The position numbers and the translations under genes were made by a program. 64,000 nucleotides of DNA from Streptomyces nigrescens (GTDB lineage: Bacteria; Actinomycetota; Actinomycetes; Streptomycetales; Streptomycetaceae), in assembly GCA_024349765.1 (NCBI GenBank), contig AP026073.1:1302001-1366000 (forward strand), read 5' to 3'. Below are positions 1 to 64,000 of this stretch, one piece after another; the first letter of the stretch is position 1, and each line of letters starts with the position of its first letter. Below the pieces are notes generated by a model. That model was not told where the DNA came from and did no database searches. It saw nothing but the letters and a program-made list of their open reading frames with translations.

Positions 1-1
1 C

Positions 2-1537
2 ATCGGCATCGTCGCGCTCGCCGTGATCGCCGCCGTCCTGCACATCCCGCGCCACCGCACCCCGCACCGGATCGACTACCTGGGCACCGCGACCATCGCC
101 GCGGTCGCCACCTGCTTCGTCCTGATGACCTCGCTCGGCGGCGTCAGCTACCCGTGGGGCTCGTGGCAGATCATCGGCTTCGGCGTGCTGGGCGCCGTCC
201 TCCTGGTGGCCTTCGTCCTCATCGAGCGCCGGGCCGCCGAACCCGTCATTCCGCTGCGCCTGTTCCGGCTGCGCACCTTCTCGCTCACCGCCGTCATCGG
301 CTTCGTCATCGGCTTCGCGATGTTCGGATCGATGACGTACCTGCCGACGTTCCTGCAGGTCGTCCAGGGTGTGTCGCCGACGCTGTCCGGTGTGCACATG
401 CTGCCGATGGTGTTCGGCATGCTGCTCTCGTCCACCGGGTCCGGCCAGATCGTCAGCCGCACCGGCCACTACAAGGTCTTCCCGATCGCCGGCACCGCCG
501 TGGTGATGCTCGGACTGCTGCTCCTGCACCGGCTCGACCCGTCCAGCGGCGTCGCCGAGATGAGCGCCTACTTCTTCGTCTTCGGCTTCGGGCTCGGTCT
601 GGTCATGCAGGTGCTGGTCCTCATCGTGCAGAACGCCGTCCCCTACCAGGACCTCGGCGTCGCCACCTCCGGCGCCACGTTCTTCCGCTCCATCGGCGGC
701 TCGTTCGGCGTCTCCATCTTCGGCACGATCTTCGCCAGCAAGCTCGGACCGCGGATCGCGGCCGCCCTGGCCGGGCAGCAACTGCCGCCCGGTGTCGACC
801 CGGCGAAGGTCGCCCAGGACCCACGGACCGTCGCCCGGCTGCCGGCCCGGCAAGCGGCCGGCGTGCTGCACGCCTACGCGAACTCGATCACCGACGTCTT
901 CCTCTACGCGGTGCCGGTCGTCTTCGTGGCGTTCGTACTGGCCTGGTTCCTCAAGGAGGAGCCGCTGCGCAGCAGCGTGACCGCACCGGACACCAGCGAG
1001 GTGCTGTCGTCCAACCCCGTGGAGCGGTCGTCCCGCGACGAGTGCGCCCGCGCGCTGTCCAAACTCGGCAGCATGGAGGGGCGCAAGCGCATCTACGAGA
1101 AGATCACCGAGCGGGCCGGCCTCGACCTCAAACCGGCCGCCAGCTGGCTGCTGCTGCGGATCCACCGCGACGGATCGGTCGAACCGGGGCTGCTCGCCGA
1201 ACGCAGCACCGTCCCGCTCGGCGTACTCGCCGAGAGCGTCCGCCAGGTCGAGGAGCGCGGACTGGCCGCCCGCGAGGGCCTGTTGATGCTGCTGACCGAC
1301 CAGGGACGGGAGGTCACGGAGCGGCTGTCGGCGGCCCGTCAGGAGTCGCTGGCCGAGATGCTGGGGGACTGGTGGACCAAGGACCGGCCCACCGATCTCA
1401 CCGAGCTCGTACGGGAGTTGACGACGGAGCTGTGCGGCTCGGACGAGGAGGAGCCGCACGTCGGCTCCGGCCGGCAGCCGGTGTCGCGCCCGGTCAGCCC
1501 TCCCCGGCCACCGCGGCCCCCGGACCTCGCACGGTGA
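2..1537 (+). CDS. DHA2-family MFS drug exporter with C-terminal MarR-like domain (5' end off window)
   Basis: The visible part encodes the last 511 residues of an EmrB/QacA-like drug:H+ antiporter in the inner membrane; the start codon and first helices lie off the left edge. Hydrophobic helices continue to about base 950 (ending near AWFLKEEP). Bases about 1010-1450 then encode a soluble, charged domain with a winged-helix look: a helix around MEGRKRIYEKITERAGLD, a segment SVRQVEERGLAAREG and LLMLLTDQGREVTERL, which is the usual order of recognition helix and wing in MarR proteins. Most DHA2 exporters end shortly after the last helix, so this is a fusion. The gene converges on the acetyltransferase gene with only 4 bases between them. 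Export function is secure at family level; the substrate and whether the extra domain binds DNA are unknown. Confidence 0.85.
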   Translation: MGIVALAVIAAVLHIPRHRTPHRIDYLGTATIAAVATCFVLMTSLGGVSYPWGSWQIIGFGVLGAVLLVAFVLIERRAAEPVIPLRLFRLRTFSLTAVIGFVIGFAMFGSMTYLPTFLQVVQGVSPTLSGVHMLPMVFGMLLSSTGSGQIVSRTGHYKVFPIAGTAVVMLGLLLLHRLDPSSGVAEMSAYFFVFGFGLGLVMQVLVLIVQNAVPYQDLGVATSGATFFRSIGGSFGVSIFGTIFASKLGPRIAAALAGQQLPPGVDPAKVAQDPRTVARLPARQAAGVLHAYANSITDVFLYAVPVVFVAFVLAWFLKEEPLRSSVTAPDTSEVLSSNPVERSSRDECARALSKLGSMEGRKRIYEKITERAGLDLKPAASWLLLRIHRDGSVEPGLLAERSTVPLGVLAESVRQVEERGLAAREGLLMLLTDQGREVTERLSAARQESLAEMLGDWWTKDRPTDLTELVRELTTELCGSDEEEPHVGSGRQPVSRPVSPPRPPRPPDLAR

Positions 1538-1541
1538 GCCG

Positions 1542-2117
1542 CTACGTGGACCGCCCCGCGGACGGAGCGCCGTCGCCGTCGTGGTCGTCACCGTCGTCCC
1601 CGCCGCCGAGGCGCTTCTCGAAGAAGATCTCCGCGTAGATGTCGTCGTGGTACGGAGCGATCTCGACGAAACCGTGCCGGCGGTAGAGCGCGATGGCCTC
1701 CGTCAGGTCCCGGCGGGTGTCCAGCCGGATCCGCTCGGCGCCCAGCCGGGCCGCGGCCGCCTCGGCGGCCATCAGCAGCCCGCCACCGCCACCGAGGCCG
1801 CGCGCGGCGGGCCGGACGAACATCTGCTTGAGCTCGGCCGTACGCGCGTCCAGCAGCCGTACGCCGGCGCAGCCCGCTGTCTCACCACCGCGACGGGCCA
1901 CCAACAGCACGCCGTGCGGCGGCGCGAGATCGGCCACGGGGTACTCCGCCACCCCCTCGTCGATCTCCCGCGGTGTCGAGAGACGGTCCTCGTGCAGCGT
2001 GAAGTACCGGTCCGCCACCTCGGTGTAGTACTCCCGCAGCAGCGCCCGCGCGTCCGGCGAATCGACCGGCTCGGTGGCGATGGTCCAGGGAGTGCGGAGG
2101 ATGGCGGCGTCGCTCAT
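1542..2117 (-). CDS. GNAT family N-acetyltransferase
   Basis: A 191-residue single-domain Gcn5-related acetyltransferase that would move an acetyl group from acetyl-CoA to an unknown small molecule or protein amine. The acetyl-CoA loop is seen as MFVRPAARGLGGGGGLLMAA, close to the family pattern R-x-x-G-x-G/A. A later IALYRRHGFVEIAPYHDD segment is the usual C-terminal GNAT strand and helix. I start at MSDAAILRTPWT because the longer reading frame upstream is Arg-rich and unlike the family. The C-terminus carries an acidic Gly/Asp tail (GGGDDGDDHDGDG). The gene is transcribed away from the carboxymuconolactone decarboxylase-like gene and converges on the exporter gene. The substrate cannot be read from the sequence. 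Confidence 0.85.
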   Translation of the reverse strand: MSDAAILRTPWTIATEPVDSPDARALLREYYTEVADRYFTLHEDRLSTPREIDEGVAEYPVADLAPPHGVLLVARRGGETAGCAGVRLLDARTAELKQMFVRPAARGLGGGGGLLMAAEAAAARLGAERIRLDTRRDLTEAIALYRRHGFVEIAPYHDDIYAEIFFEKRLGGGDDGDDHDGDGAPSAGRST

Positions 2118-2398
2118 GGCGTCATTGTCGCGGCCGGGGCGGGCCCGGCCGCAACGGAATTGATCCGCGAGCGGCGGTCCCCCGGGTCCTCGGGCCGGGC
2201 CGAACCGATCACCGTGCCGTCGACGCCGAGCGGCGTTCCGCACGGGCTCGGGCGGCCTTCCTCACCGGCCCGGTGCATTTGACGTCAAGCCCGCGAAGGA
2301 ATCCCATGGAGGTGGGCACCGCCTGCGTTAACGATCTCTCCTGCCCGGCCTGGCCTCGCGGACCGTGTGGAATTCAGAACACACGAAAGCCGCCGATC

Positions 2399-2746
2399 AT
2401 GACTGCAGAAGCTCCTGAACAAGCCCTGGGTGCCCTGGCACATGGTGACCACCCGGTCTTCGAGCAGCTTGCCCGGATGACCATAGAGACGCTGCCCAAT
2501 TCCGGCCTCGACGAGCGCACCTACCACCTCGTACGGCTGGCCGCGCTGATCGCGATGGATGCCGCGCCCGCGTCGTACCTGACCAACCTCACCGTGGCGA
2601 AAGAGGCCGGCCTGACCGTCGAAGACGCAAAGGCCGTCTGTGTGGCCATCGCGCCGATCGTCGGAAGCGCGCGAGTCGTCGACGCGGCCGGCAGCGTCCT
2701 TCGCGCGCTGGGTTTCGCCGAACTCGTTGCCGAGATGGACGCGTGA
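2399..2746 (+). CDS. Carboxymuconolactone decarboxylase-like (AhpD-fold) protein
   Basis: A 115-residue all-helical protein of the CMD/AhpD superfamily; members are small oligomeric enzymes acting as decarboxylases or peroxidase adaptors. The typical central helix appears as RTYHLVRLAALIAMDAAPAS, followed by AKEAGLTVEDAKAVCVAIAP. The CxxC pair that makes AhpD a peroxidase is absent (only one Cys, in AVCVAI), so thiol peroxidase activity is unlikely. I chose the ATG giving MTAEAPEQAL, since the codons upstream do not resemble the family. A tandem decamer array and a strong hairpin follow the gene. The specific reaction is unknown. Confidence 0.8.
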   Translation: MTAEAPEQALGALAHGDHPVFEQLARMTIETLPNSGLDERTYHLVRLAALIAMDAAPASYLTNLTVAKEAGLTVEDAKAVCVAIAPIVGSARVVDAAGSVLRALGFAELVAEMDA

Positions 2747-2790
2747 CGGTGCTGGTGGCCGAGGCCTGACGAAGATTTCCGGAGCGGGGC

Positions 2791-2830
2791 GATACACACC
2801 GATACACACCGATACACGCCGATACACACC
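2791..2830. repeat. Four tandem decamers GATACACACC
   Basis: Four head-to-tail copies of GATACACACC (the third reads GATACACGCC) lie directly before the terminator hairpin between two convergent genes. No coding role is visible. Confidence 0.9.
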
Positions 2831-2870
2831 GATGCGCCCCGACCGCTCGACGAAACGGCCGGGGCGCATC
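2831..2870. terminator. Bidirectional hairpin terminator
   Basis: GATGCGCCCC (2831-2840) pairs perfectly with GGGGCGCATC (2861-2870), and the stem extends inward to 14 of 15 pairs. It sits between the convergent CMD-like and monooxygenase genes. There is no U tract, as is common in Streptomyces. Confidence 0.75.
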
Positions 2871-2886
2871 ACTTCATCAACCGAGG

Positions 2887-3204
2887 CTAGGCGGTCTTCG
2901 GCTGCGCCTGCTGTACCACCTCGAACGACCACAGGGTGGAACCGCTGGCAGCCGGCTTCGGCCGGTCGCCGCCGCCCTGATGGGCCGCCTTCATGGGGCC
3001 CTCCATCCACGCCTGGAATGACTCCTCGTCACGCCACCGCGTGTACACCAGGTAGCTGTCGGTTCCTTCGACGGGGCGGAGGAGTTCGAACCACTCGAAG
3101 CCGTCCGACCCCTCAACCGCGTGCGCGCGGGAGGCGAAGCGCTTCTCCAGGGTCTCCCGCTGCTCGGCGGGGACGGTCAGCACGTTGATCTTGACTACGC
3201 TCAT
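2887..3204 (-). CDS. Antibiotic biosynthesis monooxygenase (ABM) domain protein
   Basis: A 105-residue single ABM domain (dimeric alpha-beta barrel, ferredoxin-like fold). It begins MSVVKINVLTVPAEQRETLE and contains the family-typical FEWFELLRPVEGTDSYLVYT strand pair and the WRDEESFQAWMEG segment. Relatives include heme-degrading IsdG-like enzymes and cofactor-free quinone-forming monooxygenases, but many stand-alone actinobacterial copies have no assigned substrate. The start was placed at the ATG that begins the conserved beta strand; 27 extra upstream codons are poorly conserved in character. It converges on the CMD-like gene. Family assignment is good, function open. Confidence 0.85.
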   Translation of the reverse strand: MSVVKINVLTVPAEQRETLEKRFASRAHAVEGSDGFEWFELLRPVEGTDSYLVYTRWRDEESFQAWMEGPMKAAHQGGGDRPKPAASGSTLWSFEVVQQAQPKTA

Positions 3205-3275
3205 GACCCCCATCGTGCCGTACGGGACCGACAAGGCGGCGTAAGGGGCGGCGGCCGGGACCGCTCGCCCGGTGG

Positions 3276-3344
3276 CGGGCGTCAACCGTCGGTGCCTGCG
3301 GGCGTCAATCGTCGGCGTCTGCGGGCGTCAGTCGGCGGCGTCTG
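3276..3344. repeat. Three tandem 23-nt repeats spanning a stop codon
   Basis: Units at 3276-3298, 3299-3321 and 3322-3344 each begin CGGGCGTCA and end in CTG. The array covers the last codons and stop of the DUF2330 gene and continues downstream. Confidence 0.85.
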
Positions 3345-4468
3345 CGGGCGGCGATCGTCAGGGCGAGGGCTGCGGATGCTGTCTGGAGGAGAAGGAGGGT
3401 GCCGGCGACTGTGATGAGCCAGGCCGGGATGCCGGCCACCTTCAGGAGGGCGTACTCGTATCTGACGCGTCGGTACGGGGTGTCGTGGGTGGTGCGGCGT
3501 AGTTCGTGGTCGCCGGTGATGCGGTGCGGCTGGGGGAAGGTCTGGTCGATGGCGGTGAGGAAGGTGGGGCCGCTGCCGGTGAGGGCGCGGAGGGGGCCCT
3601 CGGGGTGGATGCGGCCTGCGAAGAAGACCTCGGGGCGGGAGCCGCCGATCGTGCTGCGCGGTTCCATCCGGTGCGGTGCGAGGACGTAGAGGCCCAGGGA
3701 TTGCGGGGTCGCGGCCAGGGCGGAGAGGCGCATCGGGTAGACGAGCCGGGCGCTGGTGAAGGTCAGCCGCAGCGGGTCGAGGGTGCCGGAGAGCGTGCGG
3801 TCTCGTTCGGCGGGTGCCAGGCGGATCGCGACGTACTCCCAGCGTTGGGCGACGTAGGGGCGGAGGGCGCTCGCCAGGGGGGCGGGGAGGTGGAAACCGT
3901 GTGTTTTCAGCCAGTTGCGCAGTGCGCCGGGGTCGGTGGCGGTCAGCCGGGCGACGTCGAACGGGCCCAGCCGCTCGCGGCCCACGACCCCGACTCCGGG
4001 GCGGCCCGCCGACGGTGGCGGGGCCTCCGCGGCGTCCCCGTTCTGCCCGAAGGGCCAGTCGCCGCCGTGCGGCCAGAAGTAGTGGCGCTGTGCGACGGCC
4101 GGTTCGGTCAGCGTGGCGAGGCGGTCGAAGACCGCCGGATCGCCCAGTTTCACGGTGGCCCGGTGCGGGACGGGCATGATCCACGCGGCGTCGGGGGCGG
4201 TGCCGTTCACCTGCAGGCTCATCACGATCTGCTCGGTCTTCCCGTCCCAGCGCACGACCGAGGTCTCCCGGCCCACGGCCATGGTGGTCTTCGGGTCGTG
4301 CACCATCGCCCCGCAACCACAGGCGTACGCCGGGCGCGCCAGCGACACCAGCTGGACGGCCAGCAGCATCAGGACCACCAGGAGCGCCTGCCGGTGGGTC
4401 CGCCACCGTCCACCGGCCCGTGTCGCCGCGGCCCGTCGCGCCCGTGGCCGGATCGTCGCCAGAGCCAT
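3305..4468 (-). CDS. DUF2330 domain-containing secreted membrane-anchored protein
   Basis: A 387-residue protein with an Arg-rich N-terminus, a signal/TM segment (LLVVLMLLAVQLVSLARPAY) and the hallmark start of DUF2330, ACGCGAMVHDPKTTMAVGRE. A second hydrophobic helix near the C-terminus (VAGIPAWLITVAGTLLLLQ) is followed by RRRRRLTPA, placing the bulk outside the membrane with a short cytoplasmic tail. The start ATG gives MALATIRPRARRAAATRAG; upstream codons in the same frame belong to the antisense of the neighbouring gene. The function of DUF2330 is not known. The gene lies downstream of the ProP-like gene on the same strand but is separated by a strong hairpin, so it probably has its own promoter. 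Its 3' end consists of a tandem 23-nt repeat. Confidence 0.85.
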   Translation of the reverse strand: MALATIRPRARRAAATRAGGRWRTHRQALLVVLMLLAVQLVSLARPAYACGCGAMVHDPKTTMAVGRETSVVRWDGKTEQIVMSLQVNGTAPDAAWIMPVPHRATVKLGDPAVFDRLATLTEPAVAQRHYFWPHGGDWPFGQNGDAAEAPPPSAGRPGVGVVGRERLGPFDVARLTATDPGALRNWLKTHGFHLPAPLASALRPYVAQRWEYVAIRLAPAERDRTLSGTLDPLRLTFTSARLVYPMRLSALAATPQSLGLYVLAPHRMEPRSTIGGSRPEVFFAGRIHPEGPLRALTGSGPTFLTAIDQTFPQPHRITGDHELRRTTHDTPYRRVRYEYALLKVAGIPAWLITVAGTLLLLQTASAALALTIAARRRRRLTPADADD

Positions 4469-4690
4469 GTCGTCCCCCGTCCTCTTCCTGCACCGTGTCC
4501 GACCTGGGCCTCTCGCCGGGCAGGCTGCTCGCTGCCCGGCCGGTCGGCAGCCGGAGTTCGGCGTTCCGCGGTCGGCAGCGTCGACACAGACGGTGGGGAG
4601 GGGGTGGCCGGTTCCTGCCCCTCGGCGGGCGGCTGTTCCCGCACCACCGCGGCCGTACGAGCGGGAAGCCGCGGCAGGTGGCTGAGGCGA

Positions 4691-4722
4691 AGGGCCCGGC
4701 CGGAGGTTTCCGGCCGGGCCCT
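4691..4722 (-). terminator. Hairpin terminator after the ProP-like gene
   Basis: A perfect 14-bp stem, AGGGCCCGGCCGGA against TCCGGCCGGGCCCT, with a 4-nt loop lies 43 bases beyond the stop of the ProP-like gene. Confidence 0.8.
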
Positions 4723-4764
4723 TTCCTGTTCGTGCCTGTTCACCCAGGGGGTGGGGCGGTGCGG

Positions 4765-6273
4765 TCAGTTCGCCGCGCCCGCCTTGGCCTTGCGGCGGGC
4801 CGCTTCGATGACCTCGTGGGCCTCGGCACCGGTCTCGACGGCCGGCGGGGAGCCCGGCAGCGGCCTGCGGGCGCTCTCCGACATCCGCCAGACGGCGATG
4901 CCGCCGATCACGGCCGCCGCCATCATGTAGTAGGCGGGCATCATCTTGTTGCCGGTCGCGCCGATCAGGGCGGTGACCACCAGCGGCGTGGTGCCGCCGA
5001 AGAGCGACACCGAGATGTTGAAGCCGATCGACAGCGAGCCGTAGCGCACCTTGGTCGGGAACAGCGCGGGCAGCGTGGCCGGCATGGTCGAGGTGAAGGT
5101 GACCAGCAGCAGCCCCAGCGCGGCCATGCCCAGCGCGATGGCGAGCAGCGACCCCTGCCGGATCAGCAGCAGCGCGGGCACCGACAGCACCAGGAAGCCG
5201 GCGCAGCCCGCGGCGATGACCGGGCGGCGGCCGAAGCGGTCGGAGAGCCGGCCCGCGAACGGCTGGACCACCATCATCAGCACCATCACCGCGAGCACGA
5301 CCAGCAGACCGTGCGTCTCGTCGTACTTCAGCTCCGAGGTCAGATAGCTCGGCATGTACGACAGCAGCATGTAGTCGGTGACGTTGAAGACCAGCACCAG
5401 ACCGACGCACAGCAGCATCGACCGCCACTGGCCGAAGACCATCTCGCGGATGCCGATCCGCTTCTCGGCCTCGCGGCGCGCCTTCTCCTTCGACCGCGCC
5501 TCCTTCTCCAACTGGGCGAAGGCCGGGGTCTCTTCGAGCCGCATCCGGAGGTAGAGGCCGATGATGCCCATCGGACCGGCGATCAGGAAGGGGATCCGCC
5601 AGCCCCAGGAGTTGAGGTCCTCGGTGGACAGCAGGGCGGTCATCAGCGTGACCAGGCCGGCGCCGCCGACGTAACCGGCCAGCGTGCCGAACTCCAGCCA
5701 GCTGCCCAGGAATCCGCGCTTCTTGTCGGGCGCGTACTCGGCGATGAAGGTCGAGGCGCCGCCGTATTCGCCACCGGTGGAGAAGCCCTGCACCAGGCGG
5801 GCGACGAGCAGCAGGATGGGCGCGCCGACGCCGATGGTGGCGTACGACGGGATCAGGCCGATGGCGAAGGTGCCCACCGCCATCATGATCATGGTGATCG
5901 CCAGCACCTTCTGGCGGCCGATCCGGTCACCGAGCGGCCCGAAGACCATGCCGCCGACCGGACGCACCAGGAATGCCGCCGCGAACGCGCCGAACGTCGA
6001 CAGCAACTGCGCGGTCGGGTTCCCGGAGGGGAAGAAGACGTGCCCGAGAGTGACCGCGATGTAGCTGTAGACGCCGAAGTCGAACCACTCCATCGCATTG
6101 CCCAGCGCGGCCGCCGACACCGCCCGCTTGACCATCGTGGGGTCGACGACGGTCACCTTGGGTGAGGACTGCTGCGGTTCCGCGTGCCGGTCCGGTCGCT
6201 GACCGGGTGCGGCATCGGCACGACTGCCGATGGGGGGACGGGGGCCGGGTGCGACGGGAGACTGCGTCGGCAC
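4765..6273 (-). CDS. proP: ProP-like proline/betaine:H+ symporter (MHS family MFS)
   Basis: A 502-residue, 12-helix metabolite:H+ symporter that closely follows the ProP pattern. Visible landmarks are GNAMEWFDFGVYSYIAVTLG in helix 1, GPLGDRIGRQKVLAITM in the 2-3 loop, QGFSTGGEYGGASTFIAEY, KRGFLGSWLEFGTLAGYVGG, DYMLLSYMPSYL and RFGRRPVIAAG. ProP imports proline and glycine betaine during osmotic stress. The long C-terminal coiled coil of E. coli ProP is missing; here the tail is a short Ala/Lys-rich stretch. The first about 45 residues are hydrophilic and Pro/Arg-rich, so a start some codons downstream is possible. An inverted repeat at 6317-6335 lies just upstream. Transport class is secure; the exact substrate (betaine, proline or another osmolyte) is inferred. 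Confidence 0.85.
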   Translation of the reverse strand: MPTQSPVAPGPRPPIGSRADAAPGQRPDRHAEPQQSSPKVTVVDPTMVKRAVSAAALGNAMEWFDFGVYSYIAVTLGHVFFPSGNPTAQLLSTFGAFAAAFLVRPVGGMVFGPLGDRIGRQKVLAITMIMMAVGTFAIGLIPSYATIGVGAPILLLVARLVQGFSTGGEYGGASTFIAEYAPDKKRGFLGSWLEFGTLAGYVGGAGLVTLMTALLSTEDLNSWGWRIPFLIAGPMGIIGLYLRMRLEETPAFAQLEKEARSKEKARREAEKRIGIREMVFGQWRSMLLCVGLVLVFNVTDYMLLSYMPSYLTSELKYDETHGLLVVLAVMVLMMVVQPFAGRLSDRFGRRPVIAAGCAGFLVLSVPALLLIRQGSLLAIALGMAALGLLLVTFTSTMPATLPALFPTKVRYGSLSIGFNISVSLFGGTTPLVVTALIGATGNKMMPAYYMMAAAVIGGIAVWRMSESARRPLPGSPPAVETGAEAHEVIEAARRKAKAGAAN

Positions 6274-6316
6274 GTGTTCGCTCGCCTGCGCTCTCTGGGA
6301 CGACTACAAGGAACCG

Positions 6317-6335
6317 CCCGCCACCGGGTGGCGGG
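6317..6335. promoter_or_regulatory. Operator-like inverted repeat upstream of the ProP-like gene
   Basis: CCCGCCACC and GGTGGCGGG form a perfect 9-bp inverted repeat around one base, 44-62 bases before the start codon. Its position suits an operator or a leader hairpin; the regulator is unknown. Confidence 0.4.
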
Positions 6336-6660
6336 ACATGACCCGCCATGGCAGCGACGGGCAGGCCCGCCGTCGAGCGGCGGGGCAAAGGTCGACCATA
6401 GGGGCAGAACGGTTCATCACGGACAGTGCGCGGATGACCGCGCAGGCGGTCGTATACCCGCTCCTTGCAGGGGAAACTCCCTTTCGCCAAGCAATGTGCG
6501 GGACTTTCGTCTGTGATCCATCTCGCGGGGATCGGCTGCAACCGTCCGCCGATGTGTGACATGCGTCACTTGAGATGGGTGGGGTGCGCCGCACGTGAGA
6601 TGCCCGGGGTGTACCGCGCCCGAGGTGTCCGTGGCGTACCGCCCGGGGCCACACGCGAAA

Positions 6661-6691
6661 CGGCGCGGCGGCACACAGCACCGCCGCGCCG
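6661..6691 (-). terminator. Hairpin terminator after the CU044_5270-type gene
   Basis: CGGCGCGGCGG pairs perfectly with CCGCCGCGCCG over a 9-nt loop, 88 bases past the stop codon of the gene at 6779-7792. Confidence 0.6.
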
Positions 6692-6778
6692 AGACGGGAT
6701 CGTCGCGTCCCCTCAAGGATCGGCCATGCCGCGCCACCCCGCCACTCGGGAGCACTGCCGCCCGTCACGGCCGCCCCG

Positions 6779-7792
6779 TCACGGCAGCCACGCCTCGTAG
6801 GACATCACCTGTCCCGCCTTCACCTTGAAGTCCGGTTGGTCCGTGGTGAAGGTCTCCTCCAGGCCGAGCAGTTCGCCGGTCCGCGGGTCGAGGATCACCA
6901 TCTGCCGCAGGCCCGCGCCGTCGTGCACATACGCCTCACCGCGGCGCCCCAGCCGGTCGGTGACCGAGCCGACCGGACGCAGTCCCCCGGCATCCGCCAG
7001 CATCCGTACGACGGCGGCCGTTTCGCGCGGGCCCGGCGTCCACTCCCCGCGGAACGAGGAGAGCGCCTGCAGGAGGGGGGAGACGCTGCGGGTGCCGCCC
7101 GCCCCGTCGTACAGCCACGCCAGCTCCGCGCGCAGCTTCGCCGGGTCCGTCGGCGGCCGCGTGCGCGAGGCCAGGCCGCCGTGCTGCGCCTCCGAGCCCG
7201 CCGGGTAGGTCCTGCGGTGCAGGACCTTGCCGTCGCTGACGGTCCGCCAGTGGCCGTCGTCGTCATGGATGACCGGTCGGCCCGGATGCCGGGGGTCGGT
7301 GGCCACGACCAGTTCGGAGCCGCTGCCGTCCGCGTTCCACCGGGTGATGCGTTCTTCCGGCACGGTAACGGGCGGCGCGGCGTCCGGGCCCTCCTGCATG
7401 CTCAGGTACCAGCTCTGCACATGGCTGCCCCGGTGCGGCCCGTCCCCCGGTGCGGCCGCCCGGGCCCTGGCCTCCGCCCTCCGCGCGAGCTCGGCCAGCG
7501 GGACCGGCCGGGTGTCGGCGTGCGGGACGAGCGGCCCGGGCGCCGCGACCGCCGGGCTGCTGCCGGCGTCGGACAGCAGGAAGCAGACCACCGCCACCAG
7601 CGCCAGCACCGCCGCCTCCGCGCGCAGCATCAGCCGACGCCCGGCCCGCCGGGTCCGCGTGTGGTGCAGCAGACGGATGAGGCCCGCCTCGGCGCGGGCG
7701 TCCAGCGGGCGGTCCCGCCAGCGGCCCGCGCCGGCCGGTGCGGGATCGGCCGCGCGCAGCAGCTCCAGTTCGTCACCCATTGCGGCCCCCAT
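6779..7792 (-). CDS. CU044_5270 family membrane protein paired with an ECF sigma factor
   Basis: A 337-residue protein with a short cytoplasmic N-terminus (MGDELELLRAADPAPAG), one transmembrane helix (AAVLALVAVVCFLLSDAG) and a large extracytoplasmic domain ending MSYEAWLP. This order, and location directly after an ECF sigma gene, is typical of the CU044_5270 family, thought to act in the anti-sigma position. It overlaps the sigma gene by 20 bases. The ATG at 7792 has GAGCAGGAG 9 bases upstream, supporting it over the second ATG at 7780. The extracytoplasmic part carries ITRWNADGSGSELVVATD and GSVTDRLGRRGEAYVHDG, beta-rich segments that may sense an envelope signal. Control of the sigma factor is inferred from gene order, not shown. 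Confidence 0.8.
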   Translation of the reverse strand: MGAAMGDELELLRAADPAPAGAGRWRDRPLDARAEAGLIRLLHHTRTRRAGRRLMLRAEAAVLALVAVVCFLLSDAGSSPAVAAPGPLVPHADTRPVPLAELARRAEARARAAAPGDGPHRGSHVQSWYLSMQEGPDAAPPVTVPEERITRWNADGSGSELVVATDPRHPGRPVIHDDDGHWRTVSDGKVLHRRTYPAGSEAQHGGLASRTRPPTDPAKLRAELAWLYDGAGGTRSVSPLLQALSSFRGEWTPGPRETAAVVRMLADAGGLRPVGSVTDRLGRRGEAYVHDGAGLRQMVILDPRTGELLGLEETFTTDQPDFKVKAGQVMSYEAWLP

Positions 7793-8324
7793 TGCCGTCG
7801 TCTCCTGCTCGTGCGGACACCGTCGTCCGCGTACGGTCGATCTCCGCGCGCAGGCGGCGGCGCGCCCGGTGCAGCCGCATGGCCGCCGCGCTGTGGCTGC
7901 ATCCGAGGGTCACCGCCAGTTCCTCGACGGTCAGTTCCTCCCAGGCGGTCAGCCGCAGCACCTCCTGGTCGGCGGGCGAGAGCCGGGCCAGCGCCTCGTG
8001 CACCCAGGAGCCGGGCCGCTCGGCGTCCGGACTCTCCACGGTCTGCCGCCGGTGCGCCGCCTCGTGGTTGCCGAGTCGGTTCAGCAGTCGCCGGTAGCGG
8101 CCGAGCCCGCGCACCGTATTGGCCAGGCAGTTGCGGGCCACTCCGTAGAGCCAGGGCAGCGGGGATTCGGGGAGCTCGGTGCGGCGCCGCCAGGCTATGG
8201 AGAAGACCTCCGCCACCACTTCCTCGACCTCGTGTGCCTGCCCGTCCAGCCGTCGCGCCACGAAGCGGCTGACCGCCCAGTAGTGCGCGCGATAGGCCTC
8301 GGCGAAGGCGTCGTCCGTGCTCAT
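7773..8324 (-). CDS. ECF-type RNA polymerase sigma factor
   Basis: A 183-residue extracytoplasmic-function sigma factor. Region 2 is seen as AYRAHYWAVSRFVARRLDG through EEVVAEVFSIAWRRR, and region 4 as ARLSPADQEVLRLTAWEEL followed by the helix-turn-helix LAVTLGCSHSAAAMRLHRAR. No C-terminal SnoaL extension is present. The ATG giving MSTDDAFAEAYRAHY was chosen because the 20 codons before it are Cys/Arg-rich and unlike the family. The gene is translationally coupled to the downstream CU044_5270-type gene and is transcribed away from the cytochrome oxidase gene. Target promoters are unknown. Confidence 0.9.
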   Translation of the reverse strand: MSTDDAFAEAYRAHYWAVSRFVARRLDGQAHEVEEVVAEVFSIAWRRRTELPESPLPWLYGVARNCLANTVRGLGRYRRLLNRLGNHEAAHRRQTVESPDAERPGSWVHEALARLSPADQEVLRLTAWEELTVEELAVTLGCSHSAAAMRLHRARRRLRAEIDRTRTTVSARAGDDGNGGRNG

Positions 8325-8452
8325 GAACCGTTGGTGTCCGGCATGGCCCCGATCTTCACACCTGCACCGGGTGACACATCCCACCCCCTCGGCCCGGGTT
8401 CACCCGCCCTGTTGGCGGTGACGACGGAGGCGGTCCCGGACACCTACGGGGC

Positions 8453-10095
8453 ATGAAGCTCCCCGTGAAGTGGCTGACGACCACTGACCACAAGACGATC
8501 GGCACGCTCTATCTGGTCACCGCCTTCGCGTTCTTCTGCGTCGGCGGGCTGCTGGCGCTGGTCATGCGCGCCGAACTGGCCCGGCCGGGCCACCAGATCA
8601 TGTCGAACGAGCAGTTCAACCAGGCGTTCACGATGCACGGCACGATCATGCTGCTGATGTTCGCGACGCCGCTGTTCGCCGGTTTCGCGAACTGGATCAT
8701 GCCGTTGCAGATCGGCGCGCCCGATGTCGCCTTTCCCCGGCTGAACATGTTCGCGTACTGGCTCTACCTCTTCGGCTCGCTCATCGCGGTGGGCGGGTTC
8801 CTGACCCCGCAAGGGGCGGCGGACTTCGGGTGGTTCGCCTATGCGCCGCTCTCGGACGCGGTGCATTCCCCCGGAATCGGCGGTGATATGTGGATCATGG
8901 GCCTGGCCTTCTCGGGCTTCGGCACGATTCTGGGTGCGGTCAACTTCATCACGACCATCCTCTGCATGCGTGCGCCCGGCATGACGATGTTCCGGATGCC
9001 GATCTTCACCTGGAACGTGCTGCTGACCGGTGTATTGGTCCTGCTGGCCTTCCCGGTGCTCGCGGCGGCGCTGTTCGCGCTGGAGGTGGACCGTAAATTC
9101 GGTGCGCATGTCTTCGACGCCGCGAACGGCGGTGCGTTCCTCTGGCAGCACCTCTTCTGGTTCTTCGGGCATCCGGAGGTGTACATCATCGCGCTGCCGT
9201 TCTTCGGCATCATTTCCGAGGTCATTCCGGTGTTCTCCCGGAAGCCGATGTTCGGTTACATCGGTCTGATCGCGGCGACGATTTCGATCGCCGGCCTTTC
9301 GGTCACGGTGTGGGCGCACCACATGTACGTCACCGGCGGTGTGCTGCTGCCGTTCTTCTCCTTCATGACGTTCCTGATCGCCGTTCCGACCGGTGTGAAG
9401 TTCTTCAACTGGATCGGCACGATGTGGAAGGGCTCGCTGTCCTTCGAGACGCCGATGCTCTGGGCGGTCGGCTTCCTGATCACCTTCGTCTTCGGTGGTC
9501 TGACCGGTGTCATCCTGGCCTCGCCGCCGATGGACTTCCACATCTCCGACACGTACTTCGTCGTGGCGCATTTCCACTACGTCGTCTTCGGAACGGTCGT
9601 CTTCGCGATGTTCTCCGGCTTCCACTTCTGGTGGCCGAAGTTCACCGGCAAGATGCTCGACGAGCGGCTCGGGAAGATCACGTTCTGGACGCTGTTCGTG
9701 GGCTTCCACGGCACGTTCCTCGTCCAGCACTGGCTCGGTGCCGAGGGCATGATCCGCCGTATTCCGGACTATCTCGCGGCCGATGGGTTCACCACCCTGA
9801 ACACCGTCTCCAGCATCTTCTCCTTCCTCCTCGGCCTGTCGATCCTGCCGTTCCTCTACAACGTCTGGAAGACCGCCAAGTACGGCAAGAAGGTCGAGGT
9901 CGACGACCCGTGGGGCTACGGCCGTTCGCTGGAATGGGCCACGTCCTGCCCGCCGCCGCGGCACAACTTCCTCACCCTGCCCCGCATTCGCTCCGAATCG
10001 CCGGCATTCGATCTGCACCACCCGGAGATCGCCCGGGAACTCACGGGTGCCAGGGATGACGAGGACCGGTCCGGTACCGGAATCGAGGCCCGGGC

Positions 10096-10099
<4 letters not shown>
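8453..10099 (+). CDS. ctaD: Cytochrome c oxidase (aa3) subunit I, stand-alone copy
   Basis: A 548-residue heme-copper oxidase subunit I. It is an integral membrane protein with 12 predicted helices and reduces O2 to water while pumping protons. Ligands are visible: His62 and His375 for the low-spin heme, His373 for heme a3, and His240, His289, His290 for CuB, with Tyr244 in HPEVY forming the conserved cross-link. [25 protein letters not shown] and [11 protein letters not shown] are all intact. None of the usual partners (subunits II, III, cytochrome bc1 genes) is adjacent, so this is probably a second, separately regulated copy. It is followed, with an ATGA overlap, by a small membrane protein gene. 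The start at [17 protein letters not shown] matches the family. Codons ending in T are more frequent than in neighbours (not counted rigorously). Confidence 0.93.
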
Positions 10100-11596
<1,497 letters not shown>

Positions 11597-11606
<10 letters not shown>

Positions 11607-12217
11607 TCCTTCGCGCCCTTGGAGATCTTCATGTGCAGGCCGGAGAGCTTGAAGGTGCCGGCGTTGGTCGCCCAGGCGGTCTGCCGGAGGTTCGTGATGC
11701 TGACGTCGTCGGCCTGCTGGGCGAAGAGGTCCTGCATGCCCTGCGCGCTGTCCGGGCCCTTGTCCAGCGTGGAGGCGTCCCGGCCGATCTCGATGGCGTG
11801 GAAGGACGCGTTGCCGGAGAGCTGGGTGGCGTCCACGAACAGATTGCTGGCCTCGACGGGCGTACTGCCCGTTCCGGCGCTGAGGTTGAGCGAGATGTCC
11901 CCGATGACGGGCAGGTGGGTGACCACCGACTGACAGAGGTTGTGCAGTTGGGCGGTCTTGATGGCGGTGACCGCGACCGGCAGGAGATCTCCCCTGGCGT
12001 TCGCGTCCACGCTGCCGTACTGGGCGAATCCGTCGCCCTTGAGGCTGTCGGCGGACACCTTGAACTGCTGTCCCGATACGGCGAACGAGGCGGCCAGCGC
12101 CCCGTTGGCCAGGGCGATGCCCAGGGCCGCGGTGCCGGCGAGGGCCGGGACGGCCAGCACGGCGAACTTCCGCCAGCTGGTGCGTCCCGTGACGGGTCTG
12201 CCTTGCGCGTCCTGCAT
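11597..12217 (-). CDS. DUF6230 family exported protein
   Basis: A 206-residue protein with one N-terminal transmembrane or signal segment (FAVLAVPALAGTAALGIALA) and an extracytoplasmic beta-rich domain (GALAASFAVSGQQFKVSAD, then LPVIGDISLNLSAGTGST). DUF6230 proteins have sometimes been annotated as cholesterol esterases, but no Ser-His-Asp or GxSxG motif is visible here, so that name is not supported. It is the first gene of a three-gene unit with DUF6114 and a secreted protein. A palindrome at 12345-12354 lies in its promoter region. Given the neighbouring sterol genes, a surface lipid-related role is possible but unproven. Confidence 0.85.
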
Positions 12218-12344
12218 GGTGTGGGTCCCCTTCGTCAGAGCGGTGGAGCACGCTGTCGCGACATGTGGGGGGAGCGGTGCGTGGAGGTGCGCAGGGGAAC
12301 CGGGCGGCGCGTGAGGGGGAAAGCCGGGTTACCCGCGGTTACTT

Positions 12345-12354
12345 ACTCGCGAGT
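12345..12354. promoter_or_regulatory. Palindrome ACTCGCGAGT upstream of the DUF6230 operon
   Basis: A perfect 10-bp palindrome about 130 bases before the DUF6230 start codon. The core resembles operators of TetR-type regulators, but no regulator gene is adjacent. Confidence 0.35.
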
Positions 12355-12419
12355 TCGAATGTAGGACCGCCCCTGACGACTGGCAAGGTTGAGCGGCAAA
12401 CCGTTTTCGGACATATCAC

Positions 12420-12453
12420 GGCGCCCGGTGGTCCCTGTCGACCACCGGGCGCC
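12420..12453 (-). terminator. Hairpin terminator after the CYP125-like gene
   Basis: GGCGCCCGGTGGT pairs perfectly (13 bp) with ACCACCGGGCGCC over an 8-nt loop, 16 bases beyond the P450 stop codon. Confidence 0.8.
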
Positions 12454-12468
12454 GCACGAAGCAACGGC

Positions 12469-13701
12469 TCAGCCGTACCGCACCTGGAGTTCCTTCACGC
12501 CGTTGAGCCAGGCCGAGCGCAGCCGCCGGGGATCGCCCGCCAGCGAGATGTCCGGCATGGCGTCCGCGATGGCCTGGAAGATCAGGTTGATCTCCAGTAC
12601 GGCCAGCGACTTGCCGAGGCAGAAGTGCGGTCCGCCGCCCCCGAAGCCCAGGTGGGGGTTGGGGTCGCGGGTGATGTCGAAGACCTCGGGGTGGTCGAAG
12701 ACCTCCGGGTCGTTGTTCGCGGACGAGTAGAAGATCCCGACCCGCTGGCCCTTTTTGATCCGTGCGCCGCCCAGTTCGGTGTCCTGGGTGGCGGTGCGCT
12801 GGAAGGACACCACCGGGGTGGCCCAGCGCACGATCTCCTCGGCGGCGGTGGCCGGGCGTTCGCGCTTGTAGAGCTCCCACTGGCCGGGGTGGGTGAGGAA
12901 GGCGTGCATGCCGTGCGTGATGGCGTTGCGGGTGGTCTCGTTGCCGGCCACCGCCAGCAGCAGCACGAAGAAGCCGAACTCGTCGGAGCCGAGGTTCCCC
13001 TCGTCCTCCGCCGCCACCAGCTGGCTGACGATGTCCTTGGCCGGGCACTCCTTGCGCGCCGCGGCCAGGTTCATCGCGTACGAGATCAGCTCCATGGCCG
13101 CGTTGGAGCCGACCTCTTCGGTGATGGCCAGTTCGGGATCGTCGTAGGCCACCATCTTGTTGGACCAGTCGAAGATGCGGGCCCGGTCGTCCTGGGGGAT
13201 GCCGATGAGTTCGGCGATGGCCTGGAGGGGGAGCTCGCAGGCGACGTCGGTGACGAAGTCCCCCGAGCCGTTCTCCCGGGCCTGGGCGACGATGTGCCCG
13301 GCCCGCCGGCGCAGCGCGTCCTCCAGCGCCCGGATGGAGCGCGGGGTGAATCCGCGCTGCACGATCTGGCGGACCCGGGTGTGCTCGGGCGGGTCCATGT
13401 TCAGCATGATCAGCTTCTGGACGTCGATCTGTTCCCGGGTCATCGAGGCGTTGAACCGGATGATCGAGGTGTTGACGTTCGCGGAGAAGACCTCCGGTTT
13501 GGTGGAGACCTCCTTGACGTCCTGATGGCGGGTGACGACCCAGTAGCCGTCGTCGTCGAAGCCGGCGATGCCGTGCGGCTGGGCGTTCCACCACACGGGC
13601 GCGGTCTGCCGCAGCTGCGCGAACTCGGGGAGCGGGACGCGGGACCGGTAGACGTCGGGATCGGTGAAGTCGAACCCCTCGGGCAGCGCTGGGCAGGGCA
13701 T
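12469..13701 (-). CDS. CYP125-like cytochrome P450 (sterol C26 monooxygenase)
   Basis: A 410-residue soluble class I P450. The oxygen-binding I helix is seen as VAGNETTRNAITHGM, the ExxR of helix K in EEIVRWATPVVSFQRTA, and the heme loop as GFGGGGPHFCLGKSLAV with Cys361. The segments ERPATAAEEIVRWATPV, IKKGQRVGIFYSSAN and SAWLNGVKELQV match the CYP125 pattern I know from actinobacterial sterol degraders. CYP125 hydroxylates the terminal C26 (C27) methyl of cholestenone and can oxidise it to the acid, which starts side-chain breakdown. The start at MPCPALPEGFDFTDPDVY has AGGAG 6 bases upstream. The gene is divergent from the FadA5-like thiolase gene, with KstR-like boxes between them. The ferredoxin at 25664 is a plausible electron donor. 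Confidence 0.85.
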   Translation of the reverse strand: MPCPALPEGFDFTDPDVYRSRVPLPEFAQLRQTAPVWWNAQPHGIAGFDDDGYWVVTRHQDVKEVSTKPEVFSANVNTSIIRFNASMTREQIDVQKLIMLNMDPPEHTRVRQIVQRGFTPRSIRALEDALRRRAGHIVAQARENGSGDFVTDVACELPLQAIAELIGIPQDDRARIFDWSNKMVAYDDPELAITEEVGSNAAMELISYAMNLAAARKECPAKDIVSQLVAAEDEGNLGSDEFGFFVLLLAVAGNETTRNAITHGMHAFLTHPGQWELYKRERPATAAEEIVRWATPVVSFQRTATQDTELGGARIKKGQRVGIFYSSANNDPEVFDHPEVFDITRDPNPHLGFGGGGPHFCLGKSLAVLEINLIFQAIADAMPDISLAGDPRRLRSAWLNGVKELQVRYG

Positions 13702-13737
13702 CGGCGACTCCTGGTCCGTGGGCCATCGTTCTTCTGA

Positions 13738-15117
<1,380 letters not shown>

Positions 15118-15131
15118 TCACCCCTGGCGAG

Positions 15132-15947
15132 CTACCCCTGGTCGAACGCGACCGGGACGTCGAAGGCGGCGCGGCGGGTGGCCCGGCGCAGGGCCTTGAG
15201 GACGGCCCCGCCCAGCGTGACGGTGAGGACCACGGTGACCAGGGCACGGGGGAGGTCCCAGCCGAGGGAGGTGGCGAGGCAGTAGGCCACGTAGCGGGCG
15301 AGGTTCTGGTCCAGCGGATCGCCCGGTACGAAGGAGACGCCCGAGGCCATGCCCGCGATGTACGGCCAGCCCTGGAGGTTCATGACCAGGCCGTACAGCA
15401 CCGCGGAGACGGCACCGTAGGCGGCCAGCAGCGCCAACTCGCGGCGTCCGCGCAGCCGGTCGGCCCCCGGCAGCAGACCGGCGCCCATCGACACCCAGCC
15501 CATCGTCAGCATCTGGAACGGCATCCAGGGGCCGACGCCGCCGGTCAGCAGCGCCGAGGCGAACATCGCCACGGAACCCAGCACGAAGCCGAAGCCGGGC
15601 CCGAGCACCCGGCCCGCCAGCACCATCAGGAAGAACATCGGCTCGACCCCGGCCGTCCCCGCGCCCAGCGGACGCAGCGCGGCCCCGGCCGCGGCCAGCA
15701 CACCGAGCATGGCGATCGCCTTCGCGTCCAGGCCGACGTCGGCGATCGTCGCCACCACCACGGCGAGCAGCATCGGCAGCAGCGCCGCGAACAGCCACGG
15801 CGCGTCCTTGGAATGGGCGAGCCCGGACGCGGAGTCGGCCAGCAGCGGCCAGCCGAACGCCATCACGCCGATCGCCGACACCAGGGCCAGCGCGGCGACG
15901 GAGCGGGGCCCGAGCCGCACCGCACGGGCCTGCCGGCCGGCCGTCAT
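15132..15947 (-). CDS. ECF transporter S component (putative cobalamin/corrinoid specificity)
   Basis: A 271-residue integral membrane protein with about six helices (SVAALALVSAIGVMAFGWPL, then LLPMLLAVVVATIADVGLD and FMVLA-like segments). PWMPFQMLTMGWVSMGAGLL and YGLVMNLQGWPYIAG are typical of the substrate-binding subunit of energy-coupling-factor importers. It is the last gene of a five-gene operon, overlapping the ATPase gene by 4 bases (ATGA). The operon is headed by a cobalamin riboswitch, so vitamin B12 or a corrinoid precursor is the likely substrate; cobalt is the alternative. No biochemical motif fixes the substrate. Confidence 0.8.
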   Translation of the reverse strand: MTAGRQARAVRLGPRSVAALALVSAIGVMAFGWPLLADSASGLAHSKDAPWLFAALLPMLLAVVVATIADVGLDAKAIAMLGVLAAAGAALRPLGAGTAGVEPMFFLMVLAGRVLGPGFGFVLGSVAMFASALLTGGVGPWMPFQMLTMGWVSMGAGLLPGADRLRGRRELALLAAYGAVSAVLYGLVMNLQGWPYIAGMASGVSFVPGDPLDQNLARYVAYCLATSLGWDLPRALVTVVLTVTLGGAVLKALRRATRRAAFDVPVAFDQG

Positions 15948-17566
15948 ACGGCGCCCTCCAGGGCACCGGCCACCTGCGGAACGGTCAGCCAGGGCAGCGG
16001 TGCCAGCACCTTCGCGACCTGCGGGGCGAACGACGGCGACGAGACCACCACCTCGTCGGTGGGCCCGTCGGCGACCACCTCACCGTCCGCGAGGATCACC
16101 ACCCGGTGCGCCAACTCGGCGGCGAGCTCCACGTCATGGGTCGCCAGGACGATGGCGTGCCCCTCGGCCGCGAGCCCGCGCAGCACCTCGACCAGGCGGG
16201 CCTTGGCGGCGTAGTCCAGGCCGCGGGTGGGCTCGTCGAGCAGGAGCAGCGGAGGCCGGGCGGTCAGCACGACCGCGAGGGCGAGCGCGAGCCGCTGGCC
16301 CTCCGACAGGTCCCGGGGATGAACGGAATCCGGCACACCGGGCAGCAACCGCGCGACCAGCGCCCGGCAGCTGCCCGCGGGGGCGGCCGCGTCCCGGTCG
16401 GCCGCGGCGCACTCGGCGGCGACGGTGTCCGCGTAGAGGAGGTCACGGGGCTCCTGCGGCACCAGGCCGACCTGCCGCAACAGCTCCCGCGGACCGGTCC
16501 GGTGCGGAACGACGCCGCCCACCCGCACCGCGCCGGACGACGGCTGGTGCATCCCGACGAGGGTGGACAGGAGCGTGGACTTCCCCGCGCCGTTCCGCCC
16601 CATCAGGGCGACGGTCTCGCCGCGCCGGACGGACAGGTCCACCCGGTGCAGCGCCTCGATCCGCCCCCGGCGTACACCGAGCCCGGTGACCTCCGCGACC
16701 GCCGCGGCCTCCGCGGTCCGCGCGGCGTCCACCGGCCGTGGTGGTGTGACGGTTTCCAGTCGCGCCCGCAGTGGAGCGGCCTTGCGGCGGGCGTCCCGTA
16801 CGGACAGCGGGAGCGGGGACCAGCCGGCGAGCTTGCCCAGGCCCACCACCGGGGGATGGACCGGGGAGACCGCCATGACGTCGGACGGTGCGCCCATGAC
16901 CGGCGGCGCACCGGGCGCGGGGAGCAGGATGACCTGGTCGGCGTACTGGATCACGCGCTCCAGCCGGTGTTCGGCCAGCAGGACCGTGGTCCCCAGATCG
17001 TGCACCAGACGCTGGAGGACGGAGAGCACCTCTTCGGCCGCGGCCGGGTCCAGGGCCGACGTCGGCTCGTCCAGGACCAGGACCTTGGGGTGGGTGGTGA
17101 GCACCGAACCGATCGCCACCCGTTGCCGCTGACCGCCCGAGAGGGTGGTCAGGGCCCGGTCCCGCAGCTCGGCCAGGCCCAGCAGGTCGAGGGTCTCCTC
17201 GACCCGGCGGCGCATCACGTCCGGAGCGAGCCCCAGCGACTCCATGCCGTAGGCGAGCTCGTCCTCGACGGTGTCGGTGACGAAGTGCGCCAGCGGGTCC
17301 TGGCCCACCGTCCCGACCACATCGGCCAGTTCGCGCGGCTTGTGGGTGCGGGTGTCACGGCCGTCGACGGTGACCCGGCCGCGCAGCGTCCCCCCGGTGA
17401 AATGCGGCACCAGCCCGCAGACGGCGTTCAGCACCGTCGACTTGCCGACGCCGGAGGGACCGACCAGGAGGCACAGCTCACCCTCCGGGACGGTCAGGTC
17501 CACGCCCTGGACGGCAGGTGCGGCGGCGTCCCCGTAGGTGACGGAGACCTGCTCGAACCGGATCAC
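15944..17566 (-). CDS. ECF transporter double ATPase (EcfA-EcfA' fusion)
   Basis: A 540-residue protein with two complete ABC ATPase domains in one chain, powering the ECF importer from the cytoplasmic face. Domain 1 has Walker A LLVGPSGVGKSTVLNAV, signature TLSGGQRQRVAIGSV and Walker B KVLVLDEPTSALDP. Domain 2 has Walker [17 protein letters not shown], signature DLSEGQRLALALAVV and Walker B PLLLLDEPTRGLDY. Most ECF systems use two separate ATPases; the fused form is common in actinobacteria. The start is a GTG (VIRFEQVSVTYGD) overlapping the stop of the T-component gene as GTGA. The downstream S-component gene overlaps by ATGA, so the whole set is translationally coupled. Confidence 0.9.
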   Translation of the reverse strand: MIRFEQVSVTYGDAAAPAVQGVDLTVPEGELCLLVGPSGVGKSTVLNAVCGLVPHFTGGTLRGRVTVDGRDTRTHKPRELADVVGTVGQDPLAHFVTDTVEDELAYGMESLGLAPDVMRRRVEETLDLLGLAELRDRALTTLSGGQRQRVAIGSVLTTHPKVLVLDEPTSALDPAAAEEVLSVLQRLVHDLGTTVLLAEHRLERVIQYADQVILLPAPGAPPVMGAPSDVMAVSPVHPPVVGLGKLAGWSPLPLSVRDARRKAAPLRARLETVTPPRPVDAARTAEAAAVAEVTGLGVRRGRIEALHRVDLSVRRGETVALMGRNGAGKSTLLSTLVGMHQPSSGAVRVGGVVPHRTGPRELLRQVGLVPQEPRDLLYADTVAAECAAADRDAAAPAGSCRALVARLLPGVPDSVHPRDLSEGQRLALALAVVLTARPPLLLLDEPTRGLDYAAKARLVEVLRGLAAEGHAIVLATHDVELAAELAHRVVILADGEVVADGPTDEVVVSSPSFAPQVAKVLAPLPWLTVPQVAGALEGAV

Positions 17567-18729
17567 TGGCTGGGCTCCTTCTGGGCGGTCTTGGCGGTTC
17601 TGGTGGCCCTGGTGGTGGCCGGGTCCGCGGCCGGGGCGGTGGCGCCGGCAGGGGCCGGGGCCGGGGCCACGACGGCCGGGAGGAGGCCGACGAGGAGGGA
17701 AGCGGCCGGCCAGAGCGGCAGGACCGGGGCGGTGAGCGGGAAGGCGGGCGGGTGGAGGGCGGCGGGGGCGTAGCCGCCGGCCCAGATCGTCAGGGCCGCG
17801 ACGGCGATGCCGGAACCCGCCACCAAGCAGGCGCGCGGGCCCCACCGTTCGGGGCGGTAACGGGTGCGCACGGAACGGCGGCCGCCCAGCCACAGCCCGG
17901 CCAGCGCCGCCGCCAGCCCGGCCAGGAGGAGGGGCAGCCCGTAGCCGGCCCCGGTGTCACCGAGCAGGCCGTAGGTGCCCGCGCAGACGCCCAGCAGCCC
18001 GCCGAGGGTGAGGGCGGAGGTGGTGTGCCGTACGGCACGCGGGACACGGGCGCTGCGGCCGTAACCCCGGGCGTCCATGGCCGCGGCCAGCGCCACCGAA
18101 CGCTCCAACGCGCCCTCCAGCACCGGCAGTCCGACCTGGAGCAGCGCCTTGAAGCCCCGGTCGGGCCGGCCGCGCAGCCGGCGGGCGGCCCGGAGCCGCT
18201 GGACGTCGGCGACCAGGTTCGGGGCGAAGGTCATCGCCACGACCACGGCGACGCCCGCCTCGTACAGCGCACCGGGCAGCGACTTCAGCAACCGGGACGG
18301 GTTGGCCAGCGCGTTCGCGGCGCCGACGCAGATCAGCAGGGCGGCCAGCTTCAGCCCGTCGTAGAGGGCGAAGAGCATGCCCTCCGCGGTGACCCGGCCA
18401 CCGATCCGGACGCCCTCGGCCCAGTCCGGAAGCGGCACTTCGGGAAGCGTGACGAGCGTGTGGCTACCCGGGATCGGCGAGCCGAGGACGAACGCGAAGA
18501 CCAGCCGGATGCCGATCACCAGCAGACCCAGCTTCACGAACGCGCCGTACGAGCGGGCCCACGGCGCGTCCGTACGCCGCACCGCGACGACGTACCCGGC
18601 CACTCCCACCAGCAGCCCGAGCAGCAGCGGATTGGTGGTCCGGGAGGCCGCGGTGGCCAGTCCGAGCGCCCACAGCCACCATGCGCCGGCGTGCAGCGCG
18701 GTGGTACGGGTCGCCTGCGGGGCGCTCAT
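17563..18729 (-). CDS. ECF transporter T component (EcfT/CbiQ-like permease)
   Basis: A 388-residue membrane protein linking ATPases and S component. Helices include GAWWLWALGLATAASRTTNP, FVKLGLLVIGIRLVFAFVLG and PLLLAGLAAALAGLWLGG. The two cytoplasmic coupling helices with Ala-Arg-Gly motifs are visible as LRAARRLRGRPDRG and AAAMDARGYGRSARV, the latter being the classic A-R-G box of EcfT. The long C-terminal Pro/Ala/Thr-rich tail (after about residue 350) is unusual. The start MSAPQATRTTALHAG overlaps the stop of the upstream SCO2322-type gene (ATGA). Role and coupling are well supported; substrate specificity comes from the S component. Confidence 0.88.
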   Translation of the reverse strand: MSAPQATRTTALHAGAWWLWALGLATAASRTTNPLLLGLLVGVAGYVVAVRRTDAPWARSYGAFVKLGLLVIGIRLVFAFVLGSPIPGSHTLVTLPEVPLPDWAEGVRIGGRVTAEGMLFALYDGLKLAALLICVGAANALANPSRLLKSLPGALYEAGVAVVVAMTFAPNLVADVQRLRAARRLRGRPDRGFKALLQVGLPVLEGALERSVALAAAMDARGYGRSARVPRAVRHTTSALTLGGLLGVCAGTYGLLGDTGAGYGLPLLLAGLAAALAGLWLGGRRSVRTRYRPERWGPRACLVAGSGIAVAALTIWAGGYAPAALHPPAFPLTAPVLPLWPAASLLVGLLPAVVAPAPAPAGATAPAADPATTRATRTAKTAQKEPSQ

Positions 18730-19412
18730 CCGCGCCGGCGGCGCGCCTGCCACCCGGCCGCCGCACCGAGGACGAGGACGGCCGCACCGCCGCCGAGCAG
18801 ACCGGCGGACGGCCCGCCGTCGGCGTCGGCGCCGTCGGCCCGGTCGGCGTCGTGAGCCCGGTCGGCCTCCGTGGCCTTGCCGGCACCGGAACCGGCGCCT
18901 CCACCCGCGTCCTTCACCTGGTCCGCGCACCCCGACTTCGGGTAGCCGGCGATCCCGCACAGCAGCGCGTCGGAGTCGTAGCGCAGCGGCCGGGCGACCG
19001 CCGCCAGGGCCTCACCGGCCGAGGCGTCCGCGGGCACCTGGGCACAGGCGGTCCGCGCCTTCGGCGGCCGCTCACCGCCCGGGGCGTCCGCGGCGGTGCC
19101 GAAGTCGATGACGATGCCGATCCGCTTGCGGCCGTCCTTGGCGGGCGTCGTACCGCAGACGGCGTCGAAGTCCGCGGCGGTACGCGGCTTTCCGGCCGCG
19201 GCGGAGTCCGCGCTGACGGTGAAGCGGAAGCCCTCGACCGCGCCGTCGGCCGGCCGCAGGGTGGCCGGCCCCTCCGTGGCGTACGCCCAGGAGCCGTCCT
19301 TGCCGCCGCCGTTCCAGAACGACCAGTAGCGGTACTCCTGCGCCTGGGCGGGGGCGGCCGCCAGACCGGTGAGGGTGCCGGCCAGCAGCACCGCCTGGAG
19401 TGCCCGGCGCAT
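18726..19412 (-). CDS. SCO2322-type secreted, C-terminally anchored protein (possible B12-binding partner)
   Basis: A 228-residue exported protein: signal peptide RRALQAVLLAGTLTGLAAAP with an AQA-Q cleavage site, a compact domain beginning EYRYWSFWNGGGKDGSWAYA, and a C-terminal helix GLLGGGAAVLVLGAAAGW followed by QARRRRG that anchors it in the membrane. The W-rich opening and the DGAVEGFRFTVSAD segment recall DUF4430, the fold family of the C-terminal half of transcobalamin; this is my inference and not a certain family match. It is translationally coupled to the barrel protein upstream (TGATG) and to the T component downstream (ATGA), under the cobalamin riboswitch. It may form the second half of a surface B12-capture device. 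Confidence 0.8.
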   Translation of the reverse strand: MRRALQAVLLAGTLTGLAAAPAQAQEYRYWSFWNGGGKDGSWAYATEGPATLRPADGAVEGFRFTVSADSAAAGKPRTAADFDAVCGTTPAKDGRKRIGIVIDFGTAADAPGGERPPKARTACAQVPADASAGEALAAVARPLRYDSDALLCGIAGYPKSGCADQVKDAGGGAGSGAGKATEADRAHDADRADGADADGGPSAGLLGGGAAVLVLGAAAGWQARRRRG

Positions 19413-20758
19413 CAGAGGCCGTTCTTCCCGCGGTTCCTGCGGCCGCTCAGCAGGAAGCCGATGCCGGCACCGATGGCCAGGCCGACGGCGACGACCCACA
19501 CGACGCCCATGCCCCCGCCCTTGCCGTCGTCGCTCTTCGCGTCCTTCCCGGACGTCTCGGCCCCGGCGGACACCGCGGCCGGCTTCGGGCCGGTGGCGTT
19601 CAGGGCGGACACCAGGTCGGTGCCGCCGAACGCGCGCGGGTCGGTGCCGGTGGCGTGCGCGGCGAGCACCAACTGTGCGTACGCGGCCGGGCCGTTCTGC
19701 CGGGCCCAGCCGGCGGCGTTCTTCTCCAGCCACGCGAGCGGCCGCTGCGCGGCGGAGCGGTGGCCACCGGCCGCCAGCGCCACCACGGCATCGGCGGTGT
19801 TGCCGACGTCCGGCTGCTCCTTCGCACCCGGCATCGTCGACATCAGATGCTGTCCGTTCCTGCCGAGCTGATCGACGAGGTAGGCGGCGCCGCCGTCCGC
19901 GGCCCGCGCCCGGCCGTCCGCCCCCGCCTGCTTGCCCTTGCCGGCGCCGTTCTCCATGCCGTTCTTGCAGGTCAGCGGCTTGACGGGAGTATCGGCGGCG
20001 CCGTTTGCGGGGGCGACGACGAAGCCCTTGCCGAGCGCGCCGGTCGCGGCGGCCGCGGTGGCGTCGGCGTTCGGCGCCGCGTCCTTGAGCTGGAAGGTGA
20101 ACGCACCGCGCCCCTCCTCCTTGGCGTCGCAGCCCAGCCGGAAGGTGAGCAGCCCGTCGTAAGGGGTCTTGCCGCCCTTCTTCGACGTGACCGACTCCGG
20201 CTTGTGACCGGCCGCCGCCAGCGCGCCGATGACCACCGAGGTGGAGTTGGCGTCGCTGGGCGAACCGGGCATCGAGCTCCAGCCACCGTCGTCGTTCTGC
20301 ACCGACTTCAGCCAGTCCACGGCCTTCGTCACGGTCTTGCCGTGCCCACCGAGCGCGGCCAGCGCCTGCACCGCGGCGGCCGTCTGGTTGGTGTCCCGCA
20401 TCGTCTTGGCGTCACACGCCTTGCCCGGGTCGGCCCGGAACGCGGTGTACGAGCCGTCCGCGCACTGCTGCCCGACCAGCCAGTCCACCGCCGGGGCCGC
20501 GGGCCGCACGCCCACCGTGTGCTGCGCCAGCAGCGCGAGCGACTGCCGCCAGACGCCGTCGTACTGCGGGTCCTTGGTGCCGTACAGCCCGGCGGGCAGC
20601 TTCTGCGGGGACGGGGAAGGGCCGGCGGCGGACGCGGCGGGGGCAGCGGCCGCGCCCAGGACCACCGCGGCCGCCAGCGCCGTGGCGGCGCGGCGCGCCA
20701 GGAAGGCGACGGGGTGCGTCGAAGGGGCCTGGTGAGCCATGGAAGCCATGGGAGCCAT
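19412..20758 (-). CDS. Secreted prenyltransferase/squalene-oxidase-repeat (alpha/alpha barrel) protein in a B12-regulated operon
   Basis: A 448-residue exported protein. It has a signal peptide (ALAAAVVLGAAAAPAASAAG), then alpha/alpha-barrel repeats of the prenyltransferase/squalene-oxidase type (VDWLVGQQCADGSYTAFR, VDWLKSVQNDDGGWSSMP, VVALAAGGHRSAAQRPLAWL). The C-terminal helix MGVVWVVAVGLAIGAGIGFL is followed by a basic tail, so it is anchored outside the membrane. The same fold forms the larger half of intrinsic factor and transcobalamin. It is the first gene after a cobalamin riboswitch and is coupled to ECF transporter genes, so cobalamin or corrinoid capture is a reasonable proposal. 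There is no catalytic DxDD motif of cyclases. Three in-frame ATGs (20758, 20749, 20740) are possible; the first has GAGAGG upstream. Confidence 0.85.
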   Translation of the reverse strand: MAPMASMAHQAPSTHPVAFLARRAATALAAAVVLGAAAAPAASAAGPSPSPQKLPAGLYGTKDPQYDGVWRQSLALLAQHTVGVRPAAPAVDWLVGQQCADGSYTAFRADPGKACDAKTMRDTNQTAAAVQALAALGGHGKTVTKAVDWLKSVQNDDGGWSSMPGSPSDANSTSVVIGALAAAGHKPESVTSKKGGKTPYDGLLTFRLGCDAKEEGRGAFTFQLKDAAPNADATAAAATGALGKGFVVAPANGAADTPVKPLTCKNGMENGAGKGKQAGADGRARAADGGAAYLVDQLGRNGQHLMSTMPGAKEQPDVGNTADAVVALAAGGHRSAAQRPLAWLEKNAAGWARQNGPAAYAQLVLAAHATGTDPRAFGGTDLVSALNATGPKPAAVSAGAETSGKDAKSDDGKGGGMGVVWVVAVGLAIGAGIGFLLSGRRNRGKNGL

Positions 20759-20934
20759 CGGGTCGGTGCCTCTCGGGTCGGGTCGCGGCGGTGCACGCAG
20801 CCGCGCTCGGCCCACCACCCGCGCTCCGATCCTGCGATCGGGCGCGGTGGCACCGGGCTCGGCTCCGTATACCTCGACGGTGCCGCGCACCGGCCGTCCG
20901 CACGTGGCGGTACCGGTGGCGCGAGCCTTGGCCG

Positions 20935-21118
20935 TGCCCCATCGGGTGCTCCGACTCGTCCGGCCGGATCGCCGCACGAGGAGCGACCGGCCGTCCTCAC
21001 GGATGGGGGTGCCCCCGGGCTCGAGCGAAGCCGAGAGCTTGGGGGAGGGTCAGCGCCGGATTTACACCGGCTTCCCCCGATCGGGTACGGATGACGTTGT
21101 CCCGCACACCTTAACCGG
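20935..21118 (-). promoter_or_regulatory. Cobalamin riboswitch
   Basis: On the minus strand the core reads GGGGGAAGCCGGTGTAAAT followed by CCGGCGCTGACCC (complement of about 21046-21077), the strongly conserved central part of the B12 aptamer. A B12-box-like AGTCGGAGCACC follows at the complement of about 20945-20956. It lies 180 bases upstream of the first gene of the ECF operon. Such switches lower expression when adenosyl- or methylcobalamin is bound. Outer boundaries are approximate. Confidence 0.82.
21003..21051. repeat. Palindromic Streptomyces-type repeat inside the riboswitch
   Basis: ATGGGGGTGCCCCCGGGC followed by TCGAGCGAAGCCGAGAGC and TTGGGGGAGGG forms nested inverted repeats. I recognise this as a sequence found in many intergenic regions of Streptomyces genomes (from memory, not searched). 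It lies between the conserved core and the B12 box, in the arm that varies in length among these riboswitches. Confidence 0.6.
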
Positions 21119-21293
21119 CCCCCGGCCGGGGGCCGCGGGCGCGGGGAGGGCACTGCGGCCGGCGGGGTGCGCCCTCGGGGGCGTCGGCCCGCCGGGGCCC
21201 CGCGGTCGGCAGGCGCACCTGCGATATTCACTTGCGCGCCCTCGTGCCTCGGGTCAGCGTCGCAGGTCACGTGACCAGGCAGAGAAGGCGAGC

Positions 21294-21701
21294 ATGCAGA
21301 CCCACCACGTCGACCACGAACTCATCCAGGCCGCGGCCCACGTCGCTCGTACCCGCTGCCGGGGCGACAACCACACCATGGCGGCCGCGGCCCGCGCCCG
21401 GGACGGCCGGATCGTCACCTCGGTGAACGCCTACCACTTCACCGGAGGCCCCTGCGCCGAGCTCGTCCTCATCGGCACGGCAGCCGCCCAGGGCGCCTAC
21501 GAGCTGGACACGATCGTCGCCGTGGGCGACCGCGACCGGGGGGTCGTTCCCCCGTGCGGCCGGTGCCGCCAGGTCCTGCTCGACTACTTTCCCGCCCTTG
21601 AGGTCATCGTCGGCGAAGGCGACCGCGTCCGAGCCGTCCCCCTCACCGACTTGCTGCCCGAGACCTACGTCTGGGCCGACCACCAGCTCGACGCCGAGTA
21701 G
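21294..21701 (+). CDS. Cytidine deaminase-like zinc hydrolase
   Basis: A 135-residue protein of the cytidine deaminase fold. The zinc site is visible as GPCAELVLIGTAA, where Cys-Ala-Glu supplies one ligand and the proton shuttle, and VPPCGRCRQVLLDYFP, which supplies the other two cysteines. This all-Cys arrangement suits tetrameric cytidine deaminases and blasticidin-S-deaminase-like enzymes. It would hydrolyse cytidine, deoxycytidine or an analogue to the uridine form. The start MQTHHVDHELIQAAAHVA follows AGAAGG. The gene stands alone, divergent from the B12 operon. Blasticidin resistance is an alternative; the C-terminus LPETYVWADHQLDAE does not decide. Confidence 0.85.
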   Translation: MQTHHVDHELIQAAAHVARTRCRGDNHTMAAAARARDGRIVTSVNAYHFTGGPCAELVLIGTAAAQGAYELDTIVAVGDRDRGVVPPCGRCRQVLLDYFPALEVIVGEGDRVRAVPLTDLLPETYVWADHQLDAE

Positions 21702-21717
21702 CCCGCGCCGCTCGGCA

Positions 21718-22617
21718 CTAGACGGACGGGACCTCGTCGCGGCCGCGTACGGCGACGACGAAGGCGCCACGGCCGTCCGTCCCGTCGGTGCCCGCCCCGT
21801 CCGGCCGGTCGCCCAGGACCCGTCCGTACGACGCCGCGACCGTCTCGCGGGCGTGGATGCGCGGCTGCCAGCCGTGCCGGCCCAGCCAGTCGGCGGCCGG
21901 TTCGTCGAGGCCGCCCTTCCACAGCGCGCTGATCTCGCGCATCGACGGCAGGGTACGGCCATCGGCCATCATCGCGCTGGTGCGGAAGTCCTCCGAGCCG
22001 GGGAAGGCGAGGCGGCTGCCCGGGGCGGACTGCTCGCCGAGGGTGGTCAGCAGCCGGGCGGCTTCCCCGGCCGACAGGTAGACCAGCAGCCCCTCGACGA
22101 GCCAGGCCGTCGGCTCGTCCGGCGCGAAACCGGCGGCCCGCAGCGGTGCGGTCCAGTCCGTGCGGAGGTCGGCGGCGACGGCGGTACGCGCACACCGCGG
22201 CCGGGCGCCCTGCTCGGCCAGCACCCGCTCCTTGAAGGCCAGCACCTCCGGCAGGTCGACCTCGTAGAGGCGTACGCCGTCGGGCCACGGCAACCGGTGG
22301 GCGCGGGTGTCGAGGCCGGCGGCGAGGATCACGACCTGGCGCAGGGCGTGTTGGGTGGTGGCCGTGGTCAGGTAGTCGTCGAAGAAGCGGGTGCGCAGCA
22401 CGACGTGCCGGAACAACCCGCGGTAGAACGCCTCCCGCTGGGGGGCGGGCACCTCCGCGTCGTCAGTCCGCGCGGCCGCGGCGGGCCGGGGCGGGGCGGC
22501 GGCCACGAAGCCCGCGGCGTACGGGTCGTCGAAGAGCCGGTCCGGGCGGGCGCTTTCGGTCGCACGGATCCGGGCTACACCGAGTGCGGTGGCGGCGACG
22601 CCGCGCAACTCGCCCAT
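21718..22617 (-). CDS. Class I SAM-dependent methyltransferase (leucine carboxyl methyltransferase-like family)
   Basis: A 299-residue methyltransferase of the PF04072/TIGR00027 type. It begins with GVAATALGVARIRATESARP and LFDDPYAAGFVA, a typical opening of actinobacterial members, followed by the SAM-binding VVILAAGLDTRAHRLPWPDG and the acidic loop LYEVDLPEVLAFKE. AWLVEGLLVYLSAGEAARLL is the usual post-motif helix. The family is large in actinobacteria and mostly of unknown substrate. The start MGELRGVAATALG was chosen because the upstream codons run into the tandem 11-mer array. The neighbours give no clue to its substrate. Confidence 0.88.
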   Translation of the reverse strand: MGELRGVAATALGVARIRATESARPDRLFDDPYAAGFVAAAPPRPAAAARTDDAEVPAPQREAFYRGLFRHVVLRTRFFDDYLTTATTQHALRQVVILAAGLDTRAHRLPWPDGVRLYEVDLPEVLAFKERVLAEQGARPRCARTAVAADLRTDWTAPLRAAGFAPDEPTAWLVEGLLVYLSAGEAARLLTTLGEQSAPGSRLAFPGSEDFRTSAMMADGRTLPSMREISALWKGGLDEPAADWLGRHGWQPRIHARETVAASYGRVLGDRPDGAGTDGTDGRGAFVVAVRGRDEVPSV

Positions 22618-22749
22618 GAGGGGCCTCCGGAGGCTGAGGAAAAGAGGAAGGAGGAAAGGGGGAAGGGGAAATGGGGGTGCGGTGAGCAGGGTGGGTGGTG
22701 GCGGCCTGAGCCTACCGCGATTTGGTTGCCCGAGGCTACTTAATTTCCC

Positions 22750-22800
22750 GCCGTGGCCTTGCCGTGGCCTTGCCGTGGCCTTGCCGTGGCCTTGCCGTGG
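22750..22800. repeat. Tandem 11-mer GCCGTGGCCTT (about 4.6 copies)
   Basis: Exact head-to-tail copies start at 22750, 22761, 22772 and 22783, with a partial copy at 22794. The array lies between the methyltransferase promoter region and the end of the MBL-fold gene. Confidence 0.95.
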
Positions 22801-22815
22801 CTCCACCGGCACCGC

Positions 22816-23973
22816 CTACGGGTTCAGTTGCACCGCCTGATAGCGCGCCGGACCGTCCGTCGCCCGCTCCACCCGCTCCACCTGTCCCAGCTTCACCAGG
22901 CGGCGCAGATGGGCCTCGGCCTCCGAGACCGCGATGTTCCGTGACGCGAACGGGATGTGCTCCCACGGACGGTTCCACTCCATGCGGACGGCGAGTTCCC
23001 AGGGGGTCAGGGGTTCGCGGAGCAGTGCTCGCAGTCCGGAGAGCCGCTCTTCATGGTGGGCGATGAGCTCGCGTACGCGTCCGCCGGCATCGGTGAAGGC
23101 GTGCTGATGCGCGGGCAGGACCTCGGCGGGCGCGAGGCGGGCGACGCGTTCGAGGGAGTCGAGGTAGTCGCCCAGGGGGTCGGTGGCGCCCCCCGGGCTC
23201 TCCCCTTCGTTGGAGCGGGTGGGACCCCCGTCGCCGTCCGGATCCTCGTACAGGCCGATGTGCGGGGTGATGCCGGGGAGGAGGTGGTCGCCGGAGAACA
23301 GCCGCCCGAAGCCGGGCCGTTGTCCGCCTCCGCCTCCGTCTCCGCCCCTGCCCGTCTCGCCGTCCTGTCGCGGGCCGGCCGCCGGGTGCTCCTCCTCCAG
23401 GTGCAGGCACACATGGCCCGGTGTGTGGCCCGGCGTCCAGATGGCGCGCAGCCGGCGGCCCGGCAGGTCGAGCAGCTCGCCCGGGGCGATGTCGCGGTCC
23501 GGCAGCGCGACCTCCCGGCCCGGCGGTCGGTGGCCGCTCCTCCGCTTGGCGTGTGCCTCCCGCAGCCGGGCCACGTGCGCGTCCGGTGCGCCCGCGGTGG
23601 AGAGCTTGGTGATCAGGTAGTCGAGCCACTCTCCTGGTACGGCCGCGCGGGTGCGGCGTACGACGGCGGTGTCCGCGGCGTGCATCGCGATCCAGGCGCC
23701 GGACGCCTCCCGCACCTTGGCGGACAGGCCGTGGTGATCGGGGTGGTGATGGGTGATCAAGATGCCGTGGAGATCGGTGAGGGCGAAACCGCAGGCGGTC
23801 ACGCCGGCCACCAAGGTGTCCCAGGAGTCCGGGTCGTCCCATCCGGTGTCGATCAGCACCGGCCCGCGGTCGGTCTCCAGGAGGTGGACGAGGGTGTGGC
23901 CGAGCGGATTGTCCGGGATGGGGACGGCGATGCTCCACACCCCGCCCTTGTGGTCGATCACCTGCGCGCCCAT
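22816..23973 (-). CDS. MBL-fold metallo-hydrolase in the KstR-box gene set
   Basis: A 385-residue metallo-beta-lactamase-fold hydrolase with the two-metal motif at His75, His77, Asp79 and His80 (ILITHHHPDHHG). Later ligands are in IWTPGHTPGHVCLHLEEE, GRLFSGDHLLP and LPAHQHAF. After about residue 295 a winged-helix-like C-terminal extension (VRMEWNRPWEHIPFA, then EAEAHLRRLVKLGQVERV) completes the layout seen in LACTB2-like hydrolases, which act on thioesters, esters or RNA. A perfect KstR box lies 38 bases upstream of its start, linking it to sterol catabolism; hydrolysis of a CoA thioester or ring ester is plausible. A Gly/Asp-rich insert sits near residues 205-225. The exact substrate is unknown. 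Confidence 0.85.
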   Translation of the reverse strand: MGAQVIDHKGGVWSIAVPIPDNPLGHTLVHLLETDRGPVLIDTGWDDPDSWDTLVAGVTACGFALTDLHGILITHHHPDHHGLSAKVREASGAWIAMHAADTAVVRRTRAAVPGEWLDYLITKLSTAGAPDAHVARLREAHAKRRSGHRPPGREVALPDRDIAPGELLDLPGRRLRAIWTPGHTPGHVCLHLEEEHPAAGPRQDGETGRGGDGGGGGQRPGFGRLFSGDHLLPGITPHIGLYEDPDGDGGPTRSNEGESPGGATDPLGDYLDSLERVARLAPAEVLPAHQHAFTDAGGRVRELIAHHEERLSGLRALLREPLTPWELAVRMEWNRPWEHIPFASRNIAVSEAEAHLRRLVKLGQVERVERATDGPARYQAVQLNP

Positions 23974-24010
23974 CGCGGACCCCTCTCGTCGAAACCGCCC
24001 TCACTATAAC

Positions 24011-24024
24011 TAGAACGGGTTTCA
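24011..24024. promoter_or_regulatory. KstR box between the MBL-fold and aldehyde dehydrogenase genes
   Basis: TAGAACGGGTTTCA matches TnnAACnnGTTnnA at every fixed position. It is 38 bases from the MBL-fold start and 189 bases from the aldehyde dehydrogenase start. Confidence 0.85.
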
Positions 24025-24135
24025 AGTGAGGGGTTAAGTGTCCGCCGCCATGGGGGAGTTGGCGGGGCCCGGATTCGGTCGGCGCCGTGGACTCCTCCCA
24101 CTGGAACTGGTAACAGTTCCTGATACGCAGCGTGT

Positions 24136-24150
24136 CTGACGAACCGTCAG
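24136..24150. promoter_or_regulatory. Recurrent dyad CTGACGAACCGTCAG upstream of aldehyde dehydrogenase
   Basis: A perfect CTGAC/GTCAG inverted repeat with spacer GAACC, 63 bases before the aldehyde dehydrogenase ATG. The identical 15-mer occurs at 32249. A second inverted repeat, GGAACTG with CAGTTCC, lies at 24103-24120. Confidence 0.6.
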
Positions 24151-24212
24151 CAAGCGTGGCGTAGTAGCGCCATCGTTCGTCCACAGCAGCTCATCGTCGG
24201 GAGGCGGCAGCC

Positions 24213-25664
24213 ATGAGCGACCTCGTCGAGCACGGAAAGCTCTACATAGGCGGTGCGTTGGTCGATCCGGCCGGCCGGGACACGATCGAGGTCGTCTCAC
24301 CGCACACCGAGCAGGTCATCGGCCGGGTCCCGCACGCCTCGCGGGCCGATGTCGACCGTGCGGTGGCCGCGGCCCGCACCTCCTTCGCGTCCGGGGTGTG
24401 GGCGAACGCCCCGCTCGCGGACCGGATCGCGGTGGTGACCCGTATCAAGGACGCCTTCGCGGCGCGCAGCGAGGAGATCGCCAGGGTCATCAGCTCGCAG
24501 AACGGCACCCCGTTCACCTCGGGCGTCATGGTGCAGTCGCTGGCCTCGGTGCTGGCCTGGGACGCGGCGCTCACGGTGGCCCGGGACTTCCCGTTCGAGG
24601 AGCGGCGGGCCGGGGTGCTGGGGCCGATCCTCGTACGGCGGGAACCGGCCGGGGTGGTGGCGGCCGTGGTGCCGTGGAACGTGCCGCAGTTCACCGCCGC
24701 CGCCAAGCTCGCGCCGGCGCTGCTGGCCGGCTGTTCGGTGGTGCTGAAGGTGTCGCCGGAGACCCCGCTGGACGCGTACCTCCTCGGGGAGATCGCGACC
24801 GCGGCCGGGCTGCCGGAGGGGGTGCTCTCGATCCTGCCGGCGGACCGTGAGGTGAGCGAGTACCTCGTCGGGCATCCGGGCGTGGACAAGGTGTCGTTCA
24901 CCGGGTCGGTGGCGGCGGGCAAGCGGGTCATGGAGGTCGCGGCCCGGAACCTCAGCCGGGTCACGCTGGAGCTGGGCGGCAAGTCGGCGGCGGTGATCCT
25001 GCCGGACGCCGATCTGGACGCGGCGGTGGCCGGCATCGTGCCGTTCGCCTGGATGATCAACGGGCAGGCGTGCGTGGCGCAGACCCGGATCCTCGCGCCG
25101 CGCAGCCACTACGACGAGATCGCCGAGCGCTTCACCGCGGCGGCGTCCGCGCTCACCGTGGGCGACCCGCTGGATCCGGCCACCGAGGTCGGCCCGTTGG
25201 TCGCCCGCCGGCAGCAGCAGCGCTCGCTGGACTACATCGCGCTCGGCCAGAAGGAAGGCGCCAAGGTCCTCACCGGCGGCGGCCGTCCGAAGGGGCAGAC
25301 CACCGGCTGGTACGTCGAGCCGACGCTCTTCGGCGAGGTCGGCAACGGCATGCGGATCGCCCGGGAGGAGATCTTCGGGCCGGTGATCTGCCTGCTGCCG
25401 TATGAGGACGAGGCGGAGGCGGTGCGGATCGCCAACGACTCCGACTACGGGCTGTCCGGCTCGGTGTGGACGGGCGATGTCGAGCACGGCGTCGACGTGG
25501 CGCGGCGGGTGCGGACCGGTACGTACTCGGTCAACACGTTCAGCATCGACATGCTCGGGCCGTTCGGCGGCTACAAGAACTCCGGGATCGGGCGGGAGTT
25601 CGGGCCCGAGGGGTTCGGCGAGTATCTGGAGCACAAGATGATCCACCTGCCGGCGGGTGCGTGA
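24213..25664 (+). CDS. NAD(P)-dependent aldehyde dehydrogenase (sterol cluster)
   Basis: A 483-residue aldehyde dehydrogenase. The catalytic Cys287 is in MINGQACVAQTRIL, the general base Glu253 in TLELGGKSAAVI, Asn156 in VVPWNVPQFTA, and Lys179 for cofactor binding in SVVLKVSPETP. It would oxidise an aldehyde to a carboxylate in the cytosol. In this setting the likely substrate is the C26 (C27) aldehyde formed from the sterol side chain by the P450 or the alcohol dehydrogenase, but other aldehydes are possible. GGGAGG precedes the start MSDLVEHGKLYIGG. The stop overlaps the ferredoxin start as TGATG, so both are made together. KstR box and recurrent dyad lie upstream. Confidence 0.9.
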   Translation: MSDLVEHGKLYIGGALVDPAGRDTIEVVSPHTEQVIGRVPHASRADVDRAVAAARTSFASGVWANAPLADRIAVVTRIKDAFAARSEEIARVISSQNGTPFTSGVMVQSLASVLAWDAALTVARDFPFEERRAGVLGPILVRREPAGVVAAVVPWNVPQFTAAAKLAPALLAGCSVVLKVSPETPLDAYLLGEIATAAGLPEGVLSILPADREVSEYLVGHPGVDKVSFTGSVAAGKRVMEVAARNLSRVTLELGGKSAAVILPDADLDAAVAGIVPFAWMINGQACVAQTRILAPRSHYDEIAERFTAAASALTVGDPLDPATEVGPLVARRQQQRSLDYIALGQKEGAKVLTGGGRPKGQTTGWYVEPTLFGEVGNGMRIAREEIFGPVICLLPYEDEAEAVRIANDSDYGLSGSVWTGDVEHGVDVARRVRTGTYSVNTFSIDMLGPFGGYKNSGIGREFGPEGFGEYLEHKMIHLPAGA

Positions 25665-25918
25665 TGGCGGACGCGGAGGGGCGGACGGCGGAACGGTGGC
25701 GGGTGGCGGTCGACCGGGGCGTGTGCATCGGGTCGGGGATGTGTGTCGGCGCGGCCCCGGACGGGTTCCGGCTGGACACCGCGCGGCAGTCCCACCCGGT
25801 GGCGACGGAGACGGCGGCCGGCGAGCGCGTATTGGCGGCGGCCGAGGGGTGCCCCGTGGAGGCGATCACGCTCACCGTGGTGGACAGCGGGGCGGCGGTC
25901 TTCCCTCCGGAGGAGTGA
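25664..25918 (+). CDS. [3Fe-4S] ferredoxin, P450 redox partner type
   Basis: An 84-residue ferredoxin with three cluster cysteines, Cys21 and Cys27 (VCIGSGMCVGAAPDGF) and Cys63 (AAEGCPVEAIT). The position that would hold a fourth Cys in a [4Fe-4S] protein is Ser24, so a [3Fe-4S] cluster is expected. Such ferredoxins pass electrons from an NAD(P)H reductase to cytochrome P450s. The only P450 in this window is the CYP125-like enzyme 12 kb away, its likely client. The start overlaps the aldehyde dehydrogenase stop by one base (TGATG). No ferredoxin reductase gene is seen nearby. Confidence 0.88.
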   Translation: MADAEGRTAERWRVAVDRGVCIGSGMCVGAAPDGFRLDTARQSHPVATETAAGERVLAAAEGCPVEAITLTVVDSGAAVFPPEE

Positions 25919-25970
25919 GGGGGCCTTCAGGGACCAGAGGCCAAAGGCCAAAGGCCACGGGAGGCGCCCC

Positions 25971-26603
25971 CTAGCCCCCCGCCCCCGGTGACGTCACGTC
26001 GATCAGGCGGCAGACCGTTTCGATGTCGATCTTGACCTGGGCGATCGAGGCGCGGCCGGAGAGCCAGGTGATCAGGGCCGAGTGCCAGGTGTGCTCGATG
26101 ACGCGGACCGCGGAGAGCTGTTCGGGGGTGGGCGGGCCGTCCAGGCGCATCGCGTCGAGGATGATCGCCGTGGTCAGCCGGGAGACCGTGTCGACCTCGG
26201 GGCTCACCGAGCGGTCGGCGAAGGTCAGCGCGCGGACCATGGCGTCCGCGAGGTGCGGTTCGCGCTGCAGGGCGCGGAACGCCCGCATCAGGGTCTGGGC
26301 GACCCGGGCGCCCGGTTCCGGCTCGGCCGGCGGGCGCTTGCGCAGCGTCTCGTGCATGTGCTGGAGCTGGTCCTGCATGGTGGCGACCAGCAGGTGCACC
26401 TTGGACGGGAAGTAGCGGTAGAGCGTGCCGAGCGCGACGCCCGAGGACTCGGCGACCTCGCGCATCTGTACGGCGTCGAAGCCGCCACGGGAGGCCAGTT
26501 TGGCGCTGGTGTGCAGGATGCGGCGGCGCCGGGCCTCCTGACGCTCGGTCAGGGGAGGACTCGCGGGAAGCGCCGGCCTGGCTGCCTTGGATTCCGTAGT
26601 CAT
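25971..26603 (-). CDS. kstR: KstR-like TetR-family repressor of sterol catabolism
   Basis: A 210-residue TetR-family regulator. The DNA-binding domain (about residues 20-75) reads RRRRILHTSAKLASRGGFDA, VQMREVAESSGVALGTLY and RYFPSKVHLLVATMQDQ. The YRYFPSKVHLLV stretch and the later MVRALTFADRSVSPEVD and WLSGRASIAQV match M. tuberculosis KstR, whose ligand is a 3-oxo-sterol acyl-CoA and whose operator is TnnAACnnGTTnnA. Six such sites or near-sites occur in this window. The start MTTESKAARPALPAS lacks a clear ribosome-binding site; MGTMTTES nine bases upstream is an alternative. The gene converges on the ferredoxin gene and is divergent from a glycosyltransferase operon, with a KstR box between. 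Confidence 0.9.
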   Translation of the reverse strand: MTTESKAARPALPASPPLTERQEARRRRILHTSAKLASRGGFDAVQMREVAESSGVALGTLYRYFPSKVHLLVATMQDQLQHMHETLRKRPPAEPEPGARVAQTLMRAFRALQREPHLADAMVRALTFADRSVSPEVDTVSRLTTAIILDAMRLDGPPTPEQLSAVRVIEHTWHSALITWLSGRASIAQVKIDIETVCRLIDVTSPGAGG

Positions 26604-26795
26604 TGTTCCCATTCCATGGCTGTTCCGTGGCCGTCCGTGGCGTTCTGTCCGCGATGTGATGAGTGCCGCTGCCGCGACCGGCACAGCATGGCAGGGGGTC
26701 GGGTGGTGGCGCGAATCACCTGGTGCGGCTCTTTTCGCATCGTTCTTGGCCGGTAGATTCGAAGCTCGGTGAACTGATCAGTAGCCCAGCAGTTC

Positions 26796-26809
26796 TGAAA
26801 CTTGTTCTA
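26796..26809. promoter_or_regulatory. KstR box between kstR and the glycosyltransferase operon
   Basis: TGAAACTTGTTCTA matches TnnAACnnGTTnnA fully. It lies 54 bases before the glycosyltransferase GTG and 192 bases before the kstR start, so it may serve autoregulation, the operon, or both. A palindrome ACTGATCAGT is at 26773-26782. Confidence 0.85.
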
Positions 26810-26863
26810 GATTACCGCCAGCGGTTACGCTCCGGCGAAAGTCCAGTGAGAAGGGGGCCGAGC

Positions 26864-28255
26864 GTGACCGCAGAGGCCGTTCAGGCAGCCGCGCCTCGCC
26901 CTGCCGGGGGCTCCTCGGCCGCCGCCCCGAGCGACCCGGGAAGCCTGGAGCGCGCCGCGATCACCACCTCACAGGACCACGGGCGCCCCCTGCGCATCGC
27001 GATGCTCACGTACAAGGGGAACCCGTTCTGCGGCGGCCAGGGCGTCTACGTACGCCACCTCTCACGCGAGCTGGCCCGGCTCGGCCACAGCGTCGAGGTG
27101 ATCGGCGCCCAGCCCTATCCGGTCCTCGACGAGGGCGTGCGGCTGACCGAGCTGGCGAGCCTGGACCTCTACCGCCAGCCGGACCCGTTCCGCACGCCGA
27201 AGCGCGGCGAGTACCGCGACTGGATCGACGCCCTCGAGGTGGGCACGATGTGGACCGGCGGCTTCCCCGAACCGCTGACCTTCTCGCTGCGCGCCCGGCG
27301 GCATCTCGCCGCCCGCGCCGGCCAGTTCGACGTCGTCCACGACAACCAGACCCTCGGCTACGGCCTGCTCGGCGGCCCCGGCGCGCTCGGCGCCCCGCTG
27401 GTCACCACGATCCATCACCCCATCACCGTCGACCGCCGGCTCGACCTGGCCGCCGCCACCGACTGGAAGCGCCGCGCCTCGGTCCGCCGCTGGTACGGCT
27501 TCACCCGGATGCAGAAGCGGGTCGCCCGCCGGCTGCCGTCCGTGCTGACCGTCTCCGGCTCGTCCCGCCAGGAGATCGTCGACGACCTCGGGGTCCGCCC
27601 CGAGCGGATCCATGTGGTCCCCATCGGCGCCGACACCGACCTCTTCTCGCCGGACGCGTCCGTCCCCGAGGTGCCGGGCCGGATCGTCACCACCTCCAGC
27701 GCCGACGTCCCCCTCAAGGGTCTGGTCCACCTCGTCGAGGCGCTCGCCAAGGTACGCACCGAGAACCCCGACGCCCATCTGGTGGTCGTCGGCAAGCGCG
27801 CCGACGACGGACCGGTCGCCGCCGCCATCGAACGGCTCGGACTGGCCGGCGCCATCGAGTTCGTCAAGGGCATCAGCGACCCCGAACTCGTCGACCTCGT
27901 GCGCAGTGCCCAGATCGCCTGTGTGCCCTCCCTCTACGAGGGGTTCTCGCTGCCCGCCGCCGAGGCGATGGCCACCGGCACCCCGCTGCTCGCCACCACC
28001 GGCGGCGCCATCCCGGAGGTCGCCGGGCCGGACGGCGAGACGTGTCTGGCGGTGCCGCCGGGCGACGCAGGCGCGCTGGCGGACGGTCTGCTGCGGCTCC
28101 TCGGCGACCCGGAGCTGCGCCGCCGGCTGGGCACGGCCGGCCGGGAGCGGGTGCTGGCCCGCTTCACCTGGCGCCAGGCCGCCCTCGGCACCGCCGAGCG
28201 CTACCGCGAGGCCATCGCCCTCCAGGGCAGCCGGTCCGCCGCCGCCCGCAGATAG
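26864..28255 (+). CDS. GT4-family glycosyltransferase
   Basis: A 463-residue GT-B glycosyltransferase of family 4, moving a sugar from a nucleotide donor. Landmarks are RIAMLTYKGNPFCGGQGVYV with HLSRELARLGHSVEVIG at the N-terminal domain, VVPIGADTDLFSP in the linker and DVPLKGLVHLVEALA in the donor domain. The donor-site E-x7-E lies in YEGFSLPAAEAMATGTPLLA. I start at the GTG preceded by GAAGGGGG; about 45 N-terminal residues are Ala/Pro-rich and non-conserved. It heads a tightly coupled trio with a methyltransferase and an alpha/alpha-toroid protein, and a KstR box lies 54 bases upstream. Acceptor and sugar are unknown; a lipid or glucan product is plausible. Confidence 0.88.
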   Translation: MTAEAVQAAAPRPAGGSSAAAPSDPGSLERAAITTSQDHGRPLRIAMLTYKGNPFCGGQGVYVRHLSRELARLGHSVEVIGAQPYPVLDEGVRLTELASLDLYRQPDPFRTPKRGEYRDWIDALEVGTMWTGGFPEPLTFSLRARRHLAARAGQFDVVHDNQTLGYGLLGGPGALGAPLVTTIHHPITVDRRLDLAAATDWKRRASVRRWYGFTRMQKRVARRLPSVLTVSGSSRQEIVDDLGVRPERIHVVPIGADTDLFSPDASVPEVPGRIVTTSSADVPLKGLVHLVEALAKVRTENPDAHLVVVGKRADDGPVAAAIERLGLAGAIEFVKGISDPELVDLVRSAQIACVPSLYEGFSLPAAEAMATGTPLLATTGGAIPEVAGPDGETCLAVPPGDAGALADGLLRLLGDPELRRRLGTAGRERVLARFTWRQAALGTAERYREAIALQGSRSAAARR

Positions 28256-28341
28256 CTCCGTCACCTCCCGGCGCCGCCTCCCGGGCGCCCCGCCGCCGTT
28301 TCGCACCACCGCCACCCACCGCCGGACGAAAGCAGAACGCC

Positions 28342-29208
28342 GTGCTGACCGTCGACTTCTCCCGATTCCCGCTCGCTCCCGGCGACCGCGTGCTCGACCT
28401 GGGCTGCGGCGCCGGCCGGCACGCCTTCGAGTGTTACCGGCGCGGCGCGCAGGTCGTCGCCCTCGACCAGAACGGCGACGAGATCCGCGAGGTCGCCAAG
28501 TGGTTCGCCGCGATGAAGGAGGCCGGCGAGGCCCCGGCCGGCGCGTCCGCCACCGCCATGGAGGGTGACGCGCTGGCCCTGCCGTTCCCCGACGACAGCT
28601 TCGACGTCGTCATCATCTCCGAGGTCATGGAGCACATCCCCGACGACAAGGGCGTGCTCGCCGAGATGGTGCGGGTGCTGCGCCCCGGCGGCCGGATCGC
28701 CGTCACCGTGCCGCGCTACGGCCCGGAGAAGATCTGCTGGGCGCTCAGCGACGCCTACCACGAGGTCGAGGGCGGCCACATCCGCATCTACCGCGGCGAG
28801 GAACTCCTCGGCAAGATGCGGGAGGCCGGCCTGGAGCCGTACGGCACGCACCACGCCCACGGCCTGCACAGCCCGTACTGGTGGCTCAAGTGCGCCTTCG
28901 GGGTGGACAACGACAAGGCGCTGCCGGTGCAGGCGTACCACAAGCTGCTGGTCTGGGACATCATGAAGAAGCCGCTGGCCACCCGGCTCGCCGAGCGGGC
29001 CCTGAACCCGGTCATCGGCAAGAGCTTCGTCGTCTACGCCACCAAGCCGCACCTGCCGCAGGCGCCCGTCGCCGACGAGGCGGGCGCGCCCGCCGAGGCC
29101 CCGGAGCCGGCCGCCCGGCCCGCCGCCCGCGCCCGGAAGACCGCCACGTCCTCCGCCAAGGCCTCCACCAAGTCCGCTGCCAAGTCCTCCGCCGGGGCCG
29201 CCAAGTGA
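28342..29208 (+). CDS. Class I SAM methyltransferase with Lys/Ala-rich C-terminal tail
   Basis: A 288-residue methyltransferase. SAM motif I is VLDLGCGAGRHAFECYRRGA, with LDQNGDEIREVAKWF after it and FDVVIISEVMEHIPDDKG as motif II/III, the Methyltransf_11 pattern. From about residue 235 the chain becomes Ala/Pro-rich and ends in repeated Lys-Ser/Thr-Ala units (RKTATSSAKASTKSAAKSS), resembling a histone H1-like tail. The start is a GTG (VLTVDFSRFPLAPGDR). Its stop overlaps the GTG of the next gene (GTGA). Co-operonic with a GT4 glycosyltransferase; O-methylation of a glycan or glycolipid is a reasonable guess. Confidence 0.87.
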   Translation: MLTVDFSRFPLAPGDRVLDLGCGAGRHAFECYRRGAQVVALDQNGDEIREVAKWFAAMKEAGEAPAGASATAMEGDALALPFPDDSFDVVIISEVMEHIPDDKGVLAEMVRVLRPGGRIAVTVPRYGPEKICWALSDAYHEVEGGHIRIYRGEELLGKMREAGLEPYGTHHAHGLHSPYWWLKCAFGVDNDKALPVQAYHKLLVWDIMKKPLATRLAERALNPVIGKSFVVYATKPHLPQAPVADEAGAPAEAPEPAARPAARARKTATSSAKASTKSAAKSSAGAAK

Positions 29209-30275
29209 CGAGTCCCGGGCGTACCGAACGGCTCGTCCTGCCGGGGGTGCTCACCGCCGAAGAGGCCGCCCGCACGGTCGAGGGCATCCTCGCGACCCAG
29301 CGGGCGGACGGCGCCATCCCGTGGTTCCGGGGCCACCACCTCGACCCGTGGGACCACACCGAGGCCGCCATGGCCCTGGACGCGGCCGGCGAACACGAGC
29401 GCGCCGAGGCCGCGTACGACTGGCTGGTACGGCACCAGAACCCGGACGGCTCCTGGTACGCGGCCTACGCCGACGGGGACGCCGAGGCGCCCACCGACCG
29501 CGGCCGGGAGACCAACTTCTGCGCCTACATCGCGGTCGGCGTCTGGCACCACTACCTGTCCACCGGCGACGAGGCCTTCCTCGACCGGATGTGGCCCGCG
29601 GTCCACGCCGCGATCGAGTACGTCCTCGAACTGCAGCAGCCCGGTGGGGAGATCGGCTGGAAGCGCGAGGACGACGGCACCCCGGTCCGCGACGCGCTGC
29701 TGACCGGCTCGTCCTCCATCTACCAGGCGCTGCGCTGCGCGCTGGCGCTCGCCGAGCAGCGCGAGGAGCCGCAGCCGGACTGGGAGTTGGCGGCCGGCCG
29801 GCTCGGCCACGCGATACGCAGCCATCCCGAGCGGTTCCTGGACAAGGCCCGCTACTCCATGGACTGGTACTACCCGATCCTCGGCGGCGCGGTCCGCGGC
29901 CAGGCGGCCCGGGACCGGATCGACGCCGACTGGGACCGCTTCGTGGTGCCCGGCCTGGGCGTGCGCTGCGTCCTGCCCAACCCCTGGGTCACCGGCGGCG
30001 AGAGCGCGGAACTGGCGCTCGCGCTCTGGGCGATGGGGGAGTCCGAGCGGGCCGTGCAGATCCTCAAGTGGATCCAGCACCTGCGCGCCGAGGACGGCAT
30101 GTACTGGACCGGCTACGTCTTCGACGACGACGCGATCTGGCCGCGCGAACGCACCTCCTGGACGGCCGGTTCGCTGCTGCTCGCGGTGGCGGCCGTGGGC
30201 GGCGACGAGGCGACCACCACGGTCTTCGGCGCCGAGCGGCTGCCGTCGGGACTGGAGCCGGACTGCTGCCGGTAG
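29205..30275 (+). CDS. Alpha/alpha-toroid (prenyltransferase or glucoamylase-like) protein
   Basis: A 356-residue cytosolic protein built of helical hairpins. Repeats such as ILATQRADGAIPWFRGHH, DWLVRHQNPDGSWYAAYA and WIQHLRAEDGMYWTGYVF carry the Q-x-x-D-G-x-W type signature of six-hairpin toroids. DPWDHTEAAMALDAAG and NFCAYIAVGVWHHYLSTG resemble GH15-like enzymes. No signal peptide is present. It starts at a GTG overlapping the methyltransferase stop (GTGA) and completes the GT4-methyltransferase-toroid trio. It is often labelled prenyltransferase on the repeats alone; a glycan-cleaving or glycan-binding role fits the neighbours better. Activity is not established. Confidence 0.83.
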   Translation: MTSPGRTERLVLPGVLTAEEAARTVEGILATQRADGAIPWFRGHHLDPWDHTEAAMALDAAGEHERAEAAYDWLVRHQNPDGSWYAAYADGDAEAPTDRGRETNFCAYIAVGVWHHYLSTGDEAFLDRMWPAVHAAIEYVLELQQPGGEIGWKREDDGTPVRDALLTGSSSIYQALRCALALAEQREEPQPDWELAAGRLGHAIRSHPERFLDKARYSMDWYYPILGGAVRGQAARDRIDADWDRFVVPGLGVRCVLPNPWVTGGESAELALALWAMGESERAVQILKWIQHLRAEDGMYWTGYVFDDDAIWPRERTSWTAGSLLLAVAAVGGDEATTTVFGAERLPSGLEPDCCR

Positions 30276-30334
30276 GGGCTGTCGCACGGGCATCCGGGAC
30301 GGGCCGCGTGGAGAAGGGGGCGGGGCGGGGTGCG

Positions 30335-30353
30335 GCGCACTAGTGTGCGCCGT
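30335..30353 (+). promoter_or_regulatory. Palindromic leaderless promoter region
   Basis: GGCGCAC-TAGT-GTGCGCC is a perfect inverted repeat. A -10-like TAGTGT at 30341-30346 ends 7 bases before the ATG at 30354, the spacing expected for a leaderless transcript. Confidence 0.5.
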
Positions 30354-31172
30354 ATGACCCACTCCGTGCCCCTTCAGGGCTCCCTCAGTCATGACGCCTA
30401 CTGTTCCCAACTCCTGGACGAGACCGGCCGGTTGCGGGAGATCGTGCGCAGCGCCGACCTCTCCGTGACCGTGCCGACCTGTCCCGACTGGACGCTGGCC
30501 GATCTCGCCCGGCACGTGGGTGGTGCGCACCGCTGGGCCGGCACGCTCGTCGCCACCCGCGCGGAGAAGGCCATCGGGCCCGACGAGGTGCCGGGCGCGG
30601 CCGGGCCCGAGGGGGAGGACGCCGCGGCCCTGGACGCCTGGCTCGCGGAGGGCGCGGAGCGGACCGTGGCGGCGCTGCGCGAGGCCGGGCCGGACGCCGA
30701 GGTGTGGACCTGGGCGCCGCCGGTGCAGCGGGCCGGCTTCTGGGCCCGCCGGATGACCCACGAGACGGTCGTGCACCGCGTCGACGCCGCGCTCGCCGCC
30801 GGCGTCCCCTTCGACGTGCCGCAGGAGGTGGCCGCCGACTGCATCGAGGAGTGGCTGCAGTTGTGCGAACTGCCGGAGGCCGCCGAGCGGTTCGCGGCGC
30901 ACGGCGTGCAGCCCTTCGGGCCCGGCCGCACCCTCCACCTGCACGCCACGGACACCCCGGACGGGCTGAACGCCGAGTGGCTGCTCGACCTCACCGGCGA
31001 CCGGTTCACCCACCGCCGCGCCCACGAGAAGGCGGCGGTCGCCCTGCGCGGCCCGCTCACCGACGTACTGTGCGTCCTCTACCGCCGGCTGCCCGCCGAC
31101 AGCGACCGGGTCGAGGTGCTCGGCGACCGGGCGCTGCTCGACACGTGGCTGACCTACGCCTCGTTCGAGTGA
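30354..31172 (+). CDS. Maleylpyruvate isomerase family mycothiol-dependent enzyme
   Basis: A 272-residue protein of the DinB/mycothiol-dependent maleylpyruvate isomerase superfamily. The N-terminal four-helix bundle contains VPTCPDWTLADLARHVGGAH, whose histidine and the later MTHETVVHRVDA supply the metal-binding triad. A C-terminal domain runs through GRTLHLHATDTPDGLNAEW and VALRGPLTDVLCVLYRR. Members use the actinobacterial thiol mycothiol for isomerisation or conjugation. The start MTHSVPLQGSLSHDAY appears leaderless, with TAGTGT 7 bases upstream. The gene stands alone between the glycosyltransferase operon and the convergent LLM gene. The substrate is unknown. Confidence 0.88.
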   Translation: MTHSVPLQGSLSHDAYCSQLLDETGRLREIVRSADLSVTVPTCPDWTLADLARHVGGAHRWAGTLVATRAEKAIGPDEVPGAAGPEGEDAAALDAWLAEGAERTVAALREAGPDAEVWTWAPPVQRAGFWARRMTHETVVHRVDAALAAGVPFDVPQEVAADCIEEWLQLCELPEAAERFAAHGVQPFGPGRTLHLHATDTPDGLNAEWLLDLTGDRFTHRRAHEKAAVALRGPLTDVLCVLYRRLPADSDRVEVLGDRALLDTWLTYASFE

Positions 31173-31189
31173 GCGGCGCGCGCCGGGCG

Positions 31190-32200
31190 TCAGGAGTTCA
31201 GCTCGGCCAGCACCCGTAGTGTCCGCGGGTCCGGCGCGGTGACCAGCAGGTCGGTGACCGGGCCCGCACGCCACGACTCCAGCCGCTCGGCGATCCGTTC
31301 GCGCGGGCCGACCAGGGAGATCTCGTCGGCGAAGGCGTCCGGCACGGCGCGCACCGCCTCCTCCTTGCGGCCCTCCAGGAAGAGCTGCTGGATGCGGCGG
31401 GCCTCGTCCGGGTATCCCATACGGGCCATCAGATCGGCGTGGAAGTTCCGGGCCGCGTGTCCCATGCCCCCGATGTAGAAGCCGAGCATCGCCTTGACCG
31501 GCCACAGCCCCTCGGCGACGTCGTCACAGACCACCGCGCGGGCCATCGGCGCGATGCGGAACCCCGCGGGCGCGCCGGCCAGCGACTCCTGGTGGACGCC
31601 GGTGCGCCGCGGCGACCAGTACAGCGGCAGCCAGCCGTCCGCGATCCGGGTGGTCTGGGCGATGTTCTTGGGCCCCTCCGCCCCGAGCAGGACCGGCACC
31701 GAGGCGCGCAGCGGATGGGTGATGGGCTTGAGCGGTTTGCCCAGACCGGTGCCGTCCGGGCCGCGGTAGGGGAGCGGATGGAACAGCCCGTCGGACACCA
31801 CCGGCCCTTCCCGGCGCAGGACTTGGCGGACCACGTCCACGTACTCGCGGGTGGCGGTCAGCGGGCTCTTCGGGAACGGCCGCCCGTACCAGCCCTCGAC
31901 GACCTGCGGCCCGGACAGCCCCAGGCCCAGCATCAGCCGCCCGCCGGAGAGGTGATCGAGGGTGAGGGCGTGCATCGCGGTCGCGGTGGGCGTGCGGGCG
32001 GCCATCTGGGCGATGCCGGTACCGAGCCGGATGCGGGAGGTGTGCGCGGCGATCCAGGTGAGGGCGGTGAACGCGTCCGAGCCCCAGGCCTCCGCGGTCC
32101 ACGCCGAGTCGTAGCCCAGGCGCTCGGCCTCGCGGGCGAGTTCGAGGTGCCGGGGGTCCGGGCCGCGGCCCCAGTAGCCCAGTGCCAGACCGAGTCGCAT
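31190..32200 (-). CDS. LLM-class F420-dependent oxidoreductase
   Basis: A 336-residue luciferase-like TIM-barrel enzyme that uses reduced coenzyme F420. Landmarks are MRLGLALGYWGRGPDP, AREAERLGYDSAWTAEAWG, RIRLGTGIAQMAARTPTATA and HLSGGRLMLGLGLSGPQVVE, typical of actinobacterial LLM/F420 enzymes. An F420 enzyme of this class (Rv3520c) sits in the M. tuberculosis cholesterol region, which agrees with the neighbours here; its exact step is not established. A CTGACGAACCGTCAG dyad, the same as upstream of the aldehyde dehydrogenase gene, lies 49 bases before the start. It converges on the mycothiol-dependent enzyme gene. Confidence 0.87.
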   Translation of the reverse strand: MRLGLALGYWGRGPDPRHLELAREAERLGYDSAWTAEAWGSDAFTALTWIAAHTSRIRLGTGIAQMAARTPTATAMHALTLDHLSGGRLMLGLGLSGPQVVEGWYGRPFPKSPLTATREYVDVVRQVLRREGPVVSDGLFHPLPYRGPDGTGLGKPLKPITHPLRASVPVLLGAEGPKNIAQTTRIADGWLPLYWSPRRTGVHQESLAGAPAGFRIAPMARAVVCDDVAEGLWPVKAMLGFYIGGMGHAARNFHADLMARMGYPDEARRIQQLFLEGRKEEAVRAVPDAFADEISLVGPRERIAERLESWRAGPVTDLLVTAPDPRTLRVLAELNS

Positions 32201-32248
32201 GGCGACCGCCTCTCTCCGTACGGACCGTACCGAGCCTCACCGCGCTGG

Positions 32249-32263
32249 CTGACGAACCGTCAG
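32249..32263. promoter_or_regulatory. Recurrent dyad CTGACGAACCGTCAG upstream of the LLM gene
   Basis: The same 15-mer as at 24136-24150, located 49 bases before the start of the F420-dependent oxidoreductase gene. Confidence 0.6.
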
Positions 32264-32309
32264 TTCGCGGTCGTGCGGCGCACTGTACGGCCGGTGCGCG
32301 GGCAGCGCA

Positions 32310-32339
32310 ACGGCCCCCCGCCGGAAGGCGGGGGGCCGT
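32310..32339 (-). terminator. Hairpin terminator after the four-helix membrane protein gene
   Basis: ACGGCCCCCCGCC pairs perfectly (13 bp) with GGCGGGGGGCCGT around the tetraloop GGAA, 33 bases beyond the stop of the gene at 32372-33220. Confidence 0.85.
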
Positions 32340-32371
32340 GGAAGGACCGCTGGGGGACGGCGGGCGGCGGA

Positions 32372-33220
32372 TCAGCCGCGCTGGATGCCGGTGGTGTCCT
32401 GCAGGACGCCGCGGCGGCCGTCCTGGGTCTGCGCGATCAGGGCCTGGCCGCGCTGCTCCACCGCCAGGTACCAGGTGCCGGGCGCGAGTTCGGCGATCGG
32501 CGACGGCGCGCCGTCCTCGCCGTACAGCGGGCGGGCGACCGGGACCGCGAACCAGAACGGGGCGAAGTCCGCGGCGTTGCCGGCCGCGGGGGTCGCGCCC
32601 GCCGGACCGCCGGCCGTGGCGTCGGCCGCCGGCTGACCGGGCGTCTGGCCGGTCTGCTGCTGGCCGCCCGGGCCCGGGTAGCCGTAGCCCTGGCCCGCCG
32701 CCTGCTGCTGGGCGCCGGGGTAGCCGTAACCGGGGTTGGGGCCCGCGCCGTAGGGGGCGGCCGGCGGCTTGGGCGCGCCGATCAGCTCCGCCTTCAGTGC
32801 CGGGACGAGCGGACCGGCGACCGCGCCGCCGGCCAGCGCCAGCGCGGCGATCAGACCCACGATCAGGCCGGCGCCCGCGCTGTTGGCGTCGATGATGTCC
32901 CAGAACGCCGTCCACGCCGCGAAGATGGTCAGCGCCACGCCGAACTGGCCGAGGTCCAGACCGGCGATCTTGCGCGGCTGCGGCAGCGCGCGGCTGAGGA
33001 TGATGACCGCCGCGCCGATCACGCCGGCCAGGTACACGCTCATGAGCACGGACACGGAGCTCCAGGCATTGGGGCTGCTGTAGTCCTGCGCCTCGCAGTA
33101 CTTGGCGAACGGGCCGGTGCAGTCCGGGGCGCCGGCGAGGCTGAGGAACGAGGCGATGAACAGCAACACCGCTGCTCCGATCACCACGCCGTCGCCTCTA
33201 GTGAGGGAGCGGATGTTCAC
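32372..33220 (-). CDS. Four-helix membrane protein with Gly/Pro/Gln-rich linker (DUF5336-like)
   Basis: A 282-residue protein. Four transmembrane helices occupy about residues 10-140 (GVVIGAAVLLFIASFLSLAG, VSVLMSVYLAGVIGAAVIIL, FGVALTIFAAWTAFWDII, GLIVGLIAALALAGGAV). A Gly-Tyr-Pro-Gln-rich linker (YGAGPNPGYGYPGAQQQ) and a small C-terminal domain (APGTWYLAVEQRGQALIAQT) follow. The layout resembles DUF5336 / 34-kDa antigen-like proteins of actinobacteria, but the match is from architecture only. The start is a GTG with AAAGGA 7 bases upstream. Function is unknown. Confidence 0.78.
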   Translation of the reverse strand: MNIRSLTRGDGVVIGAAVLLFIASFLSLAGAPDCTGPFAKYCEAQDYSSPNAWSSVSVLMSVYLAGVIGAAVIILSRALPQPRKIAGLDLGQFGVALTIFAAWTAFWDIIDANSAGAGLIVGLIAALALAGGAVAGPLVPALKAELIGAPKPPAAPYGAGPNPGYGYPGAQQQAAGQGYGYPGPGGQQQTGQTPGQPAADATAGGPAGATPAAGNAADFAPFWFAVPVARPLYGEDGAPSPIAELAPGTWYLAVEQRGQALIAQTQDGRRGVLQDTTGIQRG

Positions 33221-33388
33221 GTAAGGGTCCTTTGTCTCTTTCGTGGGCTGTTCGTCGCTGTCGCGGTGCGCGCGGTGCGAGGCACGGCGGTGACCACCCA
33301 TCGTAAAGGGGAACCTATCGCCGAATCCGGCGGGTCGGCCTGTTGGTTTCGATGCGTTATCGGCCGCGGTCGCGGACGTCGTACGCGG

Positions 33389-34321
33389 TCAGCGGGTCAG
33401 GAAGTCCGTAATGCCCTCGGTGATCCCGCGGGCCGCCTTTTGCCGCCACCCGCCGTCGGTCAATTGCGCGGCGTCCTTGGCGTCGCGCATATTGCCGCAC
33501 TCGATGAACACCTTCGGCACCGTGGAGAGGTTGAGTCCGCCGAGATCGCCGCGGACGTCCAGGCCGGTGCCGTCGCCGATGTAATTGGAACGAGCGCTTC
33601 CGGTTACCGCCCGGAAGCGGTCGGCCAGCCGCTCGCCGAGCTGCCGCGACGGGCCGGTGATCGCCGCGGTGTCCGCCGGGCCGGCGGACACCCTCGCGGG
33701 CAGGATGACGTGGAAGCCGCGGTTGCCGGCGGCCGAGCCGTCGGCGTGGATGGAGACCGCGGCGTCCGCGTGCGCCTTGTTGCCGATCGCCGCGCGCTCG
33801 TCCACACACGGCCCGTACGACCGGTCGCCGTCCTGGGTGAGGACGACCTTGGCGCCCTGGTCCTCCAGGAGGGTGCGGACCCGGCGGGCCACGTCCAGGG
33901 TGAAGGACGCCTCCGGGTAGCCGTCGTTGGTGGCGGTGCCGGTGGTGTCGCACTCCTTGCGCGCGGTGCCGATGTTCACCAGCCGGGCGATCTGCCCGGT
34001 GTGCCGGCTGTTGTGCGGGTTGTGCCCGGGGTCGATCACCACGGTCCGGCCCTTGAGGCTGCCGTGCGGATCGCCCTTGCCGCCCGGCCGGTGGGTGCCC
34101 CCGTGGTCCGTGCTCCGGTCCGGCCCGCCGCCGGCCCCGGTGCCGCCGCCCGCCGTCCGGCCGGGCGCCGGTGAGCCGCCGCGGGCCGTCGGGCCGCCGT
34201 GGCCGCCCGCCTGCCGCCAGAACAGCCAGCCGCCGACGGCCACCAGGGCCACGGCGGCCAGCACCAGGAGTACGGTGCCGCGCCGGCGGCGGGGCGGGGG
34301 GAAGGTACTGCCGTTCGACAT
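33389..34321 (-). CDS. N-acetylmuramoyl-L-alanine amidase (Amidase_3, zinc-dependent)
   Basis: A 310-residue membrane-anchored cell-wall hydrolase that cuts between the glycan and the peptide of peptidoglycan. After the anchor GTVLLVLAAVALVAVGGWLF comes a Gly-rich stalk (residues 37-85) and the Amidase_3 domain: zinc ligands His100 (VVIDPGHNPHN), Glu137 (DGYPEASFTLD) and His192 (AVSIHADGSA), with catalytic Glu274 in KVFIECGNMRDA. All key residues are present. The start MSNGSTFPPPRRRRG fits an Arg-stop before the membrane helix. It could remodel wall during growth, septation or sporulation; no partner genes are adjacent. Confidence 0.92.
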   Translation of the reverse strand: MSNGSTFPPPRRRRGTVLLVLAAVALVAVGGWLFWRQAGGHGGPTARGGSPAPGRTAGGGTGAGGGPDRSTDHGGTHRPGGKGDPHGSLKGRTVVIDPGHNPHNSRHTGQIARLVNIGTARKECDTTGTATNDGYPEASFTLDVARRVRTLLEDQGAKVVLTQDGDRSYGPCVDERAAIGNKAHADAAVSIHADGSAAGNRGFHVILPARVSAGPADTAAITGPSRQLGERLADRFRAVTGSARSNYIGDGTGLDVRGDLGGLNLSTVPKVFIECGNMRDAKDAAQLTDGGWRQKAARGITEGITDFLTR

Positions 34322-34348
34322 CTCCGCGATGGTAGCCCGCGGCCCGGA

Positions 34349-35014
34349 TCAGCTGCCGGGGCCGGTACGCCGCAGGACGCGCAGCGTCCCCTCCACCGCG
34401 ACCTCGGTGAACGCCCCGGAGGCCAGCGCGCGCAGGTAGATCCGGTACGGCGCCTGGCCGGTGAACTCGTCCTCGGGGTGCGGGTGCACGTCGTGGATGG
34501 CCAGCAGCCCGTCCGGCGCCACGTGCGGCGCCCAGCCCTCGTAGTCGGCGGTGGCGTGCTCGTCGGTGTGCCCGCCGTCGATGAAGACCAGCCCCACCGG
34601 CCGCCCCCATACGGCCGCGACCTGCGGGGAGCGGCCCACGACGGCGATCACGTGGTCCTCCAGCCCGGCCGCGTGCAGGGTCCGGCGGAACGTCGGCAGG
34701 GTGTCCATCCGGCCGACCTCGGGGTCCACCACGGACGGGTCGTGGTAGTCCCAGCCGGGCTGCTGCTCCTCGCTGCCCCGGTGGTGGTCCACGGTGACGG
34801 CCGTCACCCCGGCGGCCCGGGCCGCGGCCGCGAGCAGCAGGGTGGACCGGCCGCAGTACGTGCCGACCTCCACCAGCGGCAGCCCCAGCCGCGCCGCCCC
34901 GGCCGCCGCCGCGTACAGCGCGAGCCCCTCGTCCACGGGCATGAAGCCCTTCGCCGCCTCGAACGCGGCGAGGATCTCCGGCTGCGGGGCGGTCGGCGCC
35001 GTGGGAGCGGACAT
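34349..35014 (-). CDS. Class I SAM-dependent methyltransferase (Methyltransf_24 type)
   Basis: A 221-residue methyltransferase-like protein. The SAM site is seen in PLVEVGTYCGRSTLLLAAAA, with TAVTVDHHRGSEEQQPGWD after it, and VGLVFIDGGHTDEHATADY with LLAIHDVHPHPEDEF as the metal/acceptor region. This is the pattern of family 24 enzymes that act with a divalent metal. The substrate is unknown. It lies 27 bases upstream of the amidase gene on the same strand, so the two may be co-transcribed. The start MSAPTAPTAPQPEILAA has AGGAGG upstream. Confidence 0.87.
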   Translation of the reverse strand: MSAPTAPTAPQPEILAAFEAAKGFMPVDEGLALYAAAAGAARLGLPLVEVGTYCGRSTLLLAAAARAAGVTAVTVDHHRGSEEQQPGWDYHDPSVVDPEVGRMDTLPTFRRTLHAAGLEDHVIAVVGRSPQVAAVWGRPVGLVFIDGGHTDEHATADYEGWAPHVAPDGLLAIHDVHPHPEDEFTGQAPYRIYLRALASGAFTEVAVEGTLRVLRRTGPGS

Positions 35015-35334
35015 GGCTTCCTCCTGGTGGTGCGGTCAAAGGCTCATCGTGCCGTACGGGCCGGGGGTGGCCGTGCGGGGGTTCGCATTTCGTGCGGCTT
35101 TCCGGCCGGCCGGGCGGCGCGGGGGAGTCGCGCCGGCGGATTCCCGGCCGTTCCCGCCGGTTTATCGCCGGACGTTTCCCGGATGTCCGGAAACGGGAAA
35201 GGCGCGGGCCGGAAACCGGCGGGCGGGCAAATGGCATTCCGTACCGGAATTCACCGGACCGTTTCCCGTCCGCCGCCGGACCGTTCCCCGCGGGGCACTT
35301 GCCGCCGTCCGCCGGGCGGAACATTCCGGCTCAT

Positions 35335-35349
35335 CTGACCTTCCGTCAG
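35335..35349. promoter_or_regulatory. Recurrent dyad CTGACCTTCCGTCAG beside a KstR box
   Basis: Arms CTGAC/GTCAG with spacer CTTCC. It ends 2 bases before the KstR box in the promoter of the fused acyl-CoA dehydrogenase gene. Confidence 0.6.
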
Positions 35350-35351
35350 AA

Positions 35352-35365
35352 TGGAACGTGTTCTA
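35352..35365. promoter_or_regulatory. KstR box over the fadE34-like promoter
   Basis: TGGAACGTGTTCTA matches TnnAACnnGTTnnA fully. It overlaps a -10-like TAGTCT (35364-35369) that ends 7 bases before the ATG, so repressor binding would block a leaderless promoter. Confidence 0.88.
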
Positions 35366-35376
35366 GTCTGCCCCGC

Positions 35377-37572
35377 ATGGGCATCGGAATCACACCGGAC
35401 CACCGCGACCTGGCCGAGGCAGTGGGCGGCTGGGCCCGCCGGGCCGTGCCACCCGAAGAGGTCCGCACCCTCCTCGACACCACACCCGCCCGCACCGGAC
35501 GCCCCGCCCACTGGGACGGCCTCGCCGCACAGGGCCTGCTCGGCCTCCACCTCCCCGAGGCCGACGGCGGGGGCGGCGGCGACCTGCTCGACCTCGCCGT
35601 GGTCCTCGAAGAACTGGGCCGCGCCGCACTCCCCGGCCCCTACCTGCCCACCGTCCTCGCCGCCGCGCTGCTCCACCGAGGAGGCGCGCACCGGCACCTC
35701 GTACGGGCCCTCGCCACCGGCGAGCTGATCGGCGCGGTGGCGCTCGGCCCCGGCACGCTCACCGCCACCGGCACACCCGACGGCTACCTCCTCGACGGCA
35801 CCGCGCCCCCGGTCCTCGCCGGGGCCGACGCCGACCTCCTCGTGCTCGCCGCACGGACCGCGACCGGGACCGTCCACCTCGCCGTCGACGCCGCGGCGCT
35901 GACCGTACGCGTCCAGGAGAGCGCCGACCCGACCCGCCCGGTCGCCGAAGTCGGCGCGGACGGCGTGCCGGTGCCCGCGGACCGGCTGGTGGCCGTCGAC
36001 GACGCGCTCGTCCGCGACCTGGCCGGGGTGCTGTACGCCGCCGAGAGCTGCGGGACGGCGGCCTGGGCCCTCGCCACCGCCACCGAACACGCCCGGGTCC
36101 GCGAGCAGTTCGGCCGCCCCATCGGCCAGTTCCAGGCCGTCAAACACCTCTGCGCCGACATGCTCGTCCGCTGCGAACAGGCCCGCGCCCTGGTCTGGGA
36201 CGCGGCCCGCGCCCACCGCGAGCCGTCCGAGGTCCGCGGCCTGGTCGCCGCCCTCGCCACCGCCACCGCCCTCGACGCCGCCTTCAGCTGCGCCAAGGAC
36301 TGCATCCAGATCCTCGGCGGCATCGGCTTCACCTGGGAACACGACGCCCATCTGCACCTGCGCCGGGCGACCGCGGCCCGCCAGCTGCTCGGCGCCGGCG
36401 ACACCCACCGGCTGCGCGCCGCCGCCCTCGCCGCCGGCGGCGCCCGGCGCCCGCTGAGCCTCGAACTCCCTGCCGGGGCCGAGCAGTTCCGCACCGCGGC
36501 CCGCGAGGTCATCGACCGGGTGCGCGGCCTGGACCCCGCCGCCGTACGCCGCGAACTGGCCCCCACCGGATACGCCGCACCGCATCTCCCGCCGCCCTAC
36601 GGCCTGGGCGCCGGACCGGTCCAGCAGCTGGCCGTCCAGCAGGAACTGGCCGCCGCCCGGGTCACCGTCAGCGACCTGGGCATCGCCACCTGGGTCGTGC
36701 CCTCCCTGCTCGCCCACGGAACCCCCGAACAGCAGCAGCGCTACCTGATGCCGTCGCTGCGCGGGGAGATGCTGTGGTGCCAGCTGTTCTCCGAACCGGA
36801 GGCCGGATCGGACCTGGCCGGCCTGCGCACCCGCGCCGAGCGGGTGGACGGCCCCGACGGCCCCGGCTGGCGGATCAACGGGCAGAAGGTGTGGACCTCG
36901 GCCGCCCAGTGGGCCGACCACGGCATCCTGCTCGCCCGCACCGACCCGGACGCGCCCAAGCATCAGGGCCTGACCTTCTTCGTCGTCGACATGAAGACAC
37001 CCGGGATCGACGTCCGGCCGCTGAAGGAGATCACCGGCGAGGCGCTCTTCAACGAGGTCTACTTCGACGACGTGCTGCTGCCGGCCGACGCGGTGGTCGG
37101 CGCGACCGGCAACGGCTGGAAGGTGGCCCGCACCACCCTGGACAACGAACGCGTCCACATGGCCGACCAGTTGACCTTCGACACCGGACTGGCCGCGCTC
37201 CTCGTCCGCACCGCCGGCCTCGACGGCTCCGTACGGGCCCGGGTGGGCGCCCTGGCCGCCGAGGCGCACGCCCTGGCCTGCCTCACGCTGCGCACCACGC
37301 TCCAGCAGGTCTCCGGCCTCGAACCGGGCGCCGGCGCCAGCATCCGCAAGCTGGTGCAGACCCCGCACCAGCAGAAGGTCGCCGAACTGGCGCTGGAACT
37401 GCTCGGCCCGGACGGCGCGGTGCGCGAGGGCGCCGGTGAACGCGCCCTGCACGGCTTCCTGATGTCGCGCTGTCTGACCATCGCCGGCGGCACCACCCAG
37501 GTGCAGCGGAACGTGGTCGCCGAGCGGCTGCTCGGCCTGCCCCGCGACCCCGAGCCCCGCCCCCTCATCTGA
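35377..37572 (+). CDS. Fused double acyl-CoA dehydrogenase, FadE34/ChsE3-like
   Basis: A 731-residue protein with two acyl-CoA dehydrogenase domains in one chain. The first half (about 1-360) contains LHLPEADGGGGGDLLDLAVV, REQFGRPIGQFQAVKHLCAD and CIQILGGIGFTWEHDAHLHL. It has no SEPEAGSD segment. The second half (about 365-731) keeps LWCQLFSEPEAGSDLAGLR, GWRINGQKVWTSAAQWADHG and the C-terminal IAGGTTQVQRNVVAERLLG. FadE34/ChsE3 of M. tuberculosis has the same double layout, is KstR-controlled, and dehydrogenates the five-carbon side chain (C24) sterol-CoA. The ATG is 7 bases after a -10-like element, suggesting a leaderless mRNA. An Ltp1-like thiolase gene follows 77 bases later. Confidence 0.9.
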   Translation: MGIGITPDHRDLAEAVGGWARRAVPPEEVRTLLDTTPARTGRPAHWDGLAAQGLLGLHLPEADGGGGGDLLDLAVVLEELGRAALPGPYLPTVLAAALLHRGGAHRHLVRALATGELIGAVALGPGTLTATGTPDGYLLDGTAPPVLAGADADLLVLAARTATGTVHLAVDAAALTVRVQESADPTRPVAEVGADGVPVPADRLVAVDDALVRDLAGVLYAAESCGTAAWALATATEHARVREQFGRPIGQFQAVKHLCADMLVRCEQARALVWDAARAHREPSEVRGLVAALATATALDAAFSCAKDCIQILGGIGFTWEHDAHLHLRRATAARQLLGAGDTHRLRAAALAAGGARRPLSLELPAGAEQFRTAAREVIDRVRGLDPAAVRRELAPTGYAAPHLPPPYGLGAGPVQQLAVQQELAAARVTVSDLGIATWVVPSLLAHGTPEQQQRYLMPSLRGEMLWCQLFSEPEAGSDLAGLRTRAERVDGPDGPGWRINGQKVWTSAAQWADHGILLARTDPDAPKHQGLTFFVVDMKTPGIDVRPLKEITGEALFNEVYFDDVLLPADAVVGATGNGWKVARTTLDNERVHMADQLTFDTGLAALLVRTAGLDGSVRARVGALAAEAHALACLTLRTTLQQVSGLEPGAGASIRKLVQTPHQQKVAELALELLGPDGAVREGAGERALHGFLMSRCLTIAGGTTQVQRNVVAERLLGLPRDPEPRPLI

Positions 37573-37649
37573 CCCCGGCACACATCCGCCCCCCAGCACA
37601 CGTCCGCCCCCCCCCGCACGGCGCCCGGTGACCCACCAGGAGGACCTCC

Positions 37650-38843
37650 ATGTCAGGCACGGCGTACCTCATCGGCGTAGGGATGACGCACTTCGAGAAG
37701 CCCGAGACCCGCGAATGGCAGTACTGGGACATGGCCAAGGAGGCGGGCGAGGCCGCGCTCGCGGACGCCGGGATCGGCTACGACGCCGTCGAGCAGGTCC
37801 CGGTCGGCTACTGCCACCAGCCGTCCACGGCCGGTCAGCGCGCCGCCTACGAGCTGGGCCTGACCGGGGTCCCCGTCTACAACGTCAACAACAACTGCGC
37901 GACCGGCTCGACGGCGCTGATGATGGCCCGCCAGTTCGTCGCCTCGGGCCTCAACGACTGCGTGCTGGCGCTGGGCTTCGAGAAGATGAAGCGCGGTGCG
38001 CTGGGCGGCGGCGCGGCGGGAGGTGATTTCGCCGCTTCCCCGGTCGCCCGCCACTACGGCGTCATGGCGGCCGCGCACGGTTTCGACCGGACCCCGCCCA
38101 CCGCCCAGATCTTCGGCAACGCGGCCCGCGAGCACATGGAAAGGTACGGCACCACGGCCGAGCAACTGGCCGCGGTCGGCGCGAAGAACCACCGGCATTC
38201 CGCGCACAACCCCCGCGCCCAGTTCCGGGACGTCCACACGGTCGAGGAGGTGCTGGCCGCCAAGGTCATCCACCGTCCGCTGACCAAGCTCCAGTGTTCC
38301 CCGACGTCCGACGGCGCGGCCGCGGTGGTGGTCGCCTCCGAGCGGTTCGTCCGGGCGCACGAACTGGCCGACCGGGCGGTGGAGATCGTCGCCCAGGCGA
38401 TGACCACCGACACCGAGGAGAGCTTCGCCGCCGGCTCCTGCATCGACGTCGTCGGCAAGCCGATGTCGCGGGCCGCGGCCCGGCAGGTCTACGAGGCGTC
38501 CGGGCTCGGCATCGAGGACGTGGACGTCATCGAGCTGCACGACTGCTTCTCGATCAACGAGTTGCTGACGTACGAGGCGCTGGGCATGTGCGCGGACGGC
38601 GAGTCGGGGAAGCTGGTCGCCGACGGGGCCACCACGTACGGCGGCCGCTGGGTGGTCAACCCGTCCGGCGGCCTGATCTCGAAGGGCCACCCCCTGGGCG
38701 CGACCGGCCTCGCCCAGGCCGCCGAACTCGTCTGGCAACTCCGCGGCACGGCCGGCGCCCGGCAGGTCCCCGGCGCCCGCGTGGGCCTGGCCCACAACAT
38801 CGGCCTGGGCGGCGCGGCGGTGGTGACGCTGCTGCGGAGGTGA
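37650..38843 (+). CDS. SCP-x/Ltp1-like lipid-transfer thiolase
   Basis: A 397-residue thiolase-like protein. The nucleophile is Cys83 in [18 protein letters not shown]. His347 is in [17 protein letters not shown] and His382 in [14 protein letters not shown], and [20 protein letters not shown] is the SCP-x form of the NEAF segment. [20 protein letters not shown] and [20 protein letters not shown] follow M. tuberculosis Ltp1 closely. Such proteins are called lipid-transfer proteins but have thiolase or aldolase folds; sterol-cluster members cleave or bind sterol-CoA intermediates. The start [15 protein letters not shown] has AGGAGG upstream. It is probably co-transcribed with the fused acyl-CoA dehydrogenase. 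Confidence 0.9.
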
Positions 38844-38901
38844 GGCCGGGCGGCCACGCGACCTTCCGTCCGCGCGCCCGTCGGTAACGCGTTAACTCCC
38901 G

Positions 38902-38930
38902 CCCCGAAGCGGGTAGTTGGCCCTTCGGGG
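38902..38930 (+). terminator. Possible terminator after the thiolase gene
   Basis: CCCCGAAG (38902-38909) pairs with CTTCGGGG (38923-38930) over a 13-nt loop, 59 bases past the stop. A palindromic TAACGCGTTA lies just before it at 38885-38894. Confidence 0.45.
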
Positions 38931-39104
38931 GCCCTTGCGACCCTTAGGGGACCGCCACCCCCAACCCCTACGGACCCGCCCCCGCCCCGCCCCGCCCCGC
39001 CTTTCGACGTGTGCGCCCCCGCCCTCCGCCCTCCGACCTAGGACCCCGGTCAGGTGGCGTATGCACCGATATCCCGATGCGGGGGGTGCGGGGTCGATGC
39101 GAGC

Positions 39105-40553
39105 ATGGTCCGCATGCCCCCGATAGCCGAGTCCGCCACCCTGCCCACGACCTCCCGCCGGAGCGCCGCACCGGCCTGGCTGGTGATGCTGCTGGTCTGC
39201 GCCGGACAGTTCCTGGTCGTGCTGGACGTCTCCGTGGTGAACGTGGCGCTGCCCGCCGTACGGACCGGTCTGGGGCTGAGCGAGCTGGGCCTGCAGTGGA
39301 TCGTCAACGCGTACGTGATCACCTTCGCCGGCTTCATGCTGCTCGGCGGTCGGGCCGCCGACCTCTTCGGCCGTAAGCGGATCTTCGTCGTCGGGCTGGC
39401 GCTGTTCACCCTGGCGAGCCTGGGCGGCGGACTGGCCCAGCAGCCCTGGCAGTTGATCGCGGCCCGTACGGTCCAGGGCATCGGCGCCGCCGTGCTCTCG
39501 CCGGCCACCCTCACCATCCTCACCACGTCGTTCCCGGCCGGCCGGGCCCGTACCCGCGCGATCGCCACCTGGACGGCGGTCGGTGCCGGCGGCGGCGCGG
39601 TGGGCGGTCTGGTCGGCGGGGTGCTCACCGAGTACCTGTCGTGGCGCTGGGTGCTGCTGATCAACGTGCCGGTCGGGGCGCTGGTGCTGACCGGTGCGGT
39701 GCTGTGGCTCACCGAGAGCCGGCAGGGCGCGGCCCGACGGCTCGACGTGCCCGGTGCGCTGCTGGTGACCGGCGGGCTGGGGCTGGTCGCGTACGGGATC
39801 GTGCAGACCGAGACGGACGGCTGGGCGTCGGCGTCCGCGCTGGTGCCGCTGGCCGCCGGGCTGCTCGTGATCGCCGCCTTCCTCGCCGTCGAGGCGCGGG
39901 CCAAGGCGCCGCTGATGCCGCTGGGGCTGTTCCGGCTGCGCTCGGTGTCCTCGGCGAACGCGGCGATGGTGCTGGCCGGCGCCGCGATGTTCTCGATGTG
40001 GTACTTCCTGTCGCTCTACGTCCAGAACGTGCTCGGCTACCGACCGCTGCAGGCGGGGCTCTCCTTCATCCCGCACTCGCTGTCCATCGTCCTGGGCTCC
40101 AAGATCGGGCCGCGGCTGATGAACCGGCTGGGCGCCAAGACCCTGGCCGTCACCGGCGCGGTGATCTCCGCGTCCGGCATGGTCTGGCAGGGCACGATGG
40201 ACGTCCACGGAACCTACCTCGGCACGATCCTCGGCCCCGGCATCCTGATGGCGCTGGGCGCCGGCCTGACCGCGACGCCGGTCGCCGCCATCGCCACCTC
40301 CGGCGCCGACCCGGCCGACCAGGGCCTGGTCTCCGGCCTGATCAACACCTCCCGGCAGATGGGCGGCGCCCTGGGCCTGTCGATCCTGTCCACCGTCGCC
40401 GCCTCCCGCATCGAGGCGGGCCACGGCGCGAAGGCGGCGCTGGCCGACGGCTACGGGCTGGCCTTCCAGGTCGGTTCGGGAGTGCTGCTGGGCAGCATCC
40501 TGCTGATGCTGCTCGCCCTGCCGCGGCGCCGCGCGGACGTGGCCACCGGCTAG
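39105..40553 (+). CDS. DHA2-family MFS transporter (EmrB/QacA-like)
   Basis: A 482-residue, 14-helix drug:H+ antiporter. Motif D1 is seen in FLVVLDVSVVNVALPAVR, motif A in LLGGRAADLFGRKRIFVVG, and ARTVQGIGAAVLSPATLTIL and GGVLTEYLSWRWVLLINVPV (motif C region) are typical of the DHA2 branch. It exports toxic or self-made compounds across the inner membrane. ATGs at 39105 (MVRMPPIAES) and 39114 (MPPIAES) are both possible; neither has a strong ribosome-binding site. It stands alone and converges on the response-regulator gene. The substrate is not predictable. Unlike the exporter at the left edge it has no C-terminal regulator domain. Confidence 0.88.
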   Translation: MVRMPPIAESATLPTTSRRSAAPAWLVMLLVCAGQFLVVLDVSVVNVALPAVRTGLGLSELGLQWIVNAYVITFAGFMLLGGRAADLFGRKRIFVVGLALFTLASLGGGLAQQPWQLIAARTVQGIGAAVLSPATLTILTTSFPAGRARTRAIATWTAVGAGGGAVGGLVGGVLTEYLSWRWVLLINVPVGALVLTGAVLWLTESRQGAARRLDVPGALLVTGGLGLVAYGIVQTETDGWASASALVPLAAGLLVIAAFLAVEARAKAPLMPLGLFRLRSVSSANAAMVLAGAAMFSMWYFLSLYVQNVLGYRPLQAGLSFIPHSLSIVLGSKIGPRLMNRLGAKTLAVTGAVISASGMVWQGTMDVHGTYLGTILGPGILMALGAGLTATPVAAIATSGADPADQGLVSGLINTSRQMGGALGLSILSTVAASRIEAGHGAKAALADGYGLAFQVGSGVLLGSILLMLLALPRRRADVATG

Positions 40554-40581
40554 GGGCGAGCGGCCGTCCCCGGGCGCCGGG

Positions 40582-41187
40582 CTACAGCCACCCGTTCTGC
40601 CGCGCCGCCCGTACCGCCTCCATACGGTTGCGGGTCCCGGTCTTGCCGATCGCCGCGGAGAGGTAGTTGCGGACCGTGGCCTGGGAGAGGTGGAGCTTGC
40701 CGGCGATGTCGGAGACGGTGGCGCCGTCCACCGCGGCGGTCAGCACGTCCCGCTCGCGCTGGGTCAGCGGATTGGGCCCGGCGCTGAGCGCCGCCGCGGC
40801 CAGCCCGGGGTCGATCACCCGCTCCCCGGCGAGGACCCGGCGGATCGCCGCCGCCAGGTCCTCCACCGGGCCGTCCTTCACCAGGAAGCCGGACGCCCCG
40901 GCCTCCATGGCGCGGCGCAGATAGCCGGGCCGCCCGAAGGTCGTGACGATCAGGACCTTGCACGACGGCAGCGCGTCGCGCAGATCGGCCGCGGCGTCCA
41001 GCCCGCTGCGCCCGGGGAGTTCGATGTCCAGGAGGGCGATGTCGGGACGGGCCTCCAACGCGGCCGGAACGATCCGGTCGCCCGCCGCGACCTGCGCCAC
41101 GACCTGCATGTCCTCTTCCAGGTCGAGCAGCAGCGCCAGCGCGCCCCGCATCATCCCCTGGTCCTCCGCGAGCAGGACCTTGATCAC
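40582..41187 (-). CDS. NarL/LuxR-family response regulator
   Basis: A 201-residue two-component response regulator. The receiver domain has the acidic pair in LLAEDQGMMRGAL, phospho-acceptor Asp54 in IALLDIELPGRSGLD, a Thr switch in VLIVTTFGRPGYL and Lys in GFLVKDGPVEDL. The C-terminal LuxR helix-turn-helix is LTQRERDVLTAAVDGATVSD followed by KLHLSQATVRNYLSAAIGK. It overlaps the sensor kinase gene by 4 bases (ATGA). DesR-like regulators of this type often control a neighbouring ABC exporter; the ABC-2 genes lie directly upstream here, and a TGACA-AA-TGTCA dyad in their promoter is a candidate site. Confidence 0.92.
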   Translation of the reverse strand: MIKVLLAEDQGMMRGALALLLDLEEDMQVVAQVAAGDRIVPAALEARPDIALLDIELPGRSGLDAAADLRDALPSCKVLIVTTFGRPGYLRRAMEAGASGFLVKDGPVEDLAAAIRRVLAGERVIDPGLAAAALSAGPNPLTQRERDVLTAAVDGATVSDIAGKLHLSQATVRNYLSAAIGKTGTRNRMEAVRAARQNGWL

Positions 41188-42572
41188 CTGGTCAGCCCTT
41201 CCCTCTCCGTCTCCGTCATCTCCCCCGTGCCGACCGGGAGTTCGGCGGTCACCCGGAAGCCGCGCCGGCCGTCGGGGCCGCTGCTCAGTGTGCCGCCGGC
41301 CGCTGCCAGCCGTTCGGCCAGGCCCTTCAGACCGGTGCCGCCGACCGGGCCCGGAGCTCCGGGCGACGCGGCGGCACCGTCCGCGGGGGCCGTACCGGCG
41401 GCGTCAGCGTCGCGCCCGGGGACGCGGTCGCGGAACCAGGTGCGGCCGGCCGCCGGGGCCGCACCGGAGCTTACGGGACCCCGGCCGTCGTCCGTGATCG
41501 TCAGCCGGACCCGCTCCTCGTCGGCGTGCACCGCGATCTCGCAGCGGGTGGCGCCGCTGTGCCGGAGCGCGTTGGTCACGCCCTCGCGGACCACCCAGCC
41601 CAGCAGCGCACCCGCCTGCGGGGGCAGTGGCGGCCCGGCCTGCCGGACGACGGCTTCGATGCCGGCCGCCTCCAGCGCCGAACGGGCGCGGTCCAGTTCG
41701 GTGCTGAGGCTGCCCTCGCGGTAACCGGTGACCGCCTCGCGGATCTCGGTCAGCGCCTGCCGGCCGACCGCCTCGATGTCCGCGGCCTGGGTGAGCGCCG
41801 CGTCCAGATCGCGCGGCGCCAGCCGGCGCACCGCCTCGGCCTTGACCACGACCAGGGACATCGTGTGCCCCAGCAGATCGTGCAGGTCGCGGGAGAAGCG
41901 CAGCCGCTCCTTCTCCACGGCGCTGCGGGCCAGTTCCTGCCGGGTGGCCTTCAGTTCCTGGATGGTGTCGAACAGGCTGAGCACCGTGGACGTCACCATG
42001 CCGGAGAGGAACGTGCCGTAGCCGACGCCGAACGAGTCGCCGGGGTCGCCGGCCTGCCAGCCGGACAGGAACCCGGCCGTACCGCTGAGCGTGATCAGCC
42101 ACACCGCGAGCTTCTTGCCGCGCAGCGCGCGGACCGTGCCGGAGGCCAGCGACAGCAGCGGGAAGAACAGGAACCAGCTGCCGCCGAACCCGAGCGCGAT
42201 GGCGAACGTGACCGCGGTGAGCGCGCCCAGGGCGACGACCGGGTAGCGGGTGTCGCGCAGCCGCGGGCTGAAGGCCGACAGGATGACGGTGAGGTAGAGG
42301 GAGTTGAAGGCGAGCAGTCCGAGCCCGGCCAGCCAGGGGTTGCCGGTCTTGCCCTGCACGATGTTGGAGAAGGCGCCCAGCCCCATCAGCAGCCAGGGCA
42401 GGAAGCTGTATTTGCCCGGGCCCCTGTCGAGCTTCCTGCCGCGCCGCCCGGCCGCACACGACGTGCCGTCGCCGCCGGCCGCCCCGTCCGTCCCCGTCGC
42501 CCCGCCGGGCGTCCGGCCGGCGGGGTCCTGCTCTGTGGTCTGCTGCACCGTCGTTTCCCAGATCTGCGCCAT
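41184..42572 (-). CDS. Sensor histidine kinase (HisKA_3 type)
   Basis: A 462-residue membrane sensor kinase. Five or six transmembrane helices precede the kinase core, for example PWLLMGLGAFSNIV and ALTAVTFAIALGFGGSWFLF. The dimerisation and phosphorylation helix is EKERLRFSRDLHDLLGHTMS, with the phospho-His in RDLHDLLGH. The ATPase N box region is GWVVREGVTNALRHSGATRC and the G box VRLTITDDGRG plus GGTGLKGLAERLAAAGG. A long Ala/Gly/Pro-rich insert separates the ATPase lobes (about residues 365-415). It is coupled to the response regulator (ATGA) and follows the ABC-2 permease gene by 6 bases, so all four genes form one operon. The signal may be membrane state or a drug; unproven. Confidence 0.9.
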   Translation of the reverse strand: MAQIWETTVQQTTEQDPAGRTPGGATGTDGAAGGDGTSCAAGRRGRKLDRGPGKYSFLPWLLMGLGAFSNIVQGKTGNPWLAGLGLLAFNSLYLTVILSAFSPRLRDTRYPVVALGALTAVTFAIALGFGGSWFLFFPLLSLASGTVRALRGKKLAVWLITLSGTAGFLSGWQAGDPGDSFGVGYGTFLSGMVTSTVLSLFDTIQELKATRQELARSAVEKERLRFSRDLHDLLGHTMSLVVVKAEAVRRLAPRDLDAALTQAADIEAVGRQALTEIREAVTGYREGSLSTELDRARSALEAAGIEAVVRQAGPPLPPQAGALLGWVVREGVTNALRHSGATRCEIAVHADEERVRLTITDDGRGPVSSGAAPAAGRTWFRDRVPGRDADAAGTAPADGAAASPGAPGPVGGTGLKGLAERLAAAGGTLSSGPDGRRGFRVTAELPVGTGEMTETEREGLTR

Positions 42573-42578
42573 CGCCTG

Positions 42579-43310
42579 TCACACCGTCCGTGCGGCCCGG
42601 CGGTACGCGTACACCGCGTAGGTGCCGAAGACTGCCAGCCAGGCGGCCAGCACCGCCACTGCGGCGAGGCTCGGTGCGCCGCCCTCGGTGACGCTCCGGC
42701 CGAGTTCGGCGAAGCGGTTGCCGGGCGTCCAGGCCGACAGGGCGCGCAGCCAGCCGGGGAACAGCTCGGCCGGGAACCACAGTCCGCCGACGATCGACAG
42801 CAGCAGCATGCAGCCGGTGTTGACCACACCGGTGGACTGCGCCGAGAGGCGGTAGCCGTTGCCCAGCCCGAGCAGGGTGAACGGGGCGGTGCCGAGCCAC
42901 AGCAGGCCCGCCAGCGCGGCCCACTGCCAGGCCGGCATCCGGATGCCGTTGACCAGCGCGCCCACCAGCAGCACCGCGACGATGGCCGGCAGCACCGTCA
43001 CCGACCCGGTCAGTCCGCGGCCCACCACGGCCCGCAGCGGCCCCATCGGGGTGATCCGCAGCTGCCGCAGCCAGCCCAGTTGCTTGTCCTCGGCGACGCC
43101 GGTGCCGGTGCCGATCGCCGCGCCCAGCGCGCCGTACGCGGCCATCCCGACCATCGAGGCGGTCTTCCAGCCCATGTCGGCGCCGCCGGGGCCGGCGCCG
43201 ATGTTGGTCATCAGGACGTACATCAGCACCGGCATCCCGATGCCGAAGATCACGAAGCCGCGGTCGCGCAGCGTGCGGCGGACTTCGAGACGGAGGTAGC
43301 CGAGCATCAC
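42579..43310 (-). CDS. ABC-2 type exporter permease
   Basis: A 243-residue membrane protein with six helices, typical of ABC-2 permeases: an N-terminal [20 protein letters not shown] amphipathic opening, then FGIGMPVLMYVLMTNIGAG, LRQLRITPMGPLRAVVGRGL and AELFPGWLRALSAWTPGNRF, the pre-final-helix pattern of the family. It pairs with the ATP-binding protein encoded upstream (ATGA overlap) to export a lipid, peptide or drug. The ABC genes precede the kinase and regulator genes in one run on the minus strand. The substrate is unknown. Confidence 0.9.
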   Translation of the reverse strand: MMLGYLRLEVRRTLRDRGFVIFGIGMPVLMYVLMTNIGAGPGGADMGWKTASMVGMAAYGALGAAIGTGTGVAEDKQLGWLRQLRITPMGPLRAVVGRGLTGSVTVLPAIVAVLLVGALVNGIRMPAWQWAALAGLLWLGTAPFTLLGLGNGYRLSAQSTGVVNTGCMLLLSIVGGLWFPAELFPGWLRALSAWTPGNRFAELGRSVTEGGAPSLAAVAVLAAWLAVFGTYAVYAYRRAARTV

Positions 43311-44332
43311 GCGGTCTCCTTCAGGGCGTCGTGGTTCGGGGCGTCGTGGTTCGGGGCGTCGGCGTTCGCGCCGTCGGGGGAGGTGAGGGTGAGGAAGGCG
43401 TCCTCCAGGCTGGCGGCGGTGACCTCCAGGCCGCGGACCAGGCCCAGTCCGGCCAGCGCCAGGACGGTGGCGTCGGAGTCCGCCGTCCGCAGCAGGGCAC
43501 GGTCGCCGCGGACCTCCACGCTGTGCACGCCGGGCAGTGTGGACAGCGGCGCGGTCGGCGCGCCCGCGAGGTCGAAGGAGACCAGCGACCCGCCGGCCCG
43601 CCGCTTGATCGCCTCGCCGCTGCCGTCGGCGACCACCCGGCCCCGGTCGATCACCACGATCCGGTCGGCGTGGTCGTCGGCCTCCTCCAGGTAGTGGGTG
43701 GAGAAGACGATGGTGTTGCCGCGCCGGGCGTAGGCCCGCATCGCGCGCCAGAACGTCCGGCGGGCCTCCACGTCCAGGGCCGCGGTCGGCTCGTCGAGGA
43801 CCAGCAGGTCGGGGTTGCCGGCCAGCGCCACCGCGAACCGGACGCGCTGGGCCTGGCCGCCGGAGAGCCGGTCCACCCGCCGCCCGGCGAACTCGGCCAG
43901 GCCCGCCAGCTCCAGCGCCTCGGCGACGTCCATCGGTCGCGGGTAGGTGGCGGCCACGAAGCCGACCAGTTCGCGGACGGTGACCCGGGGGATGGCCTTG
44001 CCGTCCTGCAGCATCGCCCCGACCCGGCCGGCCCGTACGGCGGTCTCCGGCTCGCCGCCGAACAGCCGTACCGTGCCCGAGGAGGGCGGCAGCAGCCCCA
44101 GCAGCATGTTCAGGGTGGTGGACTTGCCGGCGCCGTTGCGGCCGAGCAGCGCCACCGTCTCGCCGGCGGCGATCCGCAGGTCGATGCCGTCCACGGCCCG
44201 CACCGCGCCGTAACTCCGGGTGACGCCGGAGAACGCCACGGCCGTCCCGTCGCCGCCCCGCCCCACCGGACTCACCTGCGCCGTCTGCCGTGCCCTGCCC
44301 GGTGTCGTCTCCGGTGTCGTCCCCGGTGTCAT
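43307..44332 (-). CDS. ABC exporter ATP-binding protein
   Basis: A 341-residue ABC ATPase. Walker A is [20 protein letters not shown], the Q loop lies in [17 protein letters not shown], the signature is [17 protein letters not shown] and Walker B is [18 protein letters not shown], with the switch His in [16 protein letters not shown]. The C-terminal accessory domain matches DrrA-like drug exporters. The last residues contain a duplicated PNHDA unit encoded by a short direct repeat (43325-43360). The start [16 protein letters not shown] has AAGGGGG upstream; the first about 40 residues are Thr/Pro-rich and non-conserved. It overlaps the permease gene by 4 bases. Confidence 0.92.
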
Positions 44333-44416
44333 GTCCGCCCCCTTCGGTCGTTTCCTGTCCAAGACGTTACGGAGCGTGGGCGGGCCGGGGCAGGGGCGAA
44401 TGTGGGTGATGCCCCC

Positions 44417-44428
44417 TGACAAATGTCA
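44417..44428. promoter_or_regulatory. Dyad TGACA-AA-TGTCA upstream of the ABC/two-component operon
   Basis: A perfect 5-bp inverted repeat with a 2-base spacer, 85-96 bases before the ABC ATPase start codon. It is a candidate site for the NarL-type regulator encoded in the same operon. Confidence 0.45.
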
Positions 44429-44457
44429 TGGGTGCGGACCGCGGCCGCGACGCGTTT

Positions 44458-44472
44458 CTGACATACCGTCAG
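44458..44472. promoter_or_regulatory. Recurrent dyad CTGACATACCGTCAG upstream of maoC
   Basis: Arms CTGAC/GTCAG with spacer ATACC, 48 bases before the KstR box of the maoC promoter. Confidence 0.58.
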
Positions 44473-44520
44473 GGGGCTTCCCGGTGTCGGGCGGATCGGC
44501 TATACATGAAGGCCATCGGC

Positions 44521-44534
44521 TAGAACGCGTTCTA
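44521..44534. promoter_or_regulatory. KstR box upstream of maoC (perfect palindrome)
   Basis: TAGAACGCGTTCTA is fully palindromic and matches TnnAACnnGTTnnA. It lies 187 bases before the maoC start codon, so a leader of about 150-180 bases is expected. Confidence 0.9.
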
Positions 44535-44539
44535 GAAGT

Positions 44540-44629
44540 TGGCGGGTGTCCTGTGCGGCACGGCCGACCGGCGCGGTCCGCGCCTGGCGGCTGTCCCGTG
44601 CGGCACCGCCGGCCCGCGCGGTCCGCGCC
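44540..44629. repeat. Tandem 45-nt duplication in the maoC leader
   Basis: Two adjacent 45-base units (44540-44584 and 44585-44629) agree at 40 of 45 positions; both contain GTGCGGCAC and end in GCGGTCCGCGCC. Confidence 0.9.
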
Positions 44630-44639
44630 GACCAGTGAC

Positions 44640-44681
44640 GACCCCGGCCGGGCCGACGGTGCGGACGGCCGGGCCGGGGTC
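44640..44681 (+). terminator. Attenuator-like hairpin in the maoC leader
   Basis: GACCCCGGCCGGGCCG pairs with CGGCCGGGCCGGGGTC over 16 positions with one mismatch and a 10-nt loop. It lies between the KstR box and the maoC start, so it would act inside the transcript as an attenuator or processing site. Confidence 0.5.
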
Positions 44682-44721
44682 TTCCCATGAACTCCACCGT
44701 GGTGAAGGAGCAACCGCCCCC

Positions 44722-45597
44722 ATGCCCATCGACGTCACCAAGGCCACCGCCGCCGAACCGCGGACCACCGAACTCGCCTGGGACCACAAGGACGTCCAGC
44801 TCTACCACCTCGGCATCGGCGCCGGCGCGGCCACCCCGGAGAAGCCGCAGGCCGCCACCGACCCGGACGAACTGCGCTACACCCTGGAGAGCGCGCTGCA
44901 CGTCCTGCCCAGCTTCGCCACCGTCGCCGGCGGCGGGATGGCGCTGGCCGGCGGACTCTCCGCCCCCGGCATCGACGTCGACCTCGCCGCCGTCCTGCAC
45001 GGCGGGCAGACCGTCACCGTGCACCGCCCGCTGCCGGTGCGCGGCCGTGCCACCCAGACCTCGACCGTCCCGGCCGTGTACGACAAGGGCAAGGCCGCCG
45101 TCATCGTGCTGCGCTCCGAAGTCGGGGACGACGACGGGCCGTTGTGGACCTGCGACACCCAGATCTTCGTCCGCGGCGAGGGCGGCTTCGGCGGCGACCG
45201 CGGCCCGTCCGCCCGCCTCGAACTTCCCGACCGCGCCCCCGACCTGACCACCGAGCGGCAGATCCGTGCCGACCAGGCGCTGCTCTACCGCCTCTCCGGC
45301 GACTGGAACCCGCTGCACGCCGACCCCGAATTCGCGGGGCTCGCCGGCTTCGACCGGCCGATCCTGCACGGGCTGTGCACCTACGGGGTCACGCTCAAGG
45401 CGGTCGTCGACACCCTGCTGGACGGGGACGTCTCCCGGGTCCGGTCGTACACCACGCGCTTCGCCGGGGTGGTCTTCCCGGGCGAGGCGCTGCGCATCCG
45501 GCTCTGGCGCGAGCCCGGCCGGATCCAGGTGTCGGTGACGGCGCCCGAGCGGGACGAGGCGGCGGTGCTGGCGGACACCGTCGTCGAGCACGGCTAG
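44722..45597 (+). CDS. MaoC-family enoyl-CoA hydratase, ChsH3-like
   Basis: A 291-residue double-hotdog hydratase adding water to trans-enoyl-CoA. The C-terminal hotdog carries the hydratase-2 motif with Asp194, Asn196 and His199 (LYRLSGDWNPLHADPEFA) and the following GFDRPILHGLCTYG. The N-terminal hotdog (LRYTLESALHVLPSFATVAG, then HGGQTVTVHRPLP) lacks it, as usual. The length and context fit ChsH3 (Rv3538) of M. tuberculosis, which hydrates the C24 sterol enoyl-CoA in the cycle that FadE34/ChsE3 begins. The start MPIDVTKATAAEPRTTEL follows GAAGGAG. An in-frame extension to a TTG upstream would encode the 45-nt repeat and is judged untranslated. A KstR box controls the promoter. Confidence 0.9.
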   Translation: MPIDVTKATAAEPRTTELAWDHKDVQLYHLGIGAGAATPEKPQAATDPDELRYTLESALHVLPSFATVAGGGMALAGGLSAPGIDVDLAAVLHGGQTVTVHRPLPVRGRATQTSTVPAVYDKGKAAVIVLRSEVGDDDGPLWTCDTQIFVRGEGGFGGDRGPSARLELPDRAPDLTTERQIRADQALLYRLSGDWNPLHADPEFAGLAGFDRPILHGLCTYGVTLKAVVDTLLDGDVSRVRSYTTRFAGVVFPGEALRIRLWREPGRIQVSVTAPERDEAAVLADTVVEHG

Positions 45598-45633
45598 CCA
45601 CCGCTCGGCCGGCGCTCCTTTGTCGCTTTGTCG

Positions 45634-45736
45634 CCTCCGAGCGGCAGTCTCCGAGCGGCAGTCTCCGAGCGGTGGTCGCGGAGTTGTCGCCTCCGATTGA
45701 TGTCTCCGATTGATGCGTCCGAGTTGTCGTCTCCGA
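45634..45736. repeat. Imperfect tandem repeats between maoC and the alcohol dehydrogenase gene
   Basis: Three 14-nt units of TCTCCGAGCGGCAG (45634-45675) are followed by two 13-nt units of CTCCGATTGATG type and a further CTCCGAG. The array fills most of the 152-base gap. Confidence 0.85.
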
Positions 45737-45749
45737 GGGGAGCCGTGAG

Positions 45750-46826
45750 ATGCGCGCAGCCGTACAGCACGAGACCGGGCAGGACAAGCTGGAGGTCCTC
45801 GACGACGTCGAGGCGGTGGGGTTCGGGCCCGGCAAGGTCAGGATCCGCATCCGGGCGACCGGACTGTGCCACTCCGACCTCTCGGCGATGAACGGGGTGC
45901 TGCCGCAGCCCGTGCCCTTCGTCCCCGGCCACGAGGGCGCCGGGGAGGTCGTCGACGTCGGCGACGGCGTCACCGGCCTGGCGGCGGGCGACCGGGTGCT
46001 GATGTGCTGGCTGCCCGCCTGCGGCAGCTGTCCGTCCTGCAAACGCGGCCAGACCCACCTCTGCCTGGCCGGGTTCATGAACGCCGGCACGCCCAACTTC
46101 CGGCGCCCCGGCGGGGACGTCTTCGGGTTCGCCGGCACCGGCACCTTCGCCGAGGAGGTCGTGGTCGCCGCCAACTGCGCGGTCCCCATCCCGGACGACG
46201 TCCCGTACGAGATCGCCGCGCTGATCGGCTGCGGCGTCACCACCGGGCTCGGCGCGGCCCTCAACACGGCGCGGGTGGCGCCCGGTTCCTCGGTCGCGGT
46301 CATCGGCTGCGGCGGCGTCGGGATCTCCGTCATCCAGGGCGCGCGGGTCTGCGGCGCGGCCCGGATCGTCGCCGTCGACCCGGTGCCCGCCCGGCGCGAG
46401 GCGGCCCTGCGCTTCGGCGCCACCGACGCCGTCGCCCCGGAGGAACTCGACGGCGCCAAGGCCGAGATCACCGGCGGCGAGGGCTTCGACTACGTCTTCG
46501 AGGTGGTCGGCAGGTCCGCCACCGCCCGCACCGCGTACGAGACGACCCGGCGCGGCGGCACCCTGTGCGTGGTCGGCGCCGGCGCCATGGACGACACCTT
46601 CCAGGTCAACATGTTCGAGCTGTTCTTCGACGAGAAGCGGATCCTGCCGTCCCTCTACGGCGGCGGGGACGTCCTGCGCTCCTACGAGCGGGCCATCGCC
46701 CTGTGGCGGGCCGGCCGGATCGACCTCGAAGGGCTGATCACCCACCGCGTCCGGCTCCCGGAGATCAACGACGCCCTCGACCAGATGCGGTCCGGGACGG
46801 CACTGCGCACCTGCATAGAGATCTGA
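45750..46826 (+). CDS. Zinc-dependent alcohol dehydrogenase (sterol cluster)
   Basis: A 358-residue medium-chain dehydrogenase. Catalytic zinc ligands are Cys40 (ATGLCHSDLSAMNG) and His61-Glu62 (FVPGHEGAGEVVDVG). The structural zinc site is the four-Cys run ACGSCPSCKRGQTHLC, and the NAD-binding loop is VAVIGCGGVGISVIQGARV. It resembles mycobacterial class III-type Zn-alcohol dehydrogenases. In this setting it may oxidise the C26 (C27) hydroxyl left by the CYP125-like enzyme to the aldehyde that the aldehyde dehydrogenase would take on. The start has GGGGAG upstream. It lies between the maoC and SDR genes on the same strand, probably one operon. Substrate assignment is inference from context. 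Confidence 0.9.
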   Translation: MRAAVQHETGQDKLEVLDDVEAVGFGPGKVRIRIRATGLCHSDLSAMNGVLPQPVPFVPGHEGAGEVVDVGDGVTGLAAGDRVLMCWLPACGSCPSCKRGQTHLCLAGFMNAGTPNFRRPGGDVFGFAGTGTFAEEVVVAANCAVPIPDDVPYEIAALIGCGVTTGLGAALNTARVAPGSSVAVIGCGGVGISVIQGARVCGAARIVAVDPVPARREAALRFGATDAVAPEELDGAKAEITGGEGFDYVFEVVGRSATARTAYETTRRGGTLCVVGAGAMDDTFQVNMFELFFDEKRILPSLYGGGDVLRSYERAIALWRAGRIDLEGLITHRVRLPEINDALDQMRSGTALRTCIEI

Positions 46827-46843
46827 CCGGCGGACAACGGGAC

Positions 46844-46931
46844 GGAGAGCCGCCCCACCGAGACCGAGAGGCCGCACGAAGACCAAGAGCCGCCACACCA
46901 AGACCGAGGACCGCACGAAGACCGAGAGGAC
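46844..46931. repeat. Degenerate purine-rich tandem repeats before the SDR gene
   Basis: Four to five units of about 20 bases, each with the core CCGCACGAAGACC or CCGCCACACCAAGACC and joined by GAGAG, fill the gap between the alcohol dehydrogenase and SDR genes. The last GAGAGGA may serve as ribosome-binding site. Confidence 0.75.
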
Positions 46932-46942
46932 GGGAACGCCAG

Positions 46943-47887
46943 ATGGCACAGCCACTTGAGGGCCTGACCGCGATCGTCACCGGGGCCGGCCGCGGACTGG
47001 GCCGCGCCGAGGCCCTCGAACTCGCCCGGCTCGGCGCGCGGGTCGTGGTCAACGACTACGGGCAATCGGGCCGCGATGGATCGGGCGCCGCCTCCGCGGG
47101 CCCCGCGGAGGACGTCGCCGCCGAGATCCGCGCGGCGGGCGGCACGGCGGTGGCCCACGTCGGTGACGTCGCCGACCACCAACAGGCCGGCGAACTCGTC
47201 CAGTTGGCGATCGACACCTACGGCCGGCTCGACGTCCTCGTCAACAACGCGGGCATCCTCCGGGACCGGATGGTGTTCTCGATGACCGAGGACGAATGGG
47301 ACACGGTCATCCGGGTGCACCTCAAGGGCCACTTCAACACCACCCGCTTCGCCGCGGCCCACTGGCGCGAGCGGTCCAAGGCGGCCGGCGGCCCGGTGCA
47401 CGGCAGGATCATCAACACCTCCTCGGAGGCGTTCCTCGCCGGCTCGGCCGGCCAGCCCAACTACGCCGCCGCCAAGGGGGGCATCGTCGGCCTCACCACC
47501 TCCACGGCGCTGGCGCTGGCCAAATACGGCGTGACCGCCAACGCGATCTGCCCACGCGCCCGCACCCGGATGACCGAGGACGTCTTCGCCGGCTTCGGGG
47601 TACCGTCCGGCGGCCGGCTCGACCCGCTGGCCCCCGAGCACGTCGCACCGCTCGTCGGCTACCTGGCTTCACCGGCCGCGGCCCGGGTCAACGGCCAGCT
47701 GCTGGTCGTCCACGGCGGCATGGTCGCGATCGCCGAACGCCCCCGGATCGCCGCCAAGTTCGACACCGCGAAGGAGGCCTTCACCTTCGAGGAGCTGGAC
47801 GAGCTGCTGACGCCCCACTACGCACAGCGCCCGCCGCACGAGACGTTCGCGGCGGGCGAGGTGCTGGCTCTCAAACACGGCTCCTGA
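46943..47887 (+). CDS. SDR 3-hydroxyacyl-CoA dehydrogenase, ChsB1/17-beta-HSD4-like
   Basis: A 314-residue short-chain dehydrogenase. The NAD-binding motif is IVTGAGRGLGRAEALELA, with RLDVLVNNAGILRDRMVFSM after it. The active site is INTSSEAFLAGSAGQ followed by NYAAAKGGIVGLTTS (Ser, Tyr-x-x-x-Lys). The VVNDYGQSGRDGSGAAS stretch and the length beyond 300 residues are typical of the dehydrogenase unit of peroxisomal multifunctional enzyme (17-beta-HSD4). ChsB1 (Rv3502c) of M. tuberculosis is such a protein and oxidises the hydroxyacyl-CoA made by ChsH3, which matches the upstream hydratase here. The product would feed the FadA5-like thiolase. It ends the maoC-alcohol dehydrogenase-SDR operon. 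Confidence 0.9.
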   Translation: MAQPLEGLTAIVTGAGRGLGRAEALELARLGARVVVNDYGQSGRDGSGAASAGPAEDVAAEIRAAGGTAVAHVGDVADHQQAGELVQLAIDTYGRLDVLVNNAGILRDRMVFSMTEDEWDTVIRVHLKGHFNTTRFAAAHWRERSKAAGGPVHGRIINTSSEAFLAGSAGQPNYAAAKGGIVGLTTSTALALAKYGVTANAICPRARTRMTEDVFAGFGVPSGGRLDPLAPEHVAPLVGYLASPAAARVNGQLLVVHGGMVAIAERPRIAAKFDTAKEAFTFEELDELLTPHYAQRPPHETFAAGEVLALKHGS

Positions 47888-47955
47888 GGGCACGGCTTCT
47901 GGAGCGCGGCTCTCCAGGCGCGCGTCCCGAGGCGTGGCCCCGGATCCCCTGGGAC

Positions 47956-48123
47956 TTACGCGCCCTGCGGCTGCTTGTCCCGGCGGTGCCGGCCGTGCGC
48001 GGTGGAGTCGGACTCCTCCGCGGCGGCCGGGCCACGGTGCCTGCCGGAGCTTGCAGCCGCGGCGGCCTGGGCGGATGCCTCCTGGGGGCGCGCCTGGGTC
48101 GTGTCGGTTCGGGCTTCGGACAT
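47956..48123 (-). CDS. Small hydrophilic protein with GRHR motifs
   Basis: A 55-residue, highly hydrophilic protein starting MSEARTDTTQARPQEAS with two related motifs, SSGRHRGPAAAEE and AHGRHRRDKQPQG. Short proteins with such paired GRHR elements are common in Streptomyces but have no known function. There is no signal peptide or membrane helix and it is probably disordered. The gene is convergent with the SDR gene and lies downstream of the gene at 48285-49667. Its ribosome-binding site is weak, so I am only moderately sure it is real. Confidence 0.55.
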   Translation of the reverse strand: MSEARTDTTQARPQEASAQAAAAASSGRHRGPAAAEESDSTAHGRHRRDKQPQGA

Positions 48124-48284
48124 GGAAAGAGTCACTCCGTCGGATCGCTTGCTGCTGTACGCGTCGGGACCCCGCCCGACCGCCGTGGGGTCGTACCCCG
48201 AGCGGCGTGATCGGTGGCCGGTCAACCGGCTGCGTAGCCCCCACCCGAAAGTTTAACGGGGTGGGAAATCACGCTCCACCGGGC

Positions 48285-49667
48285 CTAGCGGGCCCCGAGG
48301 GGCGCCTGTTGCAGCGGAACTGGCCTGCACATATGGGGATGTGAGAGGGCGCGCCGCGGTTCCGCGTGGGCGGCCTTCGGTTGTGCAGATGATGTGGAGT
48401 GGTTGGTGGCATCCCCTGCATCCGGGACAATCCCCCCGCCGCGCACGTCCGCCGCATCCGCCCTCGCCCGTACGGACCCCACCGGCCCCACGGGCCCCAC
48501 CGGACCTGCCGGCCGCACCGGACCCGCTCGCTCCACCGATCCCACCGGCCTGCCTCGCCCCACCGACCCCATCGTCCCGCCTCGCTCCACCGATCCCACT
48601 GACCCCACCGAGCTCACCGAGCCCACCGATCCCACCGGCATCCTGGGCTCCACCGGCTCCAGCGGTATGGCCATCCGCGCCAGCCCGCACGGCTCGACGT
48701 CCGTCGCACACGGCAGCAGCAGTTCGCCGTCGGCCGTCCACAGCCCGGTCCCCGCCAGCCATCCCTCCGGTACGGGCAGTTGCCGCAGCCGCCGGCCCCA
48801 GGGGCGCCAGATCCCCAGCCGGGTGCCGTGCGCCGCGTCCACCCGGAACGCCACCGCGCAGCTCTCCGGCGCCAGCATCTGCCCGGGCTGCACGGCGAAC
48901 GGCGTCACCGCGGCATCGGCCGGCCGCAGGCACTCCGGGAACCGCACCGGCAACCTGCTGCCCAGCACGCCCCAGCCCAGCCGGTCGTGGCCCGGCGCGT
49001 CCGAGCGGACCAGCAGCAGCCCGCTGTCCGGATCGGCCAGCAGCAGCCGGTCGTTGCTCTCCTCGGTGATCTGCAGCAGCAGCCCGGTCTCGCCGCCCCG
49101 CTCCAGGTCGACCAGCACGGTCTTCGTCCGGCCGGCCAGCTCCCGGTCCAGGGCCAGCAGCCGCCCGCCGCGGTCCAGCCACGCGCCGCCCGTACAGCGC
49201 CCGGGAATCTCCGCGACCCGCTCGGGCCCGCCCGCGTCGCCGGGCACCCGCCACAGCGCGGTGTGCCCGAACGCGGGGGCCAGGGCGTACGCGTCGGTGC
49301 CGCCCGGTGTCGGCGGCAGCAGCGTCAGTTCCTCCGCTTCCACGGTGCCCAGCAGGAGTTCACCGGTCCCGGGGCCGGTCGGGTAGAGCAGCGAGAGGGC
49401 GAAGCGGTCGGCGGCCCGGCGCAGGATCAGCACCCGGCCGTCCGCGAGCGGCAGCAGTTCGCTGTCCGGCTCCTCGGGCTGGCTGCCGGGCAGCGGCACC
49501 GCGTACGGCTCCGGGCCGCTCAGCGTCCAGCGCTCCGGGAACCAGCTCCGGTCGGCGTCGTCGTGCCGGGCGAGCCGGGCGGCGTACGAGCCGTCGGCGG
49601 CGATCGTCAGGGCCGCGCGGTGCGGGCGGGGCGGCGCCGCGGCGTCCTCAGTGGCGCAGATCGTCAT
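48285..49667 (-). CDS. Hypothetical beta-rich protein with low-complexity Gly/Ser/Val/Pro tail
   Basis: A 460-residue cytosolic protein of no recognised family. The first about 340 residues alternate short beta-strand-like blocks, for example SELLPLADGRVLILRRAADR, DRLLLADPDSGLLLVRSDA and GLWTADGELLLPCATDVEPC, the spacing expected of a beta propeller. After residue 340 the chain is a low-complexity tail of Gly-Ser-Val and Gly-Pro-Val units (VGSVGSVSSVGSVGSVE, then RPAGPVGPVGPVGSVRA), ending in a non-repetitive stretch. The tail may be a real linker or the outcome of repeat expansion and frame slippage at the 3' end. It is divergent from the Nif3-like operon. Confidence 0.7.
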   Translation of the reverse strand: MTICATEDAAAPPRPHRAALTIAADGSYAARLARHDDADRSWFPERWTLSGPEPYAVPLPGSQPEEPDSELLPLADGRVLILRRAADRFALSLLYPTGPGTGELLLGTVEAEELTLLPPTPGGTDAYALAPAFGHTALWRVPGDAGGPERVAEIPGRCTGGAWLDRGGRLLALDRELAGRTKTVLVDLERGGETGLLLQITEESNDRLLLADPDSGLLLVRSDAPGHDRLGWGVLGSRLPVRFPECLRPADAAVTPFAVQPGQMLAPESCAVAFRVDAAHGTRLGIWRPWGRRLRQLPVPEGWLAGTGLWTADGELLLPCATDVEPCGLARMAIPLEPVEPRMPVGSVGSVSSVGSVGSVERGGTMGSVGRGRPVGSVERAGPVRPAGPVGPVGPVGSVRARADAADVRGGGIVPDAGDATNHSTSSAQPKAAHAEPRRALSHPHMCRPVPLQQAPLGAR

Positions 49668-49966
49668 GAAGTGGTCACCTCCAGTCGGCAGACCGAAGCT
49701 AGTTTTCGCACTTCCGGCCGATCAACGAGAGTTGCGGCACTTCACGCATAAGGGTGGCGGATGTCCGGTTCGCCGGTGCCGGATGGGGCGGTTGTGCTTC
49801 ACGCTTCAACGGTGAGCTCACTCAGGCAGACCTGACTTCGTCGGCGGAGCAGCGACCACGGCGCCGGAGCGAAGCCGTACGTCGACGACGGGACCCGGTA
49901 CCTCGGCCTCGGCGTCACCGCGACCGCGTCCTGGACGACCGCGCGGCTTCCTCGTCATATGACCTC

Positions 49967-49996
49967 CCGCCTGCGCCCGCGCGCGGGCGCAGGCGG
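49967..49996. repeat. Perfect 30-bp palindrome
   Basis: CCGCCTGCGCCCGCG followed by its exact complement CGCGGGCGCAGGCGG, with no spacer, 35 bases upstream of the Nif3-like gene start. It can form a cruciform or a very stable hairpin. Confidence 0.9.
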
Positions 49997-50017
49997 TGCG
50001 GGTTCCCGCCCGGGAGG

Positions 50018-50030
50018 TAACCTTCCACCC
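50018..50030 (+). promoter_or_regulatory. Leaderless promoter of the Nif3-like operon
   Basis: TAACCT at 50018-50023 fits a -10 element and ends 7 bases before the GTG start codon. The only purine-rich site (GGGAGG) is 13 bases away, too far for an efficient ribosome-binding site. Confidence 0.45.
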
Positions 50031-50909
50031 GTGCCCGTACTGTCTGAAGTCCTCACCGCGCTCGACGCCCTCTGGCCCCCCGAGCGGGCCGAAGGGTGGG
50101 ACGCCGTCGGTACGGTCTGCGGAGACCCGGACGCCGAGGTCCGCCGCGTGCTGTTCGCCGTCGATCCCGTCCAGGAGATCGCCGACGAGGCGGTACGGCT
50201 CGGCGCCGACCTGCTCGTCACCCACCACCCGCTCTACCTGCGCGGGACGACGACGGTCGCGGCCTCGACGTTCAAGGGCAAGGTCGTGCACACGCTCATC
50301 AAGCACGACATCGCCCTGCACGTCGCGCACACCAACGCCGACACCGCCGACCCCGGCGTCTCCGACGCCCTGGCGGGCGCCCTGGACCTGCGCGTCCTCG
50401 GCCCCCTGGTGCCGGACCCGAGCGACCCGGCGGGCCGCCGCGGCCTGGGCCGGATCTGCGAGCTGACGCACCCGATGACCCTGGCCGAGTTCGCCTCGTA
50501 CGCGGCCGCGCACCTGCCGGCCACCGCGCAGGGCATCCGGGCGGCCGGCGACCCGGACCGCGAGATCCGCACCGTCGCGGTCTCCGGCGGCTCCGGCGAC
50601 AGCCTCTTCGACGACGTCCGGGCGGCCGGTGTGGATGCCTTCCTCACCGCCGACCTGCGCCATCACCCGGCGTCCGAGGCCACCCAGACCACCGGACGGA
50701 CCAGCCCGCCGGCGCTGCTCGACGCGGCCCACTGGGCCACCGAATGGCCGTGGTGCGAGCAGGCCGCGGCCCAGCTCGACGCGGTCTCCGACCGGCACGA
50801 CTGGGGACTGCGCACGCACGTCTCCCGTACGGTCACCGACCCCTGGACCGCCCACGCGGCGTCCACCCCGATCTTCACCCCGACGCACACCACAGGAGCC
50901 CCCCGCTGA
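50031..50909 (+). CDS. Nif3-like dinuclear metal center hexameric protein
   Basis: A 292-residue member of the NIF3/DUF34 family, toroidal hexamers with two metal ions per subunit. The metal site is visible in LLVTHHPLYLRGTTTV and LHVAHTNADTAD, with later ligands near TADLRHHPASEA and LLDAAHWATEWPW. The biochemical role is still debated; a GTP cyclohydrolase-like or metal-insertion function has been proposed. The start is a GTG that looks leaderless. The order Nif3, zinc-ribbon protein, RNase H/CobC is the same as in M. tuberculosis (Rv2230c-Rv2228c), so this is a conserved actinobacterial operon. Its stop overlaps the next start codon. Confidence 0.9.
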   Translation: MPVLSEVLTALDALWPPERAEGWDAVGTVCGDPDAEVRRVLFAVDPVQEIADEAVRLGADLLVTHHPLYLRGTTTVAASTFKGKVVHTLIKHDIALHVAHTNADTADPGVSDALAGALDLRVLGPLVPDPSDPAGRRGLGRICELTHPMTLAEFASYAAAHLPATAQGIRAAGDPDREIRTVAVSGGSGDSLFDDVRAAGVDAFLTADLRHHPASEATQTTGRTSPPALLDAAHWATEWPWCEQAAAQLDAVSDRHDWGLRTHVSRTVTDPWTAHAASTPIFTPTHTTGAPR

Positions 50910-51649
50910 ACGCCGCGCCCGCCGACCAGATCCGCCTCCTCGACGTCCAGGCCCTCGACGTCCGGCTCACCCAGCTCGCGCACCGGCTCAAGAACCTCCC
51001 CGAGCTGGCCGAGCTGCAGACCCTGGAGGCCGACCTCACCCAGCAGCGCGACCTGCTCGTCGCCGCGCAGACCGAGGAGAGCGACACCAGCCGCGAGCAG
51101 ACCAAGGCCGAGCAGGACGTGGACCAGGTGCGCCAGCGCGCCGCCCGCGACCAGAAGCGGCTGGACTCCGGCGCCGTCACCTCCCCCAAGGACCTGGAGA
51201 ACCTCCAGCACGAGATCGCCTCGCTCGCCAAGCGCCAGGGCGACCTGGAGGACGTCGTCCTGGAGGTCATGGAGCGCCGCGAGGCCGCCCAGGAGCGGGT
51301 CGCCGAGCTGACCTCCCGGGTCGAGGCCATCCAGGCCAAGGTCGACGACGCCGTCGCCCGCCGCAACGCCGCCAGCAGCGAGATCGACGCCGAGGCCGCC
51401 GCGGTCACCAAGGAGCGCGAGCTGACCGTCGCCGACATCCCGGCCGACCTGCTGAAGCTCTACGACCGCATCCGCGCCAAGGAGGGCGGCGTCGGCGCGG
51501 CCCGCCTCTACCAGCGCCGCTGCGAGGGCTGCCGCCTGGAGCTGAACATCACCGAGCTGAACGACGTCCGGGCGGCCGCCCGCGACGCCGTCGTGCGCTG
51601 CGAGAACTGCGGCCGGATCCTGGTCCGCACGCCGGACTCGGGCCTGTAG
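50906..51649 (+). CDS. Coiled-coil protein with C-terminal zinc ribbon (C4 type)
   Basis: A 247-residue protein. Residues about 10-190 form a long coiled coil (LRDL-type heptads such as LENLQHEIASLAKRQGDLED and VMERREAAQERVAELTSR). The C-terminal zinc ribbon has four cysteines in RRCEGCRLELNI and VRCENCGRILVRT. The start appears to be a CTG (LNAAPADQIRLLDVQALD) with AGGAG 9 bases upstream; CTG overlaps the Nif3-like stop as CTGA, mirroring the ATGA and GTGA couplings elsewhere in the window. No ATG or GTG is available before the conserved N-terminus. The function is unknown; co-occurrence with RNase H suggests a nucleic-acid role. Confidence 0.9.
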   Translation: MNAAPADQIRLLDVQALDVRLTQLAHRLKNLPELAELQTLEADLTQQRDLLVAAQTEESDTSREQTKAEQDVDQVRQRAARDQKRLDSGAVTSPKDLENLQHEIASLAKRQGDLEDVVLEVMERREAAQERVAELTSRVEAIQAKVDDAVARRNAASSEIDAEAAAVTKERELTVADIPADLLKLYDRIRAKEGGVGAARLYQRRCEGCRLELNITELNDVRAAARDAVVRCENCGRILVRTPDSGL

Positions 51650-51652
51650 GCC

Positions 51653-52855
51653 GTGCCGCGCACGCTGATCGTCGAGGCGGACGGCGGGTCCCGGGGCAAC
51701 CCGGGGCCGGCCGGCTACGGCGCGGTCGTCCTCGACCCGGAAACGGGCGAGGCGCTCGCCGAGGCCGCCGAGTTCATCGGCACCGCGACCAACAACGTCG
51801 CCGAGTACAAGGGCCTGGTGGCCGGGCTGCGGGCCGCGCACGCGCTGGACCCGGAGGCCCGTATCCAGGTCCGGATGGACTCCAAGCTGGTCGTGGAGCA
51901 GATGTCCGGGCGCTGGCAGATCAAGCACCCGGACATGAAGCCGCTGGCCGCCGAGGCCAGGTCGGTCTTCCCGGCCGACCGGGTCAGCTACGAGTGGATC
52001 CCGCGCGCCAAGAACAAGCACGCCGACCGGCTCGCCAACGAGGCGATGGACGCCGGGAAGATCGGCAAGCAGTGGGAGCCGCGGGACTCCCGGGCGGCGC
52101 TGGCCACCGCCACCGCACCCGCCCGCAGCGCCGCCGCCCGGGCCGCCGACGAGGCCGCCGAACGCGCGGAGCAGGCCGCGGCCCCCGAGGCGGCGGCCGC
52201 CCCGCCGGTCGGCTGGGGCGCCCCGGACCTCGGCGTCCCCGCCACGTTCGTCCTGCTGCGGCACGGCGAGACGGCGCTGACGCCCGAGAAGCGGTTCTCC
52301 GGCAGCGGCGGCACCGACCCCGAACTCTCCGCCGTTGGCCACCGCCAGGCCGAGGCCACCGCGGCCGCGCTGGCCGCCCGCGGCACGATCCAGGCCGTGG
52401 TCAGTTCACCGCTGCGGCGCTGCCGGGAGACCGCCCAGGCGGTCGCCGACCGGCTGGGCCTGGAGGTACGGGTCGAAGAGGGTCTGCGCGAGACCGACTT
52501 CGGGGCCTGGGAGGGGCTGACCTTCGCCGAGGTGCGCGAGCGCCACCCCGAGGACCTCGACGCCTGGCTGCACTCCTCGAAGGCGGCGCCCACCGGGGGC
52601 GGCGAGTCCTTCGCGTCGGTCGCCCGCCGGGTCGCGGTCACCCGCGACAAGCTGCTGGCCCGGTACGCGGGCAAGACGGTCCTGCTGGTCACCCACGTCA
52701 CGCCGATCAAGACCCTGGTCCGGCTGGCGCTGGGCGCCCCGCCGGAGTCGTTGTTCCGGATGGAACTCTCCGCCGCCTCGCTGTCCGCGGTCGCGTACTA
52801 CTCCGACGGCAACGCCTCCCTGCGGCTGCTGAACGAGACGTCGCACCTGCGTTGA
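51653..52855 (+). CDS. rnhC: Bifunctional RNase H / acid phosphatase (RnhC-CobC fusion)
   Basis: A 400-residue fusion. The N-terminal RNase HI domain (1-135) cuts RNA in RNA-DNA hybrids and shows catalytic acids in VEADGGSRGNPGPAGYG, ATNNVAEYKGLVAGL and IQVRMDSKLVVEQM. An Ala-rich linker (about 140-180) leads to a histidine-phosphatase domain of the CobC/alpha-ribazole phosphatase type, with catalytic FVLLRHGETALTPEKRFSG and VLLVTHVTPIKTLVRL. This fusion is characteristic of actinobacteria (Rv2228c). It starts at a GTG 3 bases after the zinc-ribbon stop. The CobC domain could also serve cobalamin synthesis. The C-terminal codons NETSHLR are the first unit of a 23-nt tandem array that continues downstream. 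Confidence 0.93.
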   Translation: MPRTLIVEADGGSRGNPGPAGYGAVVLDPETGEALAEAAEFIGTATNNVAEYKGLVAGLRAAHALDPEARIQVRMDSKLVVEQMSGRWQIKHPDMKPLAAEARSVFPADRVSYEWIPRAKNKHADRLANEAMDAGKIGKQWEPRDSRAALATATAPARSAAARAADEAAERAEQAAAPEAAAAPPVGWGAPDLGVPATFVLLRHGETALTPEKRFSGSGGTDPELSAVGHRQAEATAAALAARGTIQAVVSSPLRRCRETAQAVADRLGLEVRVEEGLRETDFGAWEGLTFAEVRERHPEDLDAWLHSSKAAPTGGGESFASVARRVAVTRDKLLARYAGKTVLLVTHVTPIKTLVRLALGAPPESLFRMELSAASLSAVAYYSDGNASLRLLNETSHLR

Positions 52856-52967
52856 ACGAGACGTCGCACCTGCGTTGAGCGGGCGTCGCACCTGCGTTGA
52901 GCGGGACGTCGCAGGTGTGTTGAGGGGGACGTCGTACCTGCGTTGAGCGAGGCGTCGGACCCGCGCT
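52831..52967. repeat. Six tandem 22-23-nt repeats starting inside the rnhC 3' end
   Basis: Units begin at 52831, 52854, 52877, 52899, 52922 and 52945. The first two are identical (GAACGAGACGTCGCACC then TGCGTT); later ones drift. Unit 1 is coding and contains the last codons; each following unit carries a TGA at the same place. Confidence 0.93.
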
Positions 52968-52992
52968 GAGAGGGGCCGGGCGGTCCTGAGGG

Positions 52993-53682
52993 TCAGTCGC
53001 GGAGTGCCGCCGCCTCGTGGGCCAGCCGCTCGACGCGCGACCAGTCCTTGGCGGCCAGCGCGTCGGCCGGCAGCATCCACGTCCCGCCCACGCAGCCGAC
53101 GTTGGGCAGCGCGAGGTACCCGGGCGCGGACGCCAGGGTGATCCCGCCGGTCGGGCAGAAACGGGCCTGCGGCAGCGGGGCGGCCAGCGACGTCAGATAG
53201 GCCGTCCCGCCCGCCGCCTCCGCCGGGAAGAACTTCAGCTCGGTGACGCCCTCGTCCAGCAGGGTCACCACCTCCGAGGCCGTCGAGACACCCGGCAGGA
53301 AGGGCAGACCGGAGTCCCGCAGCGCGCCCAGCAGCCGCGGCGACCAGCCGGGGCTGACCAGGAAACGGGCGCCGGCCGCGCGGGCCGCGGCGACCTGGCC
53401 GGGGTCGAGCAGCGTGCCCGCGCCGACCACCGCGTCCGGGACCTCGTCGGCGATCGCCCGGATGGCGTCCAGCGCGGCGGGCGTCCGCAGGGTCACCTCG
53501 ATCGCCGGCAGCCCACCGGCGACCAGCGCCCGGGCGAGCGGTACCGCGTCGGCGGCCTCGTCCAGCGCGACGACCGGGATGACCGGGGCGAGCCCGAGGA
53601 CCGACGGGACCGAGAGACCGGGGGCGGACGCGGGGCCAGGGGCGGAAGCGGGGGAGGAGGCGGCGCTAGTCACGCCGCCCAT
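52993..53682 (-). CDS. eda: KDPG/KHG aldolase (2-dehydro-3-deoxy-phosphogluconate aldolase)
   Basis: A 229-residue class I aldolase of the Entner-Doudoroff type, cleaving 2-keto-3-deoxy-6-phosphogluconate to pyruvate and glyceraldehyde-3-phosphate. The Schiff-base lysine is in VTELKFFPAEAAGG, the general acid/base Glu in LPAIEVTLRTPAAL, and FCPTGGITLASAPGYLAL is the phosphate-binding loop. GAGTLLDPGQVAAARAAGAR is also typical. No edd gene is adjacent, so a role in uronate or other sugar-acid use is equally possible. The N-terminus (MGGVTSAASSPASAPGPAS) is low-complexity; a GTG three codons in is an alternative start. Confidence 0.9.
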   Translation of the reverse strand: MGGVTSAASSPASAPGPASAPGLSVPSVLGLAPVIPVVALDEAADAVPLARALVAGGLPAIEVTLRTPAALDAIRAIADEVPDAVVGAGTLLDPGQVAAARAAGARFLVSPGWSPRLLGALRDSGLPFLPGVSTASEVVTLLDEGVTELKFFPAEAAGGTAYLTSLAAPLPQARFCPTGGITLASAPGYLALPNVGCVGGTWMLPADALAAKDWSRVERLAHEAAALRD

Positions 53683-53758
53683 ACTGCGCGCCGCACCCAC
53701 TCTGCGCAACGACCGTTGCACAGGGTGCAATGCACTGCCTCGGTGCCGGTCCTGGGCC

Positions 53759-54571
53759 CTAGAGCTCCGTGACGATCACATCGAGCGCCCACGGCTTGCC
53801 GCCCTTCGCCGGGGCCTGGGCCTCCACCGCGTAACCCAGGTCGCCCAGGGCCTCGACCAGCTCCGCCGGGCCCTGCGGCGTACGGCCCGCCGACAGCAGG
53901 TCGCGGACCAGCCGGCCCTTGGTCGCCTTGTTGAAGTGGCTGACGACCGTGCGCTTCTCCACGCCGTTCACGGTCTTCGACTGGAGCACCCGCACCGTCG
54001 CGGTCCGCCCGGCCACCTCGCCCTTGGGCTTCCACGCCGTCGCGTACGCCGCCGACCGCAGGTCCAGCACCAGGCCGGTCCCGGCCGCCGCAGGCAGGAC
54101 CTCCGCCATCGGCGCCCGCCAGTACGCGCCGAGCGCGCCGAGCCCCGGCAGCTTCACGCCCATCGAGCAGCGGTACGACGGGATCCGGTCGGTGATGCGG
54201 ACGGCGCCCCACAGCCCGGAGAAGACCAGCAGCGACCGCTCGGCCGCTTTCCGGGCCGGTCCGTCCAGGGACGCGAGGCCGAGCGCGTCGTAGAGCACGC
54301 CGGTGTAGATCTCGCCGGCCGGCCGCGTCCCGGCCGTCCGCAGCCCCGCGTTCTTGGCGATCTCGCCCTTGAGGCCGTCGCTGAGCCCGAGCACCTCCTG
54401 GGCCTTGGTCTCGTCCGCCGCGCACAGTTCGGTGAGCTCGCCGAGGACCGCCTCACGCGCGGCGGTCAGCCCGGGCAGCGACAGCGCGCCGGTGTCCAGC
54501 GGCGCCCCGGCCGCTCCCGGGGCCTTGCCTTCGGACGGCGGCAACAGCACGAGCACGGTGTTCTCCTTCAC
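53759..54571 (-). CDS. yaaA: Peroxide stress protein YaaA
   Basis: A 270-residue member of the YaaA/DUF328 (UPF0246) family. In E. coli YaaA lowers intracellular free iron and DNA damage during H2O2 stress. Conserved features are the opening VLLPPSEGKAPG, the central AGEIYTGVLYDALGLASL and LLVFSGLWGAVRITDRIPSY, then KLPGLGALGAYWRAPMAEVL and the late VVSHFNKATKGRLVRDLL. The protein is cytosolic. The start MKENTVLVLLPPSEG is well defined. It lies 76 bases upstream of the eda gene on the same strand but is probably independent. A short GCAAC-GACC-GTTGC inverted repeat lies in the gap at about 53705-53720. Confidence 0.92.
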   Translation of the reverse strand: MKENTVLVLLPPSEGKAPGAAGAPLDTGALSLPGLTAAREAVLGELTELCAADETKAQEVLGLSDGLKGEIAKNAGLRTAGTRPAGEIYTGVLYDALGLASLDGPARKAAERSLLVFSGLWGAVRITDRIPSYRCSMGVKLPGLGALGAYWRAPMAEVLPAAAGTGLVLDLRSAAYATAWKPKGEVAGRTATVRVLQSKTVNGVEKRTVVSHFNKATKGRLVRDLLSAGRTPQGPAELVEALGDLGYAVEAQAPAKGGKPWALDVIVTEL

Positions 54572-54798
54572 GGCGGTACGGGCGGGGGTGCGGCCCCCGG
54601 AAAGCGTATGGCCTGCGACGCCCGCCCCGGGAACCGCGGCCCGCCCCGGGGACCGCGGCCCACCCCGAGCCGCGCCTTCCGGACGCGCCAGGCGCGCTCC
54701 CTGGCCCGATCACAACGGCGCGCCACCCGTGCCGGGCGCGCTCCCCGCCCCGGTCGCCCCGCGCGCCACCCGCGCCATCCGGTCATACGCTCGGTTCC

Positions 54799-56283
54799 AT
54801 GCCCCGTCGCCATATGCATGTGACCGACGCAGCCGAGGATCCGCTGCGCGCCGCGCTGCGGGAGCTGCGGATCGATCTGGAGGTCCCGGACCACTTCCCG
54901 CCGACGGCCCAGGCCGAGGCGGACAGCGCGGCCCGGGCCCCGCGGATCCCGGCCGCCGACGGCGCGGTGGCGACCGAGCACGCCTTGGACGACGCCACCG
55001 ACCTGCCCCTCTTCACCATCGACCCGCCCGGTTCCCGCGACCTCGACCAGGCGATGTTCCTCTCCTCCCGCCCCGGTGGGGGCTTCCGCATCCACTACGC
55101 CATCGCCGATGTCGCCTCCTTCGTGACGCCGGGCGGTGCGCTGGACGCCGAGGCCCACCACCGGGTGACCACGCTGTACTTCCCGGACGAGCGGATCCCG
55201 CTCTACCCGTACGCGCTGAGCGAGGGCGCCGCCAGCCTGCTGCCCGACCAGGACCGCCCGGCCGTCCTCTGGCAGCTCGACCTCGACCCCGAGGGCGTCC
55301 TGGTCGCCGCCTCCGTCCGCCGCGCCCTGGTCCGCTCCCGTGCCCGCCTCGACTACGCGGGTGTCCAGCGGGCCATCGACGAGGGGACGGCCGAGGAGCC
55401 GCTCGACCTGCTCCGGGAGATCGGCCTGCTGCGCGAGGAGCTGGAGGTCGCCCGGGGCGCGATCTCGCTGCACGTCCCCGAGCAGGAGATCGTCCAACGG
55501 AACGGCCGCTACCACCTGGAGTACCGCGCGCCCCTGCCGGCGTACGGCTGGAACGCGCAGATCTCCCTGCTCACCGGAATGGCCGCGGCCGAACTGATGC
55601 TGGCCTCCGGCACCGGCATCCTGCGGACCCTGCCCACCGCCCCGGACGGCTCGGTGGCCCGGCTGCGGCTGACCGCCCGGGCGCTCGGCGTCGACTGGCC
55701 GCATCACACCTCGTACTCCGCGCTGATCCGCGGTCTGGACCCGCACTGCGCCTCGCACGCCGCGTTCCTCCAGGAGTGCACGGCCCTGCTGCGCGGCGCC
55801 GGCTACACCGTCTTCGACGGCGCCCCGCCCAGCGCCTCCGAAGCGCTGCACTCGGCCGTCGCCGCACCGTACGCGCACGCCACCGCACCGCTGCGCCGGC
55901 TCGTCGACCGCTACACCTCCGAGCTGTGCCTGGCCGCCTCCGCCGGTCACGAGCCGGCGGACTGGGTGCGCAGCGCGCTGCCCGCGCTGCCGCGCGAGAT
56001 GGAGACCGGCGCCCAGCGCGCCAACCAGGTCGAGCGGGCCTGCGTCGACCTCGTCGAGGCCGCGCTGCTGCGCGACCGGGTCGGCGAGACCTTCGAGGCC
56101 CTGGTCGTCGACATCCAGGAGAAGGACCCCACCCGGGGCACCGTCCACCTCTACGAGCCGGCCGTCATCGGCTCCGTCGAGGCCGCCCCGGAGGGCCCCG
56201 CGCTGCCCCTCGGCCAGCGCATCCAGGTCCGCCTCGCCGAGGCCGAACCGGGCCTCGAACCGGTCCGCTTCACGCCGGTGTGA
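54799..56283 (+). CDS. RNB-domain ribonuclease (RNase II/R-like)
   Basis: A 494-residue exoribonuclease. The RNB active site with its cluster of aspartates is TIDPPGSRDLDQAMFLSS (Asp75, Asp81, Asp83), followed by HYAIADVASFVTPGGALD, LYFPDERIPLYPYALSEGAA and the APYAHATAPLRRLVDRYTSE segment. It digests RNA 3' to 5'. Flanking cold-shock and S1 domains of full RNase II/R are lacking; the family member here is the short actinobacterial form. A -10-like TACGCT (54786-54791) ends 7 bases before the ATG, so the mRNA may be leaderless. It converges on the membrane protein gene. Confidence 0.92.
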   Translation: MPRRHMHVTDAAEDPLRAALRELRIDLEVPDHFPPTAQAEADSAARAPRIPAADGAVATEHALDDATDLPLFTIDPPGSRDLDQAMFLSSRPGGGFRIHYAIADVASFVTPGGALDAEAHHRVTTLYFPDERIPLYPYALSEGAASLLPDQDRPAVLWQLDLDPEGVLVAASVRRALVRSRARLDYAGVQRAIDEGTAEEPLDLLREIGLLREELEVARGAISLHVPEQEIVQRNGRYHLEYRAPLPAYGWNAQISLLTGMAAAELMLASGTGILRTLPTAPDGSVARLRLTARALGVDWPHHTSYSALIRGLDPHCASHAAFLQECTALLRGAGYTVFDGAPPSASEALHSAVAAPYAHATAPLRRLVDRYTSELCLAASAGHEPADWVRSALPALPREMETGAQRANQVERACVDLVEAALLRDRVGETFEALVVDIQEKDPTRGTVHLYEPAVIGSVEAAPEGPALPLGQRIQVRLAEAEPGLEPVRFTPV

Positions 56284-56346
56284 GGCCGTGGCGACGCCGG
56301 TCCCGGTCGTCGGTCCCGGTCCCGGCCCCGGACCCGCGCGCTGCCG

Positions 56347-57069
56347 CTACGCGGCGTCCGCGGTCAGCCCGTCCGCCGCAGGCGTCCGTTCGTCCGCCGC
56401 CACCCTCGCCGCCCGTACGGCCGCCATCGCGCCCCGTGCGTCGTCGGCATGGAACCGCACCGTCCGCACCTCGTCGCGGCGCCCCGAGAGCCGTACCGCG
56501 ACGACCGGCGCGGTCAGCTCGACGGTCACCGACGTCTGCCCGCCCACGGCCAGCGACCACACCCCGCTACCCCCGCCGCCCTTCCCGTCCCCGGAGTCCA
56601 TGCCCTTTCCGGAGCCCTTGCCCTTTCCGGAGCCCTCGCCGTCCTTGTCGGCCTTGCCGTCGTGGGAGAAGCGGAGGTCGTACCGGACGGAGGCGATCCG
56701 GTCCAGCGGGATGCGGATCTCCCGCCGCGCGCCGTCCCGGAGCAGCAGGTGGTCCGTGCCGAGCACATGGGGCCGGGTGACCGCGGCCGCCTGGAAGCCC
56801 AGCAGCATCAGCACCGTGTAGACGTCGACGACCAGCATCACCACCCGCGCCACCGGAACGTCGGCGAGCATCGCATGCACCCCGGCCGTCTCCACCACGC
56901 ACACGAACGTCAGCCCGTAGACGAGCGCCGACTGCGCCGCCGCGTACGGCAGGGCCCGCTCGCCCGCCGCCACCCCGAACCGCCGCCGCGCCACCCACCA
57001 CACCAGACTCGCCAGCCACCGCCCCTCATGCGCCAGCAGCCGCCGCACCCTCCCGTGCCGCCGCTTCAC
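56347..57069 (-). CDS. Membrane protein with Gly/Ser/Lys-rich insert, coupled to a MerR regulator
   Basis: A 240-residue protein of unknown family. Two membrane helices are visible (AAAQSALVYGLTFVCVVETA and ARVVMLVVDVYTVLMLLGFQ) after a basic N-terminus. The C-terminal half has a beta-rich domain resembling a bacterial PH-like fold (LLLRDGARREIRIPLDRIAS, then SVTVELTAPVVAVRLSG), interrupted by a Gly-Ser-Lys-Asp-rich repeat (GSGKGKGSGKGMDSGDG, about residues 145-165). It overlaps the MerR regulator gene by 4 bases (ATGA), so the regulator probably controls this unit. No catalytic residue is apparent. Confidence 0.75.
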   Translation of the reverse strand: MKRRHGRVRRLLAHEGRWLASLVWWVARRRFGVAAGERALPYAAAQSALVYGLTFVCVVETAGVHAMLADVPVARVVMLVVDVYTVLMLLGFQAAAVTRPHVLGTDHLLLRDGARREIRIPLDRIASVRYDLRFSHDGKADKDGEGSGKGKGSGKGMDSGDGKGGGGSGVWSLAVGGQTSVTVELTAPVVAVRLSGRRDEVRTVRFHADDARGAMAAVRAARVAADERTPAADGLTADAA

Positions 57070-57875
57070 CGGGCACGCTCCGCGACCAGCCGGATCGCCC
57101 GGCGCATGACCTCGGCCTGCGCGGGCGGGAAGTGCGCGTAGTACGCCGCCATGAATCCGCCGTCCGTCTCCCGGCCCGCATCGGCCGCGCGCGCCCAGTG
57201 CTCGCCGCTGACCTCGGCGACCACGGTGTCCGGAATGCAGTCGGCGAGCGCCCGCGCGACCCGTTCCACCCGCGGATCGTCCGCCGCGGCCTCCGCCAGC
57301 TCGTCGAGCAGCCCGTACACCTCGTACGCCCGCTCCATCGCCCCCGGCGCCGCGGCGAAGTCCCCGAGCAGGCCGGCGACCCGCTCGCCCGCCCCGTCGC
57401 CCGCCGACTCCAGCAGCGCCAGCACCTCCCGTTCCTTCGCCGCCACCGCGGGCTCGGGACCGGGGAGCGTGGCCGAGGTGCGGGCCATCTCCCGGAACAT
57501 CGCGGCCAGTTCGTCCGACACCGGCCCCTCCGCGGGCAGCCCGCCGTGCTCCTCCGCCTGCTGCCGCAGCGCGGCCAGCCGGGCCCGCCGCGCCCGGATC
57601 TCCGCCTCCTGGCGCGCCAGGTCGGCGTCCAGTTCGGTCAGCACCTCGTGCAGCTCGCGCCCGGAGTCGTCGGCGAGGACGTCCCGGACCTCCTCCAGCC
57701 CGAGTCCCAGCTCCGTCAGCCGGCGCAGCCGGGCGAGCGCGACCGCGTCCCGCAGCCCGTACTCCCGGTAGCCGTTGGCCCGGCGTTCCGGCTCGGGCAG
57801 CAGTCCGAGCTGGTGGTAGTGGCGGACGGCACGGGTACTGACGCCGACGAGACCTGCGAGCTCACCGATTCTCAT
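57066..57875 (-). CDS. MerR-family transcriptional regulator
   Basis: A 269-residue MerR-type regulator. The DNA-binding domain is IGELAGLVGVSTRAVRHYHQ, then LGLLPEPERRANGYREYG and ALARLRRLTELGLGLEEVRD, followed by a long coiled coil (LDADLARQEAEIRARRARLA). The C-terminal effector region (residues 125-269) is helical, with DELAAMFREMARTSATLPGP and FMAAYYAHFPPAQAEVMRRA, resembling TipA-like or multidrug-sensing C-terminal domains, but no Cys metal site is present. It is divergent from rnpB and coupled to the downstream membrane protein gene. The inducer is unknown. Confidence 0.9.
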   Translation of the reverse strand: MRIGELAGLVGVSTRAVRHYHQLGLLPEPERRANGYREYGLRDAVALARLRRLTELGLGLEEVRDVLADDSGRELHEVLTELDADLARQEAEIRARRARLAALRQQAEEHGGLPAEGPVSDELAAMFREMARTSATLPGPEPAVAAKEREVLALLESAGDGAGERVAGLLGDFAAAPGAMERAYEVYGLLDELAEAAADDPRVERVARALADCIPDTVVAEVSGEHWARAADAGRETDGGFMAAYYAHFPPAQAEVMRRAIRLVAERAR

Positions 57876-57975
57876 GCCGCCAGTAGAAACGTTGCCGCTG
57901 CGACAAGGTCAAGCGCGGCCCGGGGCTCCGAGGGCGGGACGCGATGCCGGGACGCGGGGCCGGTTCCGCGCCGGG

Positions 57976-57981
57976 TAGCAT
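57976..57981 (+). promoter_or_regulatory. Probable -10 element of rnpB
   Basis: TAGCAT ends 9 bases before the first paired base of the RNase P RNA, the expected distance for its transcription start. No clear -35 hexamer is visible. Confidence 0.5.
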
Positions 57982-57990
57982 GGTCGCCAC

Positions 57991-58401
57991 GGCGGACGAG
58001 CCGGCCGGACGGCCGCGTGGGGATCGGCAACGACCCTCCCGAGGAACGTCCGGGCTCCACAGGGCAGGGTGGTGGGTAACACCCACCCGGGGTGACCCGC
58101 GGGACAGTGCCACAGAAAGCAAACCGCCGGAGGCTTCGGCCTCCGGTAAGGGTGAAACGGTGGTGTAAGAGACCACCAGCCTCCGAGGTGACTCGGAGGG
58201 CTAGGTAAACCCCACCCGGAGCAAGGTCAAGAGGGGGCATCGGCGATGCCCCTGCGCGGACGACCGAGGGCTGCCCGCCCGAGTCCGCGGGTAGACCGCA
58301 CGAGGCTGTCGGCAACGGCAGCCCTAGATGGATGGCCGTCTCCCCCCGGCCCGCAAGGACCGGGGGCGACAGAACCCGGCGTACAGGCCGACTCGTCCGC
58401 C
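57991..58401 (+). ncRNA. rnpB: RNase P RNA, bacterial type A (rnpB)
   Basis: The catalytic RNA of RNase P, which matures tRNA 5' ends. The closing helix P1 is exact: GGCGGACGAG (57991-58000) pairs with CTCGTCCGCC (58392-58401). Conserved regions are intact: GAGGAACGTCCGGGCTCC (from 58041), GCCACAGAAAGCAAACCGCC (from 58109), GGTAAGGGTGAAACGG, AGGTAAACCCCACCCGGAGC, TAGATGGATGGCCG (near 58325) and CGACAGAACCCGGCGTACAG (near 58369). Length about 411 bases fits actinobacteria. The boundaries are set by P1, so true ends may differ by a few bases. Confidence 0.95.
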
Positions 58402-58671
58402 GCCTGTGGTCCTTCCGGCCGGCATGCGGCTGCAGCCGTCTGCCGTCCGTCTGCGCTCGTCCGGGTTCCCGCCGGGGTTTCCGCCCGGGCGACCGCGCCC
58501 CGGCGCCACCCCCGCGCGTGCGGCGGTGCGAACGGCTTCTCGGTTCGGGATCGCTCGTGGTGAAAACCCCTCAGGCGTGCGGGTGTGGACCAGCTCTCAC
58601 ATGGGTAACACGCCTTTCCCGTATGGGTGTTGCGGCGGGGGGCCGTGACTTCTGAGCGTGGGGAGAGCCGG

Positions 58672-59157
58672 ATGTCCGACCTGGCGACCGTATCGGCGGA
58701 GATCGCGCCTTACCTGACCATGGCGGCGAACAGCCTCGGTACGTCCGTGATCAGCGCTGCCCAGCAGCGGATCGCCGAGCGCACCGTGACGGCCGGGGAG
58801 GGGTTCTTCCGCCGGCTGCTGCGCCGCGGGGACGGGGCGGACGGGGATCCGGTCGGCGACGGTGGCCGGCTGGTCCTCGACCGGGAGCGGGCGGACGACC
58901 TCGACGGGCAGTTGGCGGCCCTCGGTGATGACGAGCGGCGGGTGCTGGCGGAGGCGGTGGGTGCCTGGCTGGCGGGGCCCGCCGACCGGCGGGACGGGTC
59001 CCAGCTGCTGCGGCAGATCGACCGGCTCGCCGGGGCCGCGGGCGGCCGTACCGTCCACCACCACGTCACCGCGACCGGCCAGGGATCGATCGCGGCCGGC
59101 GAGATCCACGGCGACATCCACATGGGAGGCAGCGCGGACACCCGGAACGGTTCATGA
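58672..59157 (+). CDS. Hypothetical protein with C-terminal HH-x-AT-SIAA motif (operon partner 1)
   Basis: A 161-residue soluble protein of no named family. The N-terminal 50 residues are helical and amphipathic (IAPYLTMAANSLGTSVISAA, then QQRIAERTVTAGEGFFRRLL). The middle is acidic (RADDLDGQLAALGDDERRVL), and the C-terminus is a Gly-rich motif, VHHHVTATGQGSIAAGEIHG, followed by DIHMGG. The same kind of motif opens the next protein (VHHSATSHGDHSIAAHDI). The start MSDLATVSAEIAPYL follows GGGGAG. It overlaps the next gene by 4 bases (ATGA). Short Gly-rich motifs placed at the C-terminus of one gene product and N-terminus of its partner recall amyloid-like signalling motifs of bacterial effector pairs; that link is inference. 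Confidence 0.75.
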   Translation: MSDLATVSAEIAPYLTMAANSLGTSVISAAQQRIAERTVTAGEGFFRRLLRRGDGADGDPVGDGGRLVLDRERADDLDGQLAALGDDERRVLAEAVGAWLAGPADRRDGSQLLRQIDRLAGAAGGRTVHHHVTATGQGSIAAGEIHGDIHMGGSADTRNGS

Positions 59158-59882
59158 GCCGGCCGGCGGGCAGCGGCGACGTCCACCACAGCGCGACCTC
59201 GCACGGCGATCACTCCATCGCGGCCCACGACATCAGGAACATCTTCATCAAGTGGGTGATGCACCCCAGCGCCCGCTGGCTGCCACTGCTGCTGGCCTGC
59301 GCCGCCGTGGTGATCGCCGGCACCGACTGGCCGGACGGGCCGGCCCGCCAGTACACCCTCTGGGGCCTGCTCACCGGTCTGTCGGTGCTCACCGCCGCGG
59401 CCCGCGTCCTCGACCGCAGCCCGCGCGACGCCCGGCTGGCCGGCGTGCTGTCCCTGGTCTCCGTACTGGCCACGGTCGGCGGCTGGCTGGCCTTCCAGAG
59501 CGTCCGGACGCACGGCGAGATCGATGTGACCGGGCAGGTCCGTGCGGAGGGCAGCCAGCCGCTGGACGACGCCGCGCACCGCACGCTCACCCTCCGGCTC
59601 GACGCCCGCGCCCTGGCGGAGCCGCGGAACGCGCTGCGGCTGACGCTGGCCATCACCGACCACGACCCGGCCGGCCCGACCTGCCTGCCGGACACCCGCG
59701 CCACGCTCTCGCTGCTCACCGCGGGGACCGCGGACCGCACCGCGGACCTCCGGCCCGGCGGCACCGCCGACTTCGCCCTGGGAGCCCGGACCACGACGGT
59801 GACGATCGGCGTCCGGCTGCACACCGGCCGCGGCTGCCGGATGGACGTACGGACCACCGGCGCGGTGTTGCATGACCAGTGA
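59154..59882 (+). CDS. Membrane protein with N-terminal HH-x-AT-SIAA motif (operon partner 2)
   Basis: A 242-residue protein. It begins with VHHSATSHGDHSIAAHDI, close to the C-terminal motif of the upstream protein, then three transmembrane helices (WLPLLLACAAVVIAGTDWPD, YTLWGLLTGLSVLTAAARVL, LAGVLSLVSVLATVGGWLAF). A beta-rich C-terminal domain of about 120 residues follows (EIDVTGQVRAEGSQPLD, RTLTLRLDARALAEP, VTIGVRLHTGRGCRMDVRT), which with three helices would lie on the opposite side from the motif. Two cysteines (PTCLPD and GRGCRMD) could form a disulfide there. It is coupled to the upstream gene by ATGA. No known family; function unknown. Confidence 0.75.
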   Translation: MSRPAGSGDVHHSATSHGDHSIAAHDIRNIFIKWVMHPSARWLPLLLACAAVVIAGTDWPDGPARQYTLWGLLTGLSVLTAAARVLDRSPRDARLAGVLSLVSVLATVGGWLAFQSVRTHGEIDVTGQVRAEGSQPLDDAAHRTLTLRLDARALAEPRNALRLTLAITDHDPAGPTCLPDTRATLSLLTAGTADRTADLRPGGTADFALGARTTTVTIGVRLHTGRGCRMDVRTTGAVLHDQ

Positions 59883-59989
59883 CGCACCGTCAGGTCAGCC
59901 GCGGTGCCCTACGGACCTCAGGGAGTGACGCGGATCCCGTAAGAAGCAGATGCGCGCCGGAAGCAGAACCGTCGGAACGGGGGAGACCG

Positions 59990-61003
59990 ATGAGAATCAC
60001 CCGAGCATGGAGAATCACCCGAGCGTTGAGCACCACCCGAGCGTCGAGAACCGCACGGCCCATGAGCACGGACCGCCCCGCGAGCACGGACCGCCCCGCG
60101 AGCACCGCCCGACCCACGAGCGCCGCGCGACCGCTGAAGGCCCGTCGCGCCAAGGCCTTCCCGGGGCCGGCGGTGCTCGCGCTCACCGCGCTCGTGGCGA
60201 CCGCCTGCGGCTCCTCGGAGCCGCCCTCGCTGTTCGCGGGCGGCAAGGTGTCGGTCGGCGCCAAGAACGACCAGCCCGGCACGGGCGTCGTCCACACCTA
60301 CAAGTTCTCCGGCTTCGACATCACCGTCGCCCAGCAGATCCTCAAGGCGGTCGGCGCCGAGCCGGACTTCGGGATCGTGCCGTCGGAGGACCGCAGCGCG
60401 GTGCTCACCGAGAAGAAGAAGGACCTGGTCGTCGCGACCTTCTCGATCACCGTCGACCGGATGAAGACGCTGGACTTCGCGGGCCCGTACGCGTCCACGT
60501 ACCAGGGGATCATGGTCCGCAAGAACGACAAGCGGATCCGCAAGCCCGAGGACCTCTTCGGCAAGCGCGTCTGCACCTGGCCCGGGACGACGTCCGCCAC
60601 CACCCTGGAGGGGCCGGAGTACTCCCGGATCGCGGTCTACGAGCGGCCGGACGCGTCGAGTTGCCTCACCGACCTCAAGGTCAAGAAGGTGGCCGACGCG
60701 GTCTCGACCGACCAGATGATCCTGTACGGCTTCACGCAGGAGAACCCGGACCTCAAGGTCGTCCCGGACATCACCTACGGCTCCGTCAACCACTACGGCA
60801 TCGCGATGGCCAAGGGGCACCGCAAGGACTGCCTGCGGCTGCGCGACGCGCTGCGGGACTACGTCAACAGCAACAACTGGAGCCACGACTTCTCGACGTC
60901 GCTGTGGGCCGCGACGAAGGCCGACCCGACCTGGGAAACCGACTACAAGCCGCGCACCGAGACCATCGACGCCCTGTCCTGCCGGGACCGCCCGCGCACC
61001 TGA
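59990..61003 (+). CDS. Amino-acid (glutamate-like) ABC solute-binding lipoprotein
   Basis: A 337-residue family 3 solute-binding protein. The lipobox is LALTALVATACGSSE, so it is anchored to the outer face of the membrane by a lipid. The binding domain follows: VGAKNDQPGTGVVHTYKFSG, FDITVAQQILKAVGAEPDFG, VATFSITVDRMKTLDFAGPY and VADAVSTDQMILYGFTQENP, the pattern of GluB-like glutamate binders. No permease or ATPase genes are adjacent, so it may be an orphan or may work with a distant ABC system or a kinase. The N-region before the signal helix is about 55 residues and repetitive (STDRPASTDRPASTARP), far longer than normal. The start MRITRAWRITRALSTTR has GGGGGAG upstream. Confidence 0.87.
   Translation: MRITRAWRITRALSTTRASRTARPMSTDRPASTDRPASTARPTSAARPLKARRAKAFPGPAVLALTALVATACGSSEPPSLFAGGKVSVGAKNDQPGTGVVHTYKFSGFDITVAQQILKAVGAEPDFGIVPSEDRSAVLTEKKKDLVVATFSITVDRMKTLDFAGPYASTYQGIMVRKNDKRIRKPEDLFGKRVCTWPGTTSATTLEGPEYSRIAVYERPDASSCLTDLKVKKVADAVSTDQMILYGFTQENPDLKVVPDITYGSVNHYGIAMAKGHRKDCLRLRDALRDYVNSNNWSHDFSTSLWAATKADPTWETDYKPRTETIDALSCRDRPRT
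59992..60120. repeat. Two tandem arrays encoding the N-region of the lipoprotein
   Basis: Three 18-nt units of the type GAGAATCACCCGAGC occur at about 59992-60045, then 18-nt units of the type GCGAGCACGGACCGCCCC at about 60063-60120. Both keep the reading frame. Confidence 0.8.
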
Positions 61004-61024
61004 GGGACCACCTCGCGGCAGCGG

Positions 61025-61603
61025 TCAGCCCTCCTCGGGCCCGCCGTTCCGTGCGTACCGGAGCAGGACGACGCCGTTGCCGAAGGTACGGGTTCCGGTG
61101 AGCCGGAGGCGGGTCCGGGTGTCCGTGTCGGGGAAGAGCGGGGTGCCGCGGCCGATGAGGACCGGATGGACGCAGAGGTGGTACTCGTCGACCAGGTCGA
61201 GCCGCAGGAAGGACGCGGCGAGGTGCGCGCCGCTGAGTGCCAGGTCCCCGCCCGGCCGAGCCGTCAGCTCCCTGATCCGCTCGACCGTGACCTCCCGCAG
61301 GATCGTGGTGTTCCAGTCGGCCCGCTCCAGGGTCCGGGAGAACACGAACTTGGGCATCTCCCGCCAGATCCCGGCGAACTCGGCCATCGGCCCGCCGGCG
61401 TCCGGACCGGCGTCGGCGGTCGGCCAGAAACCGGCCATCAGCTCATGGGTGACGCGGCCGGTCAGGAAGCCGCCCATGGTCCGGATCCGGTCGTTGAAGT
61501 ACTGGTGCACCTCGTCGTCCACGAGGTGCCAGTCGATGTCGTGGTCCGGCCCCTCGATGAAGCCGTCGAGCGACATCGACATCATCAGGACGATCTTTCG
61601 CAT
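61025..61603 (-). CDS. Dihydrofolate reductase-like (RibD C-terminal) family protein
   Basis: A 192-residue NADPH-dependent reductase-fold protein. It opens MRKIVLMMSMSLDGFIEGPD, has LTGRVTHELMAGFWPTADA and FAGIWREMPKFVFSRTLE in the middle, and ends LVDEYHLCVHPVLIGRGTPL and FGNGVVLLRYAR, the typical order in the DHFR/RibD_C family of actinobacteria. Many such proteins have unknown substrates; true folate reduction is unlikely because the DHFR active-site acid in the first helix is not conserved as usual. The start has GGGAGG 6 bases upstream. It is convergent with the lipoprotein gene. Confidence 0.88.
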   Translation of the reverse strand: MRKIVLMMSMSLDGFIEGPDHDIDWHLVDDEVHQYFNDRIRTMGGFLTGRVTHELMAGFWPTADAGPDAGGPMAEFAGIWREMPKFVFSRTLERADWNTTILREVTVERIRELTARPGGDLALSGAHLAASFLRLDLVDEYHLCVHPVLIGRGTPLFPDTDTRTRLRLTGTRTFGNGVVLLRYARNGGPEEG

Positions 61604-61743
61604 GGCGGTCCTCCCGGGCGGCACCCTACGCCCGCCCGGCGGGAGGGGGATCCGACTCGCGTCCCGTGCCACCCGAGTGGGCCCCGCCCGCCGCCCCTCA
61701 CTCGACATGCGGACGTGGCGTGATCGGGTCGATACTTTGTGCT

Positions 61744-63318
61744 ATGAATGAACGATTTGTACCCATTCCAGGCAGTGAGCGGGCCGCCGCACCCAAGGCG
61801 CGCCCCGCCGGTTCCCTCGACGGTTCCACGCCCGTGCACGCCACGATCATGCTGCGCCGCCGGGCCGAGGTCCCCCGGGACCTGATCACCGGGCCGGACA
61901 CCATCTCGCAGGCCGAGCTGGCGCAGCGGTACGGCGCCGACCAGGCCGACGCCGACCGCGTGCGCGAGGTGCTGGGCCGCCACGGCGTCGACGTGAACGA
62001 GGTCGACCTGGCGTCCCGGCGCATGAAGGTGTCCGGCACCGCGGACCGGATGGCCGCCGCGTTCGGGACCCGGCTGACCCGGGTGGCCAGCCCCGATCCC
62101 ACCCACGGCGAGCTCGTCGAGCACCGGCACCGCGAGGGCCCGCTGCAGCTGCCCGCCGAGCTGGACGGCGTGGTCGTGGCGGTGCTCGGTCTGGACGACC
62201 GCCCGCAGGCGCGCCCTCACATCCGGCACGCGCGGGCCCGGGCCCGCCAGACCTCGTACAAGCCCTCGCAGCTGGCCGGCGTGTACCAGTTCCCGCCGGA
62301 CACCGACGGCAGCGGCCAGACGCTGGCGATCATCGAACTCGGCGGCGGGGTCGACCAGCGCGAGCTGGCGGAGTACTTCCGGTCCCTCGGGCTGCCGAAG
62401 ATGCCCAAGGTGACGGCGGTCAGCGTCGGCACCGCCCGGAACCAGCCGGGCGGCGACCCGCAGGGCGCCGACGGCGAGGTGCTGCTGGACATCGAGGTCG
62501 CCGGTGCGCTGGCGCCCGGTGCCGAGCAGAAGGTGTACTTCGCGCACAACACCGACCAGGGCTTCGTCAACGCGGTGACCCAGGCCGTCCACGACACCCC
62601 GACCCCGGCCGCGCTGAGCATCAGCTGGGGCGCCGCGGAGCCGTTCTGGACCGACCAGGCCCGCGCGGTGTTCGACGAGGCGCTGGCGGACGCGGCGGCG
62701 CTGGGCGTGACGGTGTGTGCCGCGGCCGGCGACGACGGCAGCCGGGACGGTGTCCCCGACGGCCGCCCGCACGCCGACTTCCCGGCCTCCAGCCCGCACG
62801 CCCTGGCCTGCGGCGGCACCCGCCTGGACGCCGACCCGGACTCCGGTCTGGTGCGCAGCGAAGTGGTGTGGGGCGGCGACGGCGGGGGCGCCACCGGTGG
62901 CGGCGTCAGCGAGGCGTTCCCGCTGCCGTCCTGGCAGACCACGGCCGGTGTGCCGCACAACGGCAGCGGCCCGGGCCGCGGCCTGCCGGACGTCTCCGCC
63001 GTCGCCGACCCGGCCACCGGCTACGAGGTGCTGGTGGACGGCCACCGCTCGGTGGTCGGCGGCACCAGTGCCGTGGCCCCGCTGTGGGCGGCGCTGACCT
63101 GCCGGCTGGTCGAGGCGCTCGGCCGCCCGCTCGGCATGCTGCACCCGCTGCTGTACGCCGGTGCCACCCCCGGACACACCGCCCGCGGCTTCCGTGACGT
63201 CACCGTCGGCACCAACGGTGACTTCGAGGCCGGCCCCGGCTGGGACGCCTGTACCGGCCTGGGCGTCCCGAACGGCACCGAACTCCTCGCCTCCCTGCGG
63301 GAGATGGTGCCCCGCTGA
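61744..63318 (+). CDS. Sedolisin (S53) family serine-carboxyl peptidase, kumamolisin-like
   Basis: A 524-residue acid-active peptidase. The N-terminal 170 residues form the pro-domain (TISQAELAQRYGADQADADR, then MKVSGTADRMAAAFGTRLTR). The catalytic domain contains Glu245 and Asp249 (GADGEVLLDIEVAGALAPGA), oxyanion Asp330 (VCAAAGDDGSRDG) and nucleophile Ser442 (VVGGTSAVAPLWAALTC). The C-terminal calcium site is FRDVTVGTNGDFEAGPGWD. All key residues are present. No signal peptide is visible, although family members usually act outside the cell; kumamolisin-type enzymes can also lack a classical signal. The start MNERFVPIPGSERA has no strong ribosome-binding site. A 13-bp hairpin follows the gene. 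Confidence 0.93.
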   Translation: MNERFVPIPGSERAAAPKARPAGSLDGSTPVHATIMLRRRAEVPRDLITGPDTISQAELAQRYGADQADADRVREVLGRHGVDVNEVDLASRRMKVSGTADRMAAAFGTRLTRVASPDPTHGELVEHRHREGPLQLPAELDGVVVAVLGLDDRPQARPHIRHARARARQTSYKPSQLAGVYQFPPDTDGSGQTLAIIELGGGVDQRELAEYFRSLGLPKMPKVTAVSVGTARNQPGGDPQGADGEVLLDIEVAGALAPGAEQKVYFAHNTDQGFVNAVTQAVHDTPTPAALSISWGAAEPFWTDQARAVFDEALADAAALGVTVCAAAGDDGSRDGVPDGRPHADFPASSPHALACGGTRLDADPDSGLVRSEVVWGGDGGGATGGGVSEAFPLPSWQTTAGVPHNGSGPGRGLPDVSAVADPATGYEVLVDGHRSVVGGTSAVAPLWAALTCRLVEALGRPLGMLHPLLYAGATPGHTARGFRDVTVGTNGDFEAGPGWDACTGLGVPNGTELLASLREMVPR

Positions 63319-63332
63319 GCTCCTGGGCAGCC

Positions 63333-63368
63333 GGCCCGCCGGGTGTGCACGACCGCACCCGGCGGGCC
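63333..63368 (+). terminator. Hairpin terminator after the S53 peptidase gene
   Basis: GGCCCGCCGGGTG pairs perfectly (13 bp) with CACCCGGCGGGCC over a 10-nt loop, 15 bases past the stop codon. Confidence 0.85.
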
Positions 63369-63474
63369 CTCGGCGGATGGCCCGAACGCGCGGGGGAGCG
63401 GTCCCGCGGCCGGTACCCTCGGGGGGAATTTTCTCGAATGGGTGTGCGGAACGGGTGTACGGGTGGGGGCTGCG

Positions 63475-63753
63475 GTGCTCAAGCACTACTACCGGCTGGT
63501 GTATTGGAAGCGGCGGATCAGCCGGTCGCTGGGATGGCGGCGCGGCATGGGCCCGGGCGCCCTGGGGCCGCGCCGGCAGCGGACGCGCACCGGGCGGGCA
63601 CCCGGGCGCAGCCGCCAACGCCTGTACGGGGCCCGCCCGTTCCTGATCTTCGGTGCCCTGGTCGCGCTCGTCGTGGCGGCCTCGGCGCTGGTCGCCGGCG
63701 GCTACGACGACGTCGGCCGGGCGGTGACGACCGGGGTGGCGGACGGGGAGTAG
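63475..63753 (+). CDS. Small basic protein with one C-terminal transmembrane helix
   Basis: A 92-residue protein beginning VLKHYYRLVYWKRRISR at a GTG, with GGGGG 5-6 bases upstream. The first 55 residues are strongly basic (LGPRRQRTRTGRAPGRSRQR), and one transmembrane helix (FLIFGALVALVVAASALVAG) is followed by GYDDVGRAVTTGVADGE, so the basic part would be cytoplasmic. No family is recognised. Base composition and codon bias fit coding sequence. It lies between the peptidase gene and the convergent protease gene. Function unknown. Confidence 0.6.
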   Translation: MLKHYYRLVYWKRRISRSLGWRRGMGPGALGPRRQRTRTGRAPGRSRQRLYGARPFLIFGALVALVVAASALVAGGYDDVGRAVTTGVADGE

Positions 63754-63781
63754 GCCCCGCCCGCCCGTGGGGGACCGCCGG

Positions 63782-64000
63782 TCAGGACGCCTGTGCCGTG
63801 TTGTACAGGTTCTTGGCGTCGTCGCCGAAGTACGGACCGAACATGGTGTTGGGCAGGAACTGGTAGCCGAAGCTGTTCACCGAGGACTGCAGCCCGGTGC
63901 CGGTCTTCTCGTCGAACGAGGTGAACCACGGGCCGCCGCTGGAACCGCCGGTCATGTTGCAGGACAGACCGTGGTCGTTGGAGAACAGCGGGTCCTTCAT
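63782..64000 (-). CDS. Secreted trypsin-like serine protease, C-terminal part (start off window)
   Basis: Only the last 72 codons are inside the window; the gene continues beyond the right edge. The catalytic serine loop is visible in GLSCNMTGGSSGGPWFTS, a close variant of GDSGGP from the S1/trypsin-like families of V8 or glutamyl endopeptidase type. It is followed by LQSSVNSFGYQFLPNTMF and the C-terminus KNLYNTAQAS. Such actinobacterial enzymes are usually secreted. The His and Asp of the triad and any signal peptide lie outside the window, so activity cannot be judged here. The Met at the very edge is internal, not the start. Confidence 0.8.
   Translation of the reverse strand: MKDPLFSNDHGLSCNMTGGSSGGPWFTSFDEKTGTGLQSSVNSFGYQFLPNTMFGPYFGDDAKNLYNTAQAS

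What the first reader, a model, noticed from the sequence alone, without database searches (positions are those of the whole stretch)
15132..21118. B12-riboswitch operon with a possible split transcobalamin-like receptor
Seen: a cobalamin riboswitch leads five coupled genes: an exported, membrane-anchored alpha/alpha-barrel protein, an exported, anchored W-rich protein, then EcfT, a fused EcfA-EcfA' and an S component. Known: human intrinsic factor and transcobalamin bind cobalamin between an alpha/alpha barrel and a DUF4430-like beta domain. Inference: the two surface proteins may be the separate halves of the same fold, capturing cobalamin or corrinoid on the cell surface and passing it to the ECF importer. 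I do not know of a described bacterial system with this layout.
Basis: partly seen in the sequence, partly recalled or inferred. Interest (0 to 1): 0.75.

Follow-up and report, generated by a model that had tools for sequence, protein, structure and literature searches.

The report
Split bacterial vitamin B12 receptor operon
Streptomyces and many related bacteria carry a gene set that looks like a vitamin B12 importer whose surface receptor is built from the same two parts as the human B12 carriers, here cut into two separate proteins with rearranged chains.

Summary
On the minus strand, five overlapping genes encode an anchored alpha/alpha-toroid protein (SCO2321 family), an anchored W-rich protein (SCO2322 family), EcfT, EcfA-EcfA' and an S component. 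The leader is a cobalamin-aptamer relative, but a 44-nt palindromic repeat replaces its conserved GCAA, and Rfam scores it only 16.1 bits. Response to B12 in this strain is uncertain.

Comparison supports the split receptor. Of 92 related ECF loci with enough flank, 87 have an SCO2322-like gene upstream and 79 an SCO2321-like gene in the locus. A cobalamin riboswitch precedes a surface gene in 18 of 20 named relatives (12 above Rfam's threshold). Seven ORFs fuse the two parts. Foldseek's top 13 PDB matches for one fusion model are transcobalamin and intrinsic factor.

Beyond the finding, both window proteins are circular permutants of the usual actinobacterial modules; tandem and C-N-C toroids survive in relatives.

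Burroughs et al. 2007 predicted bacterial toroid plus beta-grasp B12 scavengers with CbiO/CbiQ, listing low-GC Gram-positives, planctomycetes and euryarchaea. This is a new variant of that unproven kind. No binding is shown, domain orientation in the fusion model differs, the model of the window's SCO2322 is poor, and the ligand is inferred.

The parts
20938..21088 (-). Cobalamin-riboswitch leader (aptamer relative). 20994-21087 matches the leader model; the 3' box to about 20938 was placed by eye.
   Evidence: R1 model 45.6 bits, E 2.3e-8; RF00174 16.1 bits, below gathering; sequence
21003..21046 (-). Palindromic repeat inside the aptamer, in place of the conserved GCAA
   Evidence: Comparison with 35 other leaders of the genus (by eye); other copies of the element in the genome
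19415..20758 (-). SCO2321-family protein, 448 aa: exported, C-terminally anchored alpha/alpha toroid, circular permutant of the usual actinobacterial form
   Evidence: NF053823 592 bits, cut-off 300; PF13243 7.6e-8; permutation; anchor segment
18729..19412 (-). SCO2322-family protein, 228 aa: exported, GPS-CTERM-anchored, DUF4430-like (probably beta-grasp) domain in circularly permuted order
   Evidence: NF040672 222 bits, cut-off 85; NF040681 30.9 bits, cut-off 28; permutation; link of relatives to DUF4430
17566..18729 (-). EcfT transmembrane protein, 388 aa
   Evidence: PF02361 27.6 bits; relatives in 104 loci
15947..17566 (-). Fused EcfA-EcfA' ATPase, about 540 aa, GTG start
   Evidence: Two ABC_tran stretches; TIGR04520/04521 two stretches each (below their equivalog cut-offs); start placed
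15135..15947 (-). ECF S component, 271 aa
   Evidence: PF12822 35.1 bits; family alignment A1; tree

Best explanation
The operon encodes a corrinoid (most likely cobalamin) uptake system. SCO2321 (an alpha/alpha toroid) and SCO2322 (a DUF4430-like, transcobalamin-type beta domain) sit on the outer face of the membrane by C-terminal anchors. They close on one corrinoid between them, as the two domains of transcobalamin and intrinsic factor do, and hand it to the S component, which the EcfT-EcfAA' motor drives through the membrane. A cobalamin riboswitch represses the operon when the vitamin is plentiful in most relatives; in this strain an inserted repeat may have weakened or abolished that control. 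Shown by computation: operon, family identities, conserved co-occurrence, fusions, riboswitch association, permutation of both domains. Inferred: ligand, joint binding, hand-over, regulation.
For: Co-occurrence: the S-component scan (the best 80 of at least 577 relatives) gives SCO2322-like upstream in 60 of 63 and SCO2321-like in 53 of 63 loci with at least 4.5 kb upstream; with the regions, which had been chosen by surface-gene hits, 87 and 79 of 92. Fusion in one ORF, three alpha-beta and four beta-alpha, in 7 of 107 ORFs that carry both beta halves; in L103 the fusion is the only surface gene found before EcfT. Foldseek with the L103 fusion model (pLDDT 83.1, pTM 0.69): ranks 1-13 are all transcobalamin or intrinsic factor, E 1.1e-9 to 1.3e-7, 469 to 492 alignment columns. 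Profile comparison of ordinary SCO2322-like domains to DUF4430: P 3.7e-4, prob 36.5, in register over 67 columns; S-component control prob 0.4. Cobalamin riboswitch 5' of a surface gene in 18 of 20 named loci, 12 above the gathering score and 6 below (26.0-31.1 bits), and above gathering in 16 of 40 other loci. Window leader 45.6 bits.
Confidence: 0.68

Rival explanations
1. The transporter carries another B12-linked substrate (cobalt, cobinamide, dimethylbenzimidazole or another corrinoid precursor), and the surface proteins bind that.
For: EcfT matches the CbiQ cobalt family; the S component resembles no solved S component by sequence; a B12 riboswitch also fits cobalt or precursor uptake (established knowledge); CobS is present.
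Against: A two-part transcobalamin-like receptor would be unusual for a metal ion; the fused relative's best Foldseek matches are the cobalamin carriers.
Confidence: 0.19
2. SCO2321 is an enzyme (terpene-cyclase-like or glycan-active toroid) that only shares the operon; SCO2322 is an unrelated surface protein.
For: Sequence and fold of the toroid are nearest to squalene-hopene cyclases and other toroid enzymes.
Against: No DxDD at the cyclase motif position: 0 of the 12, out of 35 aligned relatives, in which the position could be parsed, and DTNQ in the window (motif recalled; DxDD does occur elsewhere in 2 of the 35 and in L086 and L087). C-terminal anchors; fused to the beta domain in seven ORFs in both orders.
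Confidence: 0.08
3. The permutation of SCO2321 and SCO2322 is an alignment artefact of internal repeats.
For: Toroids contain repeated hairpins, so shifted registers are possible.
Against: Two profile blocks in swapped order cover most of the profile in 9 of 9 toroid proteins tested, and a duplicated window sequence aligns 31-376 of 396 in one 127-bit stretch across the junction. The beta domain, in which I know of no such repeats, is swapped in 9 of 9.
Confidence: 0.08
4. In this strain the leader no longer works as a riboswitch and the operon is constitutive or otherwise controlled.
For: GCAA of the aptamer core is replaced by a 44-nt repeat; the same spot is altered in several other leaders of the genus (by eye); Rfam score 16.1.
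Against: The 5' core and the box near 20950 look kept (by eye); tolerance to an insert there was not tested.
Confidence: 0.5

Closest known systems
Bacterial transcobalamin-like SLBB (DUF4430) plus alpha/alpha-toroid proteins with CbiO/CbiQ (Burroughs et al. 2007, PMC1796856; abstract, passages and section 6 seen)
   Same: Secreted or anchored toroid and beta-grasp domains, fused in either order, in predicted operons with CbiO-like ATPase and CbiQ-like membrane protein; predicted B12 scavenging
   Different: The clade is reported there for low-GC Gram-positives, planctomycetes and, less often, euryarchaea; the text seen does not name Actinobacteria for it. Here the beta domain is beyond Pfam's DUF4430 model, the parts are usually separate genes, and in Streptomyces both are circularly permuted.
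Human transcobalamin and intrinsic factor
   Same: Alpha/alpha toroid plus beta domain; top Foldseek matches of a fused relative
   Different: One soluble secreted chain; here two anchored proteins beside a membrane importer; domain orientation in the model not the same
ECF-CbrT of Lactobacillus delbrueckii (PMC5997447, passages seen)
   Same: ECF-type importer for cobalamin
   Different: The passages describe the S component itself as the binding protein; a surface receptor is not mentioned in them. No sequence match of our S component to any solved S component
NCBIfam SCO2321 family (NF053823) and SCO2322 family (NF040672)
   Same: The window proteins are members above the cut-offs
   Different: The listing gives no function for either

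Membership tests
SCO2321 family (NF053823) | Score above curated cut-off 300 | tested here: met
   592 bits
SCO2322 family (NF040672) | Score above curated cut-off 85 | tested here: met
   222 bits
ECF transporter | EcfT, two EcfA domains and an S component in one operon | tested here: met
   PF02361, two ABC_tran stretches and PF12822 above cut-offs
Transcobalamin-like SLBB plus toroid system | Alpha/alpha toroid partner | tested here: met
Transcobalamin-like SLBB plus toroid system | Beta-grasp with a beta-hairpin inserted after the helix | tested here: inconclusive
   Fused relative L103: two strands, helix, then four strands, one fewer than the clade's pattern; the window model has pLDDT 60.5
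Transcobalamin-like SLBB plus toroid system | Match to Pfam DUF4430 (PF14478) | tested here: not met
   No hit in the window protein, in eight relatives with a beta domain or in the own genome; a profile comparison links relatives at P 3.7e-4, prob 36.5
Transcobalamin-like SLBB plus toroid system | Binds cobalamin | not testable with these tools
   Needs a binding assay
Cobalamin riboswitch (RF00174) | Score above gathering 31.5 | tested here: not met
   16.1 bits; the homologous leader in L086 passes at 40.9 bits
Cobalamin riboswitch (RF00174) | Homology to a structured leader of the same gene in relatives | tested here: met
   R1 45.6 bits, E 2.3e-8; 7 of 21 pairs with changes on both sides among 20 leaders
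Class II terpene cyclase | DxDD motif | tested here: not met
   Absent at the motif position in 12 of 12 parsed of 35; window DTNQ (motif recalled)

The most novel reading that the evidence does not exclude
Streptomyces use a two-piece cobalamin receptor in which both the toroid and the beta half are circular permutants of the ancestral actinobacterial modules. The toroid was permuted first, through tandem forms still seen in relatives, and the beta half later, in the lineage of Streptomyces, so that the cobalamin site is rebuilt from two chains with new ends and feeds an ECF importer.
Probability: 0.53. Interest if true: 0.75.

Novelty: new variant of a known kind. Interest (0 to 1): 0.62.

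Why it matters
It gives a testable function to two protein families of unknown role that nearly every genome of the genus carries (59 of 61 sampled have SCO2321 over its cut-off). It would give ECF importers a dedicated extracellular receptor, and it extends the likely bacterial kin of human B12 carriers within another phylum. The series of fused, tandem, split and permuted forms offers a natural experiment on how circular permutation arises in a ligand-binding pair. It also warns that a riboswitch assigned by family can be broken by a repeat in an individual strain.

Tried and rejected
Pfam, single-sequence PDB and profile-PDB searches for the beta domain gave no transcobalamin hit. As a calibration, the true DUF4430 profile reaches transcobalamin-1 only at E 0.047. 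VIA-align on the fused model lists toroid enzymes; transcobalamin is not among the 50 rows shown, which excludes nothing.

Apparent fusions L133 and L146 were dropped because their SCO2322 match lies in the tail only. L151 is left as possible because both beta halves were not detected in that ORF.

Considered and rejected: SCO2321 as an active cyclase; permutation as a repeat artefact. A Foldseek search with the window SCO2322 model was asked for once, met a busy machine and was not repeated, because the model is too poor to interpret. An attempt to align both beta halves of many relatives to the window protein misplaced one half; the mix used for A7 was chosen after comparing three mixes.

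My first reading of the fusion model as showing the clade's hairpin was weakened, because one strand is missing from the pattern; for that I lowered the main confidence from 0.70 to 0.68, raised two rivals by 0.01 each, and lowered the novel case from 0.55 to 0.53.

Literature: searching SCO2321 to SCO2325 listed one paper, on an unrelated skin-delivery peptide (listing only). Other searches were (listings). PMC4350170 and PMC5997447 were seen as passages. Only openly licensed papers are searchable, and Rodionov et al. 2009 is not held (known only through passages of PMC5997447). A claim of absence in print is therefore weak.

Full report
What is there. The operon lies on the minus strand. Order and coordinates: SCO2321 family 20758-19415 (448 aa), SCO2322 family 19412-18729 (228 aa), EcfT 18729-17566, EcfA-EcfA' 17566-15947, S component 15947-15135. 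Each stop overlaps the next start by one to four bases, so the five are probably translated together (inference). Both surface proteins have a C-terminal hydrophobic segment followed by basic residues; SCO2322 carries the GPS-CTERM sorting tail.

The leader. Rfam finds RF00174 only at 16.1 bits. Leaders of the same gene were held for 36 genomes of the genus: 35 hold the aptamer core and 26 the GCA(A/G)C segment by pattern (L234 also, by eye). In the window a palindromic repeat of 44 nt stands in its place, and the leaders L006, L216, L225, L231 and L236 show comparable inserts at the same spot (by eye). The element has eight copies with up to three mismatches in the own genome, the window's included, and none for the reversed control. 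A model from 20 intact leaders, with 7 of 21 pairs showing changes on both sides, hits the window at 45.6 bits, E 2.3e-8; the next window match has 20.8 bits. So the leader is a relative of a cobalamin riboswitch, probably damaged.

How widespread. In a phylum sample of 246 genomes, SCO2322-like matches at E 0.001 or better occur in 39 (9 over the family cut-off); SCO2321 matches in 84 (8 over the cut-off), a number that includes other toroids. In the genus sample 59 of 61 have SCO2321 over its cut-off. From the 40 regions (chosen for surface-gene hits) and the 80 loci of an S-component scan (the best 80 of at least 577), 104 held EcfT, and 92 of these had at least 4.5 kb upstream: 87 have an SCO2322-like gene upstream, 70 an SCO2321-like gene upstream and 79 one anywhere in the locus. 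The S-component scan did not use the surface genes; there the figures are 60, 46 and 53 of 63.

Link to B12. Riboswitches of RF00174 (or RF01482 in L101) above the gathering score stand within about 600 bases 5' of a surface gene in 16 of 40 loci searched with Rfam (compared by eye; of the seven Streptomyces-type loci only L086). In L097 a DUF4430 match lies in between. In a second set of 20 named loci, genome searches put a riboswitch at most 204 bases 5' of the matched part of a surface gene in 18 of 20, 12 above the gathering score and 6 at 26.0 to 31.1 bits; L112 and L113 were the misses. Contigs were paired by coordinates, not by name, and L104 is the least sure.

Link to transcobalamin. 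In most relatives the SCO2322 domain reads VVVDF..C..GL.AL..AGF..FVCRI.G..YWSYW..GG.W.YS..GA..G..EGW, which resembles DUF4430 in order and motifs (P 3.7e-4 but prob only 36.5; control). Toroid and beta domain are fused in one ORF in L077, L103, L105 (toroid first) and L111, L112, L116, L136 (beta first). The AlphaFold model of the L103 fusion, made with 82 sequences, has pLDDT 83.1 and pTM 0.69; its beta part has two strands, a helix and four strands, compatible with a beta-grasp but one strand short of the pattern that Burroughs et al. describe (five core strands plus a hairpin after the helix). Foldseek ranks transcobalamin and intrinsic factor 1 to 13 (E 1.1e-9 to 1.3e-7, 469-492 columns), ahead of squalene-hopene cyclases at 2.8e-7. 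I infer that the beta part adds to the match, since the toroid alone favours cyclases; but TM-scores of about 0.4 and rmsd of 21-24 mean that the two domains are not oriented alike, or that the toroids are out of register, and complement or A2ML1 chains give equally long alignments at E 1e-4. The toroid has no DxDD at the cyclase motif position where it could be parsed.

Circular permutation. Among toroid ORFs with E 1e-5 or better in loci L063-L182, 91 of 116 read C-N relative to the Streptomyces order, 10 read C-N-C-N (two toroids in one chain), 8 read N-C (seven Streptomyces-type and L066), and 7 show other patterns. A profile from 35 ordinary-order toroids places its positions 160-378 at window residues 68-273 and 31-141 at 279-388; the nine proteins tested (window, seven of the genus, L066) all behave so, and a duplicated window sequence aligns 31-376 in one stretch. 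For the beta domain, all 107 ORFs in which both halves were detected read B-A (the swapped proteins fell below that call's cut-off for half B). With half profiles from those, nine of nine tested proteins (window, seven of the genus, L063) read A-B, the window at 47.5 and 15.4 bits against at most 7.8 and 7.2 in 2000 shuffles. In a tree of 114 S components the nine permuted-beta rows come from one branch (support 93/94), next to two groups with ordinary beta order (joining support only 89/59), one of which has N-C (L066) or C-N-C (L072, L078) toroids. This suggests that the toroid changed first and the beta half later. The branch to L063 is long, so its place is unsure.

Mechanism. By analogy with the sandwich of B12 between the two domains of transcobalamin (PMC1796856, passages), the two anchored proteins would clamp the corrinoid and pass it to the S component. 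The fusions and the tight genetic link argue for joint action; the hand-over is inference. The genome has CobS, so salvage rather than strict need is the likely benefit.

What is known. Burroughs et al. 2007 (PMC1796856; abstract, passages and section 6 seen) predicted that bacterial beta-grasp plus toroid proteins in operons with CbiO and CbiQ scavenge B12, and listed low-GC Gram-positives, planctomycetes and, less often, euryarchaea for that clade. In eight genomes of our phylum sample, true DUF4430 lies some 4-5 kb from a toroid match, so both versions exist in the phylum. This finding is thus a divergent, split and permuted variant of a predicted system. The AlphaFold model of the window's SCO2322 itself is too weak to judge (pLDDT 60.5), though its more confident half shows the expected strand, strand, helix, strand order.

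Noticed in passing
window 21003-21046 (-); also L006, L216, L225, L231, L236: Palindromic repeats sit at the same spot inside the cobalamin aptamer in several leaders of the genus, replacing GCAA (by eye); whether one old insertion or repeated hits is open.
   Followed up: partly
L072, L078, L066 and ten C-N-C-N ORFs such as L108:2848-5439: Tandem and C-N-C toroids look like surviving intermediates of circular permutation of the SCO2321 domain.
   Followed up: partly
   Followed up: no
G101:C50, G112:C27, G068:C44, G030:C36, G090:C34, G055:C279, G044:C147, G079:C5: True DUF4430 matches lie about 4-5 kb from a toroid match on the same contig, suggesting a parallel operon type.
   Followed up: no
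L063, L065, L070, L115, L117, L118, L128, L135, L163, L176, L177: These ECF loci have an SCO2322-like gene but no SCO2321-like gene nearby; the beta half may act alone or with a partner elsewhere, as the separate toroid loci of G134 (L064) and G102 (L069) suggest.
   Followed up: no
L075 (four matches), L107 2592-2943, L123, L133: Several loci hold two or more cobalamin riboswitches, some of them before further surface genes.
   Followed up: no
window 35307-35405 (-): Weak match (20.8 bits, E 0.015) to the leader model R1; meaning unknown.
   Followed up: no
window 57997-58399 (+): RNase P RNA, class A; ordinary.
   Followed up: no
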